Source: Kocuria carniphila
Lineage (GTDB): Bacteria; Actinomycetota; Actinomycetes; Actinomycetales; Micrococcaceae
Length of the DNA stretch: 64,000 bases
Direction: 5' to 3'
Assembly (NCBI RefSeq): GCF_004136555.1
Contig: NZ_NOIT01000001.1
Location: 124,001 to 188,000 of the forward strand
The position numbers and the translations under genes are program-made. The notes under the pieces are model-generated. The model made no database searches and had not been told where the DNA came from. It worked only from the letters and a program-made list of their open reading frames with translations. This document shows positions 1 to 64,000 of this stretch, one piece after another. Position 1 is the first letter of the stretch; every line of letters starts with the position of its first letter.

Positions 1-2
1 CC

Positions 3-1163
3 GATTACGCGCTCAACGACCGAGGGTCCTTGGACGTTGTCACCGAGAACTTCTACGACACCGAGATCATGCGAGTGTTCGGCGGGCTGTCGGTTGGTCG
101 TTCGCAGACGTGGACGGGACTGGCCGCACTGGTGCCGGAACCGGACCACCCCTTCGATCCGCGCACCATCTCCGTGCGCATCGGTGAGAACAAGGTGGCC
201 CACCTGCCCGCGCAGGACGCTCACCGCTACTGGGATCCCATTGCGCGCGTGGTGGCCTCCGGGTACACCCCCGTGGTGCCCCTGAAACTGGACGCGCGGC
301 TGGAACGCAACGACGGCCTCGCTGAAGTGGACGCGACCGCGATCATCTCGATCGCTCCCCCGGATCTGCTGTTCCCCATCAACCCCGCGCCCATCCAGGC
401 CGCCGTGTTGCCACAGGGGTCCTCGATCAAGGTTTTGGACGAGCAGGATTTCGCCGAGTACCTGCACTCCATCGTGCCCGCCAGCGGTGAGGGGCGCGTG
501 ATCGTCACGCTGGAGGCCAACAAGGTCCGCAACTCGCACGGCGTCACCGTGGACACCGTGGACGTGCTCTACGAACGCAAGCAGGTGGGCCGGCTGTCCA
601 CGCAGATGTCGCAGCAGTTCATCCCCATCATCAACCACGCGTTCGACCACAACCTGCTCACCGCAGCGTGGGGCACCATTCGCGGTTCCGCGTTCGAGGT
701 GTCCATGACCCTGCAGGCCGCCCGCGCCTCCGAGGTCCCGGACGCCTGGTACGAGGAACTACCCAACGACGTTCCCGAGCTCGTCGAAGAGGCCGAAACC
801 TACGACGTGCCCCCGGCCTACATCCCGGTCGAAACCGACCGCGGCCGCAACTCCAAGAAATGGCGCAAGGGCTACACCGCCGCGCACCCGCAGGGGCCCG
901 CCGACGCCGCCGCTTCGCGCCCTGCCGCGGGCAGCTCACGTGTCGCGGAGGATCCGCTGGCCATCGGTGATCGGCCCGCCTCCGATCGGCGCCGCGCACC
1001 CAAGGGCGCGAAAGCTGCTGTGCTGGCGCTGGCTCTGCTGACCTTGGTGTTGATTGTGGGCGCCGTGGTGATGATCTCGTTCGAGCCCTTGGCCACCACG
1101 CTGTTCGCCATTGTGGCTGTGGCTACCGGTTTCATGGCCTTCTATCTCAATCGAACGTTGTAA
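3..1163 (+). CDS. Hypothetical membrane-anchored protein, 5' end cut by window
   Basis: The frame is open to the window edge and reads as plausible protein upstream of the first in-window start (TTG at 30), so the true start probably lies outside. The N-terminal part (about residues 30-95 from the TTG) contains a stretch with VRIGENKVAHLP followed by DAHRYW, a pattern resembling a HIRAN-type beta domain; this is only a resemblance. A central region rich in Pro, Arg and Ala leads to two hydrophobic segments in the last 50 residues, separated by a short loop, so the protein should be anchored at its C terminus. The next gene begins 17 bases downstream on the same strand, suggesting cotranscription. 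I do not recognise a specific function. Confidence 0.65.
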   Translation, partial: DYALNDRGSLDVVTENFYDTEIMRVFGGLSVGRSQTWTGLAALVPEPDHPFDPRTISVRIGENKVAHLPAQDAHRYWDPIARVVASGYTPVVPLKLDARLERNDGLAEVDATAIISIAPPDLLFPINPAPIQAAVLPQGSSIKVLDEQDFAEYLHSIVPASGEGRVIVTLEANKVRNSHGVTVDTVDVLYERKQVGRLSTQMSQQFIPIINHAFDHNLLTAAWGTIRGSAFEVSMTLQAARASEVPDAWYEELPNDVPELVEEAETYDVPPAYIPVETDRGRNSKKWRKGYTAAHPQGPADAAASRPAAGSSRVAEDPLAIGDRPASDRRRAPKGAKAAVLALALLTLVLIVGAVVMISFEPLATTLFAIVAVATGFMAFYLNRTL

Positions 1164-1180
1164 GGCAGACTTAGCCCCCT

Positions 1181-2875
1181 ATGATTTCTCGCCGCGAACG
1201 CTTCATCCAGATCATCGAGGTCCTTTCCAGGCACGGTTTCGGTTTTGCAGTGGGCGGCATCAAGCCCGAATGGCGCGCCCCGTTGGCCCGCGCCCGGCTG
1301 CTCAAGACCCAAACCTTCCATACCCAACCCGAACACCTGCGCATGGCGTTGGAGGAACTGGGTCCCACGTTCATCAAACTGGGTCAGCTGGTCTCCACAC
1401 GCCCGGACCTCTTGCCGCCCGGTTACGCGGATGAGTTGCACAAGCTCCAGGACAACACTCCCCCGGTGCCTGTGGACCAGATCGCCGCCCTGATCGAGGC
1501 CGAACCGGATTCCCAGGCGGAAGAGATCCTGGCGCACATCGACCCCACGCCCATTGCCACCGGTTCGATCGGTCAGGCCCACGCGGCGACCTACAAGGGT
1601 CACGAGGTGATCGTGAAGGTCCGCCGCCCGGGCGTGATGGACGAGGTCAACCGTGACCTGGAGATCATGAGCGACCTGGCCAAGCTGGCCTCCCGCTACT
1701 GGCCGGCGGCCCGCGACTACGACCTGGAAGGTCTGGTCCACGAGTTCAACGACTCCCTGCGTGGCGAGCTGGACTACTTGCAAGAGGCTCGCAACGCCCA
1801 GCGAATGGCCGAGAACTTCACGGGTCACCCCCGCATCCACGTCCCGGAGATCTTCTGGGAGGCCACCTCGTCCCGCGTGCTGACCATGGAGCGGATGTTC
1901 GGGGTCAAGATCAACAATTATCCCGCGCTGGAAGCTCAGGGTGTGGACCGGCACCTGCTGGCCCGCGAGGCCACGGACGCGATCTGCAAGATGGTCTTCG
2001 AGGACGGTTTCTTCCATGCGGATCCTCACCCGGGCAACTTGTTCGTGGAAGAGGACGGCCGCATTGCGATCATTGACTTCGGCATGGTGGGAGAGCTCAG
2101 CGAGGAATTCCGCGATCACCTGATCACCATGATGCTGGGCGTGGTGCAGAGCAATCCGCGCCGGGCCACCACCGGCCTGTTGGGGCTGACCGCCACGGGT
2201 GAGCACGATGTCTCCAAGCGGGACCTCGAGCGGGACGTTGCGGTCATGATGCGCCGCTACGCCAATAAGCCGCTCGAAGAAGTACGCGTGGGCGAGCTCA
2301 TGGGCGACCTGGTGCACGTGCTGCGCTACCACAAGCTGCAACTGCCCCGGCAGTCCGCGCTGTTGCTGCGCATGCTGGTCACCGCGGAATCCATGGGCAC
2401 CGGATTGGACCCGCACTTCGATCTGGTCTCCGTGCTCCAGCCGTACGCGGAGCGCTTCATTCTGCACCGGTTGTCGCCGGAGGCCCTGATGGCTCGTCTC
2501 CGTAGCTCGGTGGAGGACGCCATGCAGATGAGCGTGGACATCCCCGAGTACGTGCGCCGGCTCATCGTGGTTCTGGAACGCGGTGGCTTTGACGTGCACC
2601 TGCGCACCGACGAACTGGAACCGGTCATGACGAGCGGCGCCAAGATCGGTCACCAGGTCGTGGCCGGCGGCATCATTGCCGCGTCCATTAACGGCACGGC
2701 GCACATCGTGGCCTCGGACCCGGAGCGCTGGAAGAAGTACCACACGCCCATGATCCTGGGCGGCATGTCCACGGTGGGTGTGCTGGGTGGCTACCTGGCC
2801 GTGTCATCCAACGTGGACCGTGCCCGGAAAATTGTGCGGACCCTGCGTGGCAGGAGGCCTCGCGGGTTGTCCTGA
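1181..2875 (+). CDS. ABC1/UbiB (AarF) family atypical protein kinase
   Basis: A 564-residue protein of the ABC1/ADCK/UbiB family of atypical kinases or ATPases, linked in other organisms to isoprenoid-quinone metabolism and membrane lipid homeostasis. Visible hallmarks in order: the KxGQ-type motif in FIKLGQLVSTRPDLLP near residue 65, the alanine-rich loop GSIGQAHAA, the lysine in VIVKVRRPGV, the catalytic-loop equivalent FHADPHPGNLF, and the metal-binding IIDFGMVGEL. Two hydrophobic segments near the C terminus (around residues 485-550) fit the usual membrane anchor. Length is typical for actinobacterial members. The start ATG follows the preceding stop by 17 bases. The physiological substrate cannot be told from sequence. 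Confidence 0.93.
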   Translation: MISRRERFIQIIEVLSRHGFGFAVGGIKPEWRAPLARARLLKTQTFHTQPEHLRMALEELGPTFIKLGQLVSTRPDLLPPGYADELHKLQDNTPPVPVDQIAALIEAEPDSQAEEILAHIDPTPIATGSIGQAHAATYKGHEVIVKVRRPGVMDEVNRDLEIMSDLAKLASRYWPAARDYDLEGLVHEFNDSLRGELDYLQEARNAQRMAENFTGHPRIHVPEIFWEATSSRVLTMERMFGVKINNYPALEAQGVDRHLLAREATDAICKMVFEDGFFHADPHPGNLFVEEDGRIAIIDFGMVGELSEEFRDHLITMMLGVVQSNPRRATTGLLGLTATGEHDVSKRDLERDVAVMMRRYANKPLEEVRVGELMGDLVHVLRYHKLQLPRQSALLLRMLVTAESMGTGLDPHFDLVSVLQPYAERFILHRLSPEALMARLRSSVEDAMQMSVDIPEYVRRLIVVLERGGFDVHLRTDELEPVMTSGAKIGHQVVAGGIIAASINGTAHIVASDPERWKKYHTPMILGGMSTVGVLGGYLAVSSNVDRARKIVRTLRGRRPRGLS

Positions 2876-2923
2876 TCGAATCGACCACGGCGAACGTGCA
2901 ACTCGCCGCGGTTTAATTCAGTG

Positions 2924-3700
2924 TTAGCTCTGGTCCGCGTTCCACCGAATTTCGTCCTCGCTCTGGCAGGCCACGGTGGGTTCGAAAGACTTGGGCTTGA
3001 GCGGCTCGCCCTGGATGAACTCGCGGGCGGACTCGTTGGAGACCATGACCTGGTTGAACACACCCTGGGCACCTTGGACCTCCCCGCGAATGGTTACATA
3101 GGCGAACTCCGGATTGGTCAACGGAGCCATGGCCGCTCGCAGCGCGGACTGAACGGCGTGGTCTCCCATCAATTCCATGAGCGAGGCCTGGAACACCATT
3201 CGAGGTAGGCCGTCGACCAGCACTTCCACGTCCGGGCCGTACAGGGTCTCCACCCAGCGCAATTCGCAATCGGGGTTCGCGGCAATCAGCATGGCCAGTT
3301 CACCCACCGTGGCGTATCCCGCCAATGCTTGGTCCAGCGCCACGTAATTGGCCACATCCCACCCCGAGGGATGCTTACCCCACGTTTTGACCGTTTTGGA
3401 ATCCCTCAAGTCGAATTGGAAGTCGAAGGAGGAAGGCCCCGCCTGCAGGAAGGTCACCCGAATGGAGTCCGGGTCCAAAGTGTCGACCCCCAGTCGGATG
3501 CATTCACGGAACAGATCTTGCATTCCCGTGAAGGAATCACTCATGGTCATATTCGGTATGTCGAGCTGCTGGCCGTGTGCGTTGTAGCACGTCACCAGCG
3601 CGGACATGCGGCTGATCGTCTTGGTGGAGCGGTCCCCGGTCTTGAGGGACCAGGTTTTGTCCAGTGCTTTTTTGTCCCGTGTACCGCGTGCGGCGGCCAT
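2924..3700 (-). CDS. Hypothetical protein
   Basis: About 258 residues, convergent with the preceding kinase gene. I chose ATG at 3700 because the sequence GCAGGGAGTGGCC directly precedes it and supplies a Shine-Dalgarno; a TTG 42 bases further upstream is open but has no such support. The protein is soluble, with no signal peptide or membrane segment, of mixed composition, and ends in a stretch including two possible metal or disulfide residues (TVACQSEDE). No family is recognised. It stands alone between a convergent neighbour and the divergently transcribed polysaccharide locus, so context gives no role. Confidence 0.75.
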   Translation of the reverse strand: MAAARGTRDKKALDKTWSLKTGDRSTKTISRMSALVTCYNAHGQQLDIPNMTMSDSFTGMQDLFRECIRLGVDTLDPDSIRVTFLQAGPSSFDFQFDLRDSKTVKTWGKHPSGWDVANYVALDQALAGYATVGELAMLIAANPDCELRWVETLYGPDVEVLVDGLPRMVFQASLMELMGDHAVQSALRAAMAPLTNPEFAYVTIRGEVQGAQGVFNQVMVSNESAREFIQGEPLKPKSFEPTVACQSEDEIRWNADQS

Positions 3701-4029
3701 GGCCACTCCCTGCTCAAGTCTCTGCGAATTAGCGCCAGTCAACCCCCCAACGATGAAGTCCGGGTCGGAACGTGACCCGCTCGATTCGTCTGTTGCACCG
3801 ACGAATTCATCCTAGGTCACACCAGAGGCGATATTCCCTTAAGCCAAGTAATGATTGCGGTGGTGAAAGATCATTCGGCCATGTCATCCTCCCGGCATCC
3901 GCATCTGATCTGTCCTAGACTGACAACGAATCTCGCGTCCCCTACAGCGGTGCTGCTGTGGCCCACCCCCTCGGGCCATTCCCCCGGCGCACCGCCGAGA
4001 TCGCGTTTGCGCCTGGAAGAGGATTATTC
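3701..4029. promoter_or_regulatory. Divergent intergenic region upstream of wecB
   Basis: These 329 bases separate the divergent hypothetical gene and wecB and must carry both promoters. A -10-like TAGACT lies at 3916-3921 on the plus strand and a -10-like TAGGAT on the minus strand at 3810-3815; neither has a convincing TTGACA partner. The wecB Shine-Dalgarno GGAAGAGG sits just before its ATG. I see no convincing gene here. Confidence 0.4.
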
Positions 4030-5178
4030 ATGCACACGATCATGCCGATCTATGGCACTCGTCCGGAGGCCATCAAGATGGCCCCCATCGTCAAAGCACT
4101 TGAAGAAAGCCCCCTGTTCAATTGCGTGGTGACCGTGACCGGCCAGCACCGCGAAATGCTGGACCAAGTGAACGAGATTTTCGAGATCACCCCCGATCAC
4201 GATCTGAACATCATTCAGCCCCGCCAGACCCTCAATGGCGTGCTCACCCGCACCGTGGACGGCCTGGACAAGATCTTCGCCGAGAACGCTCCGGACGCCG
4301 TGGTCGTCCAGGGTGACACCACCACCTCCACCGCCGGTGCCATTGCCGCCTTCTACCGAGGCATTCCCGTGATCCACGCCGAGGCCGGCCTGCGTTCCTT
4401 CGACCTCTTTTCCCCCTTCCCGGAGGAAGCCAACCGCAAGCTGACCTCCCAGATCGCCTCCCTGCACCTGGCGCCCACGTCCACGTCCCGGGACAACCTG
4501 CTGCGCGAGGCCATCAACCCGGATGACATCGTGGTTTCCGGCAACACCGTGATCGATGCACTGCTGCACACCGTGGAGAAGCAGCTGCCCTTCTCGGACC
4601 CGCAGCTCGAGGAGATCGCCCAGTCCGGCAAGCGCGTGCTCTTGGTGACCACTCACCGCCGTGAGAATCAGGGTGAGGCCATGCGCGGCGTCGGACGCGC
4701 CCTGGCCCGCATTGCTGCGGCAGAGCCTGACCTGACCATCGTGCTGCCCGTCCACCGCAACCCGGCCGTGCGCGAGGCCGTGCTGCCCGCGATCGAGAAC
4801 CTGTCCAACGTGGTGGTCACCGAACCGCTGGCGTACGGCGAGTTCACCCGCATGCTTTCCGTGGCTCACCTGGTACTCACCGATTCCGGTGGCGTCCAGG
4901 AGGAAGCGCCGTCCCTGGGTAAGCCCGTTCTGGTGATGCGTGAGAACACCGAGCGCCCGGAGGCCGTCACGGCCGGCACCGTTAAATTGATCGGCACGGA
5001 CGAGGAGCGCATCGTCGAAGAGGTCGACAGCCTGCTCAACAACCAGGCGATCTACGAGGCCATGGCCAACGCCGTGAACCCCTACGGAGACGGCAAGGCC
5101 GGTGCCCGCACGGTCGCCGCGATCGCCCAGATGTTCGGCGTGGGCGAGCGTATTCCGGATTTCGATTCACAGGTCTAA
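4030..5178 (+). CDS. wecB: UDP-N-acetylglucosamine 2-epimerase (non-hydrolysing)
   Basis: Interconverts UDP-GlcNAc and UDP-ManNAc in the cytosol, the first committed step toward UDP-ManNAcA. The 382-residue length matches the WecB/MnaA family. Hallmarks: N-terminal GTRPEAIKMAP, VVQGDTTTS, HAEAGLRS, FPEEANRKL, VTTHRRENQG and the C-terminal UDP-binding run from TDSGGVQEEA to RPEAV. I chose the ATG at 4030, preceded by GGAAGAGG, over an open GTG 72 bases upstream because the family begins right at this MHTIMPIYGTRPE. The gene leads a plus-strand pair with the downstream UDP-glucose dehydrogenase (37-base gap). Its partner wecC lies about 27 kb away at the other side of the locus. Confidence 0.96.
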   Translation: MHTIMPIYGTRPEAIKMAPIVKALEESPLFNCVVTVTGQHREMLDQVNEIFEITPDHDLNIIQPRQTLNGVLTRTVDGLDKIFAENAPDAVVVQGDTTTSTAGAIAAFYRGIPVIHAEAGLRSFDLFSPFPEEANRKLTSQIASLHLAPTSTSRDNLLREAINPDDIVVSGNTVIDALLHTVEKQLPFSDPQLEEIAQSGKRVLLVTTHRRENQGEAMRGVGRALARIAAAEPDLTIVLPVHRNPAVREAVLPAIENLSNVVVTEPLAYGEFTRMLSVAHLVLTDSGGVQEEAPSLGKPVLVMRENTERPEAVTAGTVKLIGTDEERIVEEVDSLLNNQAIYEAMANAVNPYGDGKAGARTVAAIAQMFGVGERIPDFDSQV

Positions 5179-5215
5179 CTAGTCCATCGGTAACTCTCGG
5201 GGAAAGAGGACACGC

Positions 5216-6568
5216 ATGAAGCTGACGGTCATTGGTACGGGGTACTTGGGTGCAACTCACGCTGTCTCCATGGCGGAGTTGGGCCACGAGGTGATCGGCC
5301 TGGACGTGGATCAGACCAAGATCGATGCCCTGGCATCCGGTGAAGTTCCGTTTCACGAGCCCGGTCTACCGGAGTTGCTGACCAAGCACATCGGCACCGG
5401 AAAGCTGCGGTTCACCACGTCCTATGAAGAGGCCATCCCGTTCGGCGACGTCCACTTCATCGGCGTGGGCACCCCGCAGAAGGCCGAGAGCCACGCTGCG
5501 GACATGCGCTACGTGGACTCCGCGGTCACGGAAATTGCTCGTGCTGCAGAACGCGACTGCATTATCGTCGGTAAGTCCACCGTGCCGGTCGGTTCGGCCG
5601 TTCGTCTCCAGGAACTCGCTCGTGAGAATGCCGCCGACGGCGTTCGGGTCACCCTGGTCTGGAACCCCGAGTTCCTCCGCGAGGGCCACGCCGTGGACGA
5701 CACCCTGACCCCGGACCGCATGGTGCTGGGCCTGGAAACGGACGCCAACGGTCAGTACACGGAAGAGGCCCTCGCCGCCGAGAAGGTGCTCCGCGAGGTC
5801 TACGCATCGCAGCTGGCTGCGGACATTCCCCTGATTGTCACCGACTATCAGACCGCCGAACTGGTCAAGGTGGCCGCGAACAGCTTCCTGGCGACAAAGA
5901 TCTCGTTCATCAATGCCCTGTCTGAGATCACGGAGACCGTGGGCGGTGACATTCGCACCCTGGCGGACGCAATCGGCCTGGACGAGCGCATCGGGCGCAA
6001 ATTCCTCAACGCCGGCGTTGGTTTTGGCGGCGGTTGTCTCCCCAAGGACATCCGCGCACTCCGTGCCCGCGCCGCTGAGTTGGGTGTGGACCAGTCGGTC
6101 CGGTTCCTAGCCGAGGTGGATGACATCAACCTGCGACGCCGCGAGCACACGGTGCAGTTGGCCGTCCAACAGCTGGGTGGCTCCGTGCACGGACGTGACA
6201 TTGCCGTGCTCGGCACTGCGTTCAAGCCCGAATCCGACGACGTCCGCGACTCCCCCGCACTGGACATCGCCGCTCGTCTGCACTCCATGGGGGCCGAGGT
6301 GCACGTCTACGACCCCAAGGCCAACGCCAACGCTGCCAAGCGTTACCCCCGCTTGGACTACGTGGACCGGATCGAACAGGCCGTGGCCCGCGCCGAGATC
6401 GTGCTATTGCTGACCGAGTGGAAGGAGTTCCGCGAGTTGACCCCCGAACAGCTGGAGCCCTTCGTCCGGGAACGCACCATTGTGGACGGCCGTAACGTGC
6501 TGGATCCCGATCAGTGGATCAACGCCGGCTGGAAGTACTTGGCGTCTGGACGGTCTACTATGTTATAG
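5216..6568 (+). CDS. ugd: UDP-glucose 6-dehydrogenase
   Basis: Oxidises UDP-glucose to UDP-glucuronate with two NAD+. The 450-residue protein has the N-terminal Rossmann motif IGTGYLG, the STVPVG motif, the conserved NPEFLREGHAV, and the active-site loop VGFGGGCLPKDIRAL whose cysteine is residue 274. GGGCLPKD and NPEFLREG distinguish it from the WecC-type enzyme also in this locus. Shine-Dalgarno GGGGAAAGAGG precedes the ATG. The last codons (after KYLASGR) fall where base composition switches from about 70% GC to AT-rich, so the extreme C terminus may have been altered at a recombination junction. UDP-mannose-type substrates cannot be fully excluded, but UDP-glucose is most likely. Confidence 0.93.
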   Translation: MKLTVIGTGYLGATHAVSMAELGHEVIGLDVDQTKIDALASGEVPFHEPGLPELLTKHIGTGKLRFTTSYEEAIPFGDVHFIGVGTPQKAESHAADMRYVDSAVTEIARAAERDCIIVGKSTVPVGSAVRLQELARENAADGVRVTLVWNPEFLREGHAVDDTLTPDRMVLGLETDANGQYTEEALAAEKVLREVYASQLAADIPLIVTDYQTAELVKVAANSFLATKISFINALSEITETVGGDIRTLADAIGLDERIGRKFLNAGVGFGGGCLPKDIRALRARAAELGVDQSVRFLAEVDDINLRRREHTVQLAVQQLGGSVHGRDIAVLGTAFKPESDDVRDSPALDIAARLHSMGAEVHVYDPKANANAAKRYPRLDYVDRIEQAVARAEIVLLLTEWKEFRELTPEQLEPFVRERTIVDGRNVLDPDQWINAGWKYLASGRSTML

Positions 6569-6872
6569 GTCGCTCGCAGCCGCACGACACGGTAAATCTG
6601 TCTCCTCTAATCGAAGAGGACCTTGGACACGGAGCCCCAATCCGGGAAGTCTCAATCATCAACCGAACACATCAACTAGATGGCTGCAAGTTGTATCTGC
6701 ACTCATCTTAAAGACTCTCGAACGCGTCATTAAATGTGAACCTCCGAAAATACGCGCAGGTTCACGTCCGTGGCGGCAACAGGGGAAATCCGCAGATACT
6801 AACTCTAGAAGCAGTCTGGCACAGCAGGATACGTCACAACTTAGAGACTACGTGTTCCACGGAGGAAAACAA
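6569..6872. other. AT-rich junction region between ugd and pyruvyltransferase gene
   Basis: A 304-base stretch without a convincing gene. Base composition changes here from high GC to AT-rich. It ends with a strong Shine-Dalgarno (GGAGG at 6861-6865) for the next gene. It probably contains that gene's leader and marks the left edge of a horizontally acquired block; no transposon ends or direct repeats were found by eye. Confidence 0.5.
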
Positions 6873-7850
6873 ATGACATCAGTTGGACTGGTAGGTTTTT
6901 TCGGGTGGGGTAACTACGGGGATGAACTTATGTGCAGAGTGTGGCAACAGGCCCTTCCCTGGTATTCTCAAGTCGTCCATGATCTGCTGGATCCTCCATA
7001 TTTTACGGAAAACCCAGGTGAAACAGATAGTAAACATGATGTCATCGTAATAGGAGGGGGAGACCTGATTCGCCCCTGGGAAACATCACCACTTTACTGG
7101 AACTCTGCCTGGTTAAGAAAGCCATGTATCGTCGCAGGCGTTGGAGTCGCCCTCGGGGAGCGCTATGAAAACGAACGCGTCAAAAGTCATTTATCGAGAT
7201 TTCTTGGATCCCCCTCGATCCAACATATTTCAGCAAGAGATGACAACTCTGCAAACTGGCTACGTAGTCTTGTCCCAGAGAAAGAAGTTAAAACTACTCC
7301 CGATCTAGCATTCGCGTTGCCAATAAACGCAAATGCCATACGCCGACAGCCTACAGTAGGAATAGTGGTAAGAAAGGATTTAAGCAAAGATATAATTGAT
7401 GCCACAAATAACGTTATTCTTTGGGCAACTAAAGAGGGGCTGAATTTAGAATTCATCATTGGCTCAATTGGGCGAGACGCACAGGACGATTTAAAAATAG
7501 TGCAGAAAGAATGGCCAGAATCACCATTCCGAATGCTCAATGACATTGATCATATAACCGATGCATTGGGGGAATATCAATTAATTGCTTCAGCCAAGTT
7601 CCATATTACAATCATGGCTGCAAGAATGGGTGTGCCAACGATTTGTCTTCGGACCACCAACAAAATCTTGGGTCTCGCCTCTCAGCTAGAACTACCTCAA
7701 CTGGCACAACCACCTCTATCGCCAGCGCCGGACATCAACTCTCTAATCACAAGGAAATATCCGACTCAAAAAATAAAAGAACTCGAATCTTCAGCTGTTA
7801 ATGAGATCCAAAACTGCGTACAATCCATTTACAGAACTCTCGAACATTAG
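6873..7850 (+). CDS. Polysaccharide pyruvyl transferase family protein
   Basis: A 325-residue protein resembling the CsaB/WcaK-type pyruvyltransferase family (PF04230), which adds ketal-linked pyruvate from PEP to sugars of cell-surface polymers. Visible features: N-terminal GFFGWGNYGDELM (phosphate-binding-like glycine loop), VIVIGGGDLIRPW, and the C-terminal half with ASAKFHITIMAARMGVPTIC, equivalent to the family's conserved R/K-H-x-x-I-x-A region. The ATG at 6873 is preceded by GGAGG at 7-base spacing; upstream codons in frame overlap ugd and are not credible. The gene is strongly AT-rich (bases 7381-7440 have 22 G/C of 60), unlike ugd. It converges on the next minus-strand gene with a 22-base gap. 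Substrate unknown. Confidence 0.82.
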   Translation: MTSVGLVGFFGWGNYGDELMCRVWQQALPWYSQVVHDLLDPPYFTENPGETDSKHDVIVIGGGDLIRPWETSPLYWNSAWLRKPCIVAGVGVALGERYENERVKSHLSRFLGSPSIQHISARDDNSANWLRSLVPEKEVKTTPDLAFALPINANAIRRQPTVGIVVRKDLSKDIIDATNNVILWATKEGLNLEFIIGSIGRDAQDDLKIVQKEWPESPFRMLNDIDHITDALGEYQLIASAKFHITIMAARMGVPTICLRTTNKILGLASQLELPQLAQPPLSPAPDINSLITRKYPTQKIKELESSAVNEIQNCVQSIYRTLEH

Positions 7851-7872
7851 AAAATATCAGCTGAATCGCGAT

Positions 7873-9063
7873 TCACCGCAGCTTCAGCTTACTTTTCAAG
7901 CGTTCAGCGAATTCGTTACTTACAGAATCAGCGTGGAGATGCGATATTGAACTAAGAACATCATGGCGTGTACCTGGTTTTGCAAACGACAACATTTCTC
8001 TCATTGCCTGCATTTGATGTTCAACCGAAGTGTCAGTCACATAAATTGCGCTAGTGGGAGACAGCGTTTCCCGTAACACAGGCGTATCCATGGCGACAAC
8101 CGGCAAACCGAAAGACTGATAAAGCAGCGCAGCGCCACTATTCAAGGATCGTCGGTAGGCAACAATACCCGCATCTGAAGCATTTAAGTATATTTGAGCT
8201 CGCGCCCCGGGTACTTTAGTAGGTTCGACGAGCACGTTTGGGTGGACCAATGCCCGCCGAACAAACCGGCGAACCTCAGACGAATCATCTGCGGCACCAG
8301 CAATCAATAACTTGATCCTCCTGGTGTTTTGCGCAGTCAGCGGCGTCTCCGACTGTAGAAGCAAATTGAAGGCATCCAGGGTTTGATTGAGGCCCTTGTA
8401 CTCTTTTAGAGCGCCAAAGATGACAAACACAAAGTCGTCGCCGTCAAGCCCGAGTATGCTTCGAGTTTCTGCCCGGCTCATATAGTCCTCGTATGAACCC
8501 TCATAGGATGGGTGCGGTGAAACTACCACCTTGCTCTCATCAAAGTCTGCAAAGTCCGACATTGCCTCCAGAGTTCCTGGAGTCATTGTATGAATAACAT
8601 CTGAGATATCAGCCAGTTTTTGTTGCAGCTCGAGTTCCGCGTCTAACAAAAGCGCGTCATGAGGATACACGTTGTGAACTGTCCAGACTACATTTCCGCC
8701 AGTGCGCTTGAACTTATTAATTCTCCCCATATACCCATTAATCTTAGTCATTGCAGACTCGTGGTTGCTCTCTCCGGCCAATAGCCAATTCATCCAATGA
8801 AAATGCATTGTAATGGAGGCAACTCGCGGCTTGTGTAGGCTAAGCTCATGAACGAGATATGGTTTGTGCATAGGCGCTACAACGATGCCATTGTTAGGAA
8901 ATTTTTTGTAAACTAGGCTCTGGTAGGGGTTGAGCCGCGCAACAGACGCATAGGTGAGCAAATGCGGTTTAGTGTCCGAATGTGAATGTGCACGTAATGC
9001 TTGATGGATTTCGAGATATGGAGACATTCCGTCGGTGAGATAGCCAGTGAGACTTGCTCGCAT
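7873..9063 (-). CDS. Glycosyltransferase, GT4-like
   Basis: A 396-residue GT-B fold glycosyltransferase. The C-terminal half carries the typical nucleotide-sugar-binding elements: VFVIFGALKEYKGLNQTLDAF, a GAADDSSEVRRFVRRA helix, a DAGIVAYRRSLNSGAALLYQSFGLPVVAMD stretch that stands in for the GT4 E-x7-E region (the first acidic residue is not obvious), then the C-terminal helix. TVHNVYPHD in the N-terminal domain is typical of GT4. The ATG at 9063 follows the upstream gene's stop by two bases, with AGGAAGAGG within the end of that gene, so the pair is translationally coupled. No signal peptide or membrane segment. Donor and acceptor unknown. Confidence 0.88.
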   Translation of the reverse strand: MRASLTGYLTDGMSPYLEIHQALRAHSHSDTKPHLLTYASVARLNPYQSLVYKKFPNNGIVVAPMHKPYLVHELSLHKPRVASITMHFHWMNWLLAGESNHESAMTKINGYMGRINKFKRTGGNVVWTVHNVYPHDALLLDAELELQQKLADISDVIHTMTPGTLEAMSDFADFDESKVVVSPHPSYEGSYEDYMSRAETRSILGLDGDDFVFVIFGALKEYKGLNQTLDAFNLLLQSETPLTAQNTRRIKLLIAGAADDSSEVRRFVRRALVHPNVLVEPTKVPGARAQIYLNASDAGIVAYRRSLNSGAALLYQSFGLPVVAMDTPVLRETLSPTSAIYVTDTSVEHQMQAMREMLSFAKPGTRHDVLSSISHLHADSVSNEFAERLKSKLKLR

Positions 9064-9065
9064 GA

Positions 9066-10709
9066 TTAAACCTCTTCCTGTATTGCTTTCTCGAATGCCG
9101 CTTTGTATCTTAGGCCATTCGACATCCACGTGCGTTCGTCTTGAACCCACTCGGTACCTGCGTCTGCGAGCCTCGCACGCAATTCATCGTTACTGTGTAA
9201 CTTGGTTAGAACCATGGCCAGATCAACAGCATTTCCCGGCGTGAACGATAAACCCCTATTAGGAGGATCCACAATTTCCCGGAGCGCGGGCAGATCGGAT
9301 ATAACCATGCAGCAACCACTAGCCATGGCTTCGAATGGCTTGAGGGGTGTTACGTAGGTTGCGGATCTTTCAGGGATACGTGGAACTACGAAATAATCAA
9401 TTAAGGAATAATACTCGGGAATCTCCGAATGATCGACCCGCCCGAGGAAGTGGACCAGGTCCGAAACGCCTAGTTCATCAGCTAGATTCTCCAGTAGTCC
9501 CCTGCGGGGGCCGTCACCCACCAATATGCATTCCATTGGGGTTCCCTGATCTAAGAGCACCTTTGCGCACTCAATCAATGTCTCCTGTGATTCACGGTAG
9601 TGGTCCATGTTCGATATATACCCAAATGTGCGTTTACCAATTAGATCGTGCTTTTCAGCTAACCGTCTTGACCGACTCGTGGGAGTGAAAAACTGGCTGT
9701 CTACGCCATTGGGTATGACTGATACCTTTTCGGGCGGGACTCCCCTAGAGATGATTTCACGACGCATTGATTCGCCAATTGTAAGCACGTGTGCAGCGCG
9801 TGACATGCAAAGAAGTTCTACGGCCCTCCGCTTGCTGTATATTTCTCCGCTTAATTCGCGATCAATGTCAGCTGTCCAATTGGCTTCAAAGAACGAGCGC
9901 ACTTCGTAAACAAATGGAATTCCCGTTTTTTCGGACAGGGCCATGGCAACAAGCGCGGTCTCGTAACCGCGACGACCGGAACTTGCGTGGATTATGGATG
10001 GTCTGATTATTTTTATTTTACGGTAAGCTAGCTCAGCCCATAATTCAAGCATTATATCTGACGGTAAAGCAGATGTATCGACTGACCCGAGATCAAAGTG
10101 ATAGTGACCTACACCTTGATAAACATTTTCCGATGGAAAAGGTCCGTCGCGCTGATCCGCATTGGGGAATCCCGGTTCGGTCAACACTTTGACATTGAAC
10201 CCCGCTGACTGCTCAGCGAGAAAATTATATTGACTTCGCGAGCAGAATCCATTCGACAGGTAAGGAGCGGATTCTTTTACAAGGTGTACAACAGTTTTGT
10301 CATCTCTAGGTATCAGGGGTTCAACTGGTCCCGGAAGTCGTGGCACCCATCCCGTGAGTTCCTTGTACCTTCCACCTAGCAAACGGAGGGATTGAGGCGA
10401 AGCAGATTTTTTTTCAGCCAGCTCGTTACTGAGCTGGATGCTTAGCCCTAAGGAACCTTGTTTAGTTGCGATGGAGCGCCTCAACTTTAGGAAATCCACC
10501 GTGGATTTGGATTCCTCACTAGCAAGGCTGCACACAGCTTCAGCGCACTCATACGCGTGCTGAGTGTACAGCCACCGCGCCATACCAAGAAGTTGTACAG
10601 AGCTAGGTGGCTCCTCCGCACTCGCCAAGGTCTCGACCAGTGGCATGAACTTACTGTCTTGTTCTGTAGTCGGAGCGCCATTCACGATGTCTTCACTGTC
10701 CAAGGGCAT
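9066..10709 (-). CDS. Glycosyltransferase, GT4 family with N-terminal extension
   Basis: A 547-residue protein. About 130 N-terminal residues form a helical, possibly TPR-like extension; the remainder is a GT-B glycosyltransferase with IIHASSGRRGYETAL, VYEVRSFFEANW, the SVIPNGVDSQFF loop, TFGYISNMDHYRESQETLIE, CILVGDGPRR and the C-terminal donor-binding TPLKPFEAMASGCCMVISD with its conserved glutamate. The VYEVRSFFE and TPLKPFEAMA signatures are shared with the GT4 modules of the 27659-32236 and 37314-39155 genes in this locus, suggesting paralogy. First gene of a two-gene minus-strand operon with the gene ending at 7873. Confidence 0.9.
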   Translation of the reverse strand: MPLDSEDIVNGAPTTEQDSKFMPLVETLASAEEPPSSVQLLGMARWLYTQHAYECAEAVCSLASEESKSTVDFLKLRRSIATKQGSLGLSIQLSNELAEKKSASPQSLRLLGGRYKELTGWVPRLPGPVEPLIPRDDKTVVHLVKESAPYLSNGFCSRSQYNFLAEQSAGFNVKVLTEPGFPNADQRDGPFPSENVYQGVGHYHFDLGSVDTSALPSDIMLELWAELAYRKIKIIRPSIIHASSGRRGYETALVAMALSEKTGIPFVYEVRSFFEANWTADIDRELSGEIYSKRRAVELLCMSRAAHVLTIGESMRREIISRGVPPEKVSVIPNGVDSQFFTPTSRSRRLAEKHDLIGKRTFGYISNMDHYRESQETLIECAKVLLDQGTPMECILVGDGPRRGLLENLADELGVSDLVHFLGRVDHSEIPEYYSLIDYFVVPRIPERSATYVTPLKPFEAMASGCCMVISDLPALREIVDPPNRGLSFTPGNAVDLAMVLTKLHSNDELRARLADAGTEWVQDERTWMSNGLRYKAAFEKAIQEEV

Positions 10710-11265
10710 ATGATTATTCTGTCACAAGTACTTGTCCCCTAAGCAGTGGGTGGCCTGGATGGTGACCGTGTCCCCTGGCACGGTCACAGCTTATACAGCC
10801 CGACACCCTCTGCGAGTACTTTGGGGGTTTACAGGGGTGCTTTCGTCTCGAGTCGCTGATATCCGGCCTGCTGTTGAAGTATGCGGACTTAGGCTCCCTG
10901 GTCGCGCTGGAGGAGGGTCCCCTCGAAATTAGATCTAGTGCTTATAGGTGATCTGGTTGCTTCTTCGGCGATGCTACGTGGTGAGGTAGTGGAGCTTGAG
11001 GTCTTCGACAATCGTGTTGGCAGCCTGCAGGTTGTTCTGACAGTTTCATGCATTTGAGCGGCTCGACTTGCCCGTTTGGAACTTGTCGTTCACAGCGTCA
11101 CGTTCCATGCCGAGATAGTGTTATCTCAAATGACTCTGATCCTGCGTTTCGTTAAACTCAAGTTGAACAGTTCACTGCACTGGTAGAAATGTCGTTCTCC
11201 TGTCGGAGCGGATAGTGCGCGGCCAGCTCAAGTCCGTCCACTAGTAGATATAGGAAGGGAACAGC
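10710..11265. promoter_or_regulatory. Large divergent intergenic region
   Basis: These 556 bases lie between divergent genes (minus-strand GT4 and plus-strand synthetase-hydrolase). No credible coding sequence is seen. It should carry promoters in both directions. It contains a 9-bp perfect inverted repeat (10762-10787, separate entry). AGGAAGGGA immediately upstream of 11266 is the Shine-Dalgarno of the plus-strand gene. Confidence 0.45.
10762..10787. repeat. 9-bp perfect inverted repeat, possible operator or hairpin
   Basis: GTGACCGTG at 10762-10770 and its exact reverse complement CACGGTCAC at 10779-10787 are separated by 8 bases. There is no T-run, and the repeat sits 53 bases upstream of a minus-strand start, so a protein-binding site or a remnant of a mobile-element end are both possible. 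Confidence 0.4.
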
Positions 11266-14190
11266 ATGGGTTGGAGCAGCGTATTTACTCGAGGGTTCGC
11301 AATTCATCAGAACCGGGGTCAGAAAGCGTTACCTGTGGGCTGGACCAGCTTGGCACTCCCTCCCAGAGGATGGACGTTTAGTTATGATCCTCTCGAAGTC
11401 CCGGAGTTCATTACGTTGTCCGAGAGTGACCACTGGATATTTGTCCATGGTTTGTGCGTGTACGCAGGTTATGACCACCGGTGCCTATCGGTCGGTGAGC
11501 GGCTCGCCGAGGCATGGTCCGCGGGCCGGGAGTCCTTCCTGGAGCTACTAGACCTACTGGGTGGCCGGCACGTAATACTTGCTGGGGATTCGACCAGTTT
11601 CGCGTTGTATCAGGACGCCACAGGCATGCGCTCGGTCTACTTCTCTGCAGACGCGGAGCTGATCTCCTCTCATGCTCACCTTGTTGCTGAGATCCAGGAG
11701 CATGCCGCCCGGACTCCCGATCAGGGCCGTAACGGCTGTTTGAAGTCTTGGGATAGGACGCCGTGGTTTGGTGTTTCGGGTCTGCTCCCCAACCATGAGC
11801 TATCCGTTCCCGATTTCTCGGTCACTCGCTTCTTCCCACGAGCTGCGAATGCCTATCGACTTTGGACCGTGGCGGACCGAGTGAATGAGTATCTAGCGTT
11901 GTTCAGAAATCAGTGGCGGCGGTTTGAAGCTCGTGGATTCGACCCAGTGCTGTCCATCACTGGGGGCAATGACAGTCGAACGAACCTGGCACTATTGTCT
12001 GAGCGCGCAGAGGGGGTTCGGACGTTTACGTATGCGGCGTCCAAGGACATCAAGTCTGCCTGGGCTGACAGCACACGGTTGGACCGACAGATCGTGGAAG
12101 AGATCAAGGAGTGCCTTCCGTTAGATCATCGATTTTTCGAAGTTCGTGCCGCTGATCGGAAGAGCGATAAGATCCCCCGGGCTATTTTAGCGCGCAATAC
12201 TTTGGGTAATCATGGATCCTGGCTATTGCCTTTTTACCTATCCAATTTTCCTGAGGATAACGTGATCCATATCAGGGGTAATACCTACGGGGTCTATAAG
12301 GCACCTTGGAACGCCGCTGAGGACAACAATCACATCGACGGTCTGCGTGCGCTGCATCGAATGCTCACTCGTGGTGACCGCGGACATGAAGCTCCTGAGT
12401 CACGCGAGGCCCATTTCATGGCCGGAGTGCGCCGCTGGCAGTACGACGGTGACCTGTTCGGGTATCATCGCAACGAATTACTGTACTGGGAGATGCGTCT
12501 AGGCCGCTGGGCCAGCGAAATCTACAACGAGACAGATCTCGCGTTCCCCACGTTTGACCCCACTAATGTCCGCCGCATGCTGGAGATCGCGCTTTCCTTC
12601 ACGCTGGACGAGAAGCGTGACAAGATCTTCCAATCTGAGGTCGTGAACGCGGCATATCCGCTGTTGAATTTTCCCGGTAAGAATCAGTCTGAGAACCTGT
12701 ACGAACAAACTAGGGATCTGCTTCGGTCAACGCCGCGCACTTCGGGGGCCTCGGGTGCAGGGCATCATGTCCTACCCTCCGTGCAGATGCCGGGCACTTC
12801 TGGGCCCCGCGATCAGATGATGCCCGCTACCGTAAACACTCCTGGCATAGGCCCTGAACGTGTCACAGTTTCTAAACGCTATCCGGAGGAACGAAACCTC
12901 CCACTCCAGCCAGGCATGACTCTGCTCAGGAATGGTGAAGTCGTTGAATCGGTCACCGTGGAGAGTCCCGAGTTGTACCTGCCCTCTACACATTTCACGT
13001 CCGGCACCCTGAGCGCCAGGGTCTTCGAGCCCTCGGGAGCCCGAGGATCCCTGGCGTTCACCGTTGAATCGGACTACGCGAAGCACGCGGCCCGGGACAG
13101 TTGGCAGTATGTAATCAGCGTCGACGGGTCGGTGCGGGCGCGCTGGGACGGGGCACTGCGACGTCGTCCGGTGCACGTGTCCGTTGAGAACATCACAGCG
13201 GAGACCACAGTGGAAGTCAGTGCAGTGGCCTTGCGAGATCGCGTCGGTATATTGTCCTGGGAAAAGGCCACCAGGGCGCGGGTGTCCGACGCAGTATTCA
13301 CTAAGCACGACCTGCCCGGGCCATTAAGCGTTAGTACAGACGTGGCAGGCAGCACCGTTGAGTCCACGCCGGAGGTTCTCCGCATATCAGTCGATGACCT
13401 GGGGTTATTGAACGCCGATGGATTCATTCCTGAAATACCGCGTCGCGTAGACGTAGTGACGTCTCATTGTCTGATCCCTCTATTGGTAGTCCGTCGTTCA
13501 GCCGCAGATCGGACCACGATCTGGTGCAATGGCCCAGTAGATCTTGCCCAATCAAACCGTGGCCCCGTTTTCCAGCGCTCCTCTTGGTGGCCGGAACTAG
13601 CCCACCACCAGATTTTCGTGTGTGATCCTGCCACTCTTGGAGCGGCCGCCGTGCCCATTGCCTGGGGTCAGTATTCCCCTGAGTACTGGTCCGTACCCGA
13701 CACGTCCAGGGCAGTTACTGCAATCAGTGCTGCCTTGGGGGTTACGGATGGTGGGCTGAGACAGTACTTCGGTTCTTCCGCCGGCGGATTCATCGCATTG
13801 GCACTGGCATCAAGGGATCCTGCCGCACGTGTGCTGATGAACAATGGTCAATTCGATTGGACCGATGGGTATCCAACCGCTGTGAAAACCGTGCAATCGG
13901 AGCGTCTGCGGAATATCTCACTCGAAGCCTTGCGGTCACGCACCCCCGAACGTGTCGATGCATTGAGCCATTGGGCTTTGTGTTCAGAACCTCCGCGCGT
14001 CCGTTACCTGGTGAACACTGCGCTACGACACGACCGTGAGATTTCGCTTCCCCACGTTGAGAAACTGCTGACAAATCGACCCGATCTTACGGACCGTATC
14101 CGGTGCGAGCGCTACCATGACGAGACAGTTGGGTCTGCTCCGTTGGACCAGGGGCAAATATTGGCGCTGCTTTCTGAGCCCGTGAGCTGA
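11266..14190 (+). CDS. Asparagine-synthetase-like / alpha-beta-hydrolase fusion protein (paralog 1)
   Basis: A 974-residue multidomain protein, function not established. Residues 1-170 resemble the Ntn-type domain of AsnB (LLDLLGGRHVILAGD, QDATGMRSVYFS) but there is no Cys at position 2, so glutaminase activity is not expected. Residues about 190-480 are a synthetase domain with an ATP-pyrophosphatase loop SITGGNDSR (residues 230-238). A linker leads to a beta-sandwich-like region (about 560-690), then an alpha/beta-hydrolase-like domain with YFGSSAGGF, nucleophile candidate Ser838. The expected catalytic His position is Ser957 here, whereas the neighbour has His. Start ATG follows AGGAAGGGA. 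The downstream gene is a same-domain paralog, 47 bases away. Possible role: ATP-dependent amidation or acylation of a surface-polymer uronate (inference). Confidence 0.8.
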   Translation: MGWSSVFTRGFAIHQNRGQKALPVGWTSLALPPRGWTFSYDPLEVPEFITLSESDHWIFVHGLCVYAGYDHRCLSVGERLAEAWSAGRESFLELLDLLGGRHVILAGDSTSFALYQDATGMRSVYFSADAELISSHAHLVAEIQEHAARTPDQGRNGCLKSWDRTPWFGVSGLLPNHELSVPDFSVTRFFPRAANAYRLWTVADRVNEYLALFRNQWRRFEARGFDPVLSITGGNDSRTNLALLSERAEGVRTFTYAASKDIKSAWADSTRLDRQIVEEIKECLPLDHRFFEVRAADRKSDKIPRAILARNTLGNHGSWLLPFYLSNFPEDNVIHIRGNTYGVYKAPWNAAEDNNHIDGLRALHRMLTRGDRGHEAPESREAHFMAGVRRWQYDGDLFGYHRNELLYWEMRLGRWASEIYNETDLAFPTFDPTNVRRMLEIALSFTLDEKRDKIFQSEVVNAAYPLLNFPGKNQSENLYEQTRDLLRSTPRTSGASGAGHHVLPSVQMPGTSGPRDQMMPATVNTPGIGPERVTVSKRYPEERNLPLQPGMTLLRNGEVVESVTVESPELYLPSTHFTSGTLSARVFEPSGARGSLAFTVESDYAKHAARDSWQYVISVDGSVRARWDGALRRRPVHVSVENITAETTVEVSAVALRDRVGILSWEKATRARVSDAVFTKHDLPGPLSVSTDVAGSTVESTPEVLRISVDDLGLLNADGFIPEIPRRVDVVTSHCLIPLLVVRRSAADRTTIWCNGPVDLAQSNRGPVFQRSSWWPELAHHQIFVCDPATLGAAAVPIAWGQYSPEYWSVPDTSRAVTAISAALGVTDGGLRQYFGSSAGGFIALALASRDPAARVLMNNGQFDWTDGYPTAVKTVQSERLRNISLEALRSRTPERVDALSHWALCSEPPRVRYLVNTALRHDREISLPHVEKLLTNRPDLTDRIRCERYHDETVGSAPLDQGQILALLSEPVS

Positions 14191-14237
14191 CCCTCTCCCG
14201 CGCTTCCCCGCCCCCTGATGTGATCGAAAGGAACCTT

Positions 14238-17030
14238 GTGGTTGTTCTGCACCCCTACCCCCGGGGGTTCGTGATCCATTCCGACACCGCGGTGACCGTT
14301 CCGGGTGAATGGTCCAGTGTCCCATTAGGCGCCTCCGGCTGGACCTTTTCCCATGATCGCCTCCGGGTCCCAGAGATCGCCCCTGTGAATGGCACCGACA
14401 AATGGGTCCTGGTCCATGGGCTCTGTCTGTATGCAGGGCTGGAAGACGTCGGGGTGTCCCCCGCTGAGCATTTAGCTCGCATGGCAGCTTATGGAGAGCC
14501 CGAGTTCCTCGAGGCATTGGACGTGCTGGGTGGCCGGCACGTCATCTTGTTGGGCGACAGCCGTAGTTTCAGAGTATTCAACGACGCCACTGGCATGCGA
14601 TCTGTGTATTTCTCGGCGGAGGCATCTCTGGTGGCGTCTCACCTTCAGTTGATCGACGACATACATCCGCATCCCGTGCGGGTGGACGAGAACGGTTTGC
14701 AAGGTGCCATTGCAGGGTGGGACCGAACGCGTTTTATGGGGGTCTCTTCTCTGCTTCCCAACCACTTCCTCAGCGTCTCAGACTGGTCTGTACATCGTTT
14801 CTACCCTCGAGAGTCGAACCGATACGAGAGCTGGAGCACCGCGAAGAAGGTCGATGCCTTCCAAAAAATGTGGAAGCAGGAAATGCAGCACCTGGTGGCC
14901 ACGGGTTCCAAGCTGGTCATGTCGCTGACGGGCGGTGCAGACAGCCGTACAGGTCTGGCACTGTCCATGGATCATGTTGACGACATCGAGATGTTTACCT
15001 ACACCGCGAGGAAAAACACCGGGGACAAGTGGTCCAAATCGATGACCAGGGACAAGCACCTGGTTGAAGAGATCAAAACCCTGTTGCCGCTGCAGCACCG
15101 TTACTTCTATGTGGGAACAAAGAATCTACCTAGGGCAGCGGAGATCAACGCTTGTCTCGACAAAAACTCGTGGCAGAGTCATGGCCGGTGGTTGGTCCCG
15201 CACTACGCCAATGCCTACCCGCAGGATGATGTCGTGCATCTACGGGGTAACGCTTACGAAATCGGACGAGCCTATTGGGGCACCAACGAGTGGAATGACA
15301 ACCTCGAAAATCTGCAGCAGCTTTACTACAAACGCACCAAACGTGACAAGGGTCTGGAACCAGAGGAGTCACGCGCAGCGGACTTCTACAGAGGAGTCCG
15401 CAAGTGGGAATATGATGTCCCGCTCCACGGCTTTCACCGTTGGGACCTATTCTTCTGGGAAACCCGATCCGGTCGCTGGCTTGCAGAAATTCTCAATGAG
15501 ACGGACGTAGCGTTCGAAACCTGTGTGCCCATGAATGTGCGCACGATGGTTGAAATCAGCCTGGCCTTCAGTATCCAAGAGCGCTCCGACGGGTATTTGT
15601 TCTCCGAGCTGATCAACGCTGAATGCCCGATCTTAAACTTCCCCGGCAAGAACGACTATCGCAACCTCTATGAACAAACTAGAGACGAACGGCTCGCCGT
15701 TGAGGCGCTACACAGTGCGGAGTCACGTCTCCCACTAGAAGCAGAGTTCGCAGTGACCACCGTGGAGGGTAGGCGTCACTTCGTCCACCCGGGAAACGAG
15801 AACGTGCATATCCCCCGTGACTCTTTTGTTCCCGGGACACGGGTGGAGCGATTCCTGCAGGCCGCGCCCCACACCGGAGATTTAACCTTTACGATTACTT
15901 CTCCCTACTGCCATGCAAAAGCGGAAGGCCATTGGCTCTATCAAATCTGTGTAGACCGACGGCCCGTAGCGCGCTGGGACGGCGCCGCTCGACGGCGCCC
16001 CGTGCATGTCACGGTGAGTGGCGTAACGACAGAGACACAAGTTAGCGTTCAGATCCTGGCCCTACGGGCGCACCCTGGCGGGGCCTCCTGGGAAACTGCC
16101 TCGCGAGCTCAAATCAAGGACATCATCCTTACGGAACGCAATCCGAGTAAGCCCCTTCAAGTCGCCACCGACATGCCCGACAGCATTTTCGAGTATGGCG
16201 AAGAAGCCGTCCATACCGTACATGTTGATCACGTGGGCGATCTGACGATCGACTCGTTCGAAGTAGACAGCCCCCAACGCGTGGATGTAGTCACTCCGAA
16301 CTGCGTTATATCCCTTTTAGTTGTCCGACGAGGGCACACCCAAGAGACAGTGGTGATGTGCAATGGCGCAGTGGACCAAGCCATCTCAGCAGGTAAGCCG
16401 GTGTTCCAGCGCTCCACTTGGTGGCAAGACATCGACCAGAACCAGATCTATGTGTGCGATCCCGCCACTGTGGGAGACCATGCCCTCTCTTTGGCCTGGG
16501 GGCAATACTCCCTCAAATACGAAGTGACACCAGATGCTTCTCGAGCAGTCCAGGCTTTGGCTTGTCTACTCGGAAGTACCCACCCACACCAGCGAGCATA
16601 CTTCGGCTCCTCCGCCGGCGGATTCATGGCTCTTTCCCTTCTGTTTCATGATCCGGAGGCACGCGCAGTCGTGAATAATGCTCAGTTCGACTGGACTCGA
16701 TGGTTCCCACCCGCAGTCAACAGTTTGCGCAAGATGCGACTGGACAACCGCCTGCCAGCAGATCTCCGAAAAAAGTACCCAAAACGCACTAATGTACTCA
16801 AGCTTCTAGCCAGCTTGTCCAAATCCCCGAGGGTGGACTACTGGGTCAATATGGAATCAGATCACGATCGAAATATCGATCACCCAGAATTCGAAATATT
16901 CAAACAAAATTTTCCAGACCTTAGTCAAAACATGCGCTGCCATAAATATCGGGATTCCAAGGCCGGCCATAATCCTCTATCCAAACCTTATACGCTTAAA
17001 ATCCTCCGCCAGATCGTTAATCAATCCTGA
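14238..17030 (+). CDS. Asparagine-synthetase-like / alpha-beta-hydrolase fusion protein (paralog 2)
   Basis: A 930-residue tandem paralog of the preceding gene, colinear over its whole length. I place the start at GTG 14238, preceded by GAAAGGA, because this gives exactly eight residues before RGFVIH, matching the eight before RGFAIH in paralog 1; a GTG 18 bases upstream is the alternative. Features: AsnB-like N-terminal domain without Cys2, ATP-pyrophosphatase loop SLTGGADSR (about residues 229-237), beta-sandwich-like middle, and a hydrolase-like C-terminal domain with YFGSSAGGF (Ser792) and AGHNPL (His911) as catalytic candidates. No signal peptide. Its last 14 bases overlap the 3' end of the convergent heparinase-fold gene. 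It is the better candidate of the two for hydrolase or acyltransferase activity. Confidence 0.8.
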   Translation: MVVLHPYPRGFVIHSDTAVTVPGEWSSVPLGASGWTFSHDRLRVPEIAPVNGTDKWVLVHGLCLYAGLEDVGVSPAEHLARMAAYGEPEFLEALDVLGGRHVILLGDSRSFRVFNDATGMRSVYFSAEASLVASHLQLIDDIHPHPVRVDENGLQGAIAGWDRTRFMGVSSLLPNHFLSVSDWSVHRFYPRESNRYESWSTAKKVDAFQKMWKQEMQHLVATGSKLVMSLTGGADSRTGLALSMDHVDDIEMFTYTARKNTGDKWSKSMTRDKHLVEEIKTLLPLQHRYFYVGTKNLPRAAEINACLDKNSWQSHGRWLVPHYANAYPQDDVVHLRGNAYEIGRAYWGTNEWNDNLENLQQLYYKRTKRDKGLEPEESRAADFYRGVRKWEYDVPLHGFHRWDLFFWETRSGRWLAEILNETDVAFETCVPMNVRTMVEISLAFSIQERSDGYLFSELINAECPILNFPGKNDYRNLYEQTRDERLAVEALHSAESRLPLEAEFAVTTVEGRRHFVHPGNENVHIPRDSFVPGTRVERFLQAAPHTGDLTFTITSPYCHAKAEGHWLYQICVDRRPVARWDGAARRRPVHVTVSGVTTETQVSVQILALRAHPGGASWETASRAQIKDIILTERNPSKPLQVATDMPDSIFEYGEEAVHTVHVDHVGDLTIDSFEVDSPQRVDVVTPNCVISLLVVRRGHTQETVVMCNGAVDQAISAGKPVFQRSTWWQDIDQNQIYVCDPATVGDHALSLAWGQYSLKYEVTPDASRAVQALACLLGSTHPHQRAYFGSSAGGFMALSLLFHDPEARAVVNNAQFDWTRWFPPAVNSLRKMRLDNRLPADLRKKYPKRTNVLKLLASLSKSPRVDYWVNMESDHDRNIDHPEFEIFKQNFPDLSQNMRCHKYRDSKAGHNPLSKPYTLKILRQIVNQS

Positions 17031-19023
17031 TTGATTCTGAGGCGAACACCTCAGCATCACTATCTGAATTTCTTTTTAGAAACGATCGAACACGATATAC
17101 ACCAGGCGCGAGGTTACGAAAAACAGTGCGGCCATTATCGCGCTTGTAGTTGACTCGTTGAATAATAGTCGAACCCTTATAAAGATAAAATGCAGTGTAA
17201 TCACTCGCCTTCGATCGCATAGAAGTCGCGACTATGCACGAACCATCCCGAGAAACGTGTACACCACGGGCAGGTGAAGCGGGATTAGAAACGTCCGCTT
17301 TCAGATGGGATTGACTTCCGTCTCCGATGGTTTCAATGTATTTTTTTGAAAACCCGCCAGTGCGTATGACAGTATGTAGATCCAACCCAGGCCCTGAAGA
17401 CGAAATATTCAAAACCGTGCCGTTCTCAATCCTCCCGAAATCCGGGAAGCGATGTGCTTTTGGCGATTTAGAGCCAACGGAATTAACAAGTTTCGCAGTA
17501 ACCGTGTGTTTACCCGTCCAACAGATTTCAAGAACTTTCTGACTTCCAAGAAATAATTCGGCTACATCATGATGCACTACAGCTCGCACCCCTGACCCTA
17601 AATGCCATAAAACTTCATAATCATGAGATCTCTTGTCCGAGTGCCCAACAATATCTGAGATATGCAACTCAATGTAGTCAGCATTTTCGTTAATCCGCAA
17701 ACCACGTTCATGAATGGATCCAGGGTTACGACTATTGACGCCCAAGACATTGACAACAGATTTACTATCACTCCCCTGATCTTTCAAGGTCACACCGACA
17801 GGGCGTGGGTCAACTCGTGACTGTGATCTCCCGTCTACAACAACAGTATTGTGTGCATACTGAGAAAAGGCATACTTTGTATAAGGATTCTTATAGTCGT
17901 AACCGAACGCTCCGGCTTCGCTTAAAAGCAATCTCCCAGCCGCATAAAATATAAGCGACAGATCATCCGCATGGTGATGATAATTGGAATTATAGCCTGC
18001 CTTGAAAAGAACAAAGCACGCCTCAGGGCTCCCCCACGCGCTTCGATGAATAGCGAAACCTGCCTCTGGTAAAACAAGCGTGCACTCATTAGGTTTCGAT
18101 CCTGATTTACCTTCAGTAATGGAATATTGAAACTCCCTCCCATTGAAGGTATTTTTAAGACCGGTATCTCGGACGCGTACAACTTTAGTATCGCTTATGG
18201 GAGGCAAAAACCCGTTAGGTAGGATAATGTGGGTAGCATATCGTTCAGAGTTCGCATAAATTTGCTTAATTACAGATGCCCGTTCTTGATCGTACTCCTC
18301 AAAAACAGGTATTAATTCTCGCACATATTTGGCAACCATGAAATGATAGCTCGGGCTATTCTCCACATGAACACCATCCCGAGTGAAACAGTCCTTGAAA
18401 TAATCATAAAGACGCGCAAGAGAAGTCTCCACGCACTTTGACGTGAACTCTTCACGGCAAGGGGAAATAACGTCAGGACCCGCTGCCGCAAATCGAAGGA
18501 GCGCAATGTCTTGAAACATTCCGTGATTATTCTTGCCTGCGTAGAATGTCGGATCCATCAATAAATCTACAGTGTAATGAACGGCACTCCTCAATGCTTC
18601 GAAGTCTTGAAGCGGTATATCTGCCCCATATTCATCAAGAAAATGCACAATTTGTAGACACCGCTGCGCCGTGGTCTCATCATGAAACGCCATTTGAGAT
18701 GACCCCGGTTTAGTTGCATTGACCCGCGACCACGACAACATGACACTACTAGCGAATACGACAGCCTGGGGCGAGCTCTGAAGCACTGAATGATGCCAAT
18801 CAGCGAAGAATAGAAATCCGTGTATGTATCTACCTGCCGTACGAGGCAAATCCGAATTCCAGCAAGCCCCAGAATCGAACTCGATGTCGCCTAGAGTTGG
18901 ATGCGCGATTATACCTTCATTCAGAAGACGTTCGGCTCTCTGGCTAGCAGACCGATTCCGCACCACTGGCACGAAGGATTTAATAGCTTGTCTTGTTCGA
19001 TCACGCACAAAAACTCTCCACAA
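17017..19023 (-). CDS. Heparinase II/III-fold family protein
   Basis: A 668-residue protein with the alpha/alpha-toroid plus antiparallel beta-sandwich arrangement of the heparinase II/III (alginate-lyase-like) group. Visible motifs: YAGKNNHGMFQ (165-168 NNHG), ENSPSYHFMV (221-227) and YHHHADDLSLIFYAAGRLLL (348-367), the segments that hold the catalytic Asn/His/Tyr and substrate-binding His in this fold. There is no signal peptide or membrane segment, unusual for a secreted polysaccharide lyase. In a biosynthetic locus it may be an editing lyase or act like the related uronosyl C5-epimerases (dermatan-sulfate epimerase has the same fold). AT-rich relative to flanking core genes. Its 3' end overlaps the convergent gene by 14 bases. 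Confidence 0.87.
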   Translation of the reverse strand: MWRVFVRDRTRQAIKSFVPVVRNRSASQRAERLLNEGIIAHPTLGDIEFDSGACWNSDLPRTAGRYIHGFLFFADWHHSVLQSSPQAVVFASSVMLSWSRVNATKPGSSQMAFHDETTAQRCLQIVHFLDEYGADIPLQDFEALRSAVHYTVDLLMDPTFYAGKNNHGMFQDIALLRFAAAGPDVISPCREEFTSKCVETSLARLYDYFKDCFTRDGVHVENSPSYHFMVAKYVRELIPVFEEYDQERASVIKQIYANSERYATHIILPNGFLPPISDTKVVRVRDTGLKNTFNGREFQYSITEGKSGSKPNECTLVLPEAGFAIHRSAWGSPEACFVLFKAGYNSNYHHHADDLSLIFYAAGRLLLSEAGAFGYDYKNPYTKYAFSQYAHNTVVVDGRSQSRVDPRPVGVTLKDQGSDSKSVVNVLGVNSRNPGSIHERGLRINENADYIELHISDIVGHSDKRSHDYEVLWHLGSGVRAVVHHDVAELFLGSQKVLEICWTGKHTVTAKLVNSVGSKSPKAHRFPDFGRIENGTVLNISSSGPGLDLHTVIRTGGFSKKYIETIGDGSQSHLKADVSNPASPARGVHVSRDGSCIVATSMRSKASDYTAFYLYKGSTIIQRVNYKRDNGRTVFRNLAPGVYRVRSFLKRNSDSDAEVFASESIRID

Positions 19024-19119
19024 TCTCGGATTCCGAATACCGACCGCACCAGTTGCCTATAGTTGACTAGTCTCAGGTGCGAACGTATGCCACAGAGCAG
19101 ACCGGAAACGTTTAAACAC

Positions 19120-20679
19120 TTAATCCTTTTCAATAATTCTTGAAAGGCTATTCTGCCCCACCGGCGCTCCAATCTTGTGCATGTTCACGAAACTAATCTT
19201 GTCCTGTGCCATGTCTAATGCATAACGAAGTGCATTCTGATCGAGCATCCAAGTCGACTCCAAAGACAAGAATGATAAAATATATCTAGATGCGTCGGAC
19301 AGCAGTCGACGGGTAACAGGAGTGTCAGCGGCCCATACACTCCCCGCGAGGAGTGACTTCCATGGCACGGAGCCATACGCAACAGGACTTAGTGAGGCAC
19401 CAAATCCCGAGGTCCTAAGGGCACTGAAGAAAGGTTCAACTGGACCAGTATGAACGAGATCGAGGTCCTGAATCCACACTCCTTCCGGGTACATGTCCAA
19501 AAGTTCCGTTGCCCTGATGAACCGTGCACACGCAAAATACGTTTTCAGCTCCCCGACCCCTCGTGGCGTTCTCTCAAATGTCACCGAGACGGACGCTGTT
19601 CGGCCATCCGCCATCAGATTGTCAGTTCGGGTGGAAAGTTCGAGAGCGTCCCCTACGACTTTGCGGACCTCTGTCTCCTCTCCGATAAGATGAAGATGTA
19701 ACTGTGTCTTTTCCATTAAGCGCGCGTAATAGTGAATACGGGGGAAGTATCGCCGGAAGAACTTTATGTCGCCAGAGAAAACAACAGCTCTTGGCCAACC
19801 CTGAGATTCTGATTCTTGGATAATCGGACGGATTCTAGGATCCAACTCCACATCACATTCAACCTCGTCGTTCGGAAGACCATCTCGATATGTGAACAAG
19901 CCGCGAAGTGATACTGCACGAGCAAGGAAGGAACTGGAGTCAAGACTCTTCGCTGACTCAAACTCCTGGTTCGCCTGGAATCGGTCGCCCCTTCTCGAGG
20001 CATCAAAAGCCAGCCAAAGATGGGAGCACGCTAGAGACGGATTCGAACGAGCAAATGCCACCACTGACCGCCAACCTTCGACTGAGCGACCATCCGTCTC
20101 GTTGGCGCCTGTGGCGACCCGAGCTTCCTCAACGAGGTACCAAAGGTAGAGGTCACACAGTACTTCTGACACCAACGAGCCGGGAACAATACAACCCTTG
20201 CTGATGTAGCGTTGAGCTACGCGAACAAGAGATGATCGGTTTGTTAGACGCTGCCCCCTACCGAATCCCCCAATTACGTCGGTGTGCAAGCGAATTAAGC
20301 TATTTTCAACTTGTAGCGGCAGTATGTATGTCCAGATAGATAATAGATCCAACGCGCGACTTGTATCATTCCAGAAAGAGTCTGCGTCTTTATAATTGAT
20401 GATATGTAGTCTATTAAAACTTGAGCTTAGCTCCGACAACCTGAGTCTTCGTATAAGTTCTGTCCCATTGTCTTTAGAGTCATTAGTAGACTCAATTCTC
20501 ACAAATGTTTTTTTGTCCCTTAACCAATCGTCACCCATAGTTGTATCGGCTAGATCAACGACCTTACTGCCGCTGCGAGGAAGTTTAATTTTGGTGTGCT
20601 TTTTTAGATCCTTATTGAATATTACTAAATCCGCACTGACTTCTGATTTTCTAAACCATCGTGTAAGTCTAAACTTCAT
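19120..20679 (-). CDS. Putative GT-A type glycosyltransferase (uncharacterised)
   Basis: A 519-residue protein, not assigned to a named family. The N-terminal 270 residues are largely helical, with a repeat-like region around residues 200-250 (LAFDASRRGDRFQANQEFE). The C-terminal 230 residues look like a nucleotide-diphospho-sugar transferase: a beta-strand opening AVVFSGDIKFFRRYFPRI, LHLHLIGEETEV, a candidate DxD metal motif in VWIQDLDLV, followed by PFFSALR and STWMLDQNALRYAL, reminiscent of the acceptor-side motif of GT-A enzymes. Its start overlaps the end of the upstream asparagine-synthetase-like gene by 11 bases, so the two are translationally coupled and probably act in one pathway. 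Glycosyltransferase function is an inference. Confidence 0.7.
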   Translation of the reverse strand: MKFRLTRWFRKSEVSADLVIFNKDLKKHTKIKLPRSGSKVVDLADTTMGDDWLRDKKTFVRIESTNDSKDNGTELIRRLRLSELSSSFNRLHIINYKDADSFWNDTSRALDLLSIWTYILPLQVENSLIRLHTDVIGGFGRGQRLTNRSSLVRVAQRYISKGCIVPGSLVSEVLCDLYLWYLVEEARVATGANETDGRSVEGWRSVVAFARSNPSLACSHLWLAFDASRRGDRFQANQEFESAKSLDSSSFLARAVSLRGLFTYRDGLPNDEVECDVELDPRIRPIIQESESQGWPRAVVFSGDIKFFRRYFPRIHYYARLMEKTQLHLHLIGEETEVRKVVGDALELSTRTDNLMADGRTASVSVTFERTPRGVGELKTYFACARFIRATELLDMYPEGVWIQDLDLVHTGPVEPFFSALRTSGFGASLSPVAYGSVPWKSLLAGSVWAADTPVTRRLLSDASRYILSFLSLESTWMLDQNALRYALDMAQDKISFVNMHKIGAPVGQNSLSRIIEKD

Positions 20680-22498
20680 TTACGATTCCTTTAGTATTCG
20701 CGTACCATAGCAAGGATGAATAGCAACTAAACATACTTCGCATCACAACGCGATTTGTTGGCCTCCTCCGAGCAGCTATATTTAGCTTATCAAAGTCTAA
20801 ATAATTCTCTGCATCACTACCGCGCAGTTTCTCAGACAATGTTGATAATTGACTCCGAACATGGTCTATTTGGACCACATGTCTAAGTGTTGCTTTCATG
20901 GTATTGGCTGTTTCAACTTGCGCTGCAGTTGCCGGAGGAAAGTAGGCCTTGGGTGGTTGTACTGGCGCACGATATGGAACTCGATACGTTTTGGATCCTG
21001 AAGGTCGTGACTGATCAAATTCTCGTCTTGTCTGTACAGACCTGAGCTCTCGATAACGAGGGGATACTCTTGGAGTATCGAAATCATATGAAAGTAATTC
21101 GGGGGCGAGATTGTTCATGACGTCAAGTCCCACCATGTTTTCCATGCGTAAATCTACTGGTAGACGAGAGGCTAGGCGCACAGCGGCTATCGAGTACAGC
21201 GGATCAAAGCGGTGGATGTACTTGCTGTATAGCGCGGAGCCGAGCCCCACATAGAATCGGTTTCGGATGGTCACGTACATGTGATCAAGGAAGTAATCCT
21301 CGCGGACACCGTCCTCCATGGCCAAATTGATTGAACCTCTGATTGCCTCGTTGTGCATATCAATGGCTTCTTGAGTTAGGAAGCAAGAAGGGTGAGTGGG
21401 GTTTGTCGCCGCCCCTCCCCAAATCGACCTACTGAGCGCGGGTATGTCTTGTAGATTGACACCAAGATCCTTGCGGCTATAAAAGGCGCGTAGTAGTTCC
21501 CCGTATCCCCCACTTAATACTACCGTGTCGTAAGAATCCGTGTATTTGTTCGGACCGTCGGTTCGCATGCCCGCCGATTCAAGCATCGGCCAAAGCAAGT
21601 CTTGCTCTAGAGATGTAGGATATTTCGAAGCTGAAATACCGCTCCGATCAGCTGGGTTTAGGTCTAGAGAAGACGCTAAGCCAAGGTAGATTCGTTTGTC
21701 TTCCTGCGCAGGACTTCCTGAGCAGAAGAATCCGAAATTTTCCGTGGCGTTTAAATTTCGAAGCCCAGCCAGGACAAGGCGCGAATCAAAACCCCCTGTC
21801 AGGTGAGAAACCCGCGATAGTGCAGGATACTCAATGACTGCCTGGATATTCCGCCTAATATCATTCGCGATTTCCTCAATAGATTCCCAGTAAGAATCCG
21901 AACCAAGATTCATAGGATCTATTGAGCTATCTTTCCATGGCCGGTCGTGTTTCGTAACGTTAATTCTGCCTTGAGTAATTGAAACTGTGCAAAACTGCGG
22001 CAGGACGTCTAGACCTTTGTAGCTAACGCCGCCAAAGCCTGCATTGCCAGTCAGGATAAGTTCGGAAATATGCTTCTCGGATGGCTCGAGATTGATACCA
22101 AATCGTTGCGCACTATCTACCATTCGAACCGGGTCTGAACCGAGCAGAACCACGTTGTCGGTGTCTCGGCCTATTCTGAATACAGGCTGGCCTCCCAATG
22201 GGTCGGCGAGTACGAAGGCTGTTTGAGAATCGCTACCACGAAAGACTAACGCTAACGAACCTGCAATGGACAGCATGGCATCCTTGACACTATGTCCTAT
22301 TTGCCTTCTTAATTGACCTGTATCTACCGCGGCGGAAGCTCCCACGAAACTGTCGCCGAGTCTACCGCAGCCAGCGACTGCGATGTATTCCCCACTATTA
22401 CTAACTCTCAGGTCGCTGGAGTCTAAGAATACGCCAGGTAGTATCTCTACACCATCACCCCGCTCATTGCCCTGAATTACCGTTAGTAGAAAGCTCAC
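20669..22498 (-). CDS. Asparagine-synthetase-like ATP-dependent ligase
   Basis: A 609-residue AsnB-family protein. The N-terminal 170 residues form the Ntn-like domain (LADPLGGQPVFRIG at 98-110) but the protein begins MSF without Cys2, so it should not hydrolyse glutamine. The synthetase domain keeps the ATP-pyrophosphatase loop HLTGGFDSR (residues 232-240) and VVLSGGYGELLRAFY. This combination is also seen in beta-lactam synthetase and lasso-peptide cyclases, which adenylate a carboxylate and form an amide with a different amine. In polysaccharide loci AsnB homologues such as WbpS amidate uronic acids. It lacks the hydrolase domain of the two fused homologues at 11266-17030. It heads a coupled unit with the putative glycosyltransferase. 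Confidence 0.85.
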   Translation of the reverse strand: MSFLLTVIQGNERGDGVEILPGVFLDSSDLRVSNSGEYIAVAGCGRLGDSFVGASAAVDTGQLRRQIGHSVKDAMLSIAGSLALVFRGSDSQTAFVLADPLGGQPVFRIGRDTDNVVLLGSDPVRMVDSAQRFGINLEPSEKHISELILTGNAGFGGVSYKGLDVLPQFCTVSITQGRINVTKHDRPWKDSSIDPMNLGSDSYWESIEEIANDIRRNIQAVIEYPALSRVSHLTGGFDSRLVLAGLRNLNATENFGFFCSGSPAQEDKRIYLGLASSLDLNPADRSGISASKYPTSLEQDLLWPMLESAGMRTDGPNKYTDSYDTVVLSGGYGELLRAFYSRKDLGVNLQDIPALSRSIWGGAATNPTHPSCFLTQEAIDMHNEAIRGSINLAMEDGVREDYFLDHMYVTIRNRFYVGLGSALYSKYIHRFDPLYSIAAVRLASRLPVDLRMENMVGLDVMNNLAPELLSYDFDTPRVSPRYRELRSVQTRREFDQSRPSGSKTYRVPYRAPVQPPKAYFPPATAAQVETANTMKATLRHVVQIDHVRSQLSTLSEKLRGSDAENYLDFDKLNIAARRRPTNRVVMRSMFSCYSSLLWYANTKGIVNEV

Positions 22499-22579
22499 AT
22501 CCGGGTCCTTATCATATCATGGTTTTGTTTACAGTTTATTATCTTCATATCTCTATTGGGATATGTTCGGAATATTTAG

Positions 22580-24511
22580 TTAAGTTTTTATATCAACAAT
22601 GCAACTTTTTACGGGACCACTTCGATTGCGATTATATATCTTGATACGGGATTTATTGGGATCATGAACCATAAATGCCGCAAGATTTCGTCGGCTATAT
22701 ATGGGTTTAGTCGGTGGTCGGTTCGGAGTAATTATCGAGAACGCGTATAACTCTGCAGGCCCCGATGCGTTGACAGTGACAGCTCGGCCGGTTTCAAGCC
22801 AGGCCTCTCCTGTCAGGTCAGAACCTACCGCAGACCATACTGTTGGCTCTTTCCGGGGAGCGACTAGTACCTCTCGCGGCATCCATTCTTCTAGCGGTTC
22901 ATTCAAATCGATTGTTGGTGTCTGACTCTGCAACAATAGATCATTTGCTAAAATGTCGCGACCTACAGTGGTAATGAACTGGATCCGCTCTCCTGCCTGC
23001 TTAAGAGATAGCACTTCGGAGGCGACCCTACGACGCCATCCATTGGACATCCAGCCTAAAAATGGGTTTTCATTACCTTTAGTGATTGAAATTTCCGGCT
23101 GGGGTCCGATTGATGAAATATCCAGTGTTTTGAGGCCACTAAAAAGACGGACGCTTCCTGCCATTTCTACCATAGATATATTTTTTCCCGCATGCCATCG
23201 TTGTTCCACACTCACTGCTACTTCGGCATTGACCGAATCGACGATGACAAGTATGCGCCGTTTTTTGAGGTAAATTACCCGGCGACTAATAAGGATATCA
23301 TTGTATCCGTGATCATGTAGCGTTATTTCCACATAATCGTCGGTTTCTTTCTTTTGTTCCGCATAGACTTGGGTCTTTTTCTGATATTGTTTCCCGGGGA
23401 TTACAATTGAGTTATGTCCTGCACGATTAACAACATATGTCCGCATGGGATGTTTTCCGTAATAAAATTTTCCGGTGTCATCAATCCACTGCACCCCATC
23501 TGTTGCGTACGTTATTGAGCCCCCGTCACGATGCCCGTGGACCTTGTCTTGTCGCCCCCATGTGGCGGTGACGAACGTTTCGTCTTCGTACGGGCGATTT
23601 TCTCCCCACCCACTCCTCATAAATGCGTATCCCGCATCATAAATAGCCGTAGTGGATTCTGGCTTACGCCCCTTTTTTCCTCGGCTCACGGTGAACTGGG
23701 TATGCGGGTGGTTCACTTTTCTCGCATTACCGCCGTCAGTATCACCTATGCGTGCGAACCTGCCTAAAGGTGTGGTTGCATGGGCCAAGAGAGTGGGGGC
23801 AAGTTCCAACCGGTGGGCTTGCACGGGTCGGGCGACGCCTTCGAGGTCCAGTCGTTTGAAAGCATCGTTCCACCACACATAGTTCTGCAGGTGGTAACTG
23901 ATGGACCCTTCCTCATTTGCCCCCTGCTCGTCGTAGGCCGCCTCGAATTGGTCAGTTAATCGCTGCATAGCAACGTCCGTGACCTTCTGGTCTTCGAGTA
24001 CCACTCCGAGCACAAACAACCCAACGTGCTGGTGGAAGCCATGGTTGCCCCTCTTGAGGTGGCTTGGCTCCAATAGCCAACCCACATGATCCCGTAAGGA
24101 ATTGATCAGCCAGGGCTGTTCTCCCACCACCGTCAAACCGTGACACAGCTCCATGGCGCGGATACCGTCGCTCATATCAATCCACGCCCACTTATATGGA
24201 TCCGAGCCCGGTTGGTTTGCTTCAATCCAGGATCGAGCGTATTTTTCCCACAGCAATGCGGCGTCTCGGTCCCCCGCTGCACCGGCCCTTCGCAGTGGGT
24301 CTAGCCACCTGAGCATGTGGTACTGGAATTCCCAGTTGTTATCGTCGAACGGGTTCTCCCGCCAAGTAGGTACCTCGGGCAGAGACCATTCCTTGTGTGG
24401 AGCCATGTGCAAACGCCGATTCTTCAAGCGTGCCACGAGTTCGGACTCGTTCTCTGCCTCTGTGAAGTGAGTGCCCAATGCTTGCCGCCGTGCGGCCTCC
24501 AAATTAACCAT
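22580..24511 (-). CDS. Heparinase II/III-fold family protein
   Basis: A 643-residue heparinase II/III-like protein. Motifs: KRGNHGFHQHVGLF (155-165), EEGSISYHLQNYVWW (200-214) and KVHGHRDGGSITYATDGVQW (324-343), the toroid and beta-sandwich positions carrying the catalytic Asn, Tyr/His and metal-proximal His. It is only distantly similar to the 17017-19023 protein. There is no signal peptide, so a cytoplasmic role on nascent or lipid-linked polymer is more likely than extracellular degradation. The start follows the stop of the upstream CgeB/GT2 gene by two bases, indicating coupling. The 5' third is GC-rich like the upstream gene, and the 3' two thirds are AT-rich, suggesting the composition boundary of the island lies within this gene. 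Confidence 0.88.
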   Translation of the reverse strand: MVNLEAARRQALGTHFTEAENESELVARLKNRRLHMAPHKEWSLPEVPTWRENPFDDNNWEFQYHMLRWLDPLRRAGAAGDRDAALLWEKYARSWIEANQPGSDPYKWAWIDMSDGIRAMELCHGLTVVGEQPWLINSLRDHVGWLLEPSHLKRGNHGFHQHVGLFVLGVVLEDQKVTDVAMQRLTDQFEAAYDEQGANEEGSISYHLQNYVWWNDAFKRLDLEGVARPVQAHRLELAPTLLAHATTPLGRFARIGDTDGGNARKVNHPHTQFTVSRGKKGRKPESTTAIYDAGYAFMRSGWGENRPYEDETFVTATWGRQDKVHGHRDGGSITYATDGVQWIDDTGKFYYGKHPMRTYVVNRAGHNSIVIPGKQYQKKTQVYAEQKKETDDYVEITLHDHGYNDILISRRVIYLKKRRILVIVDSVNAEVAVSVEQRWHAGKNISMVEMAGSVRLFSGLKTLDISSIGPQPEISITKGNENPFLGWMSNGWRRRVASEVLSLKQAGERIQFITTVGRDILANDLLLQSQTPTIDLNEPLEEWMPREVLVAPRKEPTVWSAVGSDLTGEAWLETGRAVTVNASGPAELYAFSIITPNRPPTKPIYSRRNLAAFMVHDPNKSRIKIYNRNRSGPVKSCIVDIKT

Positions 24512-24513
24512 GC

Positions 24514-27258
24514 TCAGTGAGTCCCCGGGAGAGGCTCGGTGGTGTCGGCCTCGAGATCCGCGGCGATGTCCTCAGGCACAGGTTGTTTCTCGGCCGGGCG
24601 AATGAGAACGCGCAGACCCGAGTCGGGATCCTCGGGGTCCTTGAGGGCAAGCTTCACATCGTAAATTGCACACAGTTCATCCAGCAGAGCGCGACATTCC
24701 GCTCTTTGCTCTGGTGAAACGAACTTGTTAAATTTGTCCACCAACCAGCCATTGAAGAACGGGTCCACCCTCAATCGGCAGTAGTCCTCGTAAAGGCCGT
24801 CCCGCTCGAGCCATTCCTTACGGAACCGTTCCATGGGCAAATACTTGCGGAAAAACCCGGGGCCAACGGAATTGATCATGGAGTTGGAAACCGCGCCGTA
24901 GTAAACGTGGATCGGCAGTCGTACGGTCGCGATCCGCCGAGCACCATAAAGCATTTGTTGGAACGCCAAGGAGTCCTGTCCCAGAGCCCCAAGGGGCTGG
25001 TAGAGGCCAATAGAGCGCAACCACTGAGTATCCGCGACGAGAGCCTGGATGCTCATGGGCTGAAAATTGGTGAGCGTTAGTGCGTCCTCCGGCACTATGA
25101 GACCACCCACTGGGTCTTCCGGAAGCGACTTCTCCAGCAGAGAGGCATTGTGCACGTGCCGCCGCCAGCTGGACAGTTTAATCATGTCGCCGATGGCGAA
25201 CTGCACCTTGAGGTCCTTAACCTGGTCTAGCAGCACACGGAAACCGTCGTTGAGCGCTTCATTGTCCGGGTCCAGGTATGTGATGTACGGCGCAGTCGCG
25301 AGTTTGAGTCCCTCATTCCGGGGGCGGGAAGCACTTCCAGACCCACCTTTTTGGAAGAAGTGCGCTCGTACATTGGGGTACCGCTCGGCCAGTTCGCGCA
25401 CGACGTGGGCCGTGTATCCGTCCGTGGAGCCGTCGTCAATAAGAAGGATTTCCATGCGATCGAAGATCGTGGAGCGTTGCAGTGATCGGAAACACTTTGA
25501 GACCAAGTGCTTGCCATTGTTGAAAACGGGCACCACAACGGTCAGTTCGGACTCGGCCAAGCCCTTGACATCGATCCTTTCGGTGCCCCTGGGGCCTGCG
25601 CCAAACGGTGCCGCGCTGTAGGCGTCTCCGACCATGCGGCCAGTGTCCAACCAACGACTAAGTACGTCGTCCTCGGCCTTCGTTCGTAGGGCACTCCGGG
25701 CCGAGGAAGCCACTTCGCTTATCAATTCATGATCTTCGCCGCGGGCGATCACTGAATTCGTTTCGCTGCCGTCCTTAGTGGCTATGTCCACGTCCGCATA
25801 GCGGAAGACGTTGAGTAGATCTCGTACGTGCACGCTGCTGTACTCGTGATCATCCGAAATCGGGACGACTGCGTCGTACTGGTCCCGACGAGAGACGATC
25901 TCATCACGGGAGAGAACGTCCGCCGGCACTGTCTGGGACGCCGCAACTCGTCGCACTTGCTCAATGCCTGTCCCTGACACAGGGACGAGGGCCGTTCGTT
26001 CGGACAAGGTGGCCACGGGTGCCCCCACGGAGTTGAGTAATTGCGCCATTCGTTGCCACGCCGTGTCGTGTTCCCAAACTCGCCGTAGGCCGTCATTCTG
26101 GGCTCGGTATAGGTCATCCCCCATCATTGCAGCCAGAACCAAGGGGACTTCTGGCTGCTTGTCGATCAATTGCACCTCGGGATACCGGTCGTTGACCGCC
26201 ACCGAGTAATTGGAGAGCACGAAAGCACCCATGGCCTGCAGCTCCACCGCGCGGTTCGCGTACATGGTGGTGGAGTTGGTCACCGAGTTCAAGTTGAGCT
26301 GCACATCGACCAAGCGTTGAATCTTCATGAGCGCGCGGTGTTCCACACCGGGTCCAACGTGGTCCATGTACTGCTGCGGGTAGTGGTACTTGGGGTCTCC
26401 CAGCGTGGAGTTCCTGTCCATAATCAGTAAGTCACGCCCGGACTCCTCTACGCCGTCGAAGAGCTTCTTGGCGGAGGTCTGGCGGTGCGGATACTTGTGG
26501 GATAGCCAGGAGCCAGCGAACAGGATCTCTTGCCGCCTAACCCGCCGCGACCCTACTGGGTTGTGGAGCAGCGGGTTGACACCAAATGTCATGGATTCAA
26601 TATGCGAGACGTCCGGGCAATCCACACGGTATTTCGGGATCATTTCTTCCGCGGAGGTGAACACCACGTCTGCGTCTCGCGCTACGGGCCTGAAGAGTGC
26701 GTAATTGGGCGGGTCCTCTTTCGAGTAGAAGATCACCGGCACCCCACGGGACTTAAACTCAGGGATGACCTGCGTGCGCAGAGGTCCCCAGTTGGATGTG
26801 GTGCCGTGCCAGTCCTCGAAGCGGCCACGCCACGTGGAAGCCACGATTAGCACGTCCGATTCAGCCGCGGCTTCCCGATAGTTCTCGGGCGTCACGTATG
26901 TAATCCGGGCGGTCCCCTCGAATGTTTCATAGAGGAAAGTGTCCGCGATCATTGCTACTCGGGCCGGGTGCGGTTGCAACACCCTGGTTCCTGCATGGTT
27001 CGGAAGGGTCCGCGCTAGTTCCAACAATTCTCGGACCTGATCGGCACGTCCGTTGTCGGTCAGAATTCGGGCGTAGCGCTCAGGGTCGACCCGCGGTGCA
27101 AGCCGGTCCGCATGGCCACGGCACAAATGAGCTTTGAACGCGCCGGATCCATACCAGCTTTCGTCCAACTTCAATCGCTGCCTTAGCTGCTCCAGTTCGG
27201 AGATCCTGGCCCGCACGTTAGCGCTGCGCAGTGCCACCTGCTGATTGTTCATCGCCAT
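24514..27258 (-). CDS. Bimodular glycosyltransferase (CgeB-like + GT2)
   Basis: A 914-residue protein with a short N-terminal helical, coiled-coil-prone stretch, a CgeB-like GT-B module (about residues 85-400; VAMIADTFLYETFEG, VLIVASTWRGRFEDW, VIFYSKEDPPNYALF, DVVFTSAEEMIPKYR, NPLLHNPVG, and ANRAVELQAMGAFVLSNYS), and a C-terminal GT2 GT-A domain starting at ELTVVVPVFNNGKHL with LLIDDGSTDGY, GSASRPRNEGLKLA and the metal-binding YLDPDNEAL. Start ATG 27258 overlaps the upstream stop; ATG 27252 would give a classic ATGA overlap, and a GTG further upstream is less likely. The CgeB-like module recurs in the 27659-32236 and 33701-35590 genes. It probably adds two different sugars in sequence or polymerises a disaccharide repeat (inference). 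Confidence 0.88.
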   Translation of the reverse strand: MAMNNQQVALRSANVRARISELEQLRQRLKLDESWYGSGAFKAHLCRGHADRLAPRVDPERYARILTDNGRADQVRELLELARTLPNHAGTRVLQPHPARVAMIADTFLYETFEGTARITYVTPENYREAAAESDVLIVASTWRGRFEDWHGTTSNWGPLRTQVIPEFKSRGVPVIFYSKEDPPNYALFRPVARDADVVFTSAEEMIPKYRVDCPDVSHIESMTFGVNPLLHNPVGSRRVRRQEILFAGSWLSHKYPHRQTSAKKLFDGVEESGRDLLIMDRNSTLGDPKYHYPQQYMDHVGPGVEHRALMKIQRLVDVQLNLNSVTNSTTMYANRAVELQAMGAFVLSNYSVAVNDRYPEVQLIDKQPEVPLVLAAMMGDDLYRAQNDGLRRVWEHDTAWQRMAQLLNSVGAPVATLSERTALVPVSGTGIEQVRRVAASQTVPADVLSRDEIVSRRDQYDAVVPISDDHEYSSVHVRDLLNVFRYADVDIATKDGSETNSVIARGEDHELISEVASSARSALRTKAEDDVLSRWLDTGRMVGDAYSAAPFGAGPRGTERIDVKGLAESELTVVVPVFNNGKHLVSKCFRSLQRSTIFDRMEILLIDDGSTDGYTAHVVRELAERYPNVRAHFFQKGGSGSASRPRNEGLKLATAPYITYLDPDNEALNDGFRVLLDQVKDLKVQFAIGDMIKLSSWRRHVHNASLLEKSLPEDPVGGLIVPEDALTLTNFQPMSIQALVADTQWLRSIGLYQPLGALGQDSLAFQQMLYGARRIATVRLPIHVYYGAVSNSMINSVGPGFFRKYLPMERFRKEWLERDGLYEDYCRLRVDPFFNGWLVDKFNKFVSPEQRAECRALLDELCAIYDVKLALKDPEDPDSGLRVLIRPAEKQPVPEDIAADLEADTTEPLPGTH

Positions 27259-27647
27259 GACCGCACCGCTTTCCTCACACGCCACATGCCACTCTGGAGC
27301 TTTCCGAGCTTGGACGCGCGCAACTGCCGAACCTTGCGTTCGGCAACATCGCGCTGCTCCGTTAATTGCTCCACTTGGTCCCGGAGTCGGTTTTCACGCT
27401 CCATGAAACGGCGTCGTTCGGACTCTAGCCACCAGATCTTCTTCGTCAGGGATTTCTCCTGCTCCTTGAGCTGTTTGTCCCGGTTCTTCAAATTCTTGAA
27501 GAACCTCAGTTCCTTCTCGTAGCTCGTGGCCAGTTCCTTGCTGAGAACCTGGATCTCACGGGCTTGGCTCACCAGGAGTTCACTCACGGTGTCCTCAACA
27601 GTGGGTTCGGGTTCGTGGGAATCGCGCGTGGAGTTTGGGGGATTCAT
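27249..27647 (-). CDS. Small coiled-coil protein
   Basis: A 132-residue protein made almost entirely of one long charged coiled coil (about residues 20-115; heptad-like runs such as LKNRDKQLKEQEKSL and RDQVEQLTEQRDVAE), ending in a basic tail KLGKLQSGMWRVRKAVRSWR that could bind membrane or acidic partners. It lies 11 bases after the 1525-residue glycosyltransferase gene and overlaps the start of the next glycosyltransferase gene, both of which also carry coiled-coil-prone N termini. A scaffold or length-determining partner for the polymerase complex is an attractive inference; no enzymatic motif is visible. Confidence 0.8.
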   Translation of the reverse strand: MNPPNSTRDSHEPEPTVEDTVSELLVSQAREIQVLSKELATSYEKELRFFKNLKNRDKQLKEQEKSLTKKIWWLESERRRFMERENRLRDQVEQLTEQRDVAERKVRQLRASKLGKLQSGMWRVRKAVRSWR

Positions 27648-27658
27648 GCATGTGCTCC

Positions 27659-30600
27659 TCAGAGCCCTGGGCTCAGGGTGATGTCTAACTGATCGAAGAT
27701 GTTGCGTTCATCGAACCGTTCTCTCGCAAATTTTGCGGCGTCCGCCGAGAACATACGGCGTTCGTCTTCTGCACGGCTCAGACCCAATATCCGCCGGGCC
27801 ATGTGTTCCGGCGAGGGAACAAGCCACTCTCGTGGATAGATCAAGTCAGCACCTGGCCAGTCCAAGGACACAGGGACTCCCCCGGATGCGGCCACGTCCG
27901 GGAGCGTGAGGTGGAAGGACTCGTGGTCACTCAGAGAAATGCCATAGCCGATACCTCGATACCACTCGGCCATGTCATTGCCGTACGGATCAAATGCCAC
28001 CACTTCTCGACCATGGCGGTCGTTCAAAACCTTGGCCCGCTCATAGCATTCGCCGTACCAAGCCATTTCATGTTCACGCTTGAGCATCCAAGAATAATCT
28101 TCGGGACGCTTTCCTTTAACCCGAAGAGTGAAGTCAGGGTCCTCCTCCAGAATTGCCTCGAGAACACTGATCGCACGGTCCAAACGTTTCATCTGTGGCA
28201 CCATGCCCACGAAACCGATCGTCTTCGCAGCCTTGGGGGTCTTCTCCAAGGCAAGCATCTCTGTGCGAACGATATTCGGAATGACGCTTGTGATGGAACG
28301 TGGAACTCCGTGACTTGCTATGGCACCCTCGCGCATCAGTTCACTCACGAAGATATACTGATCCACTGACCCGTGGTTGATTTTGCGCAGGTAAAGACCG
28401 CGTAATTCTTGTGCATGCACTCTAACCACCAGACGGTGTTTCTCACTCACATGCTGCGAATACCAAACCGCGTTGCCAAGACCCCATTCGCAGAACACCG
28501 TGTCGGCTCGTGACAGCAACTCACGTGACCGCTGCTCATCATGGTGGGCATGATTCTCCCATTGGTCCACTAAGACAGACACGCCGAGCTCGCGCAGGTG
28601 CTCAATCCAAGATTGAGCAAATTTGAGATCGTGCCCCGCGATCAATACCGTTCCCGTTTGCTCAGGAGAGATCTTGGAGGAGGCCACGAGGACCAGTTCA
28701 CTGTGTGTGTCCGGTTCCTCGGGCACCGTGAGCGTCAAAGTTTTCAGACCGGGAGCTTGCAAGGCTGCTGCGACTGAACCCTGGCACAATTCGGACCTCG
28801 CAACGAGACCGGAGGTGGCTAGAGTGTTCTCCCCCGGTACCGCGAAGTGTCTGGCATCCTCATCATCATTAAACTCCTGCGATGTCAGTTTCTGCCACTG
28901 TCCCCAGCGGGTAGCCTGCAGCAGATCCTCCGCCCACGTCCGAGAGTATTTCTCGGGCAGGGATCCCCAGAACTCGACGTCATCGGGTATGGGTGACGAA
29001 GTGGACAGTACTCGAACGCCGTGTTCCTCCAGAGCGGCCCGAGCGTCGTCGTCATTACCGGAAAGGCGCACGGTAACGGGAGGCACCGATTGACGAATGA
29101 TCTCATTGACTTGTTCCGGCGTAACGTCGGCGCCCCACGAGGGAAGGGCGAACCCTGCCACTCCAATTCCTGCCGTGCGAGCCAAGATCACAAGGGCAGT
29201 ATCCACGGTATGAGAGCGCAACACGGTGCGCAGCTGCAACCACACTTCCGAGAGGCGTTCACGGGGATCCGAGGTCCAAGCGGACAACAGCGCCTTTAAG
29301 TAATACTCATTGTTAGTGCAGGGAATGGCGCCGTCGAACGTCTCAGCCACACCGCGGCTCCAGCCGGAGAGTACAGCGCCACCGCAGGCGGCGATCTCCA
29401 CAACCCTGCGAGAGAACATGCTGGGTGAATAAGCTACGGAATTGACGTTCAAGCTGGCTGCGTGCGCACGGTAGCTATCAATCACCTGGTTGTAAGGCAA
29501 CGCACCGCGAACAGAGGACTTGAACTCGGCCGGAAATTGATATGGCGAATCCGGATATGCTGCCTGCCGATCATAGATGGACAGGCCGTACGGCTTCGCC
29601 GTTCGCAACAGAGTTGCGAGTTGATGAGAACGCTCCGCGTACCGGTCACCGTAATACGTTCCCGCGTAAGACACGGTGTTCTCGAGAGGGCGTCGACCAG
29701 GCAGTGGATTGTGAATAGCGGGCTGCGCGTAGAACGGCAAGGAAGATGCCGTGATAGCTCGGCCCCCGCTCAAAGTGCGGGCCTGCGAAAGGTACTCCGG
29801 AATCATGTCAGCGTCCGTGGTGAAGACATGGTCGCACAACGCGCCAGTGCGACGGAAACGATTGATGTGAACCGGATCCTCTTTATTCCAAAAGACCGTT
29901 GGAACGTTCGCGTCCCGGCAGCGTCTGAGTAGATATCGGAACGGCTCATGTTCTTCGTCAGAGTAATAACCCACCTTCCGGTGCCATTGCCCCGCATTGC
30001 CGCTCCATGCTGACTCGATGAACACCAAATCCAGATTCTCAGTACGGATTTGGTCCGCATAAGTCTCAACATCGAGCGGGACGATCGTGGCTGAACGGTT
30101 CAGAGTCTCTGTGGTGAACTCGTCCGCGATGAGCCCGATGCGGAGATCTTGTACCTGTCGGCCGGCCGTAGCCTGTCCGTCGTAATTTTCAGACGCCAAA
30201 CGGTAAGTTTCACGAATTGAGTCACCGAGGTGCACCCACTGGCGCTCGTCGACGGCCCATAGGCGTGCGGCCTGCCCCATAGCGATCCGTTCTTCCCGAT
30301 TCTCGATGAGTCGCTGAAGCGCGTTTGCTAATGATTTGGGGTCACCGGCCACACTGAGTAGACCTCTAGAGCCCTCGTGAGTGCCTTGATCAGCCCCAAC
30401 CAGAACTCGGTGCGGGGAGACGTCAGAAAGTACAACGGGCTTCGATGCCGAGAATGCTTCAAGCGGTTTAAGCGGTGAAACCATCTCGGTTACGGGCAGG
30501 CTCAGGCGGGGGCAAGCCACAATGTCTACGCAGCTCATGACCCGGGGAATTTCAGATGAAGGCCGACGTCCGAGGAATCGGACTGTTCCCTGCAGACGGT

Positions 30601-32236
30601 TCTTCTTCTGGTATTCCTTGAGGTTGTTGTAAACGCCCCCTGCGCCGGCAATGGCCACCTGAAACTTGACCTTGCGACCGCGCAGGATATTCGCTGCTTG
30701 GAGCAAGGTATGAAGACCTTCATACTCCACAAAAGACCCTGCGAAACCAATGACGGGTACGTCTGTGCGGATGCCGTGACTCTTGGCATACACCTCATCC
30801 CGGGGCAGTGGAAGGAATGCCCCGGTATCCACCCCATTGGGCAGCAACGAAATGCGATCGGCCGGGACTCCTCGACGGACCAGCTCTTCCTTTACCTCTC
30901 GAGTAATGGCTAGAACCGCATCTGCTTCTCGAGCAACGAATGATTCGAGGAATGCTTGGTTGCCGTAGCGCTCGGTCTTTTCCCATCCAGGTTTGGTGGA
31001 GGCTTCCGTAACCTCCCACAAGCCCCGCACCTCATACACGAACGGCAGTCCAAGACGTCGAGCCGCAATGAGTGCAGGTAGGGCATTGAGGTAGTTCGAT
31101 GCTGCGTGAATCACGGACGGCCTTGACAGTTTAGCTTGCCGAACCACGGTATCTGCCGCCACATTGATGTATTCGTGGGGACCCTGAGCAGAAATGTTCC
31201 CCTCAGGAAGGTGAACCCAATCGACACCGTGACGATTCACCACATGTCGTCGTTTGCGGGGTTTGGCATCTGCGGTTGAAATGTCCCAAGGGTACCCAGA
31301 TCGTCCCAGAACCGTGACATCCGCGCCAGCAGCTTTCAAGCCCGCGACCACACCTTCGGTGCGAACTGAGTAACCGTTGGAGTGGAAGATGGGGGTTGAG
31401 TACGCGCAATAGAGCACGCGTTTATGTTCCGGGTGGTAAGCGGCTCCTCGCGCGCGCTGTGGTACGAACCGTTCTAGATTTTCCCGAAGCGCTACTGTCC
31501 CCAGAATACGCTCAGCAAGTGCACGTTGACGTGAATTTAGATCATTGACCAAATCGCGGTGATTACGGATCAATCGCTCGGCGCGGTTGATTTCGCCTTC
31601 CCGATACCACAATCTGTTGAGGCAATCCGCCAAACGAGGTGCATCCGGATTTTCGTGGAAGGCTTTCAGCACCTCACTAGTATCCATCTCCGAAACCACC
31701 CGTTCGGGTGCCTCACTTGGTGAAGAAGCCTCAGGATCCTGCTCCGCCGTCGGATCCATGTCACGAGGAATATCGGAGGACTCGGCCTCGCTAGCTTCCT
31801 CGGCATCCTGAGGGGCGCTGATTGGGGCGAGATCTGCGGACGAAGATGGATGTACGGTACGCGGTTGTTCTCCAGGCGCGTCTTCGCGACCGCCTGAACT
31901 AGGAGTGAACACGAGGGACTCCGGGACTTCCTCGGCATCCGAGCTGATTATTTCGCCCACAGATTCCGTGTCACTTTTAGGGGCTACACCCGATGCCCAG
32001 GCATTCTTGTAAACAGCAAGTTCTTCGGCAAGCTGCCGGTTTTCCTGGACAAGAGCACGATGCTGACGGGACACCGTCGCGAGCTTAGCGTTCTGTGCTT
32101 TCGACTTGGCCTGGAGACTGCGGTTCGAAGCGGTGGCGCGTTCTAGAGCGTCAAAGATGGCACGTGAATCACTCGCTGCCTGGGCATACACAAGTTCTTT
32201 AAGATGACGAGGATCGCGCCGTTCGTCTGGATGCAT
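27659..32236 (-). CDS. Giant multidomain glycosyltransferase (coiled coil + GT4 + CgeB-like + GT4)
   Basis: About 1525 residues. Order: N-terminal coiled coil (to about 85), an acidic Ser/Glu/Pro-rich linker (to about 190), a helical spacer, a GT4 module (YCAYSTPIFHSNGYSVR, VIHAASNYLNALP, VYEVRGLWE, SLLPNGVDTGAF, SPLKPLEAFSASKPVVLSD), a CgeB-like module (LRIGLIADEF, LVFIESAWSGNAGQW, VFWNKEDPVHINRF, HVFTTDADMIPEY) and a C-terminal GT4-like module (TVLIAGHDLKFAQSW, VIPNIVRTEML, TIGFVGMVPQMKRLDRA). I chose ATG 32236 because AGGAG at 32245-32249 lies 8 bases upstream; the open GTG at 32278 would place a 12-base homopolymer inside the coding region. No membrane segment. Probably a processive or multi-linkage polymer synthase; specificities unknown. 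Confidence 0.88.
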   Translation of the reverse strand: MHPDERRDPRHLKELVYAQAASDSRAIFDALERATASNRSLQAKSKAQNAKLATVSRQHRALVQENRQLAEELAVYKNAWASGVAPKSDTESVGEIISSDAEEVPESLVFTPSSGGREDAPGEQPRTVHPSSSADLAPISAPQDAEEASEAESSDIPRDMDPTAEQDPEASSPSEAPERVVSEMDTSEVLKAFHENPDAPRLADCLNRLWYREGEINRAERLIRNHRDLVNDLNSRQRALAERILGTVALRENLERFVPQRARGAAYHPEHKRVLYCAYSTPIFHSNGYSVRTEGVVAGLKAAGADVTVLGRSGYPWDISTADAKPRKRRHVVNRHGVDWVHLPEGNISAQGPHEYINVAADTVVRQAKLSRPSVIHAASNYLNALPALIAARRLGLPFVYEVRGLWEVTEASTKPGWEKTERYGNQAFLESFVAREADAVLAITREVKEELVRRGVPADRISLLPNGVDTGAFLPLPRDEVYAKSHGIRTDVPVIGFAGSFVEYEGLHTLLQAANILRGRKVKFQVAIAGAGGVYNNLKEYQKKNRLQGTVRFLGRRPSSEIPRVMSCVDIVACPRLSLPVTEMVSPLKPLEAFSASKPVVLSDVSPHRVLVGADQGTHEGSRGLLSVAGDPKSLANALQRLIENREERIAMGQAARLWAVDERQWVHLGDSIRETYRLASENYDGQATAGRQVQDLRIGLIADEFTTETLNRSATIVPLDVETYADQIRTENLDLVFIESAWSGNAGQWHRKVGYYSDEEHEPFRYLLRRCRDANVPTVFWNKEDPVHINRFRRTGALCDHVFTTDADMIPEYLSQARTLSGGRAITASSLPFYAQPAIHNPLPGRRPLENTVSYAGTYYGDRYAERSHQLATLLRTAKPYGLSIYDRQAAYPDSPYQFPAEFKSSVRGALPYNQVIDSYRAHAASLNVNSVAYSPSMFSRRVVEIAACGGAVLSGWSRGVAETFDGAIPCTNNEYYLKALLSAWTSDPRERLSEVWLQLRTVLRSHTVDTALVILARTAGIGVAGFALPSWGADVTPEQVNEIIRQSVPPVTVRLSGNDDDARAALEEHGVRVLSTSSPIPDDVEFWGSLPEKYSRTWAEDLLQATRWGQWQKLTSQEFNDDEDARHFAVPGENTLATSGLVARSELCQGSVAAALQAPGLKTLTLTVPEEPDTHSELVLVASSKISPEQTGTVLIAGHDLKFAQSWIEHLRELGVSVLVDQWENHAHHDEQRSRELLSRADTVFCEWGLGNAVWYSQHVSEKHRLVVRVHAQELRGLYLRKINHGSVDQYIFVSELMREGAIASHGVPRSITSVIPNIVRTEMLALEKTPKAAKTIGFVGMVPQMKRLDRAISVLEAILEEDPDFTLRVKGKRPEDYSWMLKREHEMAWYGECYERAKVLNDRHGREVVAFDPYGNDMAEWYRGIGYGISLSDHESFHLTLPDVAASGGVPVSLDWPGADLIYPREWLVPSPEHMARRILGLSRAEDERRMFSADAAKFARERFDERNIFDQLDITLSPGL

Positions 32237-32254
32237 CGGGGGTGCTCCTGCGGT

Positions 32255-32266
32255 GGGGGGGGGGGG
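32255..32266. repeat. Homopolymeric G12/C12 tract
   Basis: Twelve consecutive G on the plus strand (C on the coding strand), 19 bases upstream of the preferred ATG of the giant glycosyltransferase and inside the frame of the alternative GTG start. Tracts this long are prone to slipped-strand length change, so expression or reading frame could vary between cells. Confidence 0.75.
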
Positions 32267-32324
32267 TATGGCTGACACATCTGTTGGGGGATGACTTCAG
32301 TGTCGACTGAGGTGAATAACGGGT

Positions 32325-32351
32325 AACGGCGGTGGGACCCCCACCGCCGTT
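32325..32351 (-). terminator. Strong hairpin terminator after wecC
   Basis: A perfect 12-bp stem: AACGGCGGTGGG (32325-32336) and CCCACCGCCGTT (32340-32351) with a 3-base loop, starting 8 bases past the wecC stop. No long T-run follows, as is common in actinobacteria. It should separate wecC transcription from the giant glycosyltransferase gene, or attenuate it. Confidence 0.8.
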
Positions 32352-32358
32352 CAGCGCG

Positions 32359-33606
32359 TTACCGCCAGAGGCCCTTGGTATCCACCACGGTCTTGCCCTT
32401 CAACGACGCCGCGGGAATGGTCTTAAACTCGTCGTGATCAACCAGCAGAAGAACAACATCCGCGCGCTTGATCGCATCCGCATATTCTGCGAACTCCACA
32501 TTGGGCATACCCTGCAGTGCCTTGGGCAACTCGCCGACGTTGGGTTCGACAGCCAATACTGTCGCGTGGTCAACGTGCTCGGCCAAATCCTTGGTGATGT
32601 TGAGCGCCGGCGACTCGCGAAGGTCATCGATGTTGGGCTTGAATGCCAGACCCAGAGCAGCGATCACCGGAGAATCGATGTTCTTAACAGCCTCATCGAC
32701 CTTGTTGATTACCCACTTGGGCTTGCCGTCGTTGACCTCACGAGCCGTACGAATGATGTTGGAGTTCTCGCGGTCAGAAGACACGATGAACCAGGGGTCA
32801 ACGGCGATGCAGTGACCACCCACGCCGGGGCCCGGCTGCAGGATGTTCACACGGGGGTGATGGTTAGCCAGCTCGATGAGCTCCCACACGTCGATTCCCA
32901 GGTTGTCAGCGATCAACGAAAGCTCATTGGCAAATGCGATGTTCACATCGCGGAAGGAGTTCTCGGTGAGCTTGGCCATCTCCGCAGTCACATCGTCCGT
33001 CGCAAGCAATTCGCCCTCACAGAACGAGGCGTACACCTCGGTTGCGCGGCGAGCGGCCTCGGGAGTGCGACCGCCGATAATGCGGTCATTGCTCATGAGC
33101 TCTTCCATCGCCTTACCAGGAAGGATGCGCTCGGGGCAGTAAGCGAAATGGATCACGGGCTTGCCGTTTGCACCGTCGACGGAGAGGTCCGGGCGCAGTT
33201 CCAGGATCTTGTCCGCAAGTTTCTGTGTTGTCTTGGGCGGGGAGGTCGATTCGAGGATGACCACTTCGTCGCCTTGCAGCTGAGGAGCAATCGACTCTGC
33301 TGCGGACATGATGTACGACAGGTCGCCTTCGTAGTTGTCCTTGAAGGGGGTGGGAACCGCAATGACGAACGCGTTGCCCTGCTGCATCTCGGTGGAGGCG
33401 GTGAGCTGACCACTATCGACAGCCTTCTTGAGCTGTTCTTCCAACCCGGGTTCAACGATGGTGACTTCACCGCGCTGGATGCGCTCTACGGCGGAGGCAT
33501 TGACGTCCACACCGTGGACCCGTACTCCGTGATTGGCCATGACCACGGCAGTGGGGAGACCGATGTACCCGAGTCCGACAAAGACAACTTCCAAAGGATT
33601 GCTCAT
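32359..33606 (-). CDS. wecC: UDP-N-acetyl-D-mannosaminuronate dehydrogenase
   Basis: Converts UDP-ManNAc, the WecB product, into UDP-ManNAcA with two NAD+. The 415-residue protein shows the Rossmann loop GLGYIG (11-16), VPTPF, STSPPKTT, the family-specific YCPERILPGKA (157-166), TENSFRDVNIAFANELS and the active-site GPGVGGHCIAVDPWFIV with Cys266. YCPERI and GGHCIAVDP separate WecC-type enzymes from UDP-glucose dehydrogenases. Shine-Dalgarno AAGGTGAGG lies just before the ATG. It seems monocistronic: an AT-rich promoter-like region upstream and a strong hairpin downstream. With wecB it strongly implies ManNAcA in the polymer made here, as in Micrococcus teichuronic acid. Confidence 0.95.
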   Translation of the reverse strand: MSNPLEVVFVGLGYIGLPTAVVMANHGVRVHGVDVNASAVERIQRGEVTIVEPGLEEQLKKAVDSGQLTASTEMQQGNAFVIAVPTPFKDNYEGDLSYIMSAAESIAPQLQGDEVVILESTSPPKTTQKLADKILELRPDLSVDGANGKPVIHFAYCPERILPGKAMEELMSNDRIIGGRTPEAARRATEVYASFCEGELLATDDVTAEMAKLTENSFRDVNIAFANELSLIADNLGIDVWELIELANHHPRVNILQPGPGVGGHCIAVDPWFIVSSDRENSNIIRTAREVNDGKPKWVINKVDEAVKNIDSPVIAALGLAFKPNIDDLRESPALNITKDLAEHVDHATVLAVEPNVGELPKALQGMPNVEFAEYADAIKRADVVLLLVDHDEFKTIPAASLKGKTVVDTKGLWR

Positions 33607-33700
33607 TACCTCACCTTACTGAGACGACTACTACTGACCTCACGAAAATATAAGCCCGGTCAGGAGTGCTATATGTCATGCGCGTTATGACCCACTTGAA
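33607..33700 (-). promoter_or_regulatory. wecC promoter region
   Basis: An AT-rich 94-base gap between the 33701-35590 gene and wecC on the same strand. On the minus strand a -10-like TATATT lies at 33647-33652, with a possible but suboptimally spaced TGACAT upstream. Promoter assignment is by eye only. Confidence 0.4.
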
Positions 33701-35590
33701 TCATACCGTCACATGGATTGAGTTGTCCCCGAACATGACGACACTGCCGGTGGCCAAGACGTTAGCATCCGACACTTGCCACGTATGGCCGTCCGTCCCG
33801 CGACGTTGGACAAAATTGAATCGATCGGCCGAATAGATCGTGAAGCCCGCCTCAAGGGTCGCTGCCAGGAAGGACGAATCTTCGCCGGTGTTTCTTCGTT
33901 GAAACGGAATTTGATCAAAGACCCGTCGATAACCGGTGATAGTAGGCCCCATGACGAAGTCCGTGTATCGGTGTTCCCGATGTGCAAATCGGTGCAACGT
34001 TACATCCTGGGACTCCACGTACATGTAGTGGGCCTGTTTCCCGACGATATCCGCGCCGGAGTACACCAGGGCGTCGAGCAGATCTGCGAGATACCGGGGA
34101 GCGTAAAAATCGTCGTCGTCCATCTTGGCTAGAACTTCACCCATGGACGCCTCAACCGCAAGATTTAGACATTCTCCAAGTGTCAACTCGGAGTCAGCCG
34201 CGATGGTCGTGACTTGGTCGATGCCACTGGTGGCAATCGCTTCCTGTATCTCGTCGGCACTCGGATCGAATCCATGAGCAACCATCACAACGTCCAGGTC
34301 GACATTCTCCTGTGTCGCGAACCCTTGGAGAGCAGAGGCGACCCTATGTGGGCGATTGGTACACAATAAGATAGAAACCGTCGGTCGTGTTCGTGGACGA
34401 ATCTTCTCGGGCAGAACTCGTTGGAGAATTTGCTCCACGCGATGGCCGTACATGTGCTTGTTCCACACTTCTCGCTGCGCGCGGTGGACCATACGATCGG
34501 CAAGTTCAGGACTACGCACGAGCGCACGGATGACGTCCGCAGCGTGCTCTCTATCCTCGACAACTGCCAACTGATTCTCGGTGAAGTACTCACGAATGGC
34601 CCGAGACGGAGTGCTGACAACTGGCGTGCCACTCGCGGTGATTTCGAAAATACGTCGCGCACACATGGACGGTGAGTCCACTACAGAGTTCACATTCAAA
34701 AAGACGCGGTATGCCTTGTACGCAGTCAGCATCTGGTCGTAGGTCAGGGAACCGACCACCCGCTGGTCCAACGGTTCAGGGAACTGGTAACGCTCATCCT
34801 CTCCCAGATAGCGGGAGAAGATTTCGAGACCGGTCTGAAGCTTGGGGCTAACGTCATCTGCGCCGCCCAACAACAGATCCATCTGTTCGCGACGTTCGGG
34901 GAACTTGTGCGCGAAGTACATGCCGCCAAAGGCGACGTCACGCTCGTGAAAGCCGTTCCGGGGACGCGAGGGGTTGTGAACTGCGGGTTGAGCGGCGAAC
35001 GGCAAAACAGAGACATGGTCGTGTCCGAGGTCCCGGTGGTAGTCGGGGATCCTATTTACATCTGTGGTGAACACGTGGTCAAAGAGACCCGCGCATTCCA
35101 AGAAGTCCTCATAGTGTGGCGGGTCTTCCTTGTTCCAGAACACCGTGGGAATGCCCTGCTCCCTACAGTGGGTGACCAATTCCTTGATGGAGTCCTTGAC
35201 CCCGCTCGTCCCGGTGAGCTGGTACTGCCAGTCATCACCGTTACCGTGCCAGGCAGACTCTACAAACAAGAGATCCACGGGTTGCGCCGCCAGTTCAGAC
35301 TTCCACCCGTCACGCGACAACGCGATCTGGTTCCATTCATATTGGAAGGCCCGCGCGGAAAAGTCGTCAAGGATAACAGCGACCGTGAGGTCGGAACGAA
35401 CTGGCGCTCGATCGGGCCATTCCTGGGGCCTGAAACTAATGGTCTTGCGAAGGCCTTCAACGGCTCCTGCGGACGCCCCGGCTGGTAGGGACGCCCGCCT
35501 GCGATACTTGCGCCACTGCGACACTCCCCCGTTCCGGAGGTGCCAGATTTCGGTCCTGAGGTTTCGTTGCGATCGTCTGGGGGTCACCAT
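33701..35590 (-). CDS. Bimodular glycosyltransferase (CgeB-like + GT2)
   Basis: A 629-residue protein. Residues about 65-370 form a CgeB-like GT-B module (VAVILDDFSARAFQYEW, LLFVESAWHGNGDDW, TVFWNKEDPPHYEDF, HVFTTDVNRIPDYH, LPFAAQPAVHNPSR, VNSVVDSPSMCARRIFEITASGTPVVS). Residues about 385-600 are a GT2 domain (TVSILLCTNRPHRVASALQGF, TLGECLNLAVEASMGEVLAKMDDDDFYAPRYL, containing the DDDD metal-binding cluster). The module order matches the 24514-27258 protein, indicating duplication. The ATG overlaps the exporter ATPase stop by 7 bases, so it is coupled to the exporter operon. It probably acts on a lipid-linked acceptor in the cytosol. Confidence 0.9.
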   Translation of the reverse strand: MVTPRRSQRNLRTEIWHLRNGGVSQWRKYRRRASLPAGASAGAVEGLRKTISFRPQEWPDRAPVRSDLTVAVILDDFSARAFQYEWNQIALSRDGWKSELAAQPVDLLFVESAWHGNGDDWQYQLTGTSGVKDSIKELVTHCREQGIPTVFWNKEDPPHYEDFLECAGLFDHVFTTDVNRIPDYHRDLGHDHVSVLPFAAQPAVHNPSRPRNGFHERDVAFGGMYFAHKFPERREQMDLLLGGADDVSPKLQTGLEIFSRYLGEDERYQFPEPLDQRVVGSLTYDQMLTAYKAYRVFLNVNSVVDSPSMCARRIFEITASGTPVVSTPSRAIREYFTENQLAVVEDREHAADVIRALVRSPELADRMVHRAQREVWNKHMYGHRVEQILQRVLPEKIRPRTRPTVSILLCTNRPHRVASALQGFATQENVDLDVVMVAHGFDPSADEIQEAIATSGIDQVTTIAADSELTLGECLNLAVEASMGEVLAKMDDDDFYAPRYLADLLDALVYSGADIVGKQAHYMYVESQDVTLHRFAHREHRYTDFVMGPTITGYRRVFDQIPFQRRNTGEDSSFLAATLEAGFTIYSADRFNFVQRRGTDGHTWQVSDANVLATGSVVMFGDNSIHVTV

Positions 35591-36489
35591 TGCACCTCGC
35601 GGAGTTCGGTTCTGACGAAGTCGGATTGAAGCTGCTCTTTGCGGGCCCGCGCAGCGAAATTGTTCCCTGCCGCGAGGTCCTTCATGTAGGCCTCGTACTC
35701 GGCCGTCACGGTCTTCGGATCGCCGTCCATCAAGAGGTCACCCTGATCGAGCCACACCACCCTGGTGCACATGTCCCGAATTTCGGACATGGAGTGAGAC
35801 ACGAACATGACGCAGCCGGCCTGCTCCCGAATTTCGGCCATGCGCTTCTGTCCCCGTTCGCGGAACTGAGCATCACCGGTCGACAACGCCTCATCGAGAA
35901 TCAAGATGTGGGGATCAGTTGCCGTCGCCACGGCAAAACGAAGACGGGCAGCCATACCGGACGAGTAAGCCTTCATTGGCCAGTGGATCGCGTTCCCCAG
36001 GGCTGCCACTTCAACAAGGTCGGGCAAAATCTCATCCACCCGGTCCGGGTGCATTCCCTGTGCCAAACATCCCAGGCGTATGTTCTTTTCACCGGACAGC
36101 GCCGGCACCAGAGACACGTTGACCCCAAGCTTCACCGGCGTGTCCACGGAATACACACGCCCAATTGTGGGATTCATTTGTCCGGCCACGATGTTCATCA
36201 GGGTCGACTTGCCCGAACCGTTACGACCAATGAAGCCCACGAACTCACCCTGGTGAATTGCGAGAGTGATATCCGTGAGGGCCTGATTCTTGACAACGGG
36301 CGGACGCCCCAGCGCTTTGCGGGCCCATCGAACAGGAGCTGCGACCGGCACTTCTTCGCCCCCGCCGGTGGAGGTCACGTTGTAGACCATGGTCACGTTG
36401 TCGATGACCACGGCCGGATTGCGTGGCGCTCGTCCATGCCGACCCGCGGCTGCCTCGGACTGCGCATGACGGTTAACGCTCATCGGCAT
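35584..36489 (-). CDS. ABC transporter ATPase for polysaccharide/teichoic-acid export (TagH/Wzt-like)
   Basis: A 301-residue ATPase of the TagH/RfbE type. Walker A is GRNGSGKST, the Q-loop region is followed by SLVPALSGEKNI, the signature is YSSGMAARLRFAVA, Walker B is ILILDEALSTGD, and the switch His is in FVSHSMSEI. The N-terminal 35 residues are an extra extension, and there is an insertion rich in charged and glycine residues before the Walker A. It lacks the long C-terminal carbohydrate-binding domain of Wzt proteins from O9a-type systems. It overlaps the permease gene by 17 bases, and both should form one exporter for undecaprenyl-linked polymer. Confidence 0.92.
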   Translation of the reverse strand: MPMSVNRHAQSEAAAGRHGRAPRNPAVVIDNVTMVYNVTSTGGGEEVPVAAPVRWARKALGRPPVVKNQALTDITLAIHQGEFVGFIGRNGSGKSTLMNIVAGQMNPTIGRVYSVDTPVKLGVNVSLVPALSGEKNIRLGCLAQGMHPDRVDEILPDLVEVAALGNAIHWPMKAYSSGMAARLRFAVATATDPHILILDEALSTGDAQFRERGQKRMAEIREQAGCVMFVSHSMSEIRDMCTRVVWLDQGDLLMDGDPKTVTAEYEAYMKDLAAGNNFAARARKEQLQSDFVRTELREVQW

Positions 36490-37330
36490 AGCTCTCTTCG
36501 TTGAGCCAGAACACGAGAATGCCAGCGATCGCCAGAACCAAGCTTGCGCTTATGAGGACAGCCCATGAGGCCCAGCCAGGCACGGTTCCATCCATGATGA
36601 GTTCTCGAGAGATCGATAGCACCTGGTACAGCGGGTTGAAGTGGAAAATGGCCAGGATCCGCGGGTCTTCGATGAAGCGTGAGGGGTCATAGAAAATCCC
36701 AGACGAGTACATCCACAAGCGCATGAAGAACGACAGCAGATTGGCGACGTCGGGCACCTTGTTCACGGCAGGCGCCAGCAACATGCCCAATCCCCAGTTG
36801 AACAGGGTTTGCAGAAGGAACACGGGAATGACTAAGAGCCAGGTCCAAGTCGGAGTTTCGTGGGGCGGAATGACCATCACCATCACGATCATCGCGAGTA
36901 ACGCGTAGACCTGGGTCATCGCGTCTTTCATCACGATGGACAACGTGAGCGCCGCACGCGGGAACATGAATCCGCGGACCAGCGCTTTCCCCGAATACAT
37001 CGATCTTGAGACTGCCACCACGGAGCGGCTGCTGTATTGGAACATGATCAGGCCGATCAACAGGAAGGCCAGAAAATTGTCGATTCCTCGACCAGTTCTC
37101 AGGAGCAGACCAAAGACCACAAAGAAGGTTAGTCCCAGCAAAATGGGATTGAGAACGATCCAGACCTTGCCCAAGAACGTGTGATCCTGGCTGACGGCCA
37201 AGCGGACCTTGGCGTCGTACATGATGAAGTGCCGCGAGCCCCACAGATCACGCAGGTACTCGCCCAACGGCGGCCGGGCGCCAACTGCTTGGAGCCGCCC
37301 GGGGTTAAACGGCTCAACTTTGGCGCTCAC
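36473..37330 (-). CDS. ABC-2 type polysaccharide export permease (TagG/Wzm-like)
   Basis: A 285-residue integral membrane protein of the ABC-2 family, with about six transmembrane segments (starting at VWIVLNPILLGLTFFVVFGLLL and ending at AVLISASLVLAIAGILVFWL) and the amphipathic N-terminal coupling region typical of TagG/Wzm exporters (YLRDLWGSRHFIMYDAKVRL). The conserved FHFNPLYQVLSISRELIMDG before the last helix is a family hallmark. It overlaps both neighbours (17 bases each), so glycosyltransferase, permease, ATPase and CgeB/GT2 genes are one operon. With the ATPase it would move the finished polymer across the cytoplasmic membrane. Confidence 0.93.
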   Translation of the reverse strand: MSAKVEPFNPGRLQAVGARPPLGEYLRDLWGSRHFIMYDAKVRLAVSQDHTFLGKVWIVLNPILLGLTFFVVFGLLLRTGRGIDNFLAFLLIGLIMFQYSSRSVVAVSRSMYSGKALVRGFMFPRAALTLSIVMKDAMTQVYALLAMIVMVMVIPPHETPTWTWLLVIPVFLLQTLFNWGLGMLLAPAVNKVPDVANLLSFFMRLWMYSSGIFYDPSRFIEDPRILAIFHFNPLYQVLSISRELIMDGTVPGWASWAVLISASLVLAIAGILVFWLNEESYADER

Positions 37331-39155
37331 GCGTCTCCTCGGGGGTCAGGATGCGGTCGTTCTGGGGCGCGGGGGTTCGCCCAGTCATTTCACCGTACCG
37401 CGTCACGGTCTCTTTCGCGGTCACCGCCCACGTGCGATTTTTCAGCGCCCACTCCCGGCCTGCCCTGGCAAGCCTTTCGCGGGTCTGCGGGTCACGTGCC
37501 AACTCGAGCAACGCCGCAGCCAACGATTCCGGATCATCCGGCGGGGTCAGCAATCCAGTCACACCGTGGTCGATCACTTCACGCAACGCGGGCAGGTCGC
37601 TAGCTACCACCGCTGTCCGGGAGGCCAGTGCCTCCACCGGTTTCAGCGGCGTCACCGCGCGGGTCACCGTGCGATCCTTACGCGGCACCACGAACACGTC
37701 GAGTGACCTGAAGTACTCAACCGCTTCGGATCGATCAACTCGTCCACAAAATTTCACATGGTCTTGAATTCCCAGGTCGGAGACCAGTTGTTGCAGTCCC
37801 GGGCGGGCCACACCGTCCCCCACGATTACCGCGAGAATGGACGGCACGCTCTTGCGGGCAATGTCCACCGCACGCACTAGATCGTCCAGGCCTTCGTAGT
37901 CGACCACCGAGGTCACGGTCCCCACCAGGAACCTCTCGAGCGGCAGCCCGGTACGACGCCGCGCGCTCACCTTCTCCCCCGGCTCGTCCGTGAACTGCCC
38001 GCCCACGCCATTGGGAGCCAAGTGCACGGACAATGACGAGTCTCCGGCGATCTCTCGGACCCGATCGGCCATGTGCGTTCCGAGCGTGACAACATGGTGA
38101 GCAGATTGAAGCGCCTGCGCCTCGCGCGCTTGGAACCGGTCATAGCGAGTGGACTGCAGCGCCTCCGGTGACCTGGTGGACGCCCACGTATCCGCAAGCA
38201 GCCCGCGCACTTCATAGGTCCACGGAATACACAGGGCCTCCGCCACAGCCCGCACAGCCAGCGCGTTCACGTAGTGCGTGGTGGTGTGGAGAACGGAGGG
38301 ACGCACCTCGAGAGCCAACCGGAGTAAAGCATCAGCGTGCTGTTGCACGCGCCCGGTCGTAGTGGGCGCCAGGTTGAGCGGCAGGATCCGGTGGTACGGG
38401 ATCCCGTCCACCACATCTGTGCCGCGAGCCAGGACTTTACCGACTTGCACCGGGTAACCGGGGCGCGTCACCGCGTGAACGTCCCAGCCCTCGTCCTTGA
38501 TGGCGCTCAGCAGCGAGTGCGTGCGCTGGGCGTAGCCGCTGGCTGTGTGCGGTAGGGAATTGGTCACCGCGTATAGCACCGTGTTCGGCCGCGGTGCGTA
38601 CGTTCCGACCGCGGGAAGTTCGGGTTCAAATGAGCCCAGCAGGTCACGTTCTGCGGACAATCGCTTCACAAGCGACCGTTCACCGCGGGTAGCAGTCCCG
38701 GCCGAGCGGGCGGTCTCGAGAACGCCCACGGCCCCATCCACATCGCCATGGTGCCAGTTCACTCGTGCTCGGGTCGCGGAAGCACCCCGGGTTGACGCGG
38801 GTAACTCGGAGAGCAATGACTCCGTCAGGGGCAACTCCCCCATGGTCAGGGACACTTCCGCGCAGCGACGACGAACGGCAACACCCGCGGACCCCGCAGC
38901 CGAGCGCAAGGTGGCGGCAGCGGCGTCGTCGTTGCCCAAGATGTGAAGACCCGTGCCGCGTGCGGCAGGAAACCTGCTGGCCGGCAAGCGGGACAGGCCC
39001 TGGGCAACCGGCCGAACCACCCGGGATGGCAGTCGACGCGATACTTGCAGGCAGAACACCACGGGGTCATCGGTTATGTGGTGAGCCACCGTGGACGCCG
39101 TGATCCACGCGTTGGTCGCGAGCTCGCGCACGCGTTGCCCGGAGGGTCCCCGCAT
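37314..39155 (-). CDS. Glycosyltransferase, GT4 family with helical N-terminal domain
   Basis: A 613-residue protein. The first 190 residues are alanine- and arginine-rich helices with a TPR-like look (AEVSLTMGELPLTESLLSEL). The GT4 domain follows: NTVLYAVTNSLPHTASGYA, VLHTTTHYVNALAVRA, TYEVRGLLADTWAS, VHLAPNGVGGQF, FLVGTVTSVVDYEGLDDLVRAV, AVIVGDGVARPGLQQL and VTPLKPVEALASRTAVVASDLPALREV with the donor-binding Glu. It overlaps the upstream GT by one base and the permease by 17, at the head of the export operon. It shares the EVRGL and LKPVEA signatures with the other GT4 modules of the locus. Confidence 0.9.
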   Translation of the reverse strand: MRGPSGQRVRELATNAWITASTVAHHITDDPVVFCLQVSRRLPSRVVRPVAQGLSRLPASRFPAARGTGLHILGNDDAAAATLRSAAGSAGVAVRRRCAEVSLTMGELPLTESLLSELPASTRGASATRARVNWHHGDVDGAVGVLETARSAGTATRGERSLVKRLSAERDLLGSFEPELPAVGTYAPRPNTVLYAVTNSLPHTASGYAQRTHSLLSAIKDEGWDVHAVTRPGYPVQVGKVLARGTDVVDGIPYHRILPLNLAPTTTGRVQQHADALLRLALEVRPSVLHTTTHYVNALAVRAVAEALCIPWTYEVRGLLADTWASTRSPEALQSTRYDRFQAREAQALQSAHHVVTLGTHMADRVREIAGDSSLSVHLAPNGVGGQFTDEPGEKVSARRRTGLPLERFLVGTVTSVVDYEGLDDLVRAVDIARKSVPSILAVIVGDGVARPGLQQLVSDLGIQDHVKFCGRVDRSEAVEYFRSLDVFVVPRKDRTVTRAVTPLKPVEALASRTAVVASDLPALREVIDHGVTGLLTPPDDPESLAAALLELARDPQTRERLARAGREWALKNRTWAVTAKETVTRYGEMTGRTPAPQNDRILTPEETRERQS

Positions 39156-40465
39156 CAGGCGGTTCTCCGGAACTGCCGCGATTGCCGGGCCACCTTCACG
39201 GCGGCACGGCCCATGCGCGCGATGCGCTGCGTCACCGACTGTTGGGGCTGGGCTTGGTGTTCGCGGATGGTCTGTCGCAACAGGTCACCGTAGCGGCAGG
39301 ACAGATCCGAGTAGTTGGCGTGGGACTTGGCCCATTCGCGCCCAGTTCCCGCAGGCTGCAATCGGGATCGATCCGCGGCCAGCTCCCGCCAGAGTTGGGC
39401 GATTTCCTGAGGCTTGCATTCCACGATGTCGCCTTCGCCGGCCTCCGTCAGCACGTTGGCGGCTTCACCGCGCACGATGCCCGTGATGTGCCGACCCACT
39501 GCCAGAACCTCGTACGTCTTGGACGGGATGGTGTCCTCGAAAGACTTCCAATCATCGCGCAGGGAAATCACCAGAGAATCGGCCTCCTGGTACCGGGCAA
39601 AGACCGCCTCACGGTATTCAGGAGGCAGGAAACGAACTGTGGCGCCGAGTTCCATGGCCAGTCGGCGAAGCGCCGGCTTCTGACTACCGTGGCCCACGAG
39701 CGTGAGTCGCATGTCGTCACCGACCAGGGCGGCTGCGCGAATGAGCACGTCCAAGGCCTGAGATTCCCCGTGGTTACCCAGATAGAGCACCTCGAGCCGC
39801 TCACGCTGCACCGGAGGTGCCTCGAGGCGGGGTGTGCGATCCATTTGAATGCCGTTGCGTACCGTGACCACATCGGCGACGCCGCGTTCTCGCAACGTGC
39901 GTTCGAACCCTTCGGTCACGGTGACCACCAGGTCCGCACGATTCTGCACGTACTCCACGGCGCTGTTGATCACTGATTTGGAACCGCCGCGCACCAGTGA
40001 GGCGTCCTCGGCCAGATTGGGCCACGCGTCCCGCATTTCGACGACGAGCGGCAGGCCCTTGAACCGGGCCACCAGTAACGCCGACCCCAGCAAAGGCAAC
40101 GACGGCGCCGTGACCAACACGGCGTCCTGGCGGCCCGTGGCTACACCCCGCAGCACCGACCCGGCAGCCCCAACCAGCTGATTGGCCAGTTTGAAGACCC
40201 TGTTGTCCCCCAAGAGCAAATGCGGCACCCGGTAAATCTTCTCGCCCAGGAAGCCCGGTTGCGCCCGCCAGGCACGTCCCTTGGTGTCCGAGGAGTAGTC
40301 CGGGCCCGGCCCGTAATGAGCCACCGGAGCCACCACGGACACCGCCCAGCCCTGATCGCGCATGTTGCGGATCAGTGACATCCAGCGGCGCTGGGGTGGG
40401 GAATGCTCCGGCCAGTAGGAACTGGTCAGCAGTAGCAGACGTACGTCGGTTTCAGGGGGCTGCAT
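39155..40465 (-). CDS. Glycosyltransferase, GT4 family (WbuB-like)
   Basis: A 436-residue GT-B glycosyltransferase. It begins VRLLLLTSSYWPEHSPPQRRWMSLIRNM, the start typical of WbuB-like GT4 enzymes, with VSVVAPVAHYGPG, PLVVEMRDAWP, LYLGNHGESQALDVLIRAA, LTLVGHGSQKPALRRL and SKTYEVLAVGRHITGIVRGE. The ATG is first in this operon and its stop overlaps the next start by one base (TGATG). An 87-base gap separates it from the LCP gene upstream. Members of this group often transfer an N-acetylhexosamine early in polymer assembly; the sugar is not determined here. Confidence 0.9.
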   Translation of the reverse strand: MQPPETDVRLLLLTSSYWPEHSPPQRRWMSLIRNMRDQGWAVSVVAPVAHYGPGPDYSSDTKGRAWRAQPGFLGEKIYRVPHLLLGDNRVFKLANQLVGAAGSVLRGVATGRQDAVLVTAPSLPLLGSALLVARFKGLPLVVEMRDAWPNLAEDASLVRGGSKSVINSAVEYVQNRADLVVTVTEGFERTLRERGVADVVTVRNGIQMDRTPRLEAPPVQRERLEVLYLGNHGESQALDVLIRAAALVGDDMRLTLVGHGSQKPALRRLAMELGATVRFLPPEYREAVFARYQEADSLVISLRDDWKSFEDTIPSKTYEVLAVGRHITGIVRGEAANVLTEAGEGDIVECKPQEIAQLWRELAADRSRLQPAGTGREWAKSHANYSDLSCRYGDLLRQTIREHQAQPQQSVTQRIARMGRAAVKVARQSRQFRRTA

Positions 40466-40552
40466 GGGCCTCTCGCGGGGTCAAGAGGAAGGGGGACGGG
40501 GGTCAGCGGTTCCGCTGGGTGGCGGAACTACGGGGGTTCGGGGGCATGAACG

Positions 40553-41581
40553 TTACTGATCACCTGCCGGCAGGTTGGACACGTACTCGCCCAGGGTGCC
40601 TTCGGAGATGGCGTCACCGATCTCCTGCATGGCCTGGGTATCGGCAACCACGATCGACTGGCCGTCAGCCGAGGTCCCGGTGCCCTGGGTGGGCACCGTG
40701 AACATGTGGATGTCGCTATTACTCAGCCCCACCAGCTTAGGGGCCTGACGGATGATCCAGTTAGCTGTTAAGCCATCACTCACGGTCAGGTAGGGAGAAA
40801 TCTGCTTGACCACTTCATTGATCTTGACCGGGTTGGTCAGGGTCTCGGAGCTGACCAGCTTATTGATCATGGCCTGCAGGTACGCACGCTGGTTACGCAC
40901 GCGCTGGTAATCGCCGTCCTGGAAGGCATAGCGCTCGCGGACGAACGCCAGTGCGGTCTCACCGTCCATTTCCTGCGGTCCCTGCTGGAAGGTCTGACCC
41001 TGATTGTTGGTGAAGCCCACGGGCACGTTGACCGTCACCCCACCCAGGGCATCCGTGAGCCCTTCGAAGCCGGCAAAGTCCACCTGAGCGACCTCGTCAA
41101 TGCGAGTGCCAAAGTGCTCCTCGAACGTCTGCACCATGAGCGGCATACCACCGTGATCCAGTGCGGCATTGATCTTGGCCTCGCCCACACCGGGGATGTC
41201 CACCCAGGTGTCACGCATGATGGACATGATGTACATTTCGCCGCCGTCATCAGGGATGTGCAGCAGCATGATGGAGTCCGCGCGAGAACCGGTGACGTTA
41301 GGGTCCTCACCCTCCGGGCGCTTGTCCGAGCCCAGGAGCATGACCGTGGTGCCGGCGTCCTGCGCGGAGTCCTTCTCGGGGCGATCCGATTCAGCGGGGA
41401 ATGCGGACTCAATGGGGCTGGAGCCGCGGTCGAAATTGCGGCCCAGGTTCCACACGAACAAGCCCGCCACGACAGCGACCGTCAGTACCAGTGCCAGGAA
41501 CACGAGAAGAACATTGCGGCCCGTGTGTTTCTTGCGCGGACGGCGCTCTTCTTCTTCGTAGTCGAAGTCATTCAGGGACAT
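40553..41581 (-). CDS. LytR-CpsA-Psr (LCP) family wall-polymer ligase
   Basis: A 342-residue membrane-anchored protein: short acidic-basic cytoplasmic N terminus, one transmembrane helix (VLLVFLALVLTVAVVAGLFVW), then the extracytoplasmic LCP domain with VMLLGSDKRPEG, GSRADSIMLLHI, SIMRDTWVDIPGVGEAKINAAL, DALGGVTVNVP, and the basic FVRERYAFQDGDYQRVRNQRAYLQ that contacts the lipid pyrophosphate. LCP enzymes transfer wall teichoic, teichuronic or capsular polymer from undecaprenyl pyrophosphate to peptidoglycan. I chose ATG 41581, with GGAG 8 bases upstream; ATG 41608 is an alternative. Placement beside the export operon supports this role. Confidence 0.92.
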   Translation of the reverse strand: MSLNDFDYEEEERRPRKKHTGRNVLLVFLALVLTVAVVAGLFVWNLGRNFDRGSSPIESAFPAESDRPEKDSAQDAGTTVMLLGSDKRPEGEDPNVTGSRADSIMLLHIPDDGGEMYIMSIMRDTWVDIPGVGEAKINAALDHGGMPLMVQTFEEHFGTRIDEVAQVDFAGFEGLTDALGGVTVNVPVGFTNNQGQTFQQGPQEMDGETALAFVRERYAFQDGDYQRVRNQRAYLQAMINKLVSSETLTNPVKINEVVKQISPYLTVSDGLTANWIIRQAPKLVGLSNSDIHMFTVPTQGTGTSADGQSIVVADTQAMQEIGDAISEGTLGEYVSNLPAGDQ

Positions 41582-41655
41582 GTAGGCGCTCCGAGGTGTG
41601 GGGGTCATTCGGTTGTGCTGCTCCGCCCCGATCAGGGCGGTTACTTTCGCACATC

Positions 41656-42720
41656 TTACGGTACGCGGTTGATCCACTCCGGCGTAGCGAATTTGGTGCG
41701 CACCAGTTCGCGTGCTGTTGCCAGTTCGTCGGCGGTAATTTCACCGGCCGCCGCGTCATATCGGTCGGTGAATGATGTGCTGAGGGTGGCAATCACGTCC
41801 GAGCGGCTCATGCCGGTTTGTCGGCGCAGCGGGTCCACGCGTTTCTTGGCCGAGCGGTTGCCTTTGTCGGAGAGCTTCTCTTTGCCGATCCGCAAAACAT
41901 CAGTCATTTTGTCCGCATCGATGTCGTAACTCATGGTCACGTGGTGGACCATGCCGCCGTTGGAGAACCGTTTCTGCGCGGCGCCCCCGATCTTGCCGTG
42001 CTGGGTGGCAATGTCATTGAGGGGCACGTAATGCGCGTCGAGACCCATGGACTGGAAGGACTGCATGATCCACGCGTCCAGGAACGGGTAGGAATCGGCG
42101 AAACTCAATCCGTCCACCAGCGACTGCGGAACGTACAGCGAGTACGTGATGCAGTTACCGGCCTCCATGAACATGGCGCCGCCGCCGGATACGCGGCGCA
42201 CCACCTCGATCCCGTGGCGCTCTGCGCCTTCCGGGTCCACCTCGTTGCGCACCGATTGGAACGAACCGATCACCACGGCGGGGTCCTCCCAGTCCCACAG
42301 TCGCAGGGTGGGGTTGCGCCGACCGGCGCCCACCTCGCGAGCGAGCACCTCATCCAGGGCAAGGTTCTCGAGCGTGGGCCGCACCTGCGGGGCAATCACC
42401 TCCCATGTGTGATCGCCCCAGCCGGTGGCCTTGGCCAGCGCGCGCCGCACCGCGATCGCGACCGCGCGGGCGTCGAAACCGAACAGCACGGCGTCGGCGG
42501 GAAGGGCCGTCTCAATGGCCGCAACCATCTCATCCGGGGCGGCAGATTCGGCCAGCCCGTTCAACGCGGCGTTGATGTCATCGAGTGCCTCGTCCGGCTC
42601 CAGGAAGAAGTCGCCGTTGATCGAGACGTTCGCCAGGTGACCGTCAACAACCGATAGGTCGGCGACCACCAATTTGCCGCCCATCACCTTGTATTCGCCG
42701 TGTCTGCGGGTGCTGGTCAT
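41656..42720 (-). CDS. lplA: Lipoate-protein ligase A
   Basis: A 354-residue lipoate ligase with the BPL/LplA fold: NLALDEVLAREV, VVIGSFQSVRNEVD, the lipoyl-AMP-binding VVRRVSGGGAMFMEAGNCITYSL and KIGGAAQKRFSNGGMVHHVTM, the last with the catalytic lysine. About 85 residues precede this domain (GEYKVMGGKLVVADLSVV...), corresponding to the accessory domain that some organisms encode separately as LplB, here at the N terminus. It activates lipoate with ATP and attaches it to E2 and GcvH lysines. Its start overlaps the stop of the upstream lipoprotein gene by four bases (ATGA), an unusual pairing. Confidence 0.93.
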   Translation of the reverse strand: MTSTRRHGEYKVMGGKLVVADLSVVDGHLANVSINGDFFLEPDEALDDINAALNGLAESAAPDEMVAAIETALPADAVLFGFDARAVAIAVRRALAKATGWGDHTWEVIAPQVRPTLENLALDEVLAREVGAGRRNPTLRLWDWEDPAVVIGSFQSVRNEVDPEGAERHGIEVVRRVSGGGAMFMEAGNCITYSLYVPQSLVDGLSFADSYPFLDAWIMQSFQSMGLDAHYVPLNDIATQHGKIGGAAQKRFSNGGMVHHVTMSYDIDADKMTDVLRIGKEKLSDKGNRSAKKRVDPLRRQTGMSRSDVIATLSTSFTDRYDAAAGEITADELATARELVRTKFATPEWINRVP

Positions 42721-44600
42721 TGGCTCTCCTTGGGGCTCGGGGACGGCTGCGTCTTCTTCAGGGTAAGCACAGTGGTGGAGCCGGCCGGTAATGCCACGTC
42801 GACAGTTTTGCTGCCGGCCTTGACCCCACCCACGCGCGGTCGCTCCCCCACGGGCGTGATCGGCAGGCCGTAGCCATCCACGCTGGCGGCGTTACTGGGC
42901 GCCGGTTTCAGGGCCCGTTCTACGCTCAGGGCCACGTCCGGATCGGCCGGGTAGTCGGGCGCCGACGACGCCGCTGCGCCACTTGCGCTCGGACCTCCCG
43001 TTGCACTTGAGCTGGGGTTGGGGCTGTTGCTTGCGTTCGAGTGGTCCTCGAAGAGGCCCGCCACCGGATACTCGGAGGTCCACGAGGGGCCTCGCAGCTG
43101 CGACTGTGTTGCGTAGTCCACCGCGAACGGAAGATTGACGGTCGTAGTGCGGTCCTTGCCGCTGGCCGGGTTGCGGTAGTCGGTGAGCACCACGGACACG
43201 GTGTCGTTGCCGTGCTCCACGGCAAAGCTCGTGAGGTTATCCGTGGAGGTCGAGGTCTGAACCATGTTGCCCGGCGGGATGCTCGCGATCAGCGCCAACG
43301 CCAGTCCGTTAGCGCGCACGGAGAACGCCTCCCCCGGGTTGGCCAGGGTGCCGTTCGAACACAACACGGACATGGGTGCGCCGCCTTCGCAGGAGGCCAG
43401 TGATGAGTGGGCGGCCACGCGTTCGACCCCGTGTTCCTGGACGCGCATCGAGTACTCAGCCTGGTGCACGGCGGCCACGAGAGTTTCGGTGATTTCGTTG
43501 GAACCCGAACACGCCGAGAGCGAGGTCTCGGTGATCCACAGCGGCATGGTGTGGTCAGCTGCGTCCTCGGCGGCTTGACCCACGAGCCGGTCGATGTTGT
43601 CCCGAGTGGCGGGGTCCACGGCGTTCGCCACGGTGGGTTCCTGATGTTCCCACTGACTGCCACATTCGGAGAGCGGGTATTGATGCATGGCCATGGCCAT
43701 GGGATCCGTACCGGGAGCATCCGCGGCGGCATTCCACCAGTCGGCCGAGTAGGCACCGGGTGCCACGATGCGCAGGTTCGGCACCCGTTCGTGGATGGCC
43801 TTGGCGTACGCGGTCAGTTGTTTGGCGTACGTTTCCTGGTCCCAGTCCTCGCCCTTGATGGTGAGGTCGTTGGTCTTGCCCTGGTAGAAACCATTGGGCT
43901 CATTGCCCACCATGATGCCCACCAGACGATCCCCGAATGCGTCCTTCGCGTGACGCGCCAGCTCCCCCGCACGATCGGGGTGGTACCGGGCCAGGTTGGC
44001 GCTGATGATCACCGAGGAGTTGGTGCGTTGGGCGAGCTTCGCCACGCGTTTCAGGTCCTCGGGCGTGACCTTGGTGATCTCCTCCCCCTCATTGAGGGGC
44101 CAGTCCTTGGGGATGGGCTCATCCGAGGCCGTGAAGAAGAACCGGCGATCCGTGGAGTTACCGCCAAAGCGCAGCGTCGGTTCGTGGAGCGAGTCCAGAA
44201 CGGTCACCAGGTCTGCGTTGTCCCGGTTCATGCGCGGGTCCGCCAGGTCCGTGGATTCCAACGAGAGCCCGACCGAACCGTGCCGGTAGTCCTCCCCCGG
44301 TTCACCTCCCCGCAGCGTGACCGTGGCCTCTGACCCGTCCGCACTCGCCGAACTGCCCGGATAGGTGTCCGGCAGAATTCTCGCTTGCGCCACCTTCGCG
44401 GGATCCACGGAGTGCAGCGGGGCATTATGTTCGACGCCCGCGATGGGCCCCGTAGGTTCGGGTTCCGGGGTCGGTGCCGGTTCGGACTGGTCCGAACAGG
44501 CCGTGAGCACCAGGAGCGCGGTGCCCAGGAAGGCGACCGAGCGGCGTCGTCGGCTAGAAGGAAACACGGAGGCGGGGGCAAGTTCGGGGGCGGCGACCAC
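42717..44600 (-). CDS. Secreted lipoprotein with GH79-like glycosidase domain
   Basis: A 627-residue predicted lipoprotein: basic n-region SRRRR, hydrophobic [12 protein letters not shown] and lipobox LTAC, followed by a Pro/Glu spacer. The body looks like a TIM-barrel glycosidase of the heparanase/beta-glucuronidase (GH79-like) type: [38 protein letters not shown] with the acid/base Glu, and [11 protein letters not shown] with the nucleophile Glu, then a beta-sandwich and a Ser/Pro-rich tail. GTG 44600 was chosen because AGGA lies about 8 bases upstream. A uronidase facing the wall suits a neighbouring uronate-polymer locus. Family assignment is by motif only. Confidence 0.8.
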
Positions 44601-44710
44601 GCGTCCATCCTAGCCATGGGAAGTCGACCCGGCGCGGACCCCGGGTGTACACTGATCGATTGGTGCTTTGTGCGTTCGCGCCCAAAAACACCGACTATCC
44701 GAGCAACGCC

Positions 44711-44732
44711 GTGCCTGGCAAAATCCAGGCAC
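44711..44732 (+). promoter_or_regulatory. Hairpin in rpmE2 leader (candidate L31 autoregulatory leader)
   Basis: GTGCCTGG (44711-44718) and CCAGGCAC (44725-44732) form a perfect 8-bp stem with a 6-base loop, directly upstream of the GAAGG Shine-Dalgarno and ATG of rpmE2. L31 leaders that bind the protein have been described in actinobacteria; membership of this hairpin is an inference. Confidence 0.6.
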
Positions 44733-44750
44733 CTACAGAAGGTTGACACC

Positions 44751-45011
44751 ATGAAGGCTGAAATTCACCCGGATTACCACCCGGTGCTGTTCCGTGACCT
44801 CGCTTCCGGCAAGGTCATCCTGACTCGTTCCACCGCCACCTCCTCCAAGACGGAGACCTGGGAAGACGGCAACGAGTACCCCATCATCGAAGTTGAAATC
44901 TCTTCCGAGTCCCACCCGTTCTACACGGGTAAGCAGCGCATCATGGACTCCGCTGGTCGCGTGGAGCGCTTCAACCAGCGTTTCAAGAACTTCGGCAAAT
45001 CCTCCAGCTAA
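44751..45011 (+). CDS. rpmE2: 50S ribosomal protein L31 type B
   Basis: An 86-residue type B L31: [15 protein letters not shown] at the N terminus, the [13 protein letters not shown] stretch and the conserved [25 protein letters not shown] near the C terminus. It has no CxxC zinc-binding pairs, the feature separating the zinc-free type from RpmE1. Such paralogs often replace the zinc form when zinc is scarce under Zur control; I do not see a clear Zur palindrome. The gene is bounded by its own leader hairpin and a strong terminator, so it is monocistronic. Confidence 0.97.
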
Positions 45012-45029
45012 TTTTGGAACTGCCAGCAA

Positions 45030-45061
45030 CGCCCGGTTCGGATCATTCCGAACCGGGCGTC
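45030..45061 (+). terminator. rpmE2 terminator hairpin
   Basis: Perfect 14-bp stem ACGCCCGGTTCGGA (45030-45043) with its complement at 45048-45061 and a TCAT loop, 18 bases after the rpmE2 stop. Confidence 0.9.
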
Positions 45062-45253
45062 GTGCTGTCCGGGGCGGGTTCAGGAGTTTTTTCGCAGGTC
45101 ATAGCCATATTGCGTCAATAACCCCACGTACCACTCATACCTGGGTATTATGCAAAAGGCTCCTTATGAGGGGCCTATCCCCTCCACTACCCGGGCACGT
45201 CAATCACCGAGTTCCCCCGCTCGAGCCCGGGCGCCCGAAAGGTCCCCCGCCCT

Positions 45254-47203
45254 ATGACGGTACGTTCTTCGCGCTTACGCAAGGCCGTTCTCCCCCTAGC
45301 AGTCACCGCCGTTCTGGCGCTCTCTGCCCAGCCCGCACTCGCAGCCCCCACCGATGGCCCGGAATCACCGGCCACCACCTCCGCCGCTGAGCCGCCCAAG
45401 GAAACCGATCGCGTGATCGTGAAGTTCCGCGAGCCGGCCGCTGACAAGACCACCAAGGACGAAGTGGTCGAAACTGCCGCCGATGAGGCCCTCTCCTCCG
45501 AACCCGGCGCCACCCCCGAGGTCACCGAGCACGTCAAGAAGACCGTGGCCGATGCTGACGTGGTTCGACTGGATCGCGAACTCGACGAAGCCGAACAAAC
45601 CAAGGTCGTCAACGAGCTCCGTGCCGATCCCGCCGTGGAATACGCCGAGCCGGACCGCCTCGCTGCCGCCAGCTGGATGCCCAACGACCCGTATTTCCGG
45701 CCCGTTCAGTGGGCCAATACCAAGACTCGGGGAATCGATTTCCCCGGCGCGTGGGATCTGGCCCGCGGTAACGGTCAGACGATCGGTATCCTGGATACCG
45801 GCATCACTTCGCACCCGGATCTCAACCCCAAGGTGGTCGCGGGACGTGATTTCATCACGCCCACCAATCTCTCCGTGGACGGTAACGGCCGCGACGCCAA
45901 CCCCCGTGACGAGGGCGACTGGTCCCCCGCCGGTCACTGCGGCACGGGCAGCCCCGCCCGCAACTCGTCCTGGCACGGGTCCCACGTGGCCGGCCTGGCC
46001 GCCGCGGCGACCAACAACGGAACCGGCATTGCCGGCGCAGCCCCCGGCGCCAAGATCCAGCCCGTCCGCGTGCTGGGCAAGTGCACCTTCGGTTGGGTTT
46101 CGGACATCGCCGACGCCGTGTCCTGGGCTTCCGGAGCGAGCGTGGCCGGTCAGCCCCGCAACCCCAACCCCTCCACCGTGATCAACATGTCCCTCAACTA
46201 CCCGGGACAGTGCGGTAACACCCTGCAGGCCGCGATCAACACGGCCGTGGGCCGCAACGTTCCCGTGGTGGTGGCCGCGGGTAACAGCGGCGTGAACGCT
46301 GCGGGCACCGCTCCGGCGAACTGCGGCAACACCATCGTGGTGGGTGCGGCGGGCCCCAATGGCGTGCCGGCTTCCTACTCGAACATTGGTGCCGTGGTGG
46401 ACGTTCTGGCTCCCGGTGGAACGTGGAGCGATCCGATGTTGTCCACGGTGAACAGCGGTGCTCGCACCCCCGCTGGTGGCACGTACAACAACCAGTATGG
46501 CACCTCGATGGCCGCACCATTGGTGGCAGGCACCGTGGCGCTCATGAAGCAGGCCAACCCCGGATTGACCCCGGCGCGCATCGAGCAGGTGCTCAAGTCC
46601 ACCTCCACTGGTCGGCTCGGGTCGCTGCAGATCAACCCCGCTGCAGCGGTTCGCTCCGTGGCACTGACCGGCCAAGTGGCCACCAACTACACCGCTAGCG
46701 GTGCAATTGGCTCCAAGTGGCGCGCCACCGGCGGTGCCGCCAAGTGGGGTAACCCAGTGACTCGGGAAGGTGCCGCTGCCAACGGTGGCCGCTACCAGGA
46801 GTTCGTGAAGTCCGGTCGCAAGACCACCATTTACTGGCACTCCCGCACCGGTGCACGCATCGTGGAGAACCCCACCGCGATCGGCCGCGCGTTCCTGGCT
46901 CACGGCCGTGAACGCGGCTATGGGTTCCCCTCCACTGATGAGCGCCGCGCAACCGGCGGCGCCTACCAGGTGTTCGTAAATGGGCCGAAGATCAACAAGG
47001 TGCTCTGGACGTCACGCACCGGCGCCCACGCCGTGCAGGAGAACGGGGGCATCGGCCGGGCCTGGATGCGCGCCGGCTACGAACGCGGCTGGGGCTGGCC
47101 CACCTCCGGCGAGTACCGCTCCGGCAACGAAGTACGCCAGCACTACTCCAACGGCGTCACCGCCCACTGGACCTCCGCCCGCGGGGTGTGGATCACGCGG
47201 TAA
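45254..47203 (+). CDS. Secreted subtilisin-family serine protease with LGFP repeats
   Basis: A 649-residue S8 protease. Signal peptide with RSSRLRK n-region, hydrophobic core and an ALA-A cleavage site near residue 30. An inhibitor-I9-like propeptide (VIVKFREPAADK to AVEYAEPDRL) spans about 50-135. The catalytic triad is Asp181 in ILDTGITSHPDL, His241 in WHGSHVAGLAAA and Ser418 in YGTSMAAPLVAG. After about residue 480 come LGFP-type repeats (GSKWRATGGAAKWGNP, GRAFLAHGRERGYGFP, GRAWMRAGYERGWGWP) that probably bind the cell envelope. A strong terminator follows. Fully secreted and self-activating by family knowledge; the substrate is unknown. Confidence 0.95.
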   Translation: MTVRSSRLRKAVLPLAVTAVLALSAQPALAAPTDGPESPATTSAAEPPKETDRVIVKFREPAADKTTKDEVVETAADEALSSEPGATPEVTEHVKKTVADADVVRLDRELDEAEQTKVVNELRADPAVEYAEPDRLAAASWMPNDPYFRPVQWANTKTRGIDFPGAWDLARGNGQTIGILDTGITSHPDLNPKVVAGRDFITPTNLSVDGNGRDANPRDEGDWSPAGHCGTGSPARNSSWHGSHVAGLAAAATNNGTGIAGAAPGAKIQPVRVLGKCTFGWVSDIADAVSWASGASVAGQPRNPNPSTVINMSLNYPGQCGNTLQAAINTAVGRNVPVVVAAGNSGVNAAGTAPANCGNTIVVGAAGPNGVPASYSNIGAVVDVLAPGGTWSDPMLSTVNSGARTPAGGTYNNQYGTSMAAPLVAGTVALMKQANPGLTPARIEQVLKSTSTGRLGSLQINPAAAVRSVALTGQVATNYTASGAIGSKWRATGGAAKWGNPVTREGAAANGGRYQEFVKSGRKTTIYWHSRTGARIVENPTAIGRAFLAHGRERGYGFPSTDERRATGGAYQVFVNGPKINKVLWTSRTGAHAVQENGGIGRAWMRAGYERGWGWPTSGEYRSGNEVRQHYSNGVTAHWTSARGVWITR

Positions 47204-47252
47204 CGCATCATTTGGTCCGATCGCCGCTGTTGTGGCGGAGTAATCACCACCC

Positions 47253-47296
47253 ACGACACAGGGGCCGTTCCCATGAGGGAGCGGCCCCTGTGTCGT
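47253..47296 (+). terminator. Protease gene terminator hairpin
   Basis: A 20-bp stem with one mismatch: arms 47253-47272 and 47277-47296 around an ATGA loop, followed by GTTT. It starts about 50 bases past the protease stop and may terminate transcription from both directions. Confidence 0.9.
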
Positions 47297-47303
47297 GTTT
47301 AGA

Positions 47304-47440
47304 CGACATCTCGGGCTGAGGTTCGCAACGGTGCAAATTTCGGGTTGGGGTTCGTAGAATTCGGGCTGGTTTCGCTGCGAACCTCTGCCAGGAATGTCGG
47401 GGAGCCTCTAGAACTACGAAACTCTGCCACGGATGTCACT
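47304..47440. repeat. Cluster of interleaved imperfect repeats
   Basis: Four related 17-22 base units: two forward (TCGGGCTGAGGTTCGCA at 47311-47327; a TCGGGTTGGGGTTCGTAG copy about 30 bases on) and two inverted (TGCGAACCTCTGCCAGGA starting at 47376; a CTACGAAACTCTGCCACGG copy about 40 bases on). Copy 1 pairs with copy 3 (10-bp perfect arms, 47318-47327 and 47376-47385) and copy 2 with copy 4, in interleaved order. It resembles a small extragenic repeat element, not a gene. Confidence 0.55.
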
Positions 47441-47482
47441 GTGTGCGCGTGAAAAGTACCTTCCGCGGGCACGGCTGTCCGT

Positions 47483-48577
47483 CTACCGAGGCCGGTTCGT
47501 CCTCAGCTCATGCATGAGGTCCACGAACAACTGCGGATCTGCGTCGTGGAACCCGTGACCGGTGTCAACGCGCTCCAGGCGGGAGTTCGGCAGAGCTGCG
47601 CAGACCCGAGCGGCGTCATCGTCCGTCATGGCTCCCTCGAGGATCCCTTCCCCGGAAATGTTCCAGTTCGCGTGAATGAGGATCGAAGGTGCATGAATTG
47701 CTTCGAGCGTTTTCTGCTGGTCGAAGTCGGCCTGCCATTCGAAGGTGTAGAAAGCGTCCGCGAATCGCGGGTCGAACTCGTGCATGTACCGGACGGACTT
47801 GTTGAGCGAGGGTGGAAGGAACCAGAAGTTCAACGGCCGGTTCGGATGTTTCCGGCGGTAGTTCCGCGCGAACTTCACCACATTGTCCTTCCCACGGCCG
47901 AAGTAGTGGATCCAAGCGTTGTGCTTGATGTACCAACTCACGAAGTCCCCTTCGGCATCATGTGCGAGGAACTCGTGGGCCGGACGAGCGAGGTCCACGA
48001 AGTTGAACTGCTGGGGCATGCGGTTCGCGTCGGTGGAGAAGAAAGGCGGATCCTCGAACAAGACCGCCGACACCCGTTCCGGAGCGTCCGCAGCAACCCA
48101 CGCAGCTATCAGCCCGCCGGATGAGTGTCCGGAGAGAATTGCGGGTTCGTCGATGACCTCGGCCATGAATGCTACGACATCCGCCCCGATCGCGTGGATG
48201 TCGTAACGCCCGGGCGTCCGATCGGAAGATCCGTGACCGACCACATTTATCGCGTAGACATGGAAGTCCCGTGCAAGTTTGGGCAGCACTGGAGAGTAGC
48301 TTTCCCACGCGCTGCTCTGTGCGTGAATGAGCAGAACCGCAGGTCCGTTCCGAGGTCCCTCCGCGTAATTGATGACCGTGCCACTCGGTAGCGAGTGAGT
48401 CTGTTCGGTGAACCCCGCAGCCGTCACCGCTTGGCGATCACGTTTCGCGAAGGTGATGTTGTTCCACGCGTAGAGACCGAGCGCGGTGCCGGCGATTCCG
48501 GCTACCGAGGTGAGTGTCGCCCCAGCGATCTTCAAGGCGGGCCGCAAAGTGCAGGGACGTACATTGGCGGAAGTCAT
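47483..48577 (-). CDS. Alpha/beta-hydrolase, membrane-anchored
   Basis: A 364-residue hydrolase of the alpha/beta fold. An N-terminal hydrophobic segment (IAGATLTSVAGIAGTALGLYAW) would anchor or export it. Motifs: VLLIHAQSSAWESYSPVLPKL (oxyanion region, with HA in place of the usual HG), VVGHGSSDRTPGRYD, the nucleophile elbow SGHSSGGLIAAWVA, and a C-terminal VDTGHGFHDADPQLFV providing the His. Substrate unknown. It stands alone: an intergenic repeat lies downstream and the VapC gene upstream on the same strand is 65 bases away. Confidence 0.9.
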   Translation of the reverse strand: MTSANVRPCTLRPALKIAGATLTSVAGIAGTALGLYAWNNITFAKRDRQAVTAAGFTEQTHSLPSGTVINYAEGPRNGPAVLLIHAQSSAWESYSPVLPKLARDFHVYAINVVGHGSSDRTPGRYDIHAIGADVVAFMAEVIDEPAILSGHSSGGLIAAWVAADAPERVSAVLFEDPPFFSTDANRMPQQFNFVDLARPAHEFLAHDAEGDFVSWYIKHNAWIHYFGRGKDNVVKFARNYRRKHPNRPLNFWFLPPSLNKSVRYMHEFDPRFADAFYTFEWQADFDQQKTLEAIHAPSILIHANWNISGEGILEGAMTDDDAARVCAALPNSRLERVDTGHGFHDADPQLFVDLMHELRTNRPR

Positions 48578-48642
48578 GAACCCTGTGTAGCACGAACCCT
48601 AATCCGCGGCTCCAGAGATTCAGGCTTAAACCTTCCGCGGTA

Positions 48643-49056
48643 CTAGAACGATGGCGCAACGTACTCGTGGTGGAGATCGCTGACCTTGGCGATGTGGTCG
48701 AAATCCTGGTCCGCCGCGAGTACGGTCGCGCTGTTTAATATCGCGTACCCCGCGATCAGGATGTCGAGGGACCCCGCGATACGTACGAGCCCCGAGTTCC
48801 AGAGAGCGTTTTGGATATCCAGGACGAGCGACTCATCGGGAGCATGTTCGAGCGGAAACCCTAAGGAAATCTGCTGTCGATAAAGCGTGTATTGTTCCGG
48901 CGATCGAGCACTGTGGCAAAACTCCAGAACCTGGGGCGCGCATGTCACGAAGAGATCCGACGGCGTCTGTTCAATATGGCGGAGTCGAGCCGTGATTCGC
49001 TGATCACCGGACGCCAATCTCGCCCATACCGAATTATCAACCAGGTAATCGGTCAC
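48643..49056 (-). CDS. vapC: PIN-domain ribonuclease toxin (VapC-like)
   Basis: A 137-residue PIN-domain protein beginning MTDYLVDNSVW from GTG at 49056. The four acidic active-site positions are all present: Asp7, Glu45 in QVLEFCHSA, Asp98 in SLDILIAGYA and Asp116/118/120 in AADQDFDHI, so it should be an active magnesium-dependent RNase. The GTG overlaps an upstream TGA (GTGA) that ends a 24-codon open stretch; no full VapB antitoxin is present between here and the next gene at 49165. A longer frame to TTG 49137 exists but adds arginine-rich sequence not typical of the family. Confidence 0.88.
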   Translation of the reverse strand: MTDYLVDNSVWARLASGDQRITARLRHIEQTPSDLFVTCAPQVLEFCHSARSPEQYTLYRQQISLGFPLEHAPDESLVLDIQNALWNSGLVRIAGSLDILIAGYAILNSATVLAADQDFDHIAKVSDLHHEYVAPSF

Positions 49057-49164
49057 GAGCTGGGCAGTTCTGAGCCCGGCGCCTCGTCGGTGGGAGCGCC
49101 AAGCCCGGACTCGCGGTCCGTGCTCTTTGGGTATCAATTGTGCATGGCAGGACGGAGCGGCTTG

Positions 49165-49989
49165 TTACCGTGGACGGGTCTCCCAGAACGCCACGGCGCT
49201 GGCTGCCGCGACATTAAGGGAGTCCACCCCGTGGCTCATGGGGATGATCACGTGGCGGTCGGCGTGGTACAGGGTGGCTTCACCGAGCCCCTGGCCCTCG
49301 GTGCCGAGAATCAGCGCGAGCTTCTCGGGTCGCTCCGCTGCCAGTTCGTCCACGGTTACGGCATCCTCCGACAGCGCCAGAGCCGCCGTCAGGAACCCTG
49401 CGTCCTTCACGGCCTGCAGGTCTGAGGTCCAGTGTTCGAGTCGCAGCCACGGAACCTGGAACACGGTGCCCATCGACACCCGAACGGCCCGGCGATACAA
49501 AGGGTCGGCGCAGCGTGGGGTGACCAGAACGGCGTCGACGTCCAAAGCCGCAGCGGAACGGAAGATCGCGCCCACGTTGGTGTGGTCCACGATGTCTTCC
49601 AGGATCGCCACGCGGCGGGCGGAGGCCAGCACGTCGGTCAAGGAAAGCGGCGCCGGGCGGTGCATGGCCGCGATGGCCCCGCGGTGCAAGTGGAAGCCGG
49701 TGATGTGCTCGAGCACCTCGTCCGAACCGACGAACACGGGAACGTCGTAGGCGTCCAAGATGTCGCGCATGTCATCGAGCCACTTCTCGGCCATGAAGAA
49801 CGAGCGGGGCTGGTGGCCGGCGTCGAGCGCGCGGCGTAGCACCTTGGAGGATTCGGCGAGATAGAGCCCGCGTTCGGGTTCGATCTTTCGGCGCAGGGCC
49901 ACGTCCGTGAGGCTCGTGTAGTCGGCTACGCGCGGATCTTTGGGGTCCGTCAGGCGGACGATGCGGTCTTCGTAAGATGAATACGTCAC
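49165..49989 (-). CDS. TrmH/SpoU-family RNA methyltransferase
   Basis: A 274-residue SPOUT methyltransferase. An N-terminal substrate-binding part (LTDVALRRKIEPERGLYLAESSKVLRRAL) precedes the knotted SAM-binding domain with VAILEDIVDHTNVGAIFRSAAAL (motif 1), LILGTEGQGLGEATL (motif 2) and IPMSHGVDSLNVAAASAVAFWE (motif 3). It methylates a ribose 2'-OH in rRNA or tRNA; the exact position cannot be assigned. The TauE/SafE permease gene lies 10 bases upstream on the same strand, so the two are probably cotranscribed. Confidence 0.94.
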   Translation of the reverse strand: MTYSSYEDRIVRLTDPKDPRVADYTSLTDVALRRKIEPERGLYLAESSKVLRRALDAGHQPRSFFMAEKWLDDMRDILDAYDVPVFVGSDEVLEHITGFHLHRGAIAAMHRPAPLSLTDVLASARRVAILEDIVDHTNVGAIFRSAAALDVDAVLVTPRCADPLYRRAVRVSMGTVFQVPWLRLEHWTSDLQAVKDAGFLTAALALSEDAVTVDELAAERPEKLALILGTEGQGLGEATLYHADRHVIIPMSHGVDSLNVAAASAVAFWETRPR

Positions 49990-49999
49990 GACTGATCTC

Positions 50000-50893
50000 C
50001 TAGAACAGCTGGGAGACCATGTTGATGAGCGCCACGACGCCCAGGATCACGATCACCGTGCGCAGGACGATGGGCGACATCCGCTTGCCGATCTTGGCCC
50101 CCAGCCACGAGCCGAGCGTTGAGCTCAGCGCGATGAACAGCACGACCCACCAATTGATGCGATCGAACGCCAGGAAGATGTAGGACAGCGCCGCCACGAT
50201 GTTCACCGCTGCCACCAGCACGTTCTTCACCGCGTTGGCCGCTTGCATGGACGCCAGCAGGAACACGCCCAGGATGCCCATGAGCAGCACGCCCTGCGCC
50301 GCCACGAAGTACCCGCCGTAGATACCGGCGAAGAACACCAAAATGTACAGCGGGAGCGGCTGCTTGGAACGATCCGGGTCAACTTCCCCACCCGAGGTTT
50401 CCATGTCCGTGTCGGCGGTTGCCGCGGCCTCTTGCTGGGCCTTACGACGCCGCACCATGGCTTGCAGGCGCGGCTGGAAGATCACGAACAGCAGCGCCAC
50501 CACAATGAGGATGGGCGCGGCCACACCGAAGACTTCCTCCGGAAGGGTCAGCAGCAACGCGGCACCGATCACGCCGCCCAAAAGGGAGCACGGAATCAGC
50601 TTCTTGAGGGTGTGCTTCACTCCCCCGAGTTCACTGCGGTAGCTCCACGCCCCGGTCAGGTTGCCGGCGATCAGGCCCATTGCGTTGGACATGGAGGCCG
50701 TCACAGGAGGCACACCCATGGTCACCAGCACTGGGAAGGTCACCAGGGTGCCGGATCCCACGATCGTGTTGATCAGACCGGCCCAGACACCGGCCACCAG
50801 GATCAGGGCGACCTGCCACCACTCGAACGGAATGGTTCCGGATTCGCCGAACAGCTGCATGGGGGCAGCCGCGGACAAGGGAAGGTTCAACAA
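50000..50893 (-). CDS. TauE/SafE (DUF81) family membrane permease
   Basis: A 297-residue polytopic membrane protein with about eight helices in two repeats. The family signature is seen in GLINTIVGSGTLVTFPVLVTMGVPPVTASMSNAMGLIAGNLTG near the N terminus and GIYGGYFVAAQGVLLMGILG plus ANAVKNVLVAAVNIVAALSY in the second half. A charged cytosolic loop (about residues 140-175) divides the halves. Members move sulfite, sulfoacetate or other small anions; the substrate here is unknown. It lies between an ABC ATPase gene (12-base gap) and the SpoU gene, all on the minus strand. Confidence 0.92.
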   Translation of the reverse strand: MLNLPLSAAAPMQLFGESGTIPFEWWQVALILVAGVWAGLINTIVGSGTLVTFPVLVTMGVPPVTASMSNAMGLIAGNLTGAWSYRSELGGVKHTLKKLIPCSLLGGVIGAALLLTLPEEVFGVAAPILIVVALLFVIFQPRLQAMVRRRKAQQEAAATADTDMETSGGEVDPDRSKQPLPLYILVFFAGIYGGYFVAAQGVLLMGILGVFLLASMQAANAVKNVLVAAVNIVAALSYIFLAFDRINWWVVLFIALSSTLGSWLGAKIGKRMSPIVLRTVIVILGVVALINMVSQLF

Positions 50894-50905
50894 CGTGAGT
50901 CTCGA

Positions 50906-51688
50906 TTACCGGGCGAACGCGGCGTAACGGTTGCCGACCTTCACGAGCTTCAGCGGAAGGTTGAACGTCTCGGAGAGGTTCTTCTGGGTCATGACCTGAC
51001 CGACCGGACCGGCCGCCACGATCTTGCCCTCGCGCAACAGCATGGCGTGGGTGAAGGCGTCCGGGACCTCTTCGAGGTGGTGGGTGACCATCACGATGGC
51101 CGGCGAGGACGGATCCTTCGCGAGCTCGTCCAGGCGTGCGACCAGCTTCTCGCGGCCGCCCACGTCCAGACCGGCGGCCGGCTCATCGAGGAGCAACAGT
51201 TCGGGGTCGGTCATGAGCGCGCGGGCGATCAACACTCGCTTGCGCTCACCTTCGGAGAGCGTGCCGAAGCGCCGCTCGGCGAGCTCGGCGAGCCCCCAGC
51301 TCTCGAGCAGCTCGACGGCGCGGGCGTCGTCGAACTCGTCGTACTCTTCGCGCCAGCGACCCGTGACGCCATAGGCGGCGGTCACGATCACGTTGCGGAC
51401 GGTCTCCGCGTTCGGGATCTGAGTGGCCAGAGTCGCGGAGCTGACGCCGATGCGCGGGCGCAGTTCGAACACGTCCACCGCGCCCAGGATCTCTTCAAGA
51501 ATGTCGACCATGCCGGTCGTGGGGTGCAGCCGCGCAGCAGCGATCGACAGCAACGTGGATTTGCCGGCTCCGTTGGGGCCGAGAATGACCCAACGCTCCC
51601 CGTCCTGGACGGTCCAGTCCACCGAATCCAACAGGGTTTTCTCGCCACGGACGACACTGACGTCCACCAATTCCAGCACAGCACTCAT
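50906..51688 (-). CDS. ABC transporter ATP-binding protein
   Basis: A 260-residue single ABC ATPase: Walker A GPNGAGKST, signature TLSEGERKRVLIARAL, Walker B ELLLLDEPAAGLD, and switch His in VMVTHHLEEVPDAF. The ModF-like organisation (FGTLSEGERKR) and absence of an adjacent ABC permease suggest a solo ATPase whose partner lies elsewhere, or a non-transport role; the DUF81 protein downstream is not an ABC permease. Start ATG at 51688 follows an upstream 68-base gap from serB. Confidence 0.93.
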   Translation of the reverse strand: MSAVLELVDVSVVRGEKTLLDSVDWTVQDGERWVILGPNGAGKSTLLSIAAARLHPTTGMVDILEEILGAVDVFELRPRIGVSSATLATQIPNAETVRNVIVTAAYGVTGRWREEYDEFDDARAVELLESWGLAELAERRFGTLSEGERKRVLIARALMTDPELLLLDEPAAGLDVGGREKLVARLDELAKDPSSPAIVMVTHHLEEVPDAFTHAMLLREGKIVAAGPVGQVMTQKNLSETFNLPLKLVKVGNRYAAFAR

Positions 51689-51756
51689 GCTCGCAACTCT
51701 AACGTGAGCGGGCGGTCACCGGCATGCGGGCACACCGTGGAGACGGGCACTTGCGG

Positions 51757-52704
51757 TCACAGATCCACGAAGAAGCGCAGGGCATCCAGATTGGGGATGC
51801 TCAGCTGCGTATCGGCGACGTCGCGCAGGGCCGGTTTCGCACGATAAGCCACCGACAGTCCCGCGGCGCGACACATGTCGATATCATTGGCGCCGTCGCC
51901 GACCGCAATGACATCTTCCGGGGCGACCTCGAGTTCCTCTGCCCACTGGCTCAGCAGACGAGCCTTGGCTTCGCGGTCGACGACGCCGCCGGTCACGCGA
52001 CCGGTCAGCTTACCGTCCTCGATGTCCAGGGTATTGGCCGCGGCTCGCGTCAGGTCCAATTTCTCGGCGAGGGGGTCCAGGATCTGGTTGAACCCACCGG
52101 ATACCGCAGCCACCGCGTGGCCGGAGCCGAGCAGGGTCTTGACCAGGACCGTGGCACCGGGAGACAACCGCACGGACGACGAAACCTCATCGATAACCGA
52201 TGCCGGCAGACCCTTGAGAACGGCCACACGCTCACGCAGTGACTGCTCGAAGTCGATCTCACCGCGCATCGCACGCTCGGTAACCGCTGCAACCTCAGAC
52301 TCGAGACCCACGTGCGCGGCCAGCATCTCAATGACTTCCTGGCGGATCAGCGTGGAATCCACGTCCGTGACCAGTAGCTTGCGGCGCGAGTTGTCGAACC
52401 AGCGCGCATCGATCACGTTGAGATCCACACCGGGCAGCAGCTGTTCCCGCCGGTTTGGTTGAAGCGCATTACGCAGGTGGTCGACGGATGGAGCGACGGC
52501 ATGGACGGTAAGGGCGTTGTAACCTTCCACGTCCGTGGCTTGACCATCCGAGGCCGACTCTGTGACTCGCACCCAGTTGTGCGACTCGACGTCTCCACCG
52601 GAGCGCTCGATCAGATCCAACACGGATTCGGTGGCCCCCTCCTCGGGAGACACGGCAAACGCAACGACAGCGAGCTTCTGGGGCATGAGGTGCAGTCTAG
52701 TCAT
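51757..52704 (-). CDS. serB: Phosphoserine phosphatase
   Basis: A 315-residue HAD-superfamily enzyme that dephosphorylates O-phosphoserine in serine synthesis. An N-terminal ACT-like region of about 110 residues precedes the catalytic domain: LLVTDVDSTLIRQE (motif I with nucleophile Asp), EIDFEQSLRERVAVLKGLP (cap), VAAVSGGFNQIL (motif II), a lysine in REAKARLLSQW (motif III) and VIAVGDGANDIDMCRAAGLSVAY (motif IV). ATG 52704 and 52686 are both possible; neither has a clear Shine-Dalgarno. A -10-like TAATTT just upstream would leave almost no leader, so leaderless translation is possible. Confidence 0.95.
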   Translation of the reverse strand: MTRLHLMPQKLAVVAFAVSPEEGATESVLDLIERSGGDVESHNWVRVTESASDGQATDVEGYNALTVHAVAPSVDHLRNALQPNRREQLLPGVDLNVIDARWFDNSRRKLLVTDVDSTLIRQEVIEMLAAHVGLESEVAAVTERAMRGEIDFEQSLRERVAVLKGLPASVIDEVSSSVRLSPGATVLVKTLLGSGHAVAAVSGGFNQILDPLAEKLDLTRAAANTLDIEDGKLTGRVTGGVVDREAKARLLSQWAEELEVAPEDVIAVGDGANDIDMCRAAGLSVAYRAKPALRDVADTQLSIPNLDALRFFVDL

Positions 52705-52724
52705 CGTGGCGGACGGGCATAAAA

Positions 52725-54932
52725 TTACCCGACCGTAGAAGTTTCGACTTTACGGTGCTTACCGGGCGAGCCTGCACCGGACGGCCACCAAGACTTGGGA
52801 CCGATGTCCAAGGCCAGAGCGGGCACCAGCAGCGAACGCACGATCACGGTGTCCATCAGAACGCCGATGGCCACAATGATGGCCAATTGCACCAGGAACA
52901 GAATGGGGAGCACGGCCAGCGCGGCGAACGTTGCCGCGAGCACCACGCCCGCGGCCGTGATCACGCCGCCGGTCGTCACCAGGCCCACCAGCACGCCCTT
53001 GCGGTGACCGATCTGCACCACTTCTTCGCGGACTCGACTCATCAAGAAGATGTTGTAGTCGATGCCCAGTGCCACCAGGAACACGAAGCTGAACAGCGGC
53101 ACCGTGGGGTCAGCCTGGTTGATGTCGAACAGCTCGAACACGGCCCAGGCGACACCCAATGCGGACAGGAACGACAGCACGGTGGTGGCCACCAACAGGA
53201 CGGGCATCAAGATGCTGCGCAACAACACGATCAGGATCAGCAGGATCACTACCAGGATGATGGGGATGATCAGGGCCCGGTCGCGTTCGGCTGCGGAAAT
53301 AGTGTCCAGCTGGACGGCAGTGGTGCCACCGACCAAGACGTTCGGATCGACCTCGGCCAACTCGCCGCGCAGACGCTCGACGGCGCCCTGGGCCTCGGCG
53401 GAGTCGGTGTTGTAGGTCAGTGTGGCCTGGATGAGCACCTGGCCGTTGTCCTCGGTGGGTTCAGCGTCGGCCAGCGGACCGGCCTGCGGGGCGGGGAACG
53501 GAATGGTCCCGCTCGGTGAGTCCTTGGCGTTGAAGGCGACCGAAGCGACGTCGTCGTCAGCGTCGAGCTTCTCCGCGACCGCCTCGCCGTGCTCCTCTGA
53601 GGCGAGCACGTACGCGGGGTCACCGGCGCCGCCCGGGAAGTGGCGATCGATGATGGCCAGGCCGTCGCGGGCCTCGGACTCACCCAGGACGAATTCGGAT
53701 TCGGGTACGCCACCGGCGTCCAGCTGGGACGCGCCGACCGCGGCAATGCCCAGACCGATCGCGCACACGATCCAGACGGTGCGGGACTTGCGGTCCACCA
53801 GGCGTGCGACGGCGGGCCACAGGCCCTTCTTGTGCTCGAGGTCATCGGCCTGCTCGTGGGCCTCGGGGACGGTCTCCACCTTGGGAATGCGCGGCCACAT
53901 GGCCACGCGGCCGAAGATCGCCAACAGGGCCGGCAGCAGGGTCAGGCCGGCGAGGATGGCGAAGACGACGCCGATTGCGGTCACCGGGCCGAGCGCGCGG
54001 TTGGATTCAAGTGCCGACAGCAAGAGGCACAACAGGCCGGCGATCACGGTGGTACCGGAAGCCATGACCGCGGGGAACGTGCCCTTCCAGGCGACGCGTG
54101 TGGCATGCCAACGGGATTCGGTCTGGTGCAGGGCTTCGCGGAACCGTGCGGTGTACAGCAGGCCGTAGTCGGTGGCCGCGCCGATCACAATGATGGAGAG
54201 GATGCCCTGCGTCTGGCCGCTCAGGGTAATGAATTCTTCCTTGGCCAGCCAGTACACGGTGAGGATCGCACCGCACAACGCGGCCATGGAGGTGATCAGG
54301 ACGAGGAACGGAAGGATCGGTGAGCGGTACACCAGAACCAGGATCACCAGCACCGCGACCAGGGCGACGATCAGAAGCAGACCGTCGATGCCGGCGAACG
54401 CGCCGCTGAGGTCCGCAACCAGACCAGCGGGACCCGAGACGGCAATGTTGAGGCCGTCTTCGCTGTCAGTGCCGAGCTCGGAACGGATTTCTTCCACCAC
54501 GGTGGCCGTGTCCGATTCCGCGTCCACCAGGGCAATGATTTCTACGGCTTGGCCGTCCTCCGACGGGATGGGAGGCGAAACCTGGGTGACCTGCTCAATG
54601 TCGGTCAATCCCTGGGTCGTTTCCCCCAGATCCCGAATCTGGGCCCGGGAAATCTCGTCCTCTGATTCCGCCACGATGATGGCGGGGATGCCCTCGGAGT
54701 CACTGAAATCCCCAATGCGGTCCTGGACCTCGGTGGCCTGTGCGTCCACCGGCAGGAAGTCCGCCTGGGAGTTGGTGACCACGTCCGAGATCTTGCCGAA
54801 AGTGGGTCCACCCACACCCATGACACCCAGCCACGCCAGGACCAACACGATGGGAATGACCCATCGAACGGCACCGGGCTTTGAACCGCTGCGTTTCTTG
54901 GCGTGTGAGGACCGGGTATCAGTGGAGGGCAT
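52725..54932 (-). CDS. MMPL-family RND transporter
   Basis: A 735-residue transporter with the MMPL duplicated layout: a transmembrane helix, an extracytoplasmic loop (about residues 50-170), five helices from LLLIVALVAVLVILVLVY, a cytosolic loop, then the repeat (helix at TVWIVCAIGLGIAAVGAS, second loop, and five helices from LIIPIILVVILLILIVLL). The conserved GAATDYGLLYTARFREAL and ALGIDYNIFLMSRVREE segments carry the proton-relay Asp-Tyr pairs. In actinobacteria such proteins flip lipids or export hydrophobic compounds; substrate unknown. No adjacent TetR-type regulator is seen. Confidence 0.93.
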   Translation of the reverse strand: MPSTDTRSSHAKKRSGSKPGAVRWVIPIVLVLAWLGVMGVGGPTFGKISDVVTNSQADFLPVDAQATEVQDRIGDFSDSEGIPAIIVAESEDEISRAQIRDLGETTQGLTDIEQVTQVSPPIPSEDGQAVEIIALVDAESDTATVVEEIRSELGTDSEDGLNIAVSGPAGLVADLSGAFAGIDGLLLIVALVAVLVILVLVYRSPILPFLVLITSMAALCGAILTVYWLAKEEFITLSGQTQGILSIIVIGAATDYGLLYTARFREALHQTESRWHATRVAWKGTFPAVMASGTTVIAGLLCLLLSALESNRALGPVTAIGVVFAILAGLTLLPALLAIFGRVAMWPRIPKVETVPEAHEQADDLEHKKGLWPAVARLVDRKSRTVWIVCAIGLGIAAVGASQLDAGGVPESEFVLGESEARDGLAIIDRHFPGGAGDPAYVLASEEHGEAVAEKLDADDDVASVAFNAKDSPSGTIPFPAPQAGPLADAEPTEDNGQVLIQATLTYNTDSAEAQGAVERLRGELAEVDPNVLVGGTTAVQLDTISAAERDRALIIPIILVVILLILIVLLRSILMPVLLVATTVLSFLSALGVAWAVFELFDINQADPTVPLFSFVFLVALGIDYNIFLMSRVREEVVQIGHRKGVLVGLVTTGGVITAAGVVLAATFAALAVLPILFLVQLAIIVAIGVLMDTVIVRSLLVPALALDIGPKSWWPSGAGSPGKHRKVETSTVG

Positions 54933-55077
54933 TATTCACCTGTCATCTGATGCCACGGGGCACCCCAGCTCAGGGGAGATCGGGCGCCCGGCGCCGTGAA
55001 CGTACGCGCCACGTATGCGGCGTCCGCCTTGCAGTCTAATTGCTCACCAGGCTGATCACCCGTGTTGCACAGCCGAA

Positions 55078-55095
55078 ATCAACCTTTCGGTTGAT
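55078..55095. repeat. 7-bp inverted repeat in divergent spacer
   Basis: ATCAACC (55078-55084) and GGTTGAT (55089-55095) around TTTC lie in the 274-base spacer between the divergent MMPL gene and the 55207 membrane protein gene. It could be an operator for either; no further support. Confidence 0.3.
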
Positions 55096-55206
55096 CGGTT
55101 CAGCCGAGCTTGTATGTGTACCCGACGGGTCTAGCTGCTCGAGGGCGTGGACAGGGATACGAACCGCTCGTTACTGTTCGATCATCACGAGCAAAGGTGG
55201 GTCTTG

Positions 55207-55716
55207 ATGAGGGACGGTACCAAGCCGAACCGCGAACCGGTCTGGCGCTGGATACTGATCTTCGGGACCTACTTTTTCGTATCGGTTTTCCTGGATGACT
55301 GGATCGCCGACCAGTTCAAAGCATCCATGCAGGCTCTCGTGGCAATCGGTGGATACTGGTTGTCCAACCTGGCTGTGGGGCTGCTGACCGGCACGGCCTG
55401 CTACGTCATCTACTCGGTCCACAGCCGGAAACTCGCTGATCAGTTGGTGAACGGGGATCCTGAGCCTCTGCCGGACCATCTCGATTATGTGACCCAGGCT
55501 CAGCCCGGTCTCTGGTTCAGCTGGTTCACCGGCCTGCTCTTCTGGGCGGTCGGGCTGGTCATGTTGTTCCACTGGTACCCGGCGGCGTGGATCTTCGCGC
55601 CGATCGTCGGGACCACGATCATCGCCTCGGGGCTGAAAAGCATGAACAACGCCCGCATGATGGACGCTCAGCGGGGAGAGAACCCCGGCAGCGCTAAGGG
55701 CCTGCCGGGTTCCTAA
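55207..55716 (+). CDS. Hypothetical membrane protein
   Basis: About 169 residues with four hydrophobic segments: WILIFGTYFFVSVFL, MQALVAIGGYWLSNLAVGLLTGTACYVIYSV and, after a loop, WFTGLLFWAVGLVMLFHW plus WIFAPIVGTTIIASGL. I chose ATG 55207 because AAAGGTGGG precedes it; GTG at 55147 is an alternative adding 20 polar residues. The C-terminal tail is short and polar. No family recognised. It is divergent from the MMPL gene and convergent with the next membrane protein gene. Confidence 0.7.
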   Translation: MRDGTKPNREPVWRWILIFGTYFFVSVFLDDWIADQFKASMQALVAIGGYWLSNLAVGLLTGTACYVIYSVHSRKLADQLVNGDPEPLPDHLDYVTQAQPGLWFSWFTGLLFWAVGLVMLFHWYPAAWIFAPIVGTTIIASGLKSMNNARMMDAQRGENPGSAKGLPGS

Positions 55717-55825
55717 TCAAAGTCCCGCCGTAATTGGCCCCTCCCTATTAGAGAGCGGACCGGATGTCGCAGAACCGCCGTTGGCGGATTCCGCCTGTCT
55801 GCTCCTTCAGTGGGACCAGTCGAAT

Positions 55826-56914
55826 TCAATCCTGGTTCTCCTCGCGCTCGGCCATTTTCCGGCGCGTATATTCGCGACGGGTGTAGGTGGCTTCGCGGAT
55901 GTCGCTTTCTTTGTCGAAATTGGACCCCATGGCTCCGCCCATCATGCCCAGTGCGGAGGCGAGCCAGGCTATATCCAGATAGTCCAAGAGGTTCACCGGG
56001 TGGCCGATGTCGCCTGCCAAGTACTCCGCATTGACCACTGCCAAGGTCACGGCAAACAGGATGGCCCACAAAACCAGGTACATGGAGGCAACGCCGATTC
56101 CCACGGTGAGGACTGTTGCCGCGTTGTCCAAGCCGCTGCGTATTCGGCCACCCGCCGACTCTGAAGAGACCCATAGCCCGCTGTGAACGATGAGCCAGGT
56201 GGCGAAGGCGGCCACCACGAACACGCTGATCGCTGCCATTCGAGGGGTGGAGAGCGCATCCGACATGTTCCAGATGGACGCGTAGAAAATGCCGAAGCCA
56301 CCGGTGGCCACGGCGGTCGCGACCGAACTGGACAGGGCCGGCAGCAATCGCATGGGCCGATTACTTCGAACCATGCCCGCCAGAAGACGAGGACGGCTGA
56401 AAGCGCCTCGGAGGATGATTTCGTAGTTCTCCTCATCCCCTTCTCGCTGAACCTTCTGCCAGTTCCGACGGCTGAATCCGCGGGGATAGCCCGTGGTGTA
56501 TTTGCCCGGCGACTCCTCCGCCATGGCAATGACCAGTTCAGTGAGCACCCTGCGCGCCCTGGATTTCACGTGCACCGCTCCCAGGGCAGGGAGGGAAAGC
56601 AACGTGGCATTGCCGGTGACATCGACCTCACACACTAGTGAGTTGTTGTCCAAGGAACGCGGAAGGTCGGTCAGATAGACCATGTAGTCCCAACCGTGGG
56701 CATCTCTGAGACCTGGCGCCCGATCGAGCAAGTGGATTTCGTTCTGCTCGGTCAACGGCAGGGTATCCCGGCTGACTTCCACCGACCACTCAACGGAATC
56801 CGCCTGCGTCAGCTGGTTCAGATCCCGATTCACCAGTGAGACAACTGACCGAGCAACTGCTTCAGGGAGGCCTGGGTCGGCCATGAGACCAACCGTCAAT
56901 GTTTTCTGAGGCAC
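55826..56914 (-). CDS. Hypothetical multi-pass membrane protein
   Basis: A 362-residue protein: a soluble N-terminal domain of about 180 residues (VGLMADPGLPEAVARSVV, YMVYLTDLPRSLDNNSLVCEVD, VLTELVIAMAEESPGKY) followed by about four transmembrane segments (LPALSSSVATAVATGGFGIFY, MAAISVFVVAAFATWLIVHSG, ATVLTVGIGVASMYLVLWAIL, AWLASALGMMGGAMG) and a charged tail. The start is a GTG. The architecture recurs in actinobacterial hypothetical proteins; function unknown. It stands alone on the minus strand. Confidence 0.82.
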   Translation of the reverse strand: MPQKTLTVGLMADPGLPEAVARSVVSLVNRDLNQLTQADSVEWSVEVSRDTLPLTEQNEIHLLDRAPGLRDAHGWDYMVYLTDLPRSLDNNSLVCEVDVTGNATLLSLPALGAVHVKSRARRVLTELVIAMAEESPGKYTTGYPRGFSRRNWQKVQREGDEENYEIILRGAFSRPRLLAGMVRSNRPMRLLPALSSSVATAVATGGFGIFYASIWNMSDALSTPRMAAISVFVVAAFATWLIVHSGLWVSSESAGGRIRSGLDNAATVLTVGIGVASMYLVLWAILFAVTLAVVNAEYLAGDIGHPVNLLDYLDIAWLASALGMMGGAMGSNFDKESDIREATYTRREYTRRKMAEREENQD

Positions 56915-57047
56915 TCGTTAAGTATGGGACACGCAGAAGCGTGAGGGCGACCACCGCAAGTCAAAGGACGCTGAGATGCTCAGCGACCTGGCTATTCAGA
57001 CTCGGCTGTAACTTAATACGCGGGACACCGGCGCTCCCAGAGCAAGA

Positions 57048-57082
57048 AAAATCCCCGTTCGACCCAGTCGAACGGGGATTTT
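57048..57082 (-). terminator. Intrinsic terminator downstream of tRNA-Leu
   Basis: A perfect 15-bp stem (57048-57062 and 57068-57082) with a 5-base loop. On the minus strand it ends in GGGGATTTT followed by TCTT, giving the U-run of a classic intrinsic terminator. It lies 7 bases past the tRNA 3' end. Confidence 0.93.
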
Positions 57083-57089
57083 CATCCTG

Positions 57090-57175
57090 TGCGCGAGGGG
57101 GGACTTGAACCCCCACCCTCTAATACGAGGACTAGCACCTCAAGCTAGCGCGTCTGCCTATTCCGCCACCCGCGC
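57090..57175 (-). tRNA. tRNA-Leu (GAG)
   Basis: An 86-nt class II tRNA on the minus strand. Acceptor GCGCGGG pairs with CTCGCGC (one G-U), discriminator A73. The anticodon stem CTAGC/GCTAG encloses loop TTGAGGT with anticodon GAG, decoding CUC and CUU. A long variable arm is present and the T arm includes GGTTCAAGTCC. CCA is not encoded. The terminator lies directly downstream. Confidence 0.96.
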
Positions 57176-57293
57176 AGGTGTCACGACTACGAATTGAGGA
57201 CTCGGGAGACCTCACGTGGCCGTTGGCAACGAGAAGTAACTTACCACAGATGAGAGCCAGACTCGAAAACACACGAGGACCCCGGAAAGCAGT

Positions 57294-57327
57294 GTGCCGC
57301 CTGCCCGTTTTCACGGACAGGCGGCAC
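57294..57327 (-). terminator. Hairpin terminator after the SDR gene
   Basis: Arms GTGCCGCCTG (57294-57303) and CAGGCGGCAC (57318-57327), extended inside by CCGT/ACGG past one mismatch, with a TTTC loop. It lies 18 bases beyond the 57346 stop and ends the fabG-SDR transcript. Confidence 0.85.
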
Positions 57328-57345
57328 TGCTGCAGCGCAGGTAAT

Positions 57346-58101
57346 TTACTTGCCGGCTTGGGCCAGGAAGTCCTCGGCGCCACCCACGAGTTCCACGTGG
57401 CCGGTCTCGACGTCTGCAGAGACCATCTTGGCGATCTCCTGAGCAAACTCGTTGACCGAGTAGAGCTTGCCGGCGGATTCACGGCGCTCCTCGAGCGCAC
57501 CCGGGCGGGCACGGTTGAGCAGCGTGGCGGTCACGGTGCCTTCGATCATGTCCGCGGAGACGACCACGAAGCTCACACCCTGCTCGGCCATTTCGGGCAC
57601 TCGAGCGGTCAGTGTGTCCTCGCCGGCGCGCTTGGACTTGGCCACGGCCTCGTACTCGGGCATGGTTTCCACGTCGTTGATGAAGTGCGCCTGGTGGCTG
57701 GTCACGAACACCACGCGGCCGCCCTCGGGCAGAACTTTGAGTCCCTCGGTCAGGGCATCGTTTTGAGCGTCCCGGTTCAGGCGCAGCGCGTAATCCTCGC
57801 CCATGTCGGATTCCATGCCGCCGGAGGCGTTGAGGATCAGGATGTCCACGCCGCCGAACTCGTCCACACCGGCCTGCAACAGGCCACGCAGCGACTCCAC
57901 ATCGGTCATATCGGCCTGGACCGCAATGGCTTTGCCGCCGGCCTCGGTGATTTCCTTGACCACCTTGTTGGCGCGGGGGGCCTTCTGGCGATAGTTGACG
58001 ACGACGTTCGCGCCCTCCCCTGCCAGAATCTTGGCGGTGTCTGCGCCCACCCCTCGCGAGGAACCCGTAATAACTACGGTTTTGCCTGCCACTGAGCTCA
58101 T
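57346..58101 (-). CDS. Short-chain dehydrogenase/reductase
   Basis: A 251-residue SDR. N-terminal NAD(P)-binding VVITGSSRGVGADTAKIL, VVVNYRQK, ADMTDVESL and LILNASGG are classical. The catalytic segment reads FVTSHQAHF then EYEAVAKSKRAGED: Tyr to Lys spacing is YxxxxK rather than the canonical YxxxK, although a second Lys follows; catalysis may differ from textbook SDRs. AAGGAG at 6-base spacing fixes ATG 58101. The fabG-like gene upstream lies 46 bases away on the same strand, suggesting an operon. Substrate unknown. Confidence 0.9.
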   Translation of the reverse strand: MSSVAGKTVVITGSSRGVGADTAKILAGEGANVVVNYRQKAPRANKVVKEITEAGGKAIAVQADMTDVESLRGLLQAGVDEFGGVDILILNASGGMESDMGEDYALRLNRDAQNDALTEGLKVLPEGGRVVFVTSHQAHFINDVETMPEYEAVAKSKRAGEDTLTARVPEMAEQGVSFVVVSADMIEGTVTATLLNRARPGALEERRESAGKLYSVNEFAQEIAKMVSADVETGHVELVGGAEDFLAQAGK

Positions 58102-58147
58102 GCGGTTCTCCTTTGTCACGCTGCGCTGTTGAAGACTGTCTTGGGAG

Positions 58148-59530
<1,383 letters not shown>

Positions 59531-59585
59531 GCCCCGGCCACCGTCCGAGCACCGAACGTCAGTCACACCAAGGAGTAATGGCACC

Positions 59586-59867
59586 GTGGAATTTGATCTG
59601 CTGGGTTCCCTGAGTCCCAACGGGGGCTCCCCGAAACCGGCCAAGGACTCCACGGAACATCCCGAAGTTCCCCAGTGCTCCCGCCGCGGCTGTGGCCGCG
59701 ACGCCCAATGGCAACTGCTCTGGAACAACCCCAAGGTGCACACGCCCGACCGCCGTAAAGTGTGGCTCGCATGCGATGACCACCGCGAATACCTGAGCGA
59801 TTTCCTGACCCAGCGTGATTTCCTCAAGGCCACCGAGCCGTTCAAAGCCTCGGAGGACCAGGTCTGA
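59586..59867 (+). CDS. Small Cys/His-containing protein (putative zinc-binding)
   Basis: A 93-residue protein starting at GTG 59586 after AAGGAG (10-base spacing). CSRRGCGRDAQWQLLWNN followed by WLACDDHREYLSDFL supplies three Cys and one His that could bind zinc. It ends in TGATG overlapping the SURF1 gene start by one base, so it is translationally coupled to it. The association with SURF1 hints at a link to cytochrome oxidase assembly; no biochemical role is known to me. Confidence 0.85.
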   Translation: MEFDLLGSLSPNGGSPKPAKDSTEHPEVPQCSRRGCGRDAQWQLLWNNPKVHTPDRRKVWLACDDHREYLSDFLTQRDFLKATEPFKASEDQV

Positions 59868-60841
59868 TGCGCAAGTACTCGTTCCTCTTCTCCGGCACCT
59901 GGATCGGCTGGTTCCTCATGTGCGTGGTCGCCGCCATCGTGTGCGCGTTCCTCGCTCAGTGGCAGATGTCCCGCAACGATTACTTGGTCGTGGAAAACGA
60001 CAAGATCGAAAACAACTACGACGCTCCCGCACTCAGCCCCGCCGAGGGCCTCCCCCTGTTCGAGGACTATGACGAGAGCCAGACCTGGCAGCCGGTGACC
60101 TTGGAAGGGCAATATCTGCCTCAGGACACCACGCTCGTCCGCAACCGCCCGCAGGACGGTCGCGTGGGGTACGAAGTGCTCGTTCCCTTCCGCGCAGACG
60201 ATGGTCGCACGGTGGTCATCAACCGCGGGTGGATCCCCACCGGCGACGGCGCCAACGGCCTCCCCGGGGTGGTGCCCCAGCCACCGTCGGGCGAGGTGAC
60301 CGCCACGGTGCGGTTGCGCCCGGGTGAAGACGCCGTGGACCGTGGCGCACCCGAGGGGCAGATCGCGTCGATCAACCTCGAACAGTTCAATGAGCGGCTG
60401 GACTACCCGATAGCCACCGGTGGTTACGGCCTCCTCGCATCGGAAGACCCGCCCGCCGCTGAACGACCGGCGGCCCCGGCCAAGCCCGAAATCAATTACG
60501 GCCCGCACCTTTCCTACTCTCTGCAGTGGTATGCGTTCGCGTTCCTGGTGTTCGTGGCCTTCGGTTACGCAGCCCGGCAGCACGTGCGCAACGAGGAATG
60601 GGACCGCGCCTACTCGGCCGAGGTCCAACGCAAGCTGGCGCAGTACTACGACGCCGAGGGCAACTACACCGGCGACGTGGACGAGGAACTGATCATCCGC
60701 GAGCTTCAGATGGCCGACGACATGCCCGCCCACCTCAAGTCTCTGTACCGGCCCAAGAAGAACCGCCGAACCAACGCCGTGACCAACGAAGACGAAGAGG
60801 ACGCCCTGTTGGACGCTCTCGAGTCCCAGCGACGGAGCTGA
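59867..60841 (+). CDS. SURF1 family protein (cytochrome c oxidase assembly)
   Basis: A 324-residue SURF1-type protein: first transmembrane helix WIGWFLMCVVAAIVCAFLAQWQMSR with the conserved WQ, extracytoplasmic domain with QPVTLEGQYLPQDTTLVRNRPQDGRVGYEVLVPF and VVINRGWIPTG, and the second helix LQWYAFAFLVFVAFGYAAR. Family members help assemble heme-copper oxidases. The C-terminal charged tail (about 75 residues) is longer than in mitochondrial Surf1 and typical of actinobacteria. It is coupled to the small zinc-type protein upstream. Confidence 0.94.
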   Translation: MRKYSFLFSGTWIGWFLMCVVAAIVCAFLAQWQMSRNDYLVVENDKIENNYDAPALSPAEGLPLFEDYDESQTWQPVTLEGQYLPQDTTLVRNRPQDGRVGYEVLVPFRADDGRTVVINRGWIPTGDGANGLPGVVPQPPSGEVTATVRLRPGEDAVDRGAPEGQIASINLEQFNERLDYPIATGGYGLLASEDPPAAERPAAPAKPEINYGPHLSYSLQWYAFAFLVFVAFGYAARQHVRNEEWDRAYSAEVQRKLAQYYDAEGNYTGDVDEELIIRELQMADDMPAHLKSLYRPKKNRRTNAVTNEDEEDALLDALESQRRS

Positions 60842-60845
60842 CGGC

Positions 60846-62444
60846 CTAGGCCAGCGAGATCAGATCCTGGTACTCCTGGCTCCACAAGTCCTCGATGCCG
60901 TCCGGCAGCATGACCACGCGCTCGGGCTCAAGTGCTTCCACCGCGCCCTCATCGTGGGACACCAGAACCACGGCGCCCTCGTAGTTGTGCAGCGCGTTGA
61001 GGATCTCCCGGCGCGAGGCCGGGTCCAGGTTGTTAGTGGGCTCATCGAGCAGCAGCACATTCGCCGACGACGCCACCAACGTTGCCAGCGCCAATCGCGT
61101 CTTCTCGCCACCGGAGAGCACGCCGGCGGGCTTATCGACGTCGTCGCCCTGGAACAAGAACGAACCGAGGATGGTGCGCACCTGGGTGTCATGGAGTTCC
61201 GGTGCGGCGGTCTTCATGTTTTCCAGCACGGTGCGGCTGGTGTCCAGGGTGTCGTGCTCCTGCGCGAAGTAACCCAGCTTGAGCCCGTGTCCGGCGATCA
61301 CCTTACCGGTGTCCGGTTCGGCCTGGCCGGCGAGCATGCGCAACAGCGTGGTCTTACCGGCACCGTTGAGGCCGAGCACCACCACGCGGGAACCGCGGTC
61401 GATGGCCAGATCCACGTCCGTGAAGATCTCCAGCGAGCCGTAGGACTTGGACAGTCCCTCCGCGGTGAGCGGGGTCTTGCCACAGTCGGCGGGCTTAGGG
61501 AAGCGGATCGCGGCGACCTTGTCCTGCTGGCGCTCGCCTTCGAGTCCGGCCATCAAGCGTTCGGCGCGGCGGATCATTTGCTGGGCGGCCACAGCCTTGG
61601 TGGCCTTGGCGCGCATCTTATTGGCCTGGTCCATGAGGACACCGGCCTTCTTCTCCGCATTCTGGCGCTCGCGTTTGCGGCGGGCCTCGTCCTGTTCGCG
61701 CTGCTGGAGGTAGTTCTTCCACGACATGTTGTACACGTCGATCACGCAGCGGTTCGCGTCCAGGTACAGCACCTTGTTGACCACCATGTTCATGAGCTCA
61801 ACATCGTGGGAGATCATGAGCACGCCGCCCTGGTAGTTCTTCAGGAACTCGCGCAGCCACACGATGGAGTCGTGGTCCAAGTGGTTGGTGGGCTCGTCCA
61901 GGAGCATGATGTCCGCGTCCGAGAACAGGATACGGGCCAGCTCCACACGACGGCGCTGACCACCGGAGAGCGTGTGCAACGGTTGCTCGAGCACGCGCCC
62001 GGGCAGATTCAGGTTGCTCGTGATGGTGGCGGCCTCGGACTCAGCGGCGTAACCGCCACCGGCGAGGAACTCGGTCTCGATGCGATCGTAACGTCGCATG
62101 GCTTTGGACCGCACGGCGTCGTCCTCGGAAGCCATGTCCTGCTCGGCCTGACGCAACTTGGCCGTGACCCCGGCCAGGTCGCGGGCGGAGAGGATGCGGT
62201 CGCGAGCGAGCTGGTTCATATCGTCGACCTTGGGGTCCTGTGGCAGGTAGCCGATGGTGCCCGTACTCGTCACGTCCCCGGCGGCCGGTAATGCCTGACC
62301 CGCGAGGACCTTGGTCATGGTGGTTTTGCCTGCTCCGTTGCGGCCCACCAGGCCGACCTTGTCCCCGCGATCCACCCGGAAATTGACTTCGTCCATGAGC
62401 AGGCGAGCTCCGGCGCGCAGTTCGAGGTTTGTAACGGTGATCAA
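60846..62444 (-). CDS. ABC-F family ATPase
   Basis: A 532-residue protein with two ABC domains and no membrane segment. Domain 1: Walker A GRNGAGKTT, signature LSGGQRRRVELAR, Walker B IMLLDEPTNHLD. The linker is a long charged helical pair (EQDEARRKRERQNAEKK) as in translation-associated ABC-F proteins. Domain 2: GLNGAGKTT, VLSGGEKTRLALA, VLLLDEPTNNLD. I chose TTG 62444 since the family begins ITVTNLELRAG here and AAAGG lies 10 bases upstream; longer in-frame extensions overlap bioY. Likely acts on the ribosome or gives antibiotic resistance; which is not clear. Confidence 0.93.
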   Translation of the reverse strand: MITVTNLELRAGARLLMDEVNFRVDRGDKVGLVGRNGAGKTTMTKVLAGQALPAAGDVTSTGTIGYLPQDPKVDDMNQLARDRILSARDLAGVTAKLRQAEQDMASEDDAVRSKAMRRYDRIETEFLAGGGYAAESEAATITSNLNLPGRVLEQPLHTLSGGQRRRVELARILFSDADIMLLDEPTNHLDHDSIVWLREFLKNYQGGVLMISHDVELMNMVVNKVLYLDANRCVIDVYNMSWKNYLQQREQDEARRKRERQNAEKKAGVLMDQANKMRAKATKAVAAQQMIRRAERLMAGLEGERQQDKVAAIRFPKPADCGKTPLTAEGLSKSYGSLEIFTDVDLAIDRGSRVVVLGLNGAGKTTLLRMLAGQAEPDTGKVIAGHGLKLGYFAQEHDTLDTSRTVLENMKTAAPELHDTQVRTILGSFLFQGDDVDKPAGVLSGGEKTRLALATLVASSANVLLLDEPTNNLDPASRREILNALHNYEGAVVLVSHDEGAVEALEPERVVMLPDGIEDLWSQEYQDLISLA

Positions 62445-62556
62445 GAGGGAGAGGCCTTTCCAAAGACATGAGGGGGCAAACGAGATGCCCCGAACCTGCG
62501 GGGCACCGACCCAGTCTAGCCGCGGTAGCCCGCTGGCTGAACTAGACTCCGTGAAC

Positions 62557-63189
62557 ATGAGCGAAACCACAGGTTCCCCCCGGAAAATCAACTCCTTCGA
62601 CCTAGCCAATATCGCGGTTTTCGCCGCGCTGACCAGTGTTCTGGCGTTGGCCCCGGCCATCCCCGTGGGCGTGCTCGGGGTGCCCATCACCCTCCAGACC
62701 CTCGCCGTATTCCTGACCGGCATGATCCTGGGTGGCTGGCGCGCGTTCCTGGCCATCGCCCTATACGTGGTGGTTGGTCTGCTGGGCGTGCCGATCTTCG
62801 CGGGTTTCGTGGGCGGCCCGGGCGTGCTGGCCGGTCCCTCGGTCGGTTATCTGCTCTCGTTCCCGTTGGCCGCCGCCCTGGTCGGCTTCTTGGCGCACCG
62901 TTCCGTTCGTGAGGAACGCGTACGACGCCGCTCCGGCTCCACCTCCGCCACGCCCGACAAGCGCCGCGGGCTGGGTATCAAACTGTTCCTGGCCGGTGTG
63001 GCCGGACTGATCCTGTCCCACGTGCTGGGTGTCATCGGCATGATGCTGGTGGGTGGCCTGAGTTTGAACGCCGCGGTGATCGCTGACTTGGCGTTCATTC
63101 CCGGTGATCTGATTAAAGCTGCCGCCGCCGCGCTGATTGCCGTGGCCGTGCATCGTGCCTTCCCGCGCATGGCCGGGGCCGTTCTCTAA
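62557..63189 (+). CDS. bioY: Biotin ECF transporter S component BioY
   Basis: A 210-residue membrane protein of the BioY family: LANIAVFAALTSVLALAPAIPVG, VPITLQTLAVFLTGMILGGWRAFLAIALYVVVGLLGVPIFAGF, then GPSVGYLLSFPLAAALVGFLAHR and after a charged loop two more segments ending FIPGDLIKAAAAALIAVAVHR. The family hallmarks PITLQTL and GPSVGYL are present. A -10-like TAGACT lies 9-14 bases before ATG 62557, so the transcript is likely leaderless or starts at GTG 62551. Followed by bioM (3-base gap), forming bioYMN. Confidence 0.93.
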   Translation: MSETTGSPRKINSFDLANIAVFAALTSVLALAPAIPVGVLGVPITLQTLAVFLTGMILGGWRAFLAIALYVVVGLLGVPIFAGFVGGPGVLAGPSVGYLLSFPLAAALVGFLAHRSVREERVRRRSGSTSATPDKRRGLGIKLFLAGVAGLILSHVLGVIGMMLVGGLSLNAAVIADLAFIPGDLIKAAAAALIAVAVHRAFPRMAGAVL

Positions 63190-63192
63190 TAC

Positions 63193-63966
63193 ATGACTCG
63201 CAAGTCAGGATCGTCTCGCTACGACCCCCTGGTGCCCGAAGCATCCCCGGGGTCGTTCTACTGCGCCAACGTGACCCTCACCGTGGACTCCCCCACGGGA
63301 CCGTTCACTGTGCTCGACCGTGTCAGTTGTGAGTTCAGGGAACCGCGCACCGCGGTGATCGGTCTCAACGGCTCCGGTAAATCCACCCTGCTGCGGCTGT
63401 TCAACGCACTGGTGGTGCCGCAATCCGGGGTGGTTCGGGTCAACAGCATCGACCCTGTGGCATTCCCCCGGGAGGCGCGTGCGGCGGTGGGTTTTGTGTT
63501 CACGGATCCGGCGTCACAGATCCTCATGCCCACTCCCATCGAGGACATTGAGCTGTCGTTGCGCCGCCACGTGCCCGATCGCCAGGAACGGACCGAGAGG
63601 GCTCGCGAGTGGTTGGTCCGGATGGGGCTGGAGCACCGTGCTCACCACAGTGTGTTTGATCTCTCCGGCGGTGAGCGGCAGCTCGTCGCGCTCTCAGCGG
63701 TGCTGGCCGCCGAACCCCAAGTGTTGATCCTGGATGAACCCACCACACTGCTGGACCTGCGGAATCAGCTCAAACTCATCGATCTGCTCGACAACCTGGG
63801 GCAACAGCAGCTGATCAGCACCCATGACCTGGATCTGGCCTCAACTGCACAACACGTAGCCGTGGTGCACGAGAGCCGGATCATTGCTCAGGGGCCGCCG
63901 GCCGAGATGATTCCCCAGTACAAGAACTGGTGCGCCAACGGCTTCGCGGATTGGCAATCTTTATGA
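63193..63966 (+). CDS. bioM: Biotin ECF transporter ATPase
   Basis: A 257-residue CbiO/BioM-type ATPase: Walker A GLNGSGKST, Q-loop region GFVFTDPASQILMPT, signature LSGGERQLVALSAVLA, Walker B VLILDEPTTLLD, and switch His in LISTHDLDLA. The GFVFxDPxxQ arrangement is typical of ECF ATPases. Its stop overlaps the next start (ATGA), and it directly follows bioY. Confidence 0.92.
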   Translation: MTRKSGSSRYDPLVPEASPGSFYCANVTLTVDSPTGPFTVLDRVSCEFREPRTAVIGLNGSGKSTLLRLFNALVVPQSGVVRVNSIDPVAFPREARAAVGFVFTDPASQILMPTPIEDIELSLRRHVPDRQERTERAREWLVRMGLEHRAHHSVFDLSGGERQLVALSAVLAAEPQVLILDEPTTLLDLRNQLKLIDLLDNLGQQQLISTHDLDLASTAQHVAVVHESRIIAQGPPAEMIPQYKNWCANGFADWQSL

Positions 63967-64000
63967 GACGAAAGGTGCGTCGCGACGACCTCCTGGGAAC
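63963..64000 (+). CDS. Probable BioN/EcfT transmembrane component, cut by window end
   Basis: Only 12 codons are inside the window (MRRKVRRDDLLG), starting from an ATG that overlaps the bioM stop. The position in bioY-bioM order suggests the ECF membrane component BioN; no domain is visible in the fragment. Confidence 0.5.
   Translation, partial: MRRKVRRDDLLG

Follow-up and report, generated by a model that had tools for sequence, protein, structure and literature searches.

The window analysed here is a stretch of 64,000 nucleotides from the genome of Kocuria carniphila. On its minus strand a ugd-type gene is followed, after a gap of 122 nt, by a gene encoding a 1525-amino-acid protein with glycosyltransferase regions (Table 1). 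The order on this strand is ugd, a 12-bp hairpin, a C-rich stretch, a run of twelve cytosines (C12), ACCGC, the Shine-Dalgarno sequence (SD) AGGAG, CACCCCCG and the ATG at 32236. A run of twelve identical bases and an SD had been described in an earlier note on this DNA; both were found in place, the former as G12 at 32255 to 32266 on the plus strand and the latter at 32249 to 32245 on the minus strand. With the glycosyltransferase gene on the minus strand, the twelve G serve as template, and an mRNA would carry C12. The ATG named there is a real start codon, located at 32236 to 32234 and not at 32237. The proteins of the nearest relatives start with MHPDE at this ATG, and CAGGAGCAC..GATGCATCC is conserved. 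Because the tract precedes the start codon, a change in tract length shifts neither the reading frame nor the distance between SD and ATG.

Genes on the same strand in the neighbourhood encode an ABC transporter ATPase and its ABC-2 permease, further glycosyltransferases and an LCP (LytR-CpsA-Psr) protein, a composition suggestive of a wall-polysaccharide type cluster. The closest named relative is Kocuria sp. cx-455 (83–84% amino-acid identity). The tract as scar of a rearrangement was ruled out, since ugd directly precedes the glycosyltransferase gene in sister species as well. In another Kocuria genome (G009) two copies of a ugd homologue are found approximately 16 kb apart (G009:C1:371748-372989 and 389203-390444), each 79% identical to the protein of the window.

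Table 1. Features at the tract and in the flanking genes (positions in the window).
Feature	Position	Strand	Remarks
ugd-type UDP-glucose/GDP-mannose dehydrogenase gene	32359..33606	-	upstream of tract; PF03721, PF00984, PF03720
Hairpin, 12-bp stem, 3-nt loop	32325..32351	-	after ugd stop codon; stem largely conserved in two sister species
GTG 32278 and next codons	32267..32278	-	open frame only; rejected as start
C12 tract, coding sense (G12 on plus strand)	32255..32266	-	gap ahead of glycosyltransferase gene
Shine-Dalgarno AGGAG	32245..32249	-	5 bases downstream of tract, 8 bases from ATG; kept in two sister species
Small hairpin, GGAGCA of SD region with codons 1–3 (UGC.AUCC)	32229..32248	-	predicted, three species
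ATG start codon of glycosyltransferase gene (MHPDERRD...)	32234..32236	-	
Gene for 1525-aa protein, at least two glycosyltransferase regions	27659..32236	-	PF13579/PF13439, then PF00534/PF13692; PF13524 further on

The tract is a long mononucleotide run, exceptional in its genome. Among 3,422,862 bases, 14 G/C runs of at least 7 were counted (eleven of 7, two of 8 and one of 12), and no second G/C run of at least 9 was found anywhere in the 3.42-Mb genome. Most of the 13 other runs are located within open reading frames (ORFs), while some precede one (e.g. L147 and L160). The window is poor in G/C runs and the G12 tract stands alone in it: no other G/C run of at least 7 is present, and the six overlapping G7 matches, compared to a mean of 17.4 in dinucleotide shuffles, all derive from the tract. 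G12 or C12 arose in one of 100 such shuffles (mean 0.01). In other Kocuria genomes, runs of at least 10 (40 regions) are often intergenic and lie in varied contexts, which were partly judged without a fixed rule; of the runs located elsewhere in run-rich drafts or at contig ends, L196 to L202 were inspected individually. Very long runs were seen there as well. The draft genomes G003 and G004 contain poly-G runs of 46 (L168, G003:C2:254427-254472) and 22 bases (L201 10720-10741), both possibly sequencing artefacts, and the one-contig genome G009 harbors six further G/C tracts of 17 to 23 bases (L250-L255). In the polysaccharide cluster of G007, C/G tracts are broken by N gaps (L196 14033-14069 and 18535-18571), probably at unresolved homopolymers.

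Comparison between species revealed different run lengths at the same site, namely C12 in the window, C7 in G001 (L007) and C6 in cx-455 (G018, L034). The leaders of these three align, with the C run placed between a conserved upstream part and the conserved SD and ATG. In the remaining ten of the twelve relatives printed, the run in the gap never exceeded C6, and in six of the twelve (L037, L048, L054, L059, L060 and L040) no run above C5 was present. With no long run in the remoter relatives, the C run is confined to the nearest species. In the ugd gap of G009, a C11 run precedes GAGGAG and a 131-aa ORF without Pfam match. Other leaders of the cluster behave similarly. The leader of the ABC permease, found in four of eleven genomes, contains C5 in G000 and G001 and C6 in G008; G007 has C9-N18-C10, at a place that its assembly does not resolve. 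For a second glycosyltransferase (window gene 39155–40465), the leader was found in seven of the eleven genomes looked at, with C4 (G000, G018, G001), C6 (G008, G012), C7 (G007) or C8 (G025). The leader of the LCP gene contains C6 in seven genomes, and one further genome has C7 there, the ORFs being 74–93% identical to the LCP protein of the window. The flanks of these sites ahead of the SD are otherwise much alike, a pattern which slippage gives. The differences in length between orthologous sites were recorded between species, K. carniphila being represented by one genome; such variation may represent slow divergence and need not imply switching.

The repair equipment is in line with an unstable tract. 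No match to MutS_V was obtained in the genome, while the same search was positive for 11 of the 14 genomes used as controls. A match to NucS_C is present, so that insertions and deletions are probably repaired poorly. NucS of Mycobacterium smegmatis is described as not repairing indels of 1–2 bp (PMC11551767), and for mycobacterial runs of 7–9 nt spontaneous frameshifting is given as 1e-5 to 1e-2 per CFU (PMC10159617); by analogy, Kocuria might behave likewise. The tract is likely prone to slippage, being an outlier in its genome, differing in length between orthologous sites and occurring in a genome without MutS_V match.

C is preferred to G ahead of the SD in the region around ugd. In a sample of 19 genomes (965 kb around ugd, 511 long frames), 221 frames were retained in which an SD was recognised and the leader was clean, while 289 were dropped for lack of an SD or proximity to an edge and one because of N. 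A C run of at least 6 was present in the 40 nt before the SD in 18 of the 221 leaders, a G run of this length in one; the leaders are partly orthologous, hence the counts are not independent. Control stretches of 40 nt from coding sequence gave four and one, respectively. Being strand-specific, the bias may point to an effect in the RNA: C might leave this stretch unpaired, and runs of G could resemble an SD. For longer runs the preference is modest. C10 followed by SD and ATG was detected in 21 of 295 family genomes (25 loci, hand count) compared to 3 of 295 for the reversed pattern; the corresponding figures for G10 are 13 of 295 (15 loci, hand count) and 5 of 295. When 22 of the 25 C10 loci were read, the ATG opened an ORF of at least 100 aa in 14, meaning that some of the matches are not real starts.

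Taken together, the C12 tract appears to be a species-specific expansion by slippage of an unpaired C spacer ahead of the SD, which is probably variable in length and would allow at most a graded tuning of expression; we assign this reading a probability of about 0.6. On this view, the glycosyltransferase mRNA would contain a mononucleotide microsatellite, located either in its untranslated leader or in an intercistronic spacer. Replication slippage would most likely have lengthened it from approximately C6 to C7, the size retained immediately ahead of the SD in the two nearest species. C instead of G presumably occurs at this place because the ribosome-landing region is kept unpaired in a high-GC mRNA; alternatively, G runs would not only mimic the SD, they might also mask it. 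Structure prediction leaves C12 unpaired. The tract would be transcribed and its length would vary among cells, with an effect that could be graded at most, because neither the frame nor the spacing of SD and ATG changes. The small hairpin predicted over the SD and the first codons could tie translation of the glycosyltransferase to coupling with upstream translation.

A selected contingency locus, at which tract length switches or sets the synthesis of wall polysaccharide via leader structure, mRNA decay or a repeat-binding RNA, has an appreciable but minor chance of being the correct explanation. The tract precedes a glycosyltransferase gene within a cluster of ABC transporter, LCP and glycosyltransferase genes, and long C tracts recur in the cluster of G009 (C11 in the ugd gap) and G007 (ABC permease). 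Eight loci with C10, SD and ATG were found in 24 Kocuria genomes, of which three (G000, G007 and G009) lie within approximately 30 kb of a ugd homologue; with the seed excluded, two of four loci in genomes with a ugd homologue are near ugd (P of about 0.002, calculated by hand and post hoc with a 2% neighbourhood). In contrast, enrichment of runs of at least 10 around ugd is weak and does not amount to strong clustering: six such runs were observed within approximately 30 kb of ugd compared to 3.0 expected (P = 0.08), and five compared to 3.0 after removal of the seed tract (P = 0.18). Without the run-rich drafts G010, G020 and G022, which were chosen post hoc, P was 0.02, or 0.07 minus the window tract. 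The nearest species carry C6 to C7 only, and a change in length does not alter the frame. Furthermore, the products of the genes behind C10, SD and ATG in the family include RimM, FdhD, a Band_7 protein, an HMA-domain protein, permeases of the MFS and xanthine/uracil type and a phage capsid protein. Poly-C before the SD thus appears to be a general habit in the family and not a mark of surface genes, and its presence before rimM, fdhD and permease genes speaks against a contingency locus dedicated to the surface.

If functional at all, the Kocuria tract might most resemble three systems described in other bacteria. In a study of Cutibacterium acnes (PMC4746626), 54 variable tracts are listed for 90 strains, 96% of them G/C and 66.6% located ahead of a gene's 5' end, and two are described with expression differences between strains. 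C. acnes is an actinobacterium, too; its tracts vary among strains, whereas the Kocuria tract was compared between species only, and its two expression examples concern promoters, whereas the tract studied here adjoins the SD. The variation in C. acnes followed clades and was read by the authors as slow accumulation rather than active variation, which also speaks against a contingency locus. A second actinobacterial precedent, in which a single base alters translation and which favors a contingency role, is the 7G tract in the 5'UTR of espR from Mycobacterium tuberculosis, where insertion of one base is reported to result in more EspR protein at the post-transcriptional level (PMC11898584). 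Both homopolymers are located in an untranslated leader. In espR the repeated base is G, and the tract is described as lying 144 bp from the start, at the leader's 5' end, with a G/C hairpin proposed by the authors as its mode of action; in Kocuria a C tract lies beside the SD and is predicted to be unpaired. In Helicobacter pylori, the G repeat in the tlpB-hp0102 leader is read by the sRNA RepG and tunes O-chain synthesis (PMC8295292). According to this source, the repeat comprises 12G in strain 26695, which is close to the length seen in Kocuria, and exerts graded control over a glycosyltransferase for surface polysaccharide; unlike the Kocuria tract, it is a G repeat with a known sRNA partner, and the organism belongs to a different phylum. 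Among the open-licence literature, judged by title, no relevant report on phase variation or homopolymers in Kocuria was found.

A wider reading, in which several C microsatellites ahead of the SD in Kocuria wall-polysaccharide operons would serve as translational rheostats varying the surface polymer without frameshift, is unlikely. It would cover the large glycosyltransferase, the ABC permease, the second glycosyltransferase and the LCP protein, with tract lengths drifting by slippage without MutS.

The earlier note had proposed that a change in length would alter the spacing between promoter and ribosome-binding site, which was not borne out by a promoter search limited to sigma-70/SigA-like motifs. 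On the coding strand, the range between 110 nt before the tract and 40 nt after it contains no TANNNT and a single NANNNT, approximately 35 nt upstream of the tract; a sigma-70 scan gave no match in the gap, so that the tract is not flanked by recognisable -35 and -10 elements of this type. Together with the distance of merely five bases between tract and SD, this makes it quite improbable that the tract is a promoter spacer, whose length would set the distance between promoter elements and hence transcription, even if the intergenic location would suit such a spacer and the authors of the C. acnes study place the tract HPT_37 between -10 and -35 (PMC4746626). The tract is probably located inside a transcribed leader or intercistronic RNA.

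The terminator that had been assumed upstream of the tract is present as a hairpin; a clear U-run is missing and a simple terminator scan did not report it. A C-rich unpaired stretch downstream of a hairpin without U-run, together with the statement that Rho sites are often C-rich (PMC4746626), would be compatible with a Rho-related element, in which a C-rich and G-poor leader would help Rho to bind and the length of the tract would determine how much transcription continues past ugd into the glycosyltransferase gene. We consider this highly improbable. A structured RNA family was ruled out as well, the sole Rfam match in the window at gathering thresholds being a tRNA (57090–57175).

That the tract was created or lengthened by an assembly or sequencing error is hardly to be expected. 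The assembly is a draft of 49 contigs, very long poly-G runs occur in other Kocuria drafts, several of them at contig ends, and N gaps interrupt C tracts in G007. The tract, however, is located deep within a 333-kb contig, and both of its flanks are conserved in the sister species bearing C6 to C7. Its length may be wrong by 1–2 bases; a wholly false tract is unlikely.

A frame-switching tract within the coding region, as had been suggested with GTG 32278 as start, has practically no chance of being correct: the frame is indeed open from this codon, 14 codons upstream of the ATG, but both ATG and SD, which follow the tract, are conserved. Of the five genes checked, in which the frame upstream of the ATG reaches a stop within 10 to 36 codons, two (L007 and L035) have an in-frame stop with no start codon in between, two have upstream starts elsewhere (L034 at codons -33 and -35, L029 at -21 and -34), and a start at codon -14 is found in the window only, which makes GTG 32278 very unlikely as the true start.

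For the slippage-expanded spacer favored here, the consequences depend on whether its length varies and matters. If so, tuning by leader repeats as in H. pylori and M. tuberculosis would extend to Kocuria and to wall-polysaccharide genes, and the series from C4 to C12 ahead of the SD would make both slippage and its translational effect directly measurable. If the tract does not matter, it would be a clear case of a high-GC genome without MutS gathering a homopolymer where C runs are tolerated, namely in leaders.
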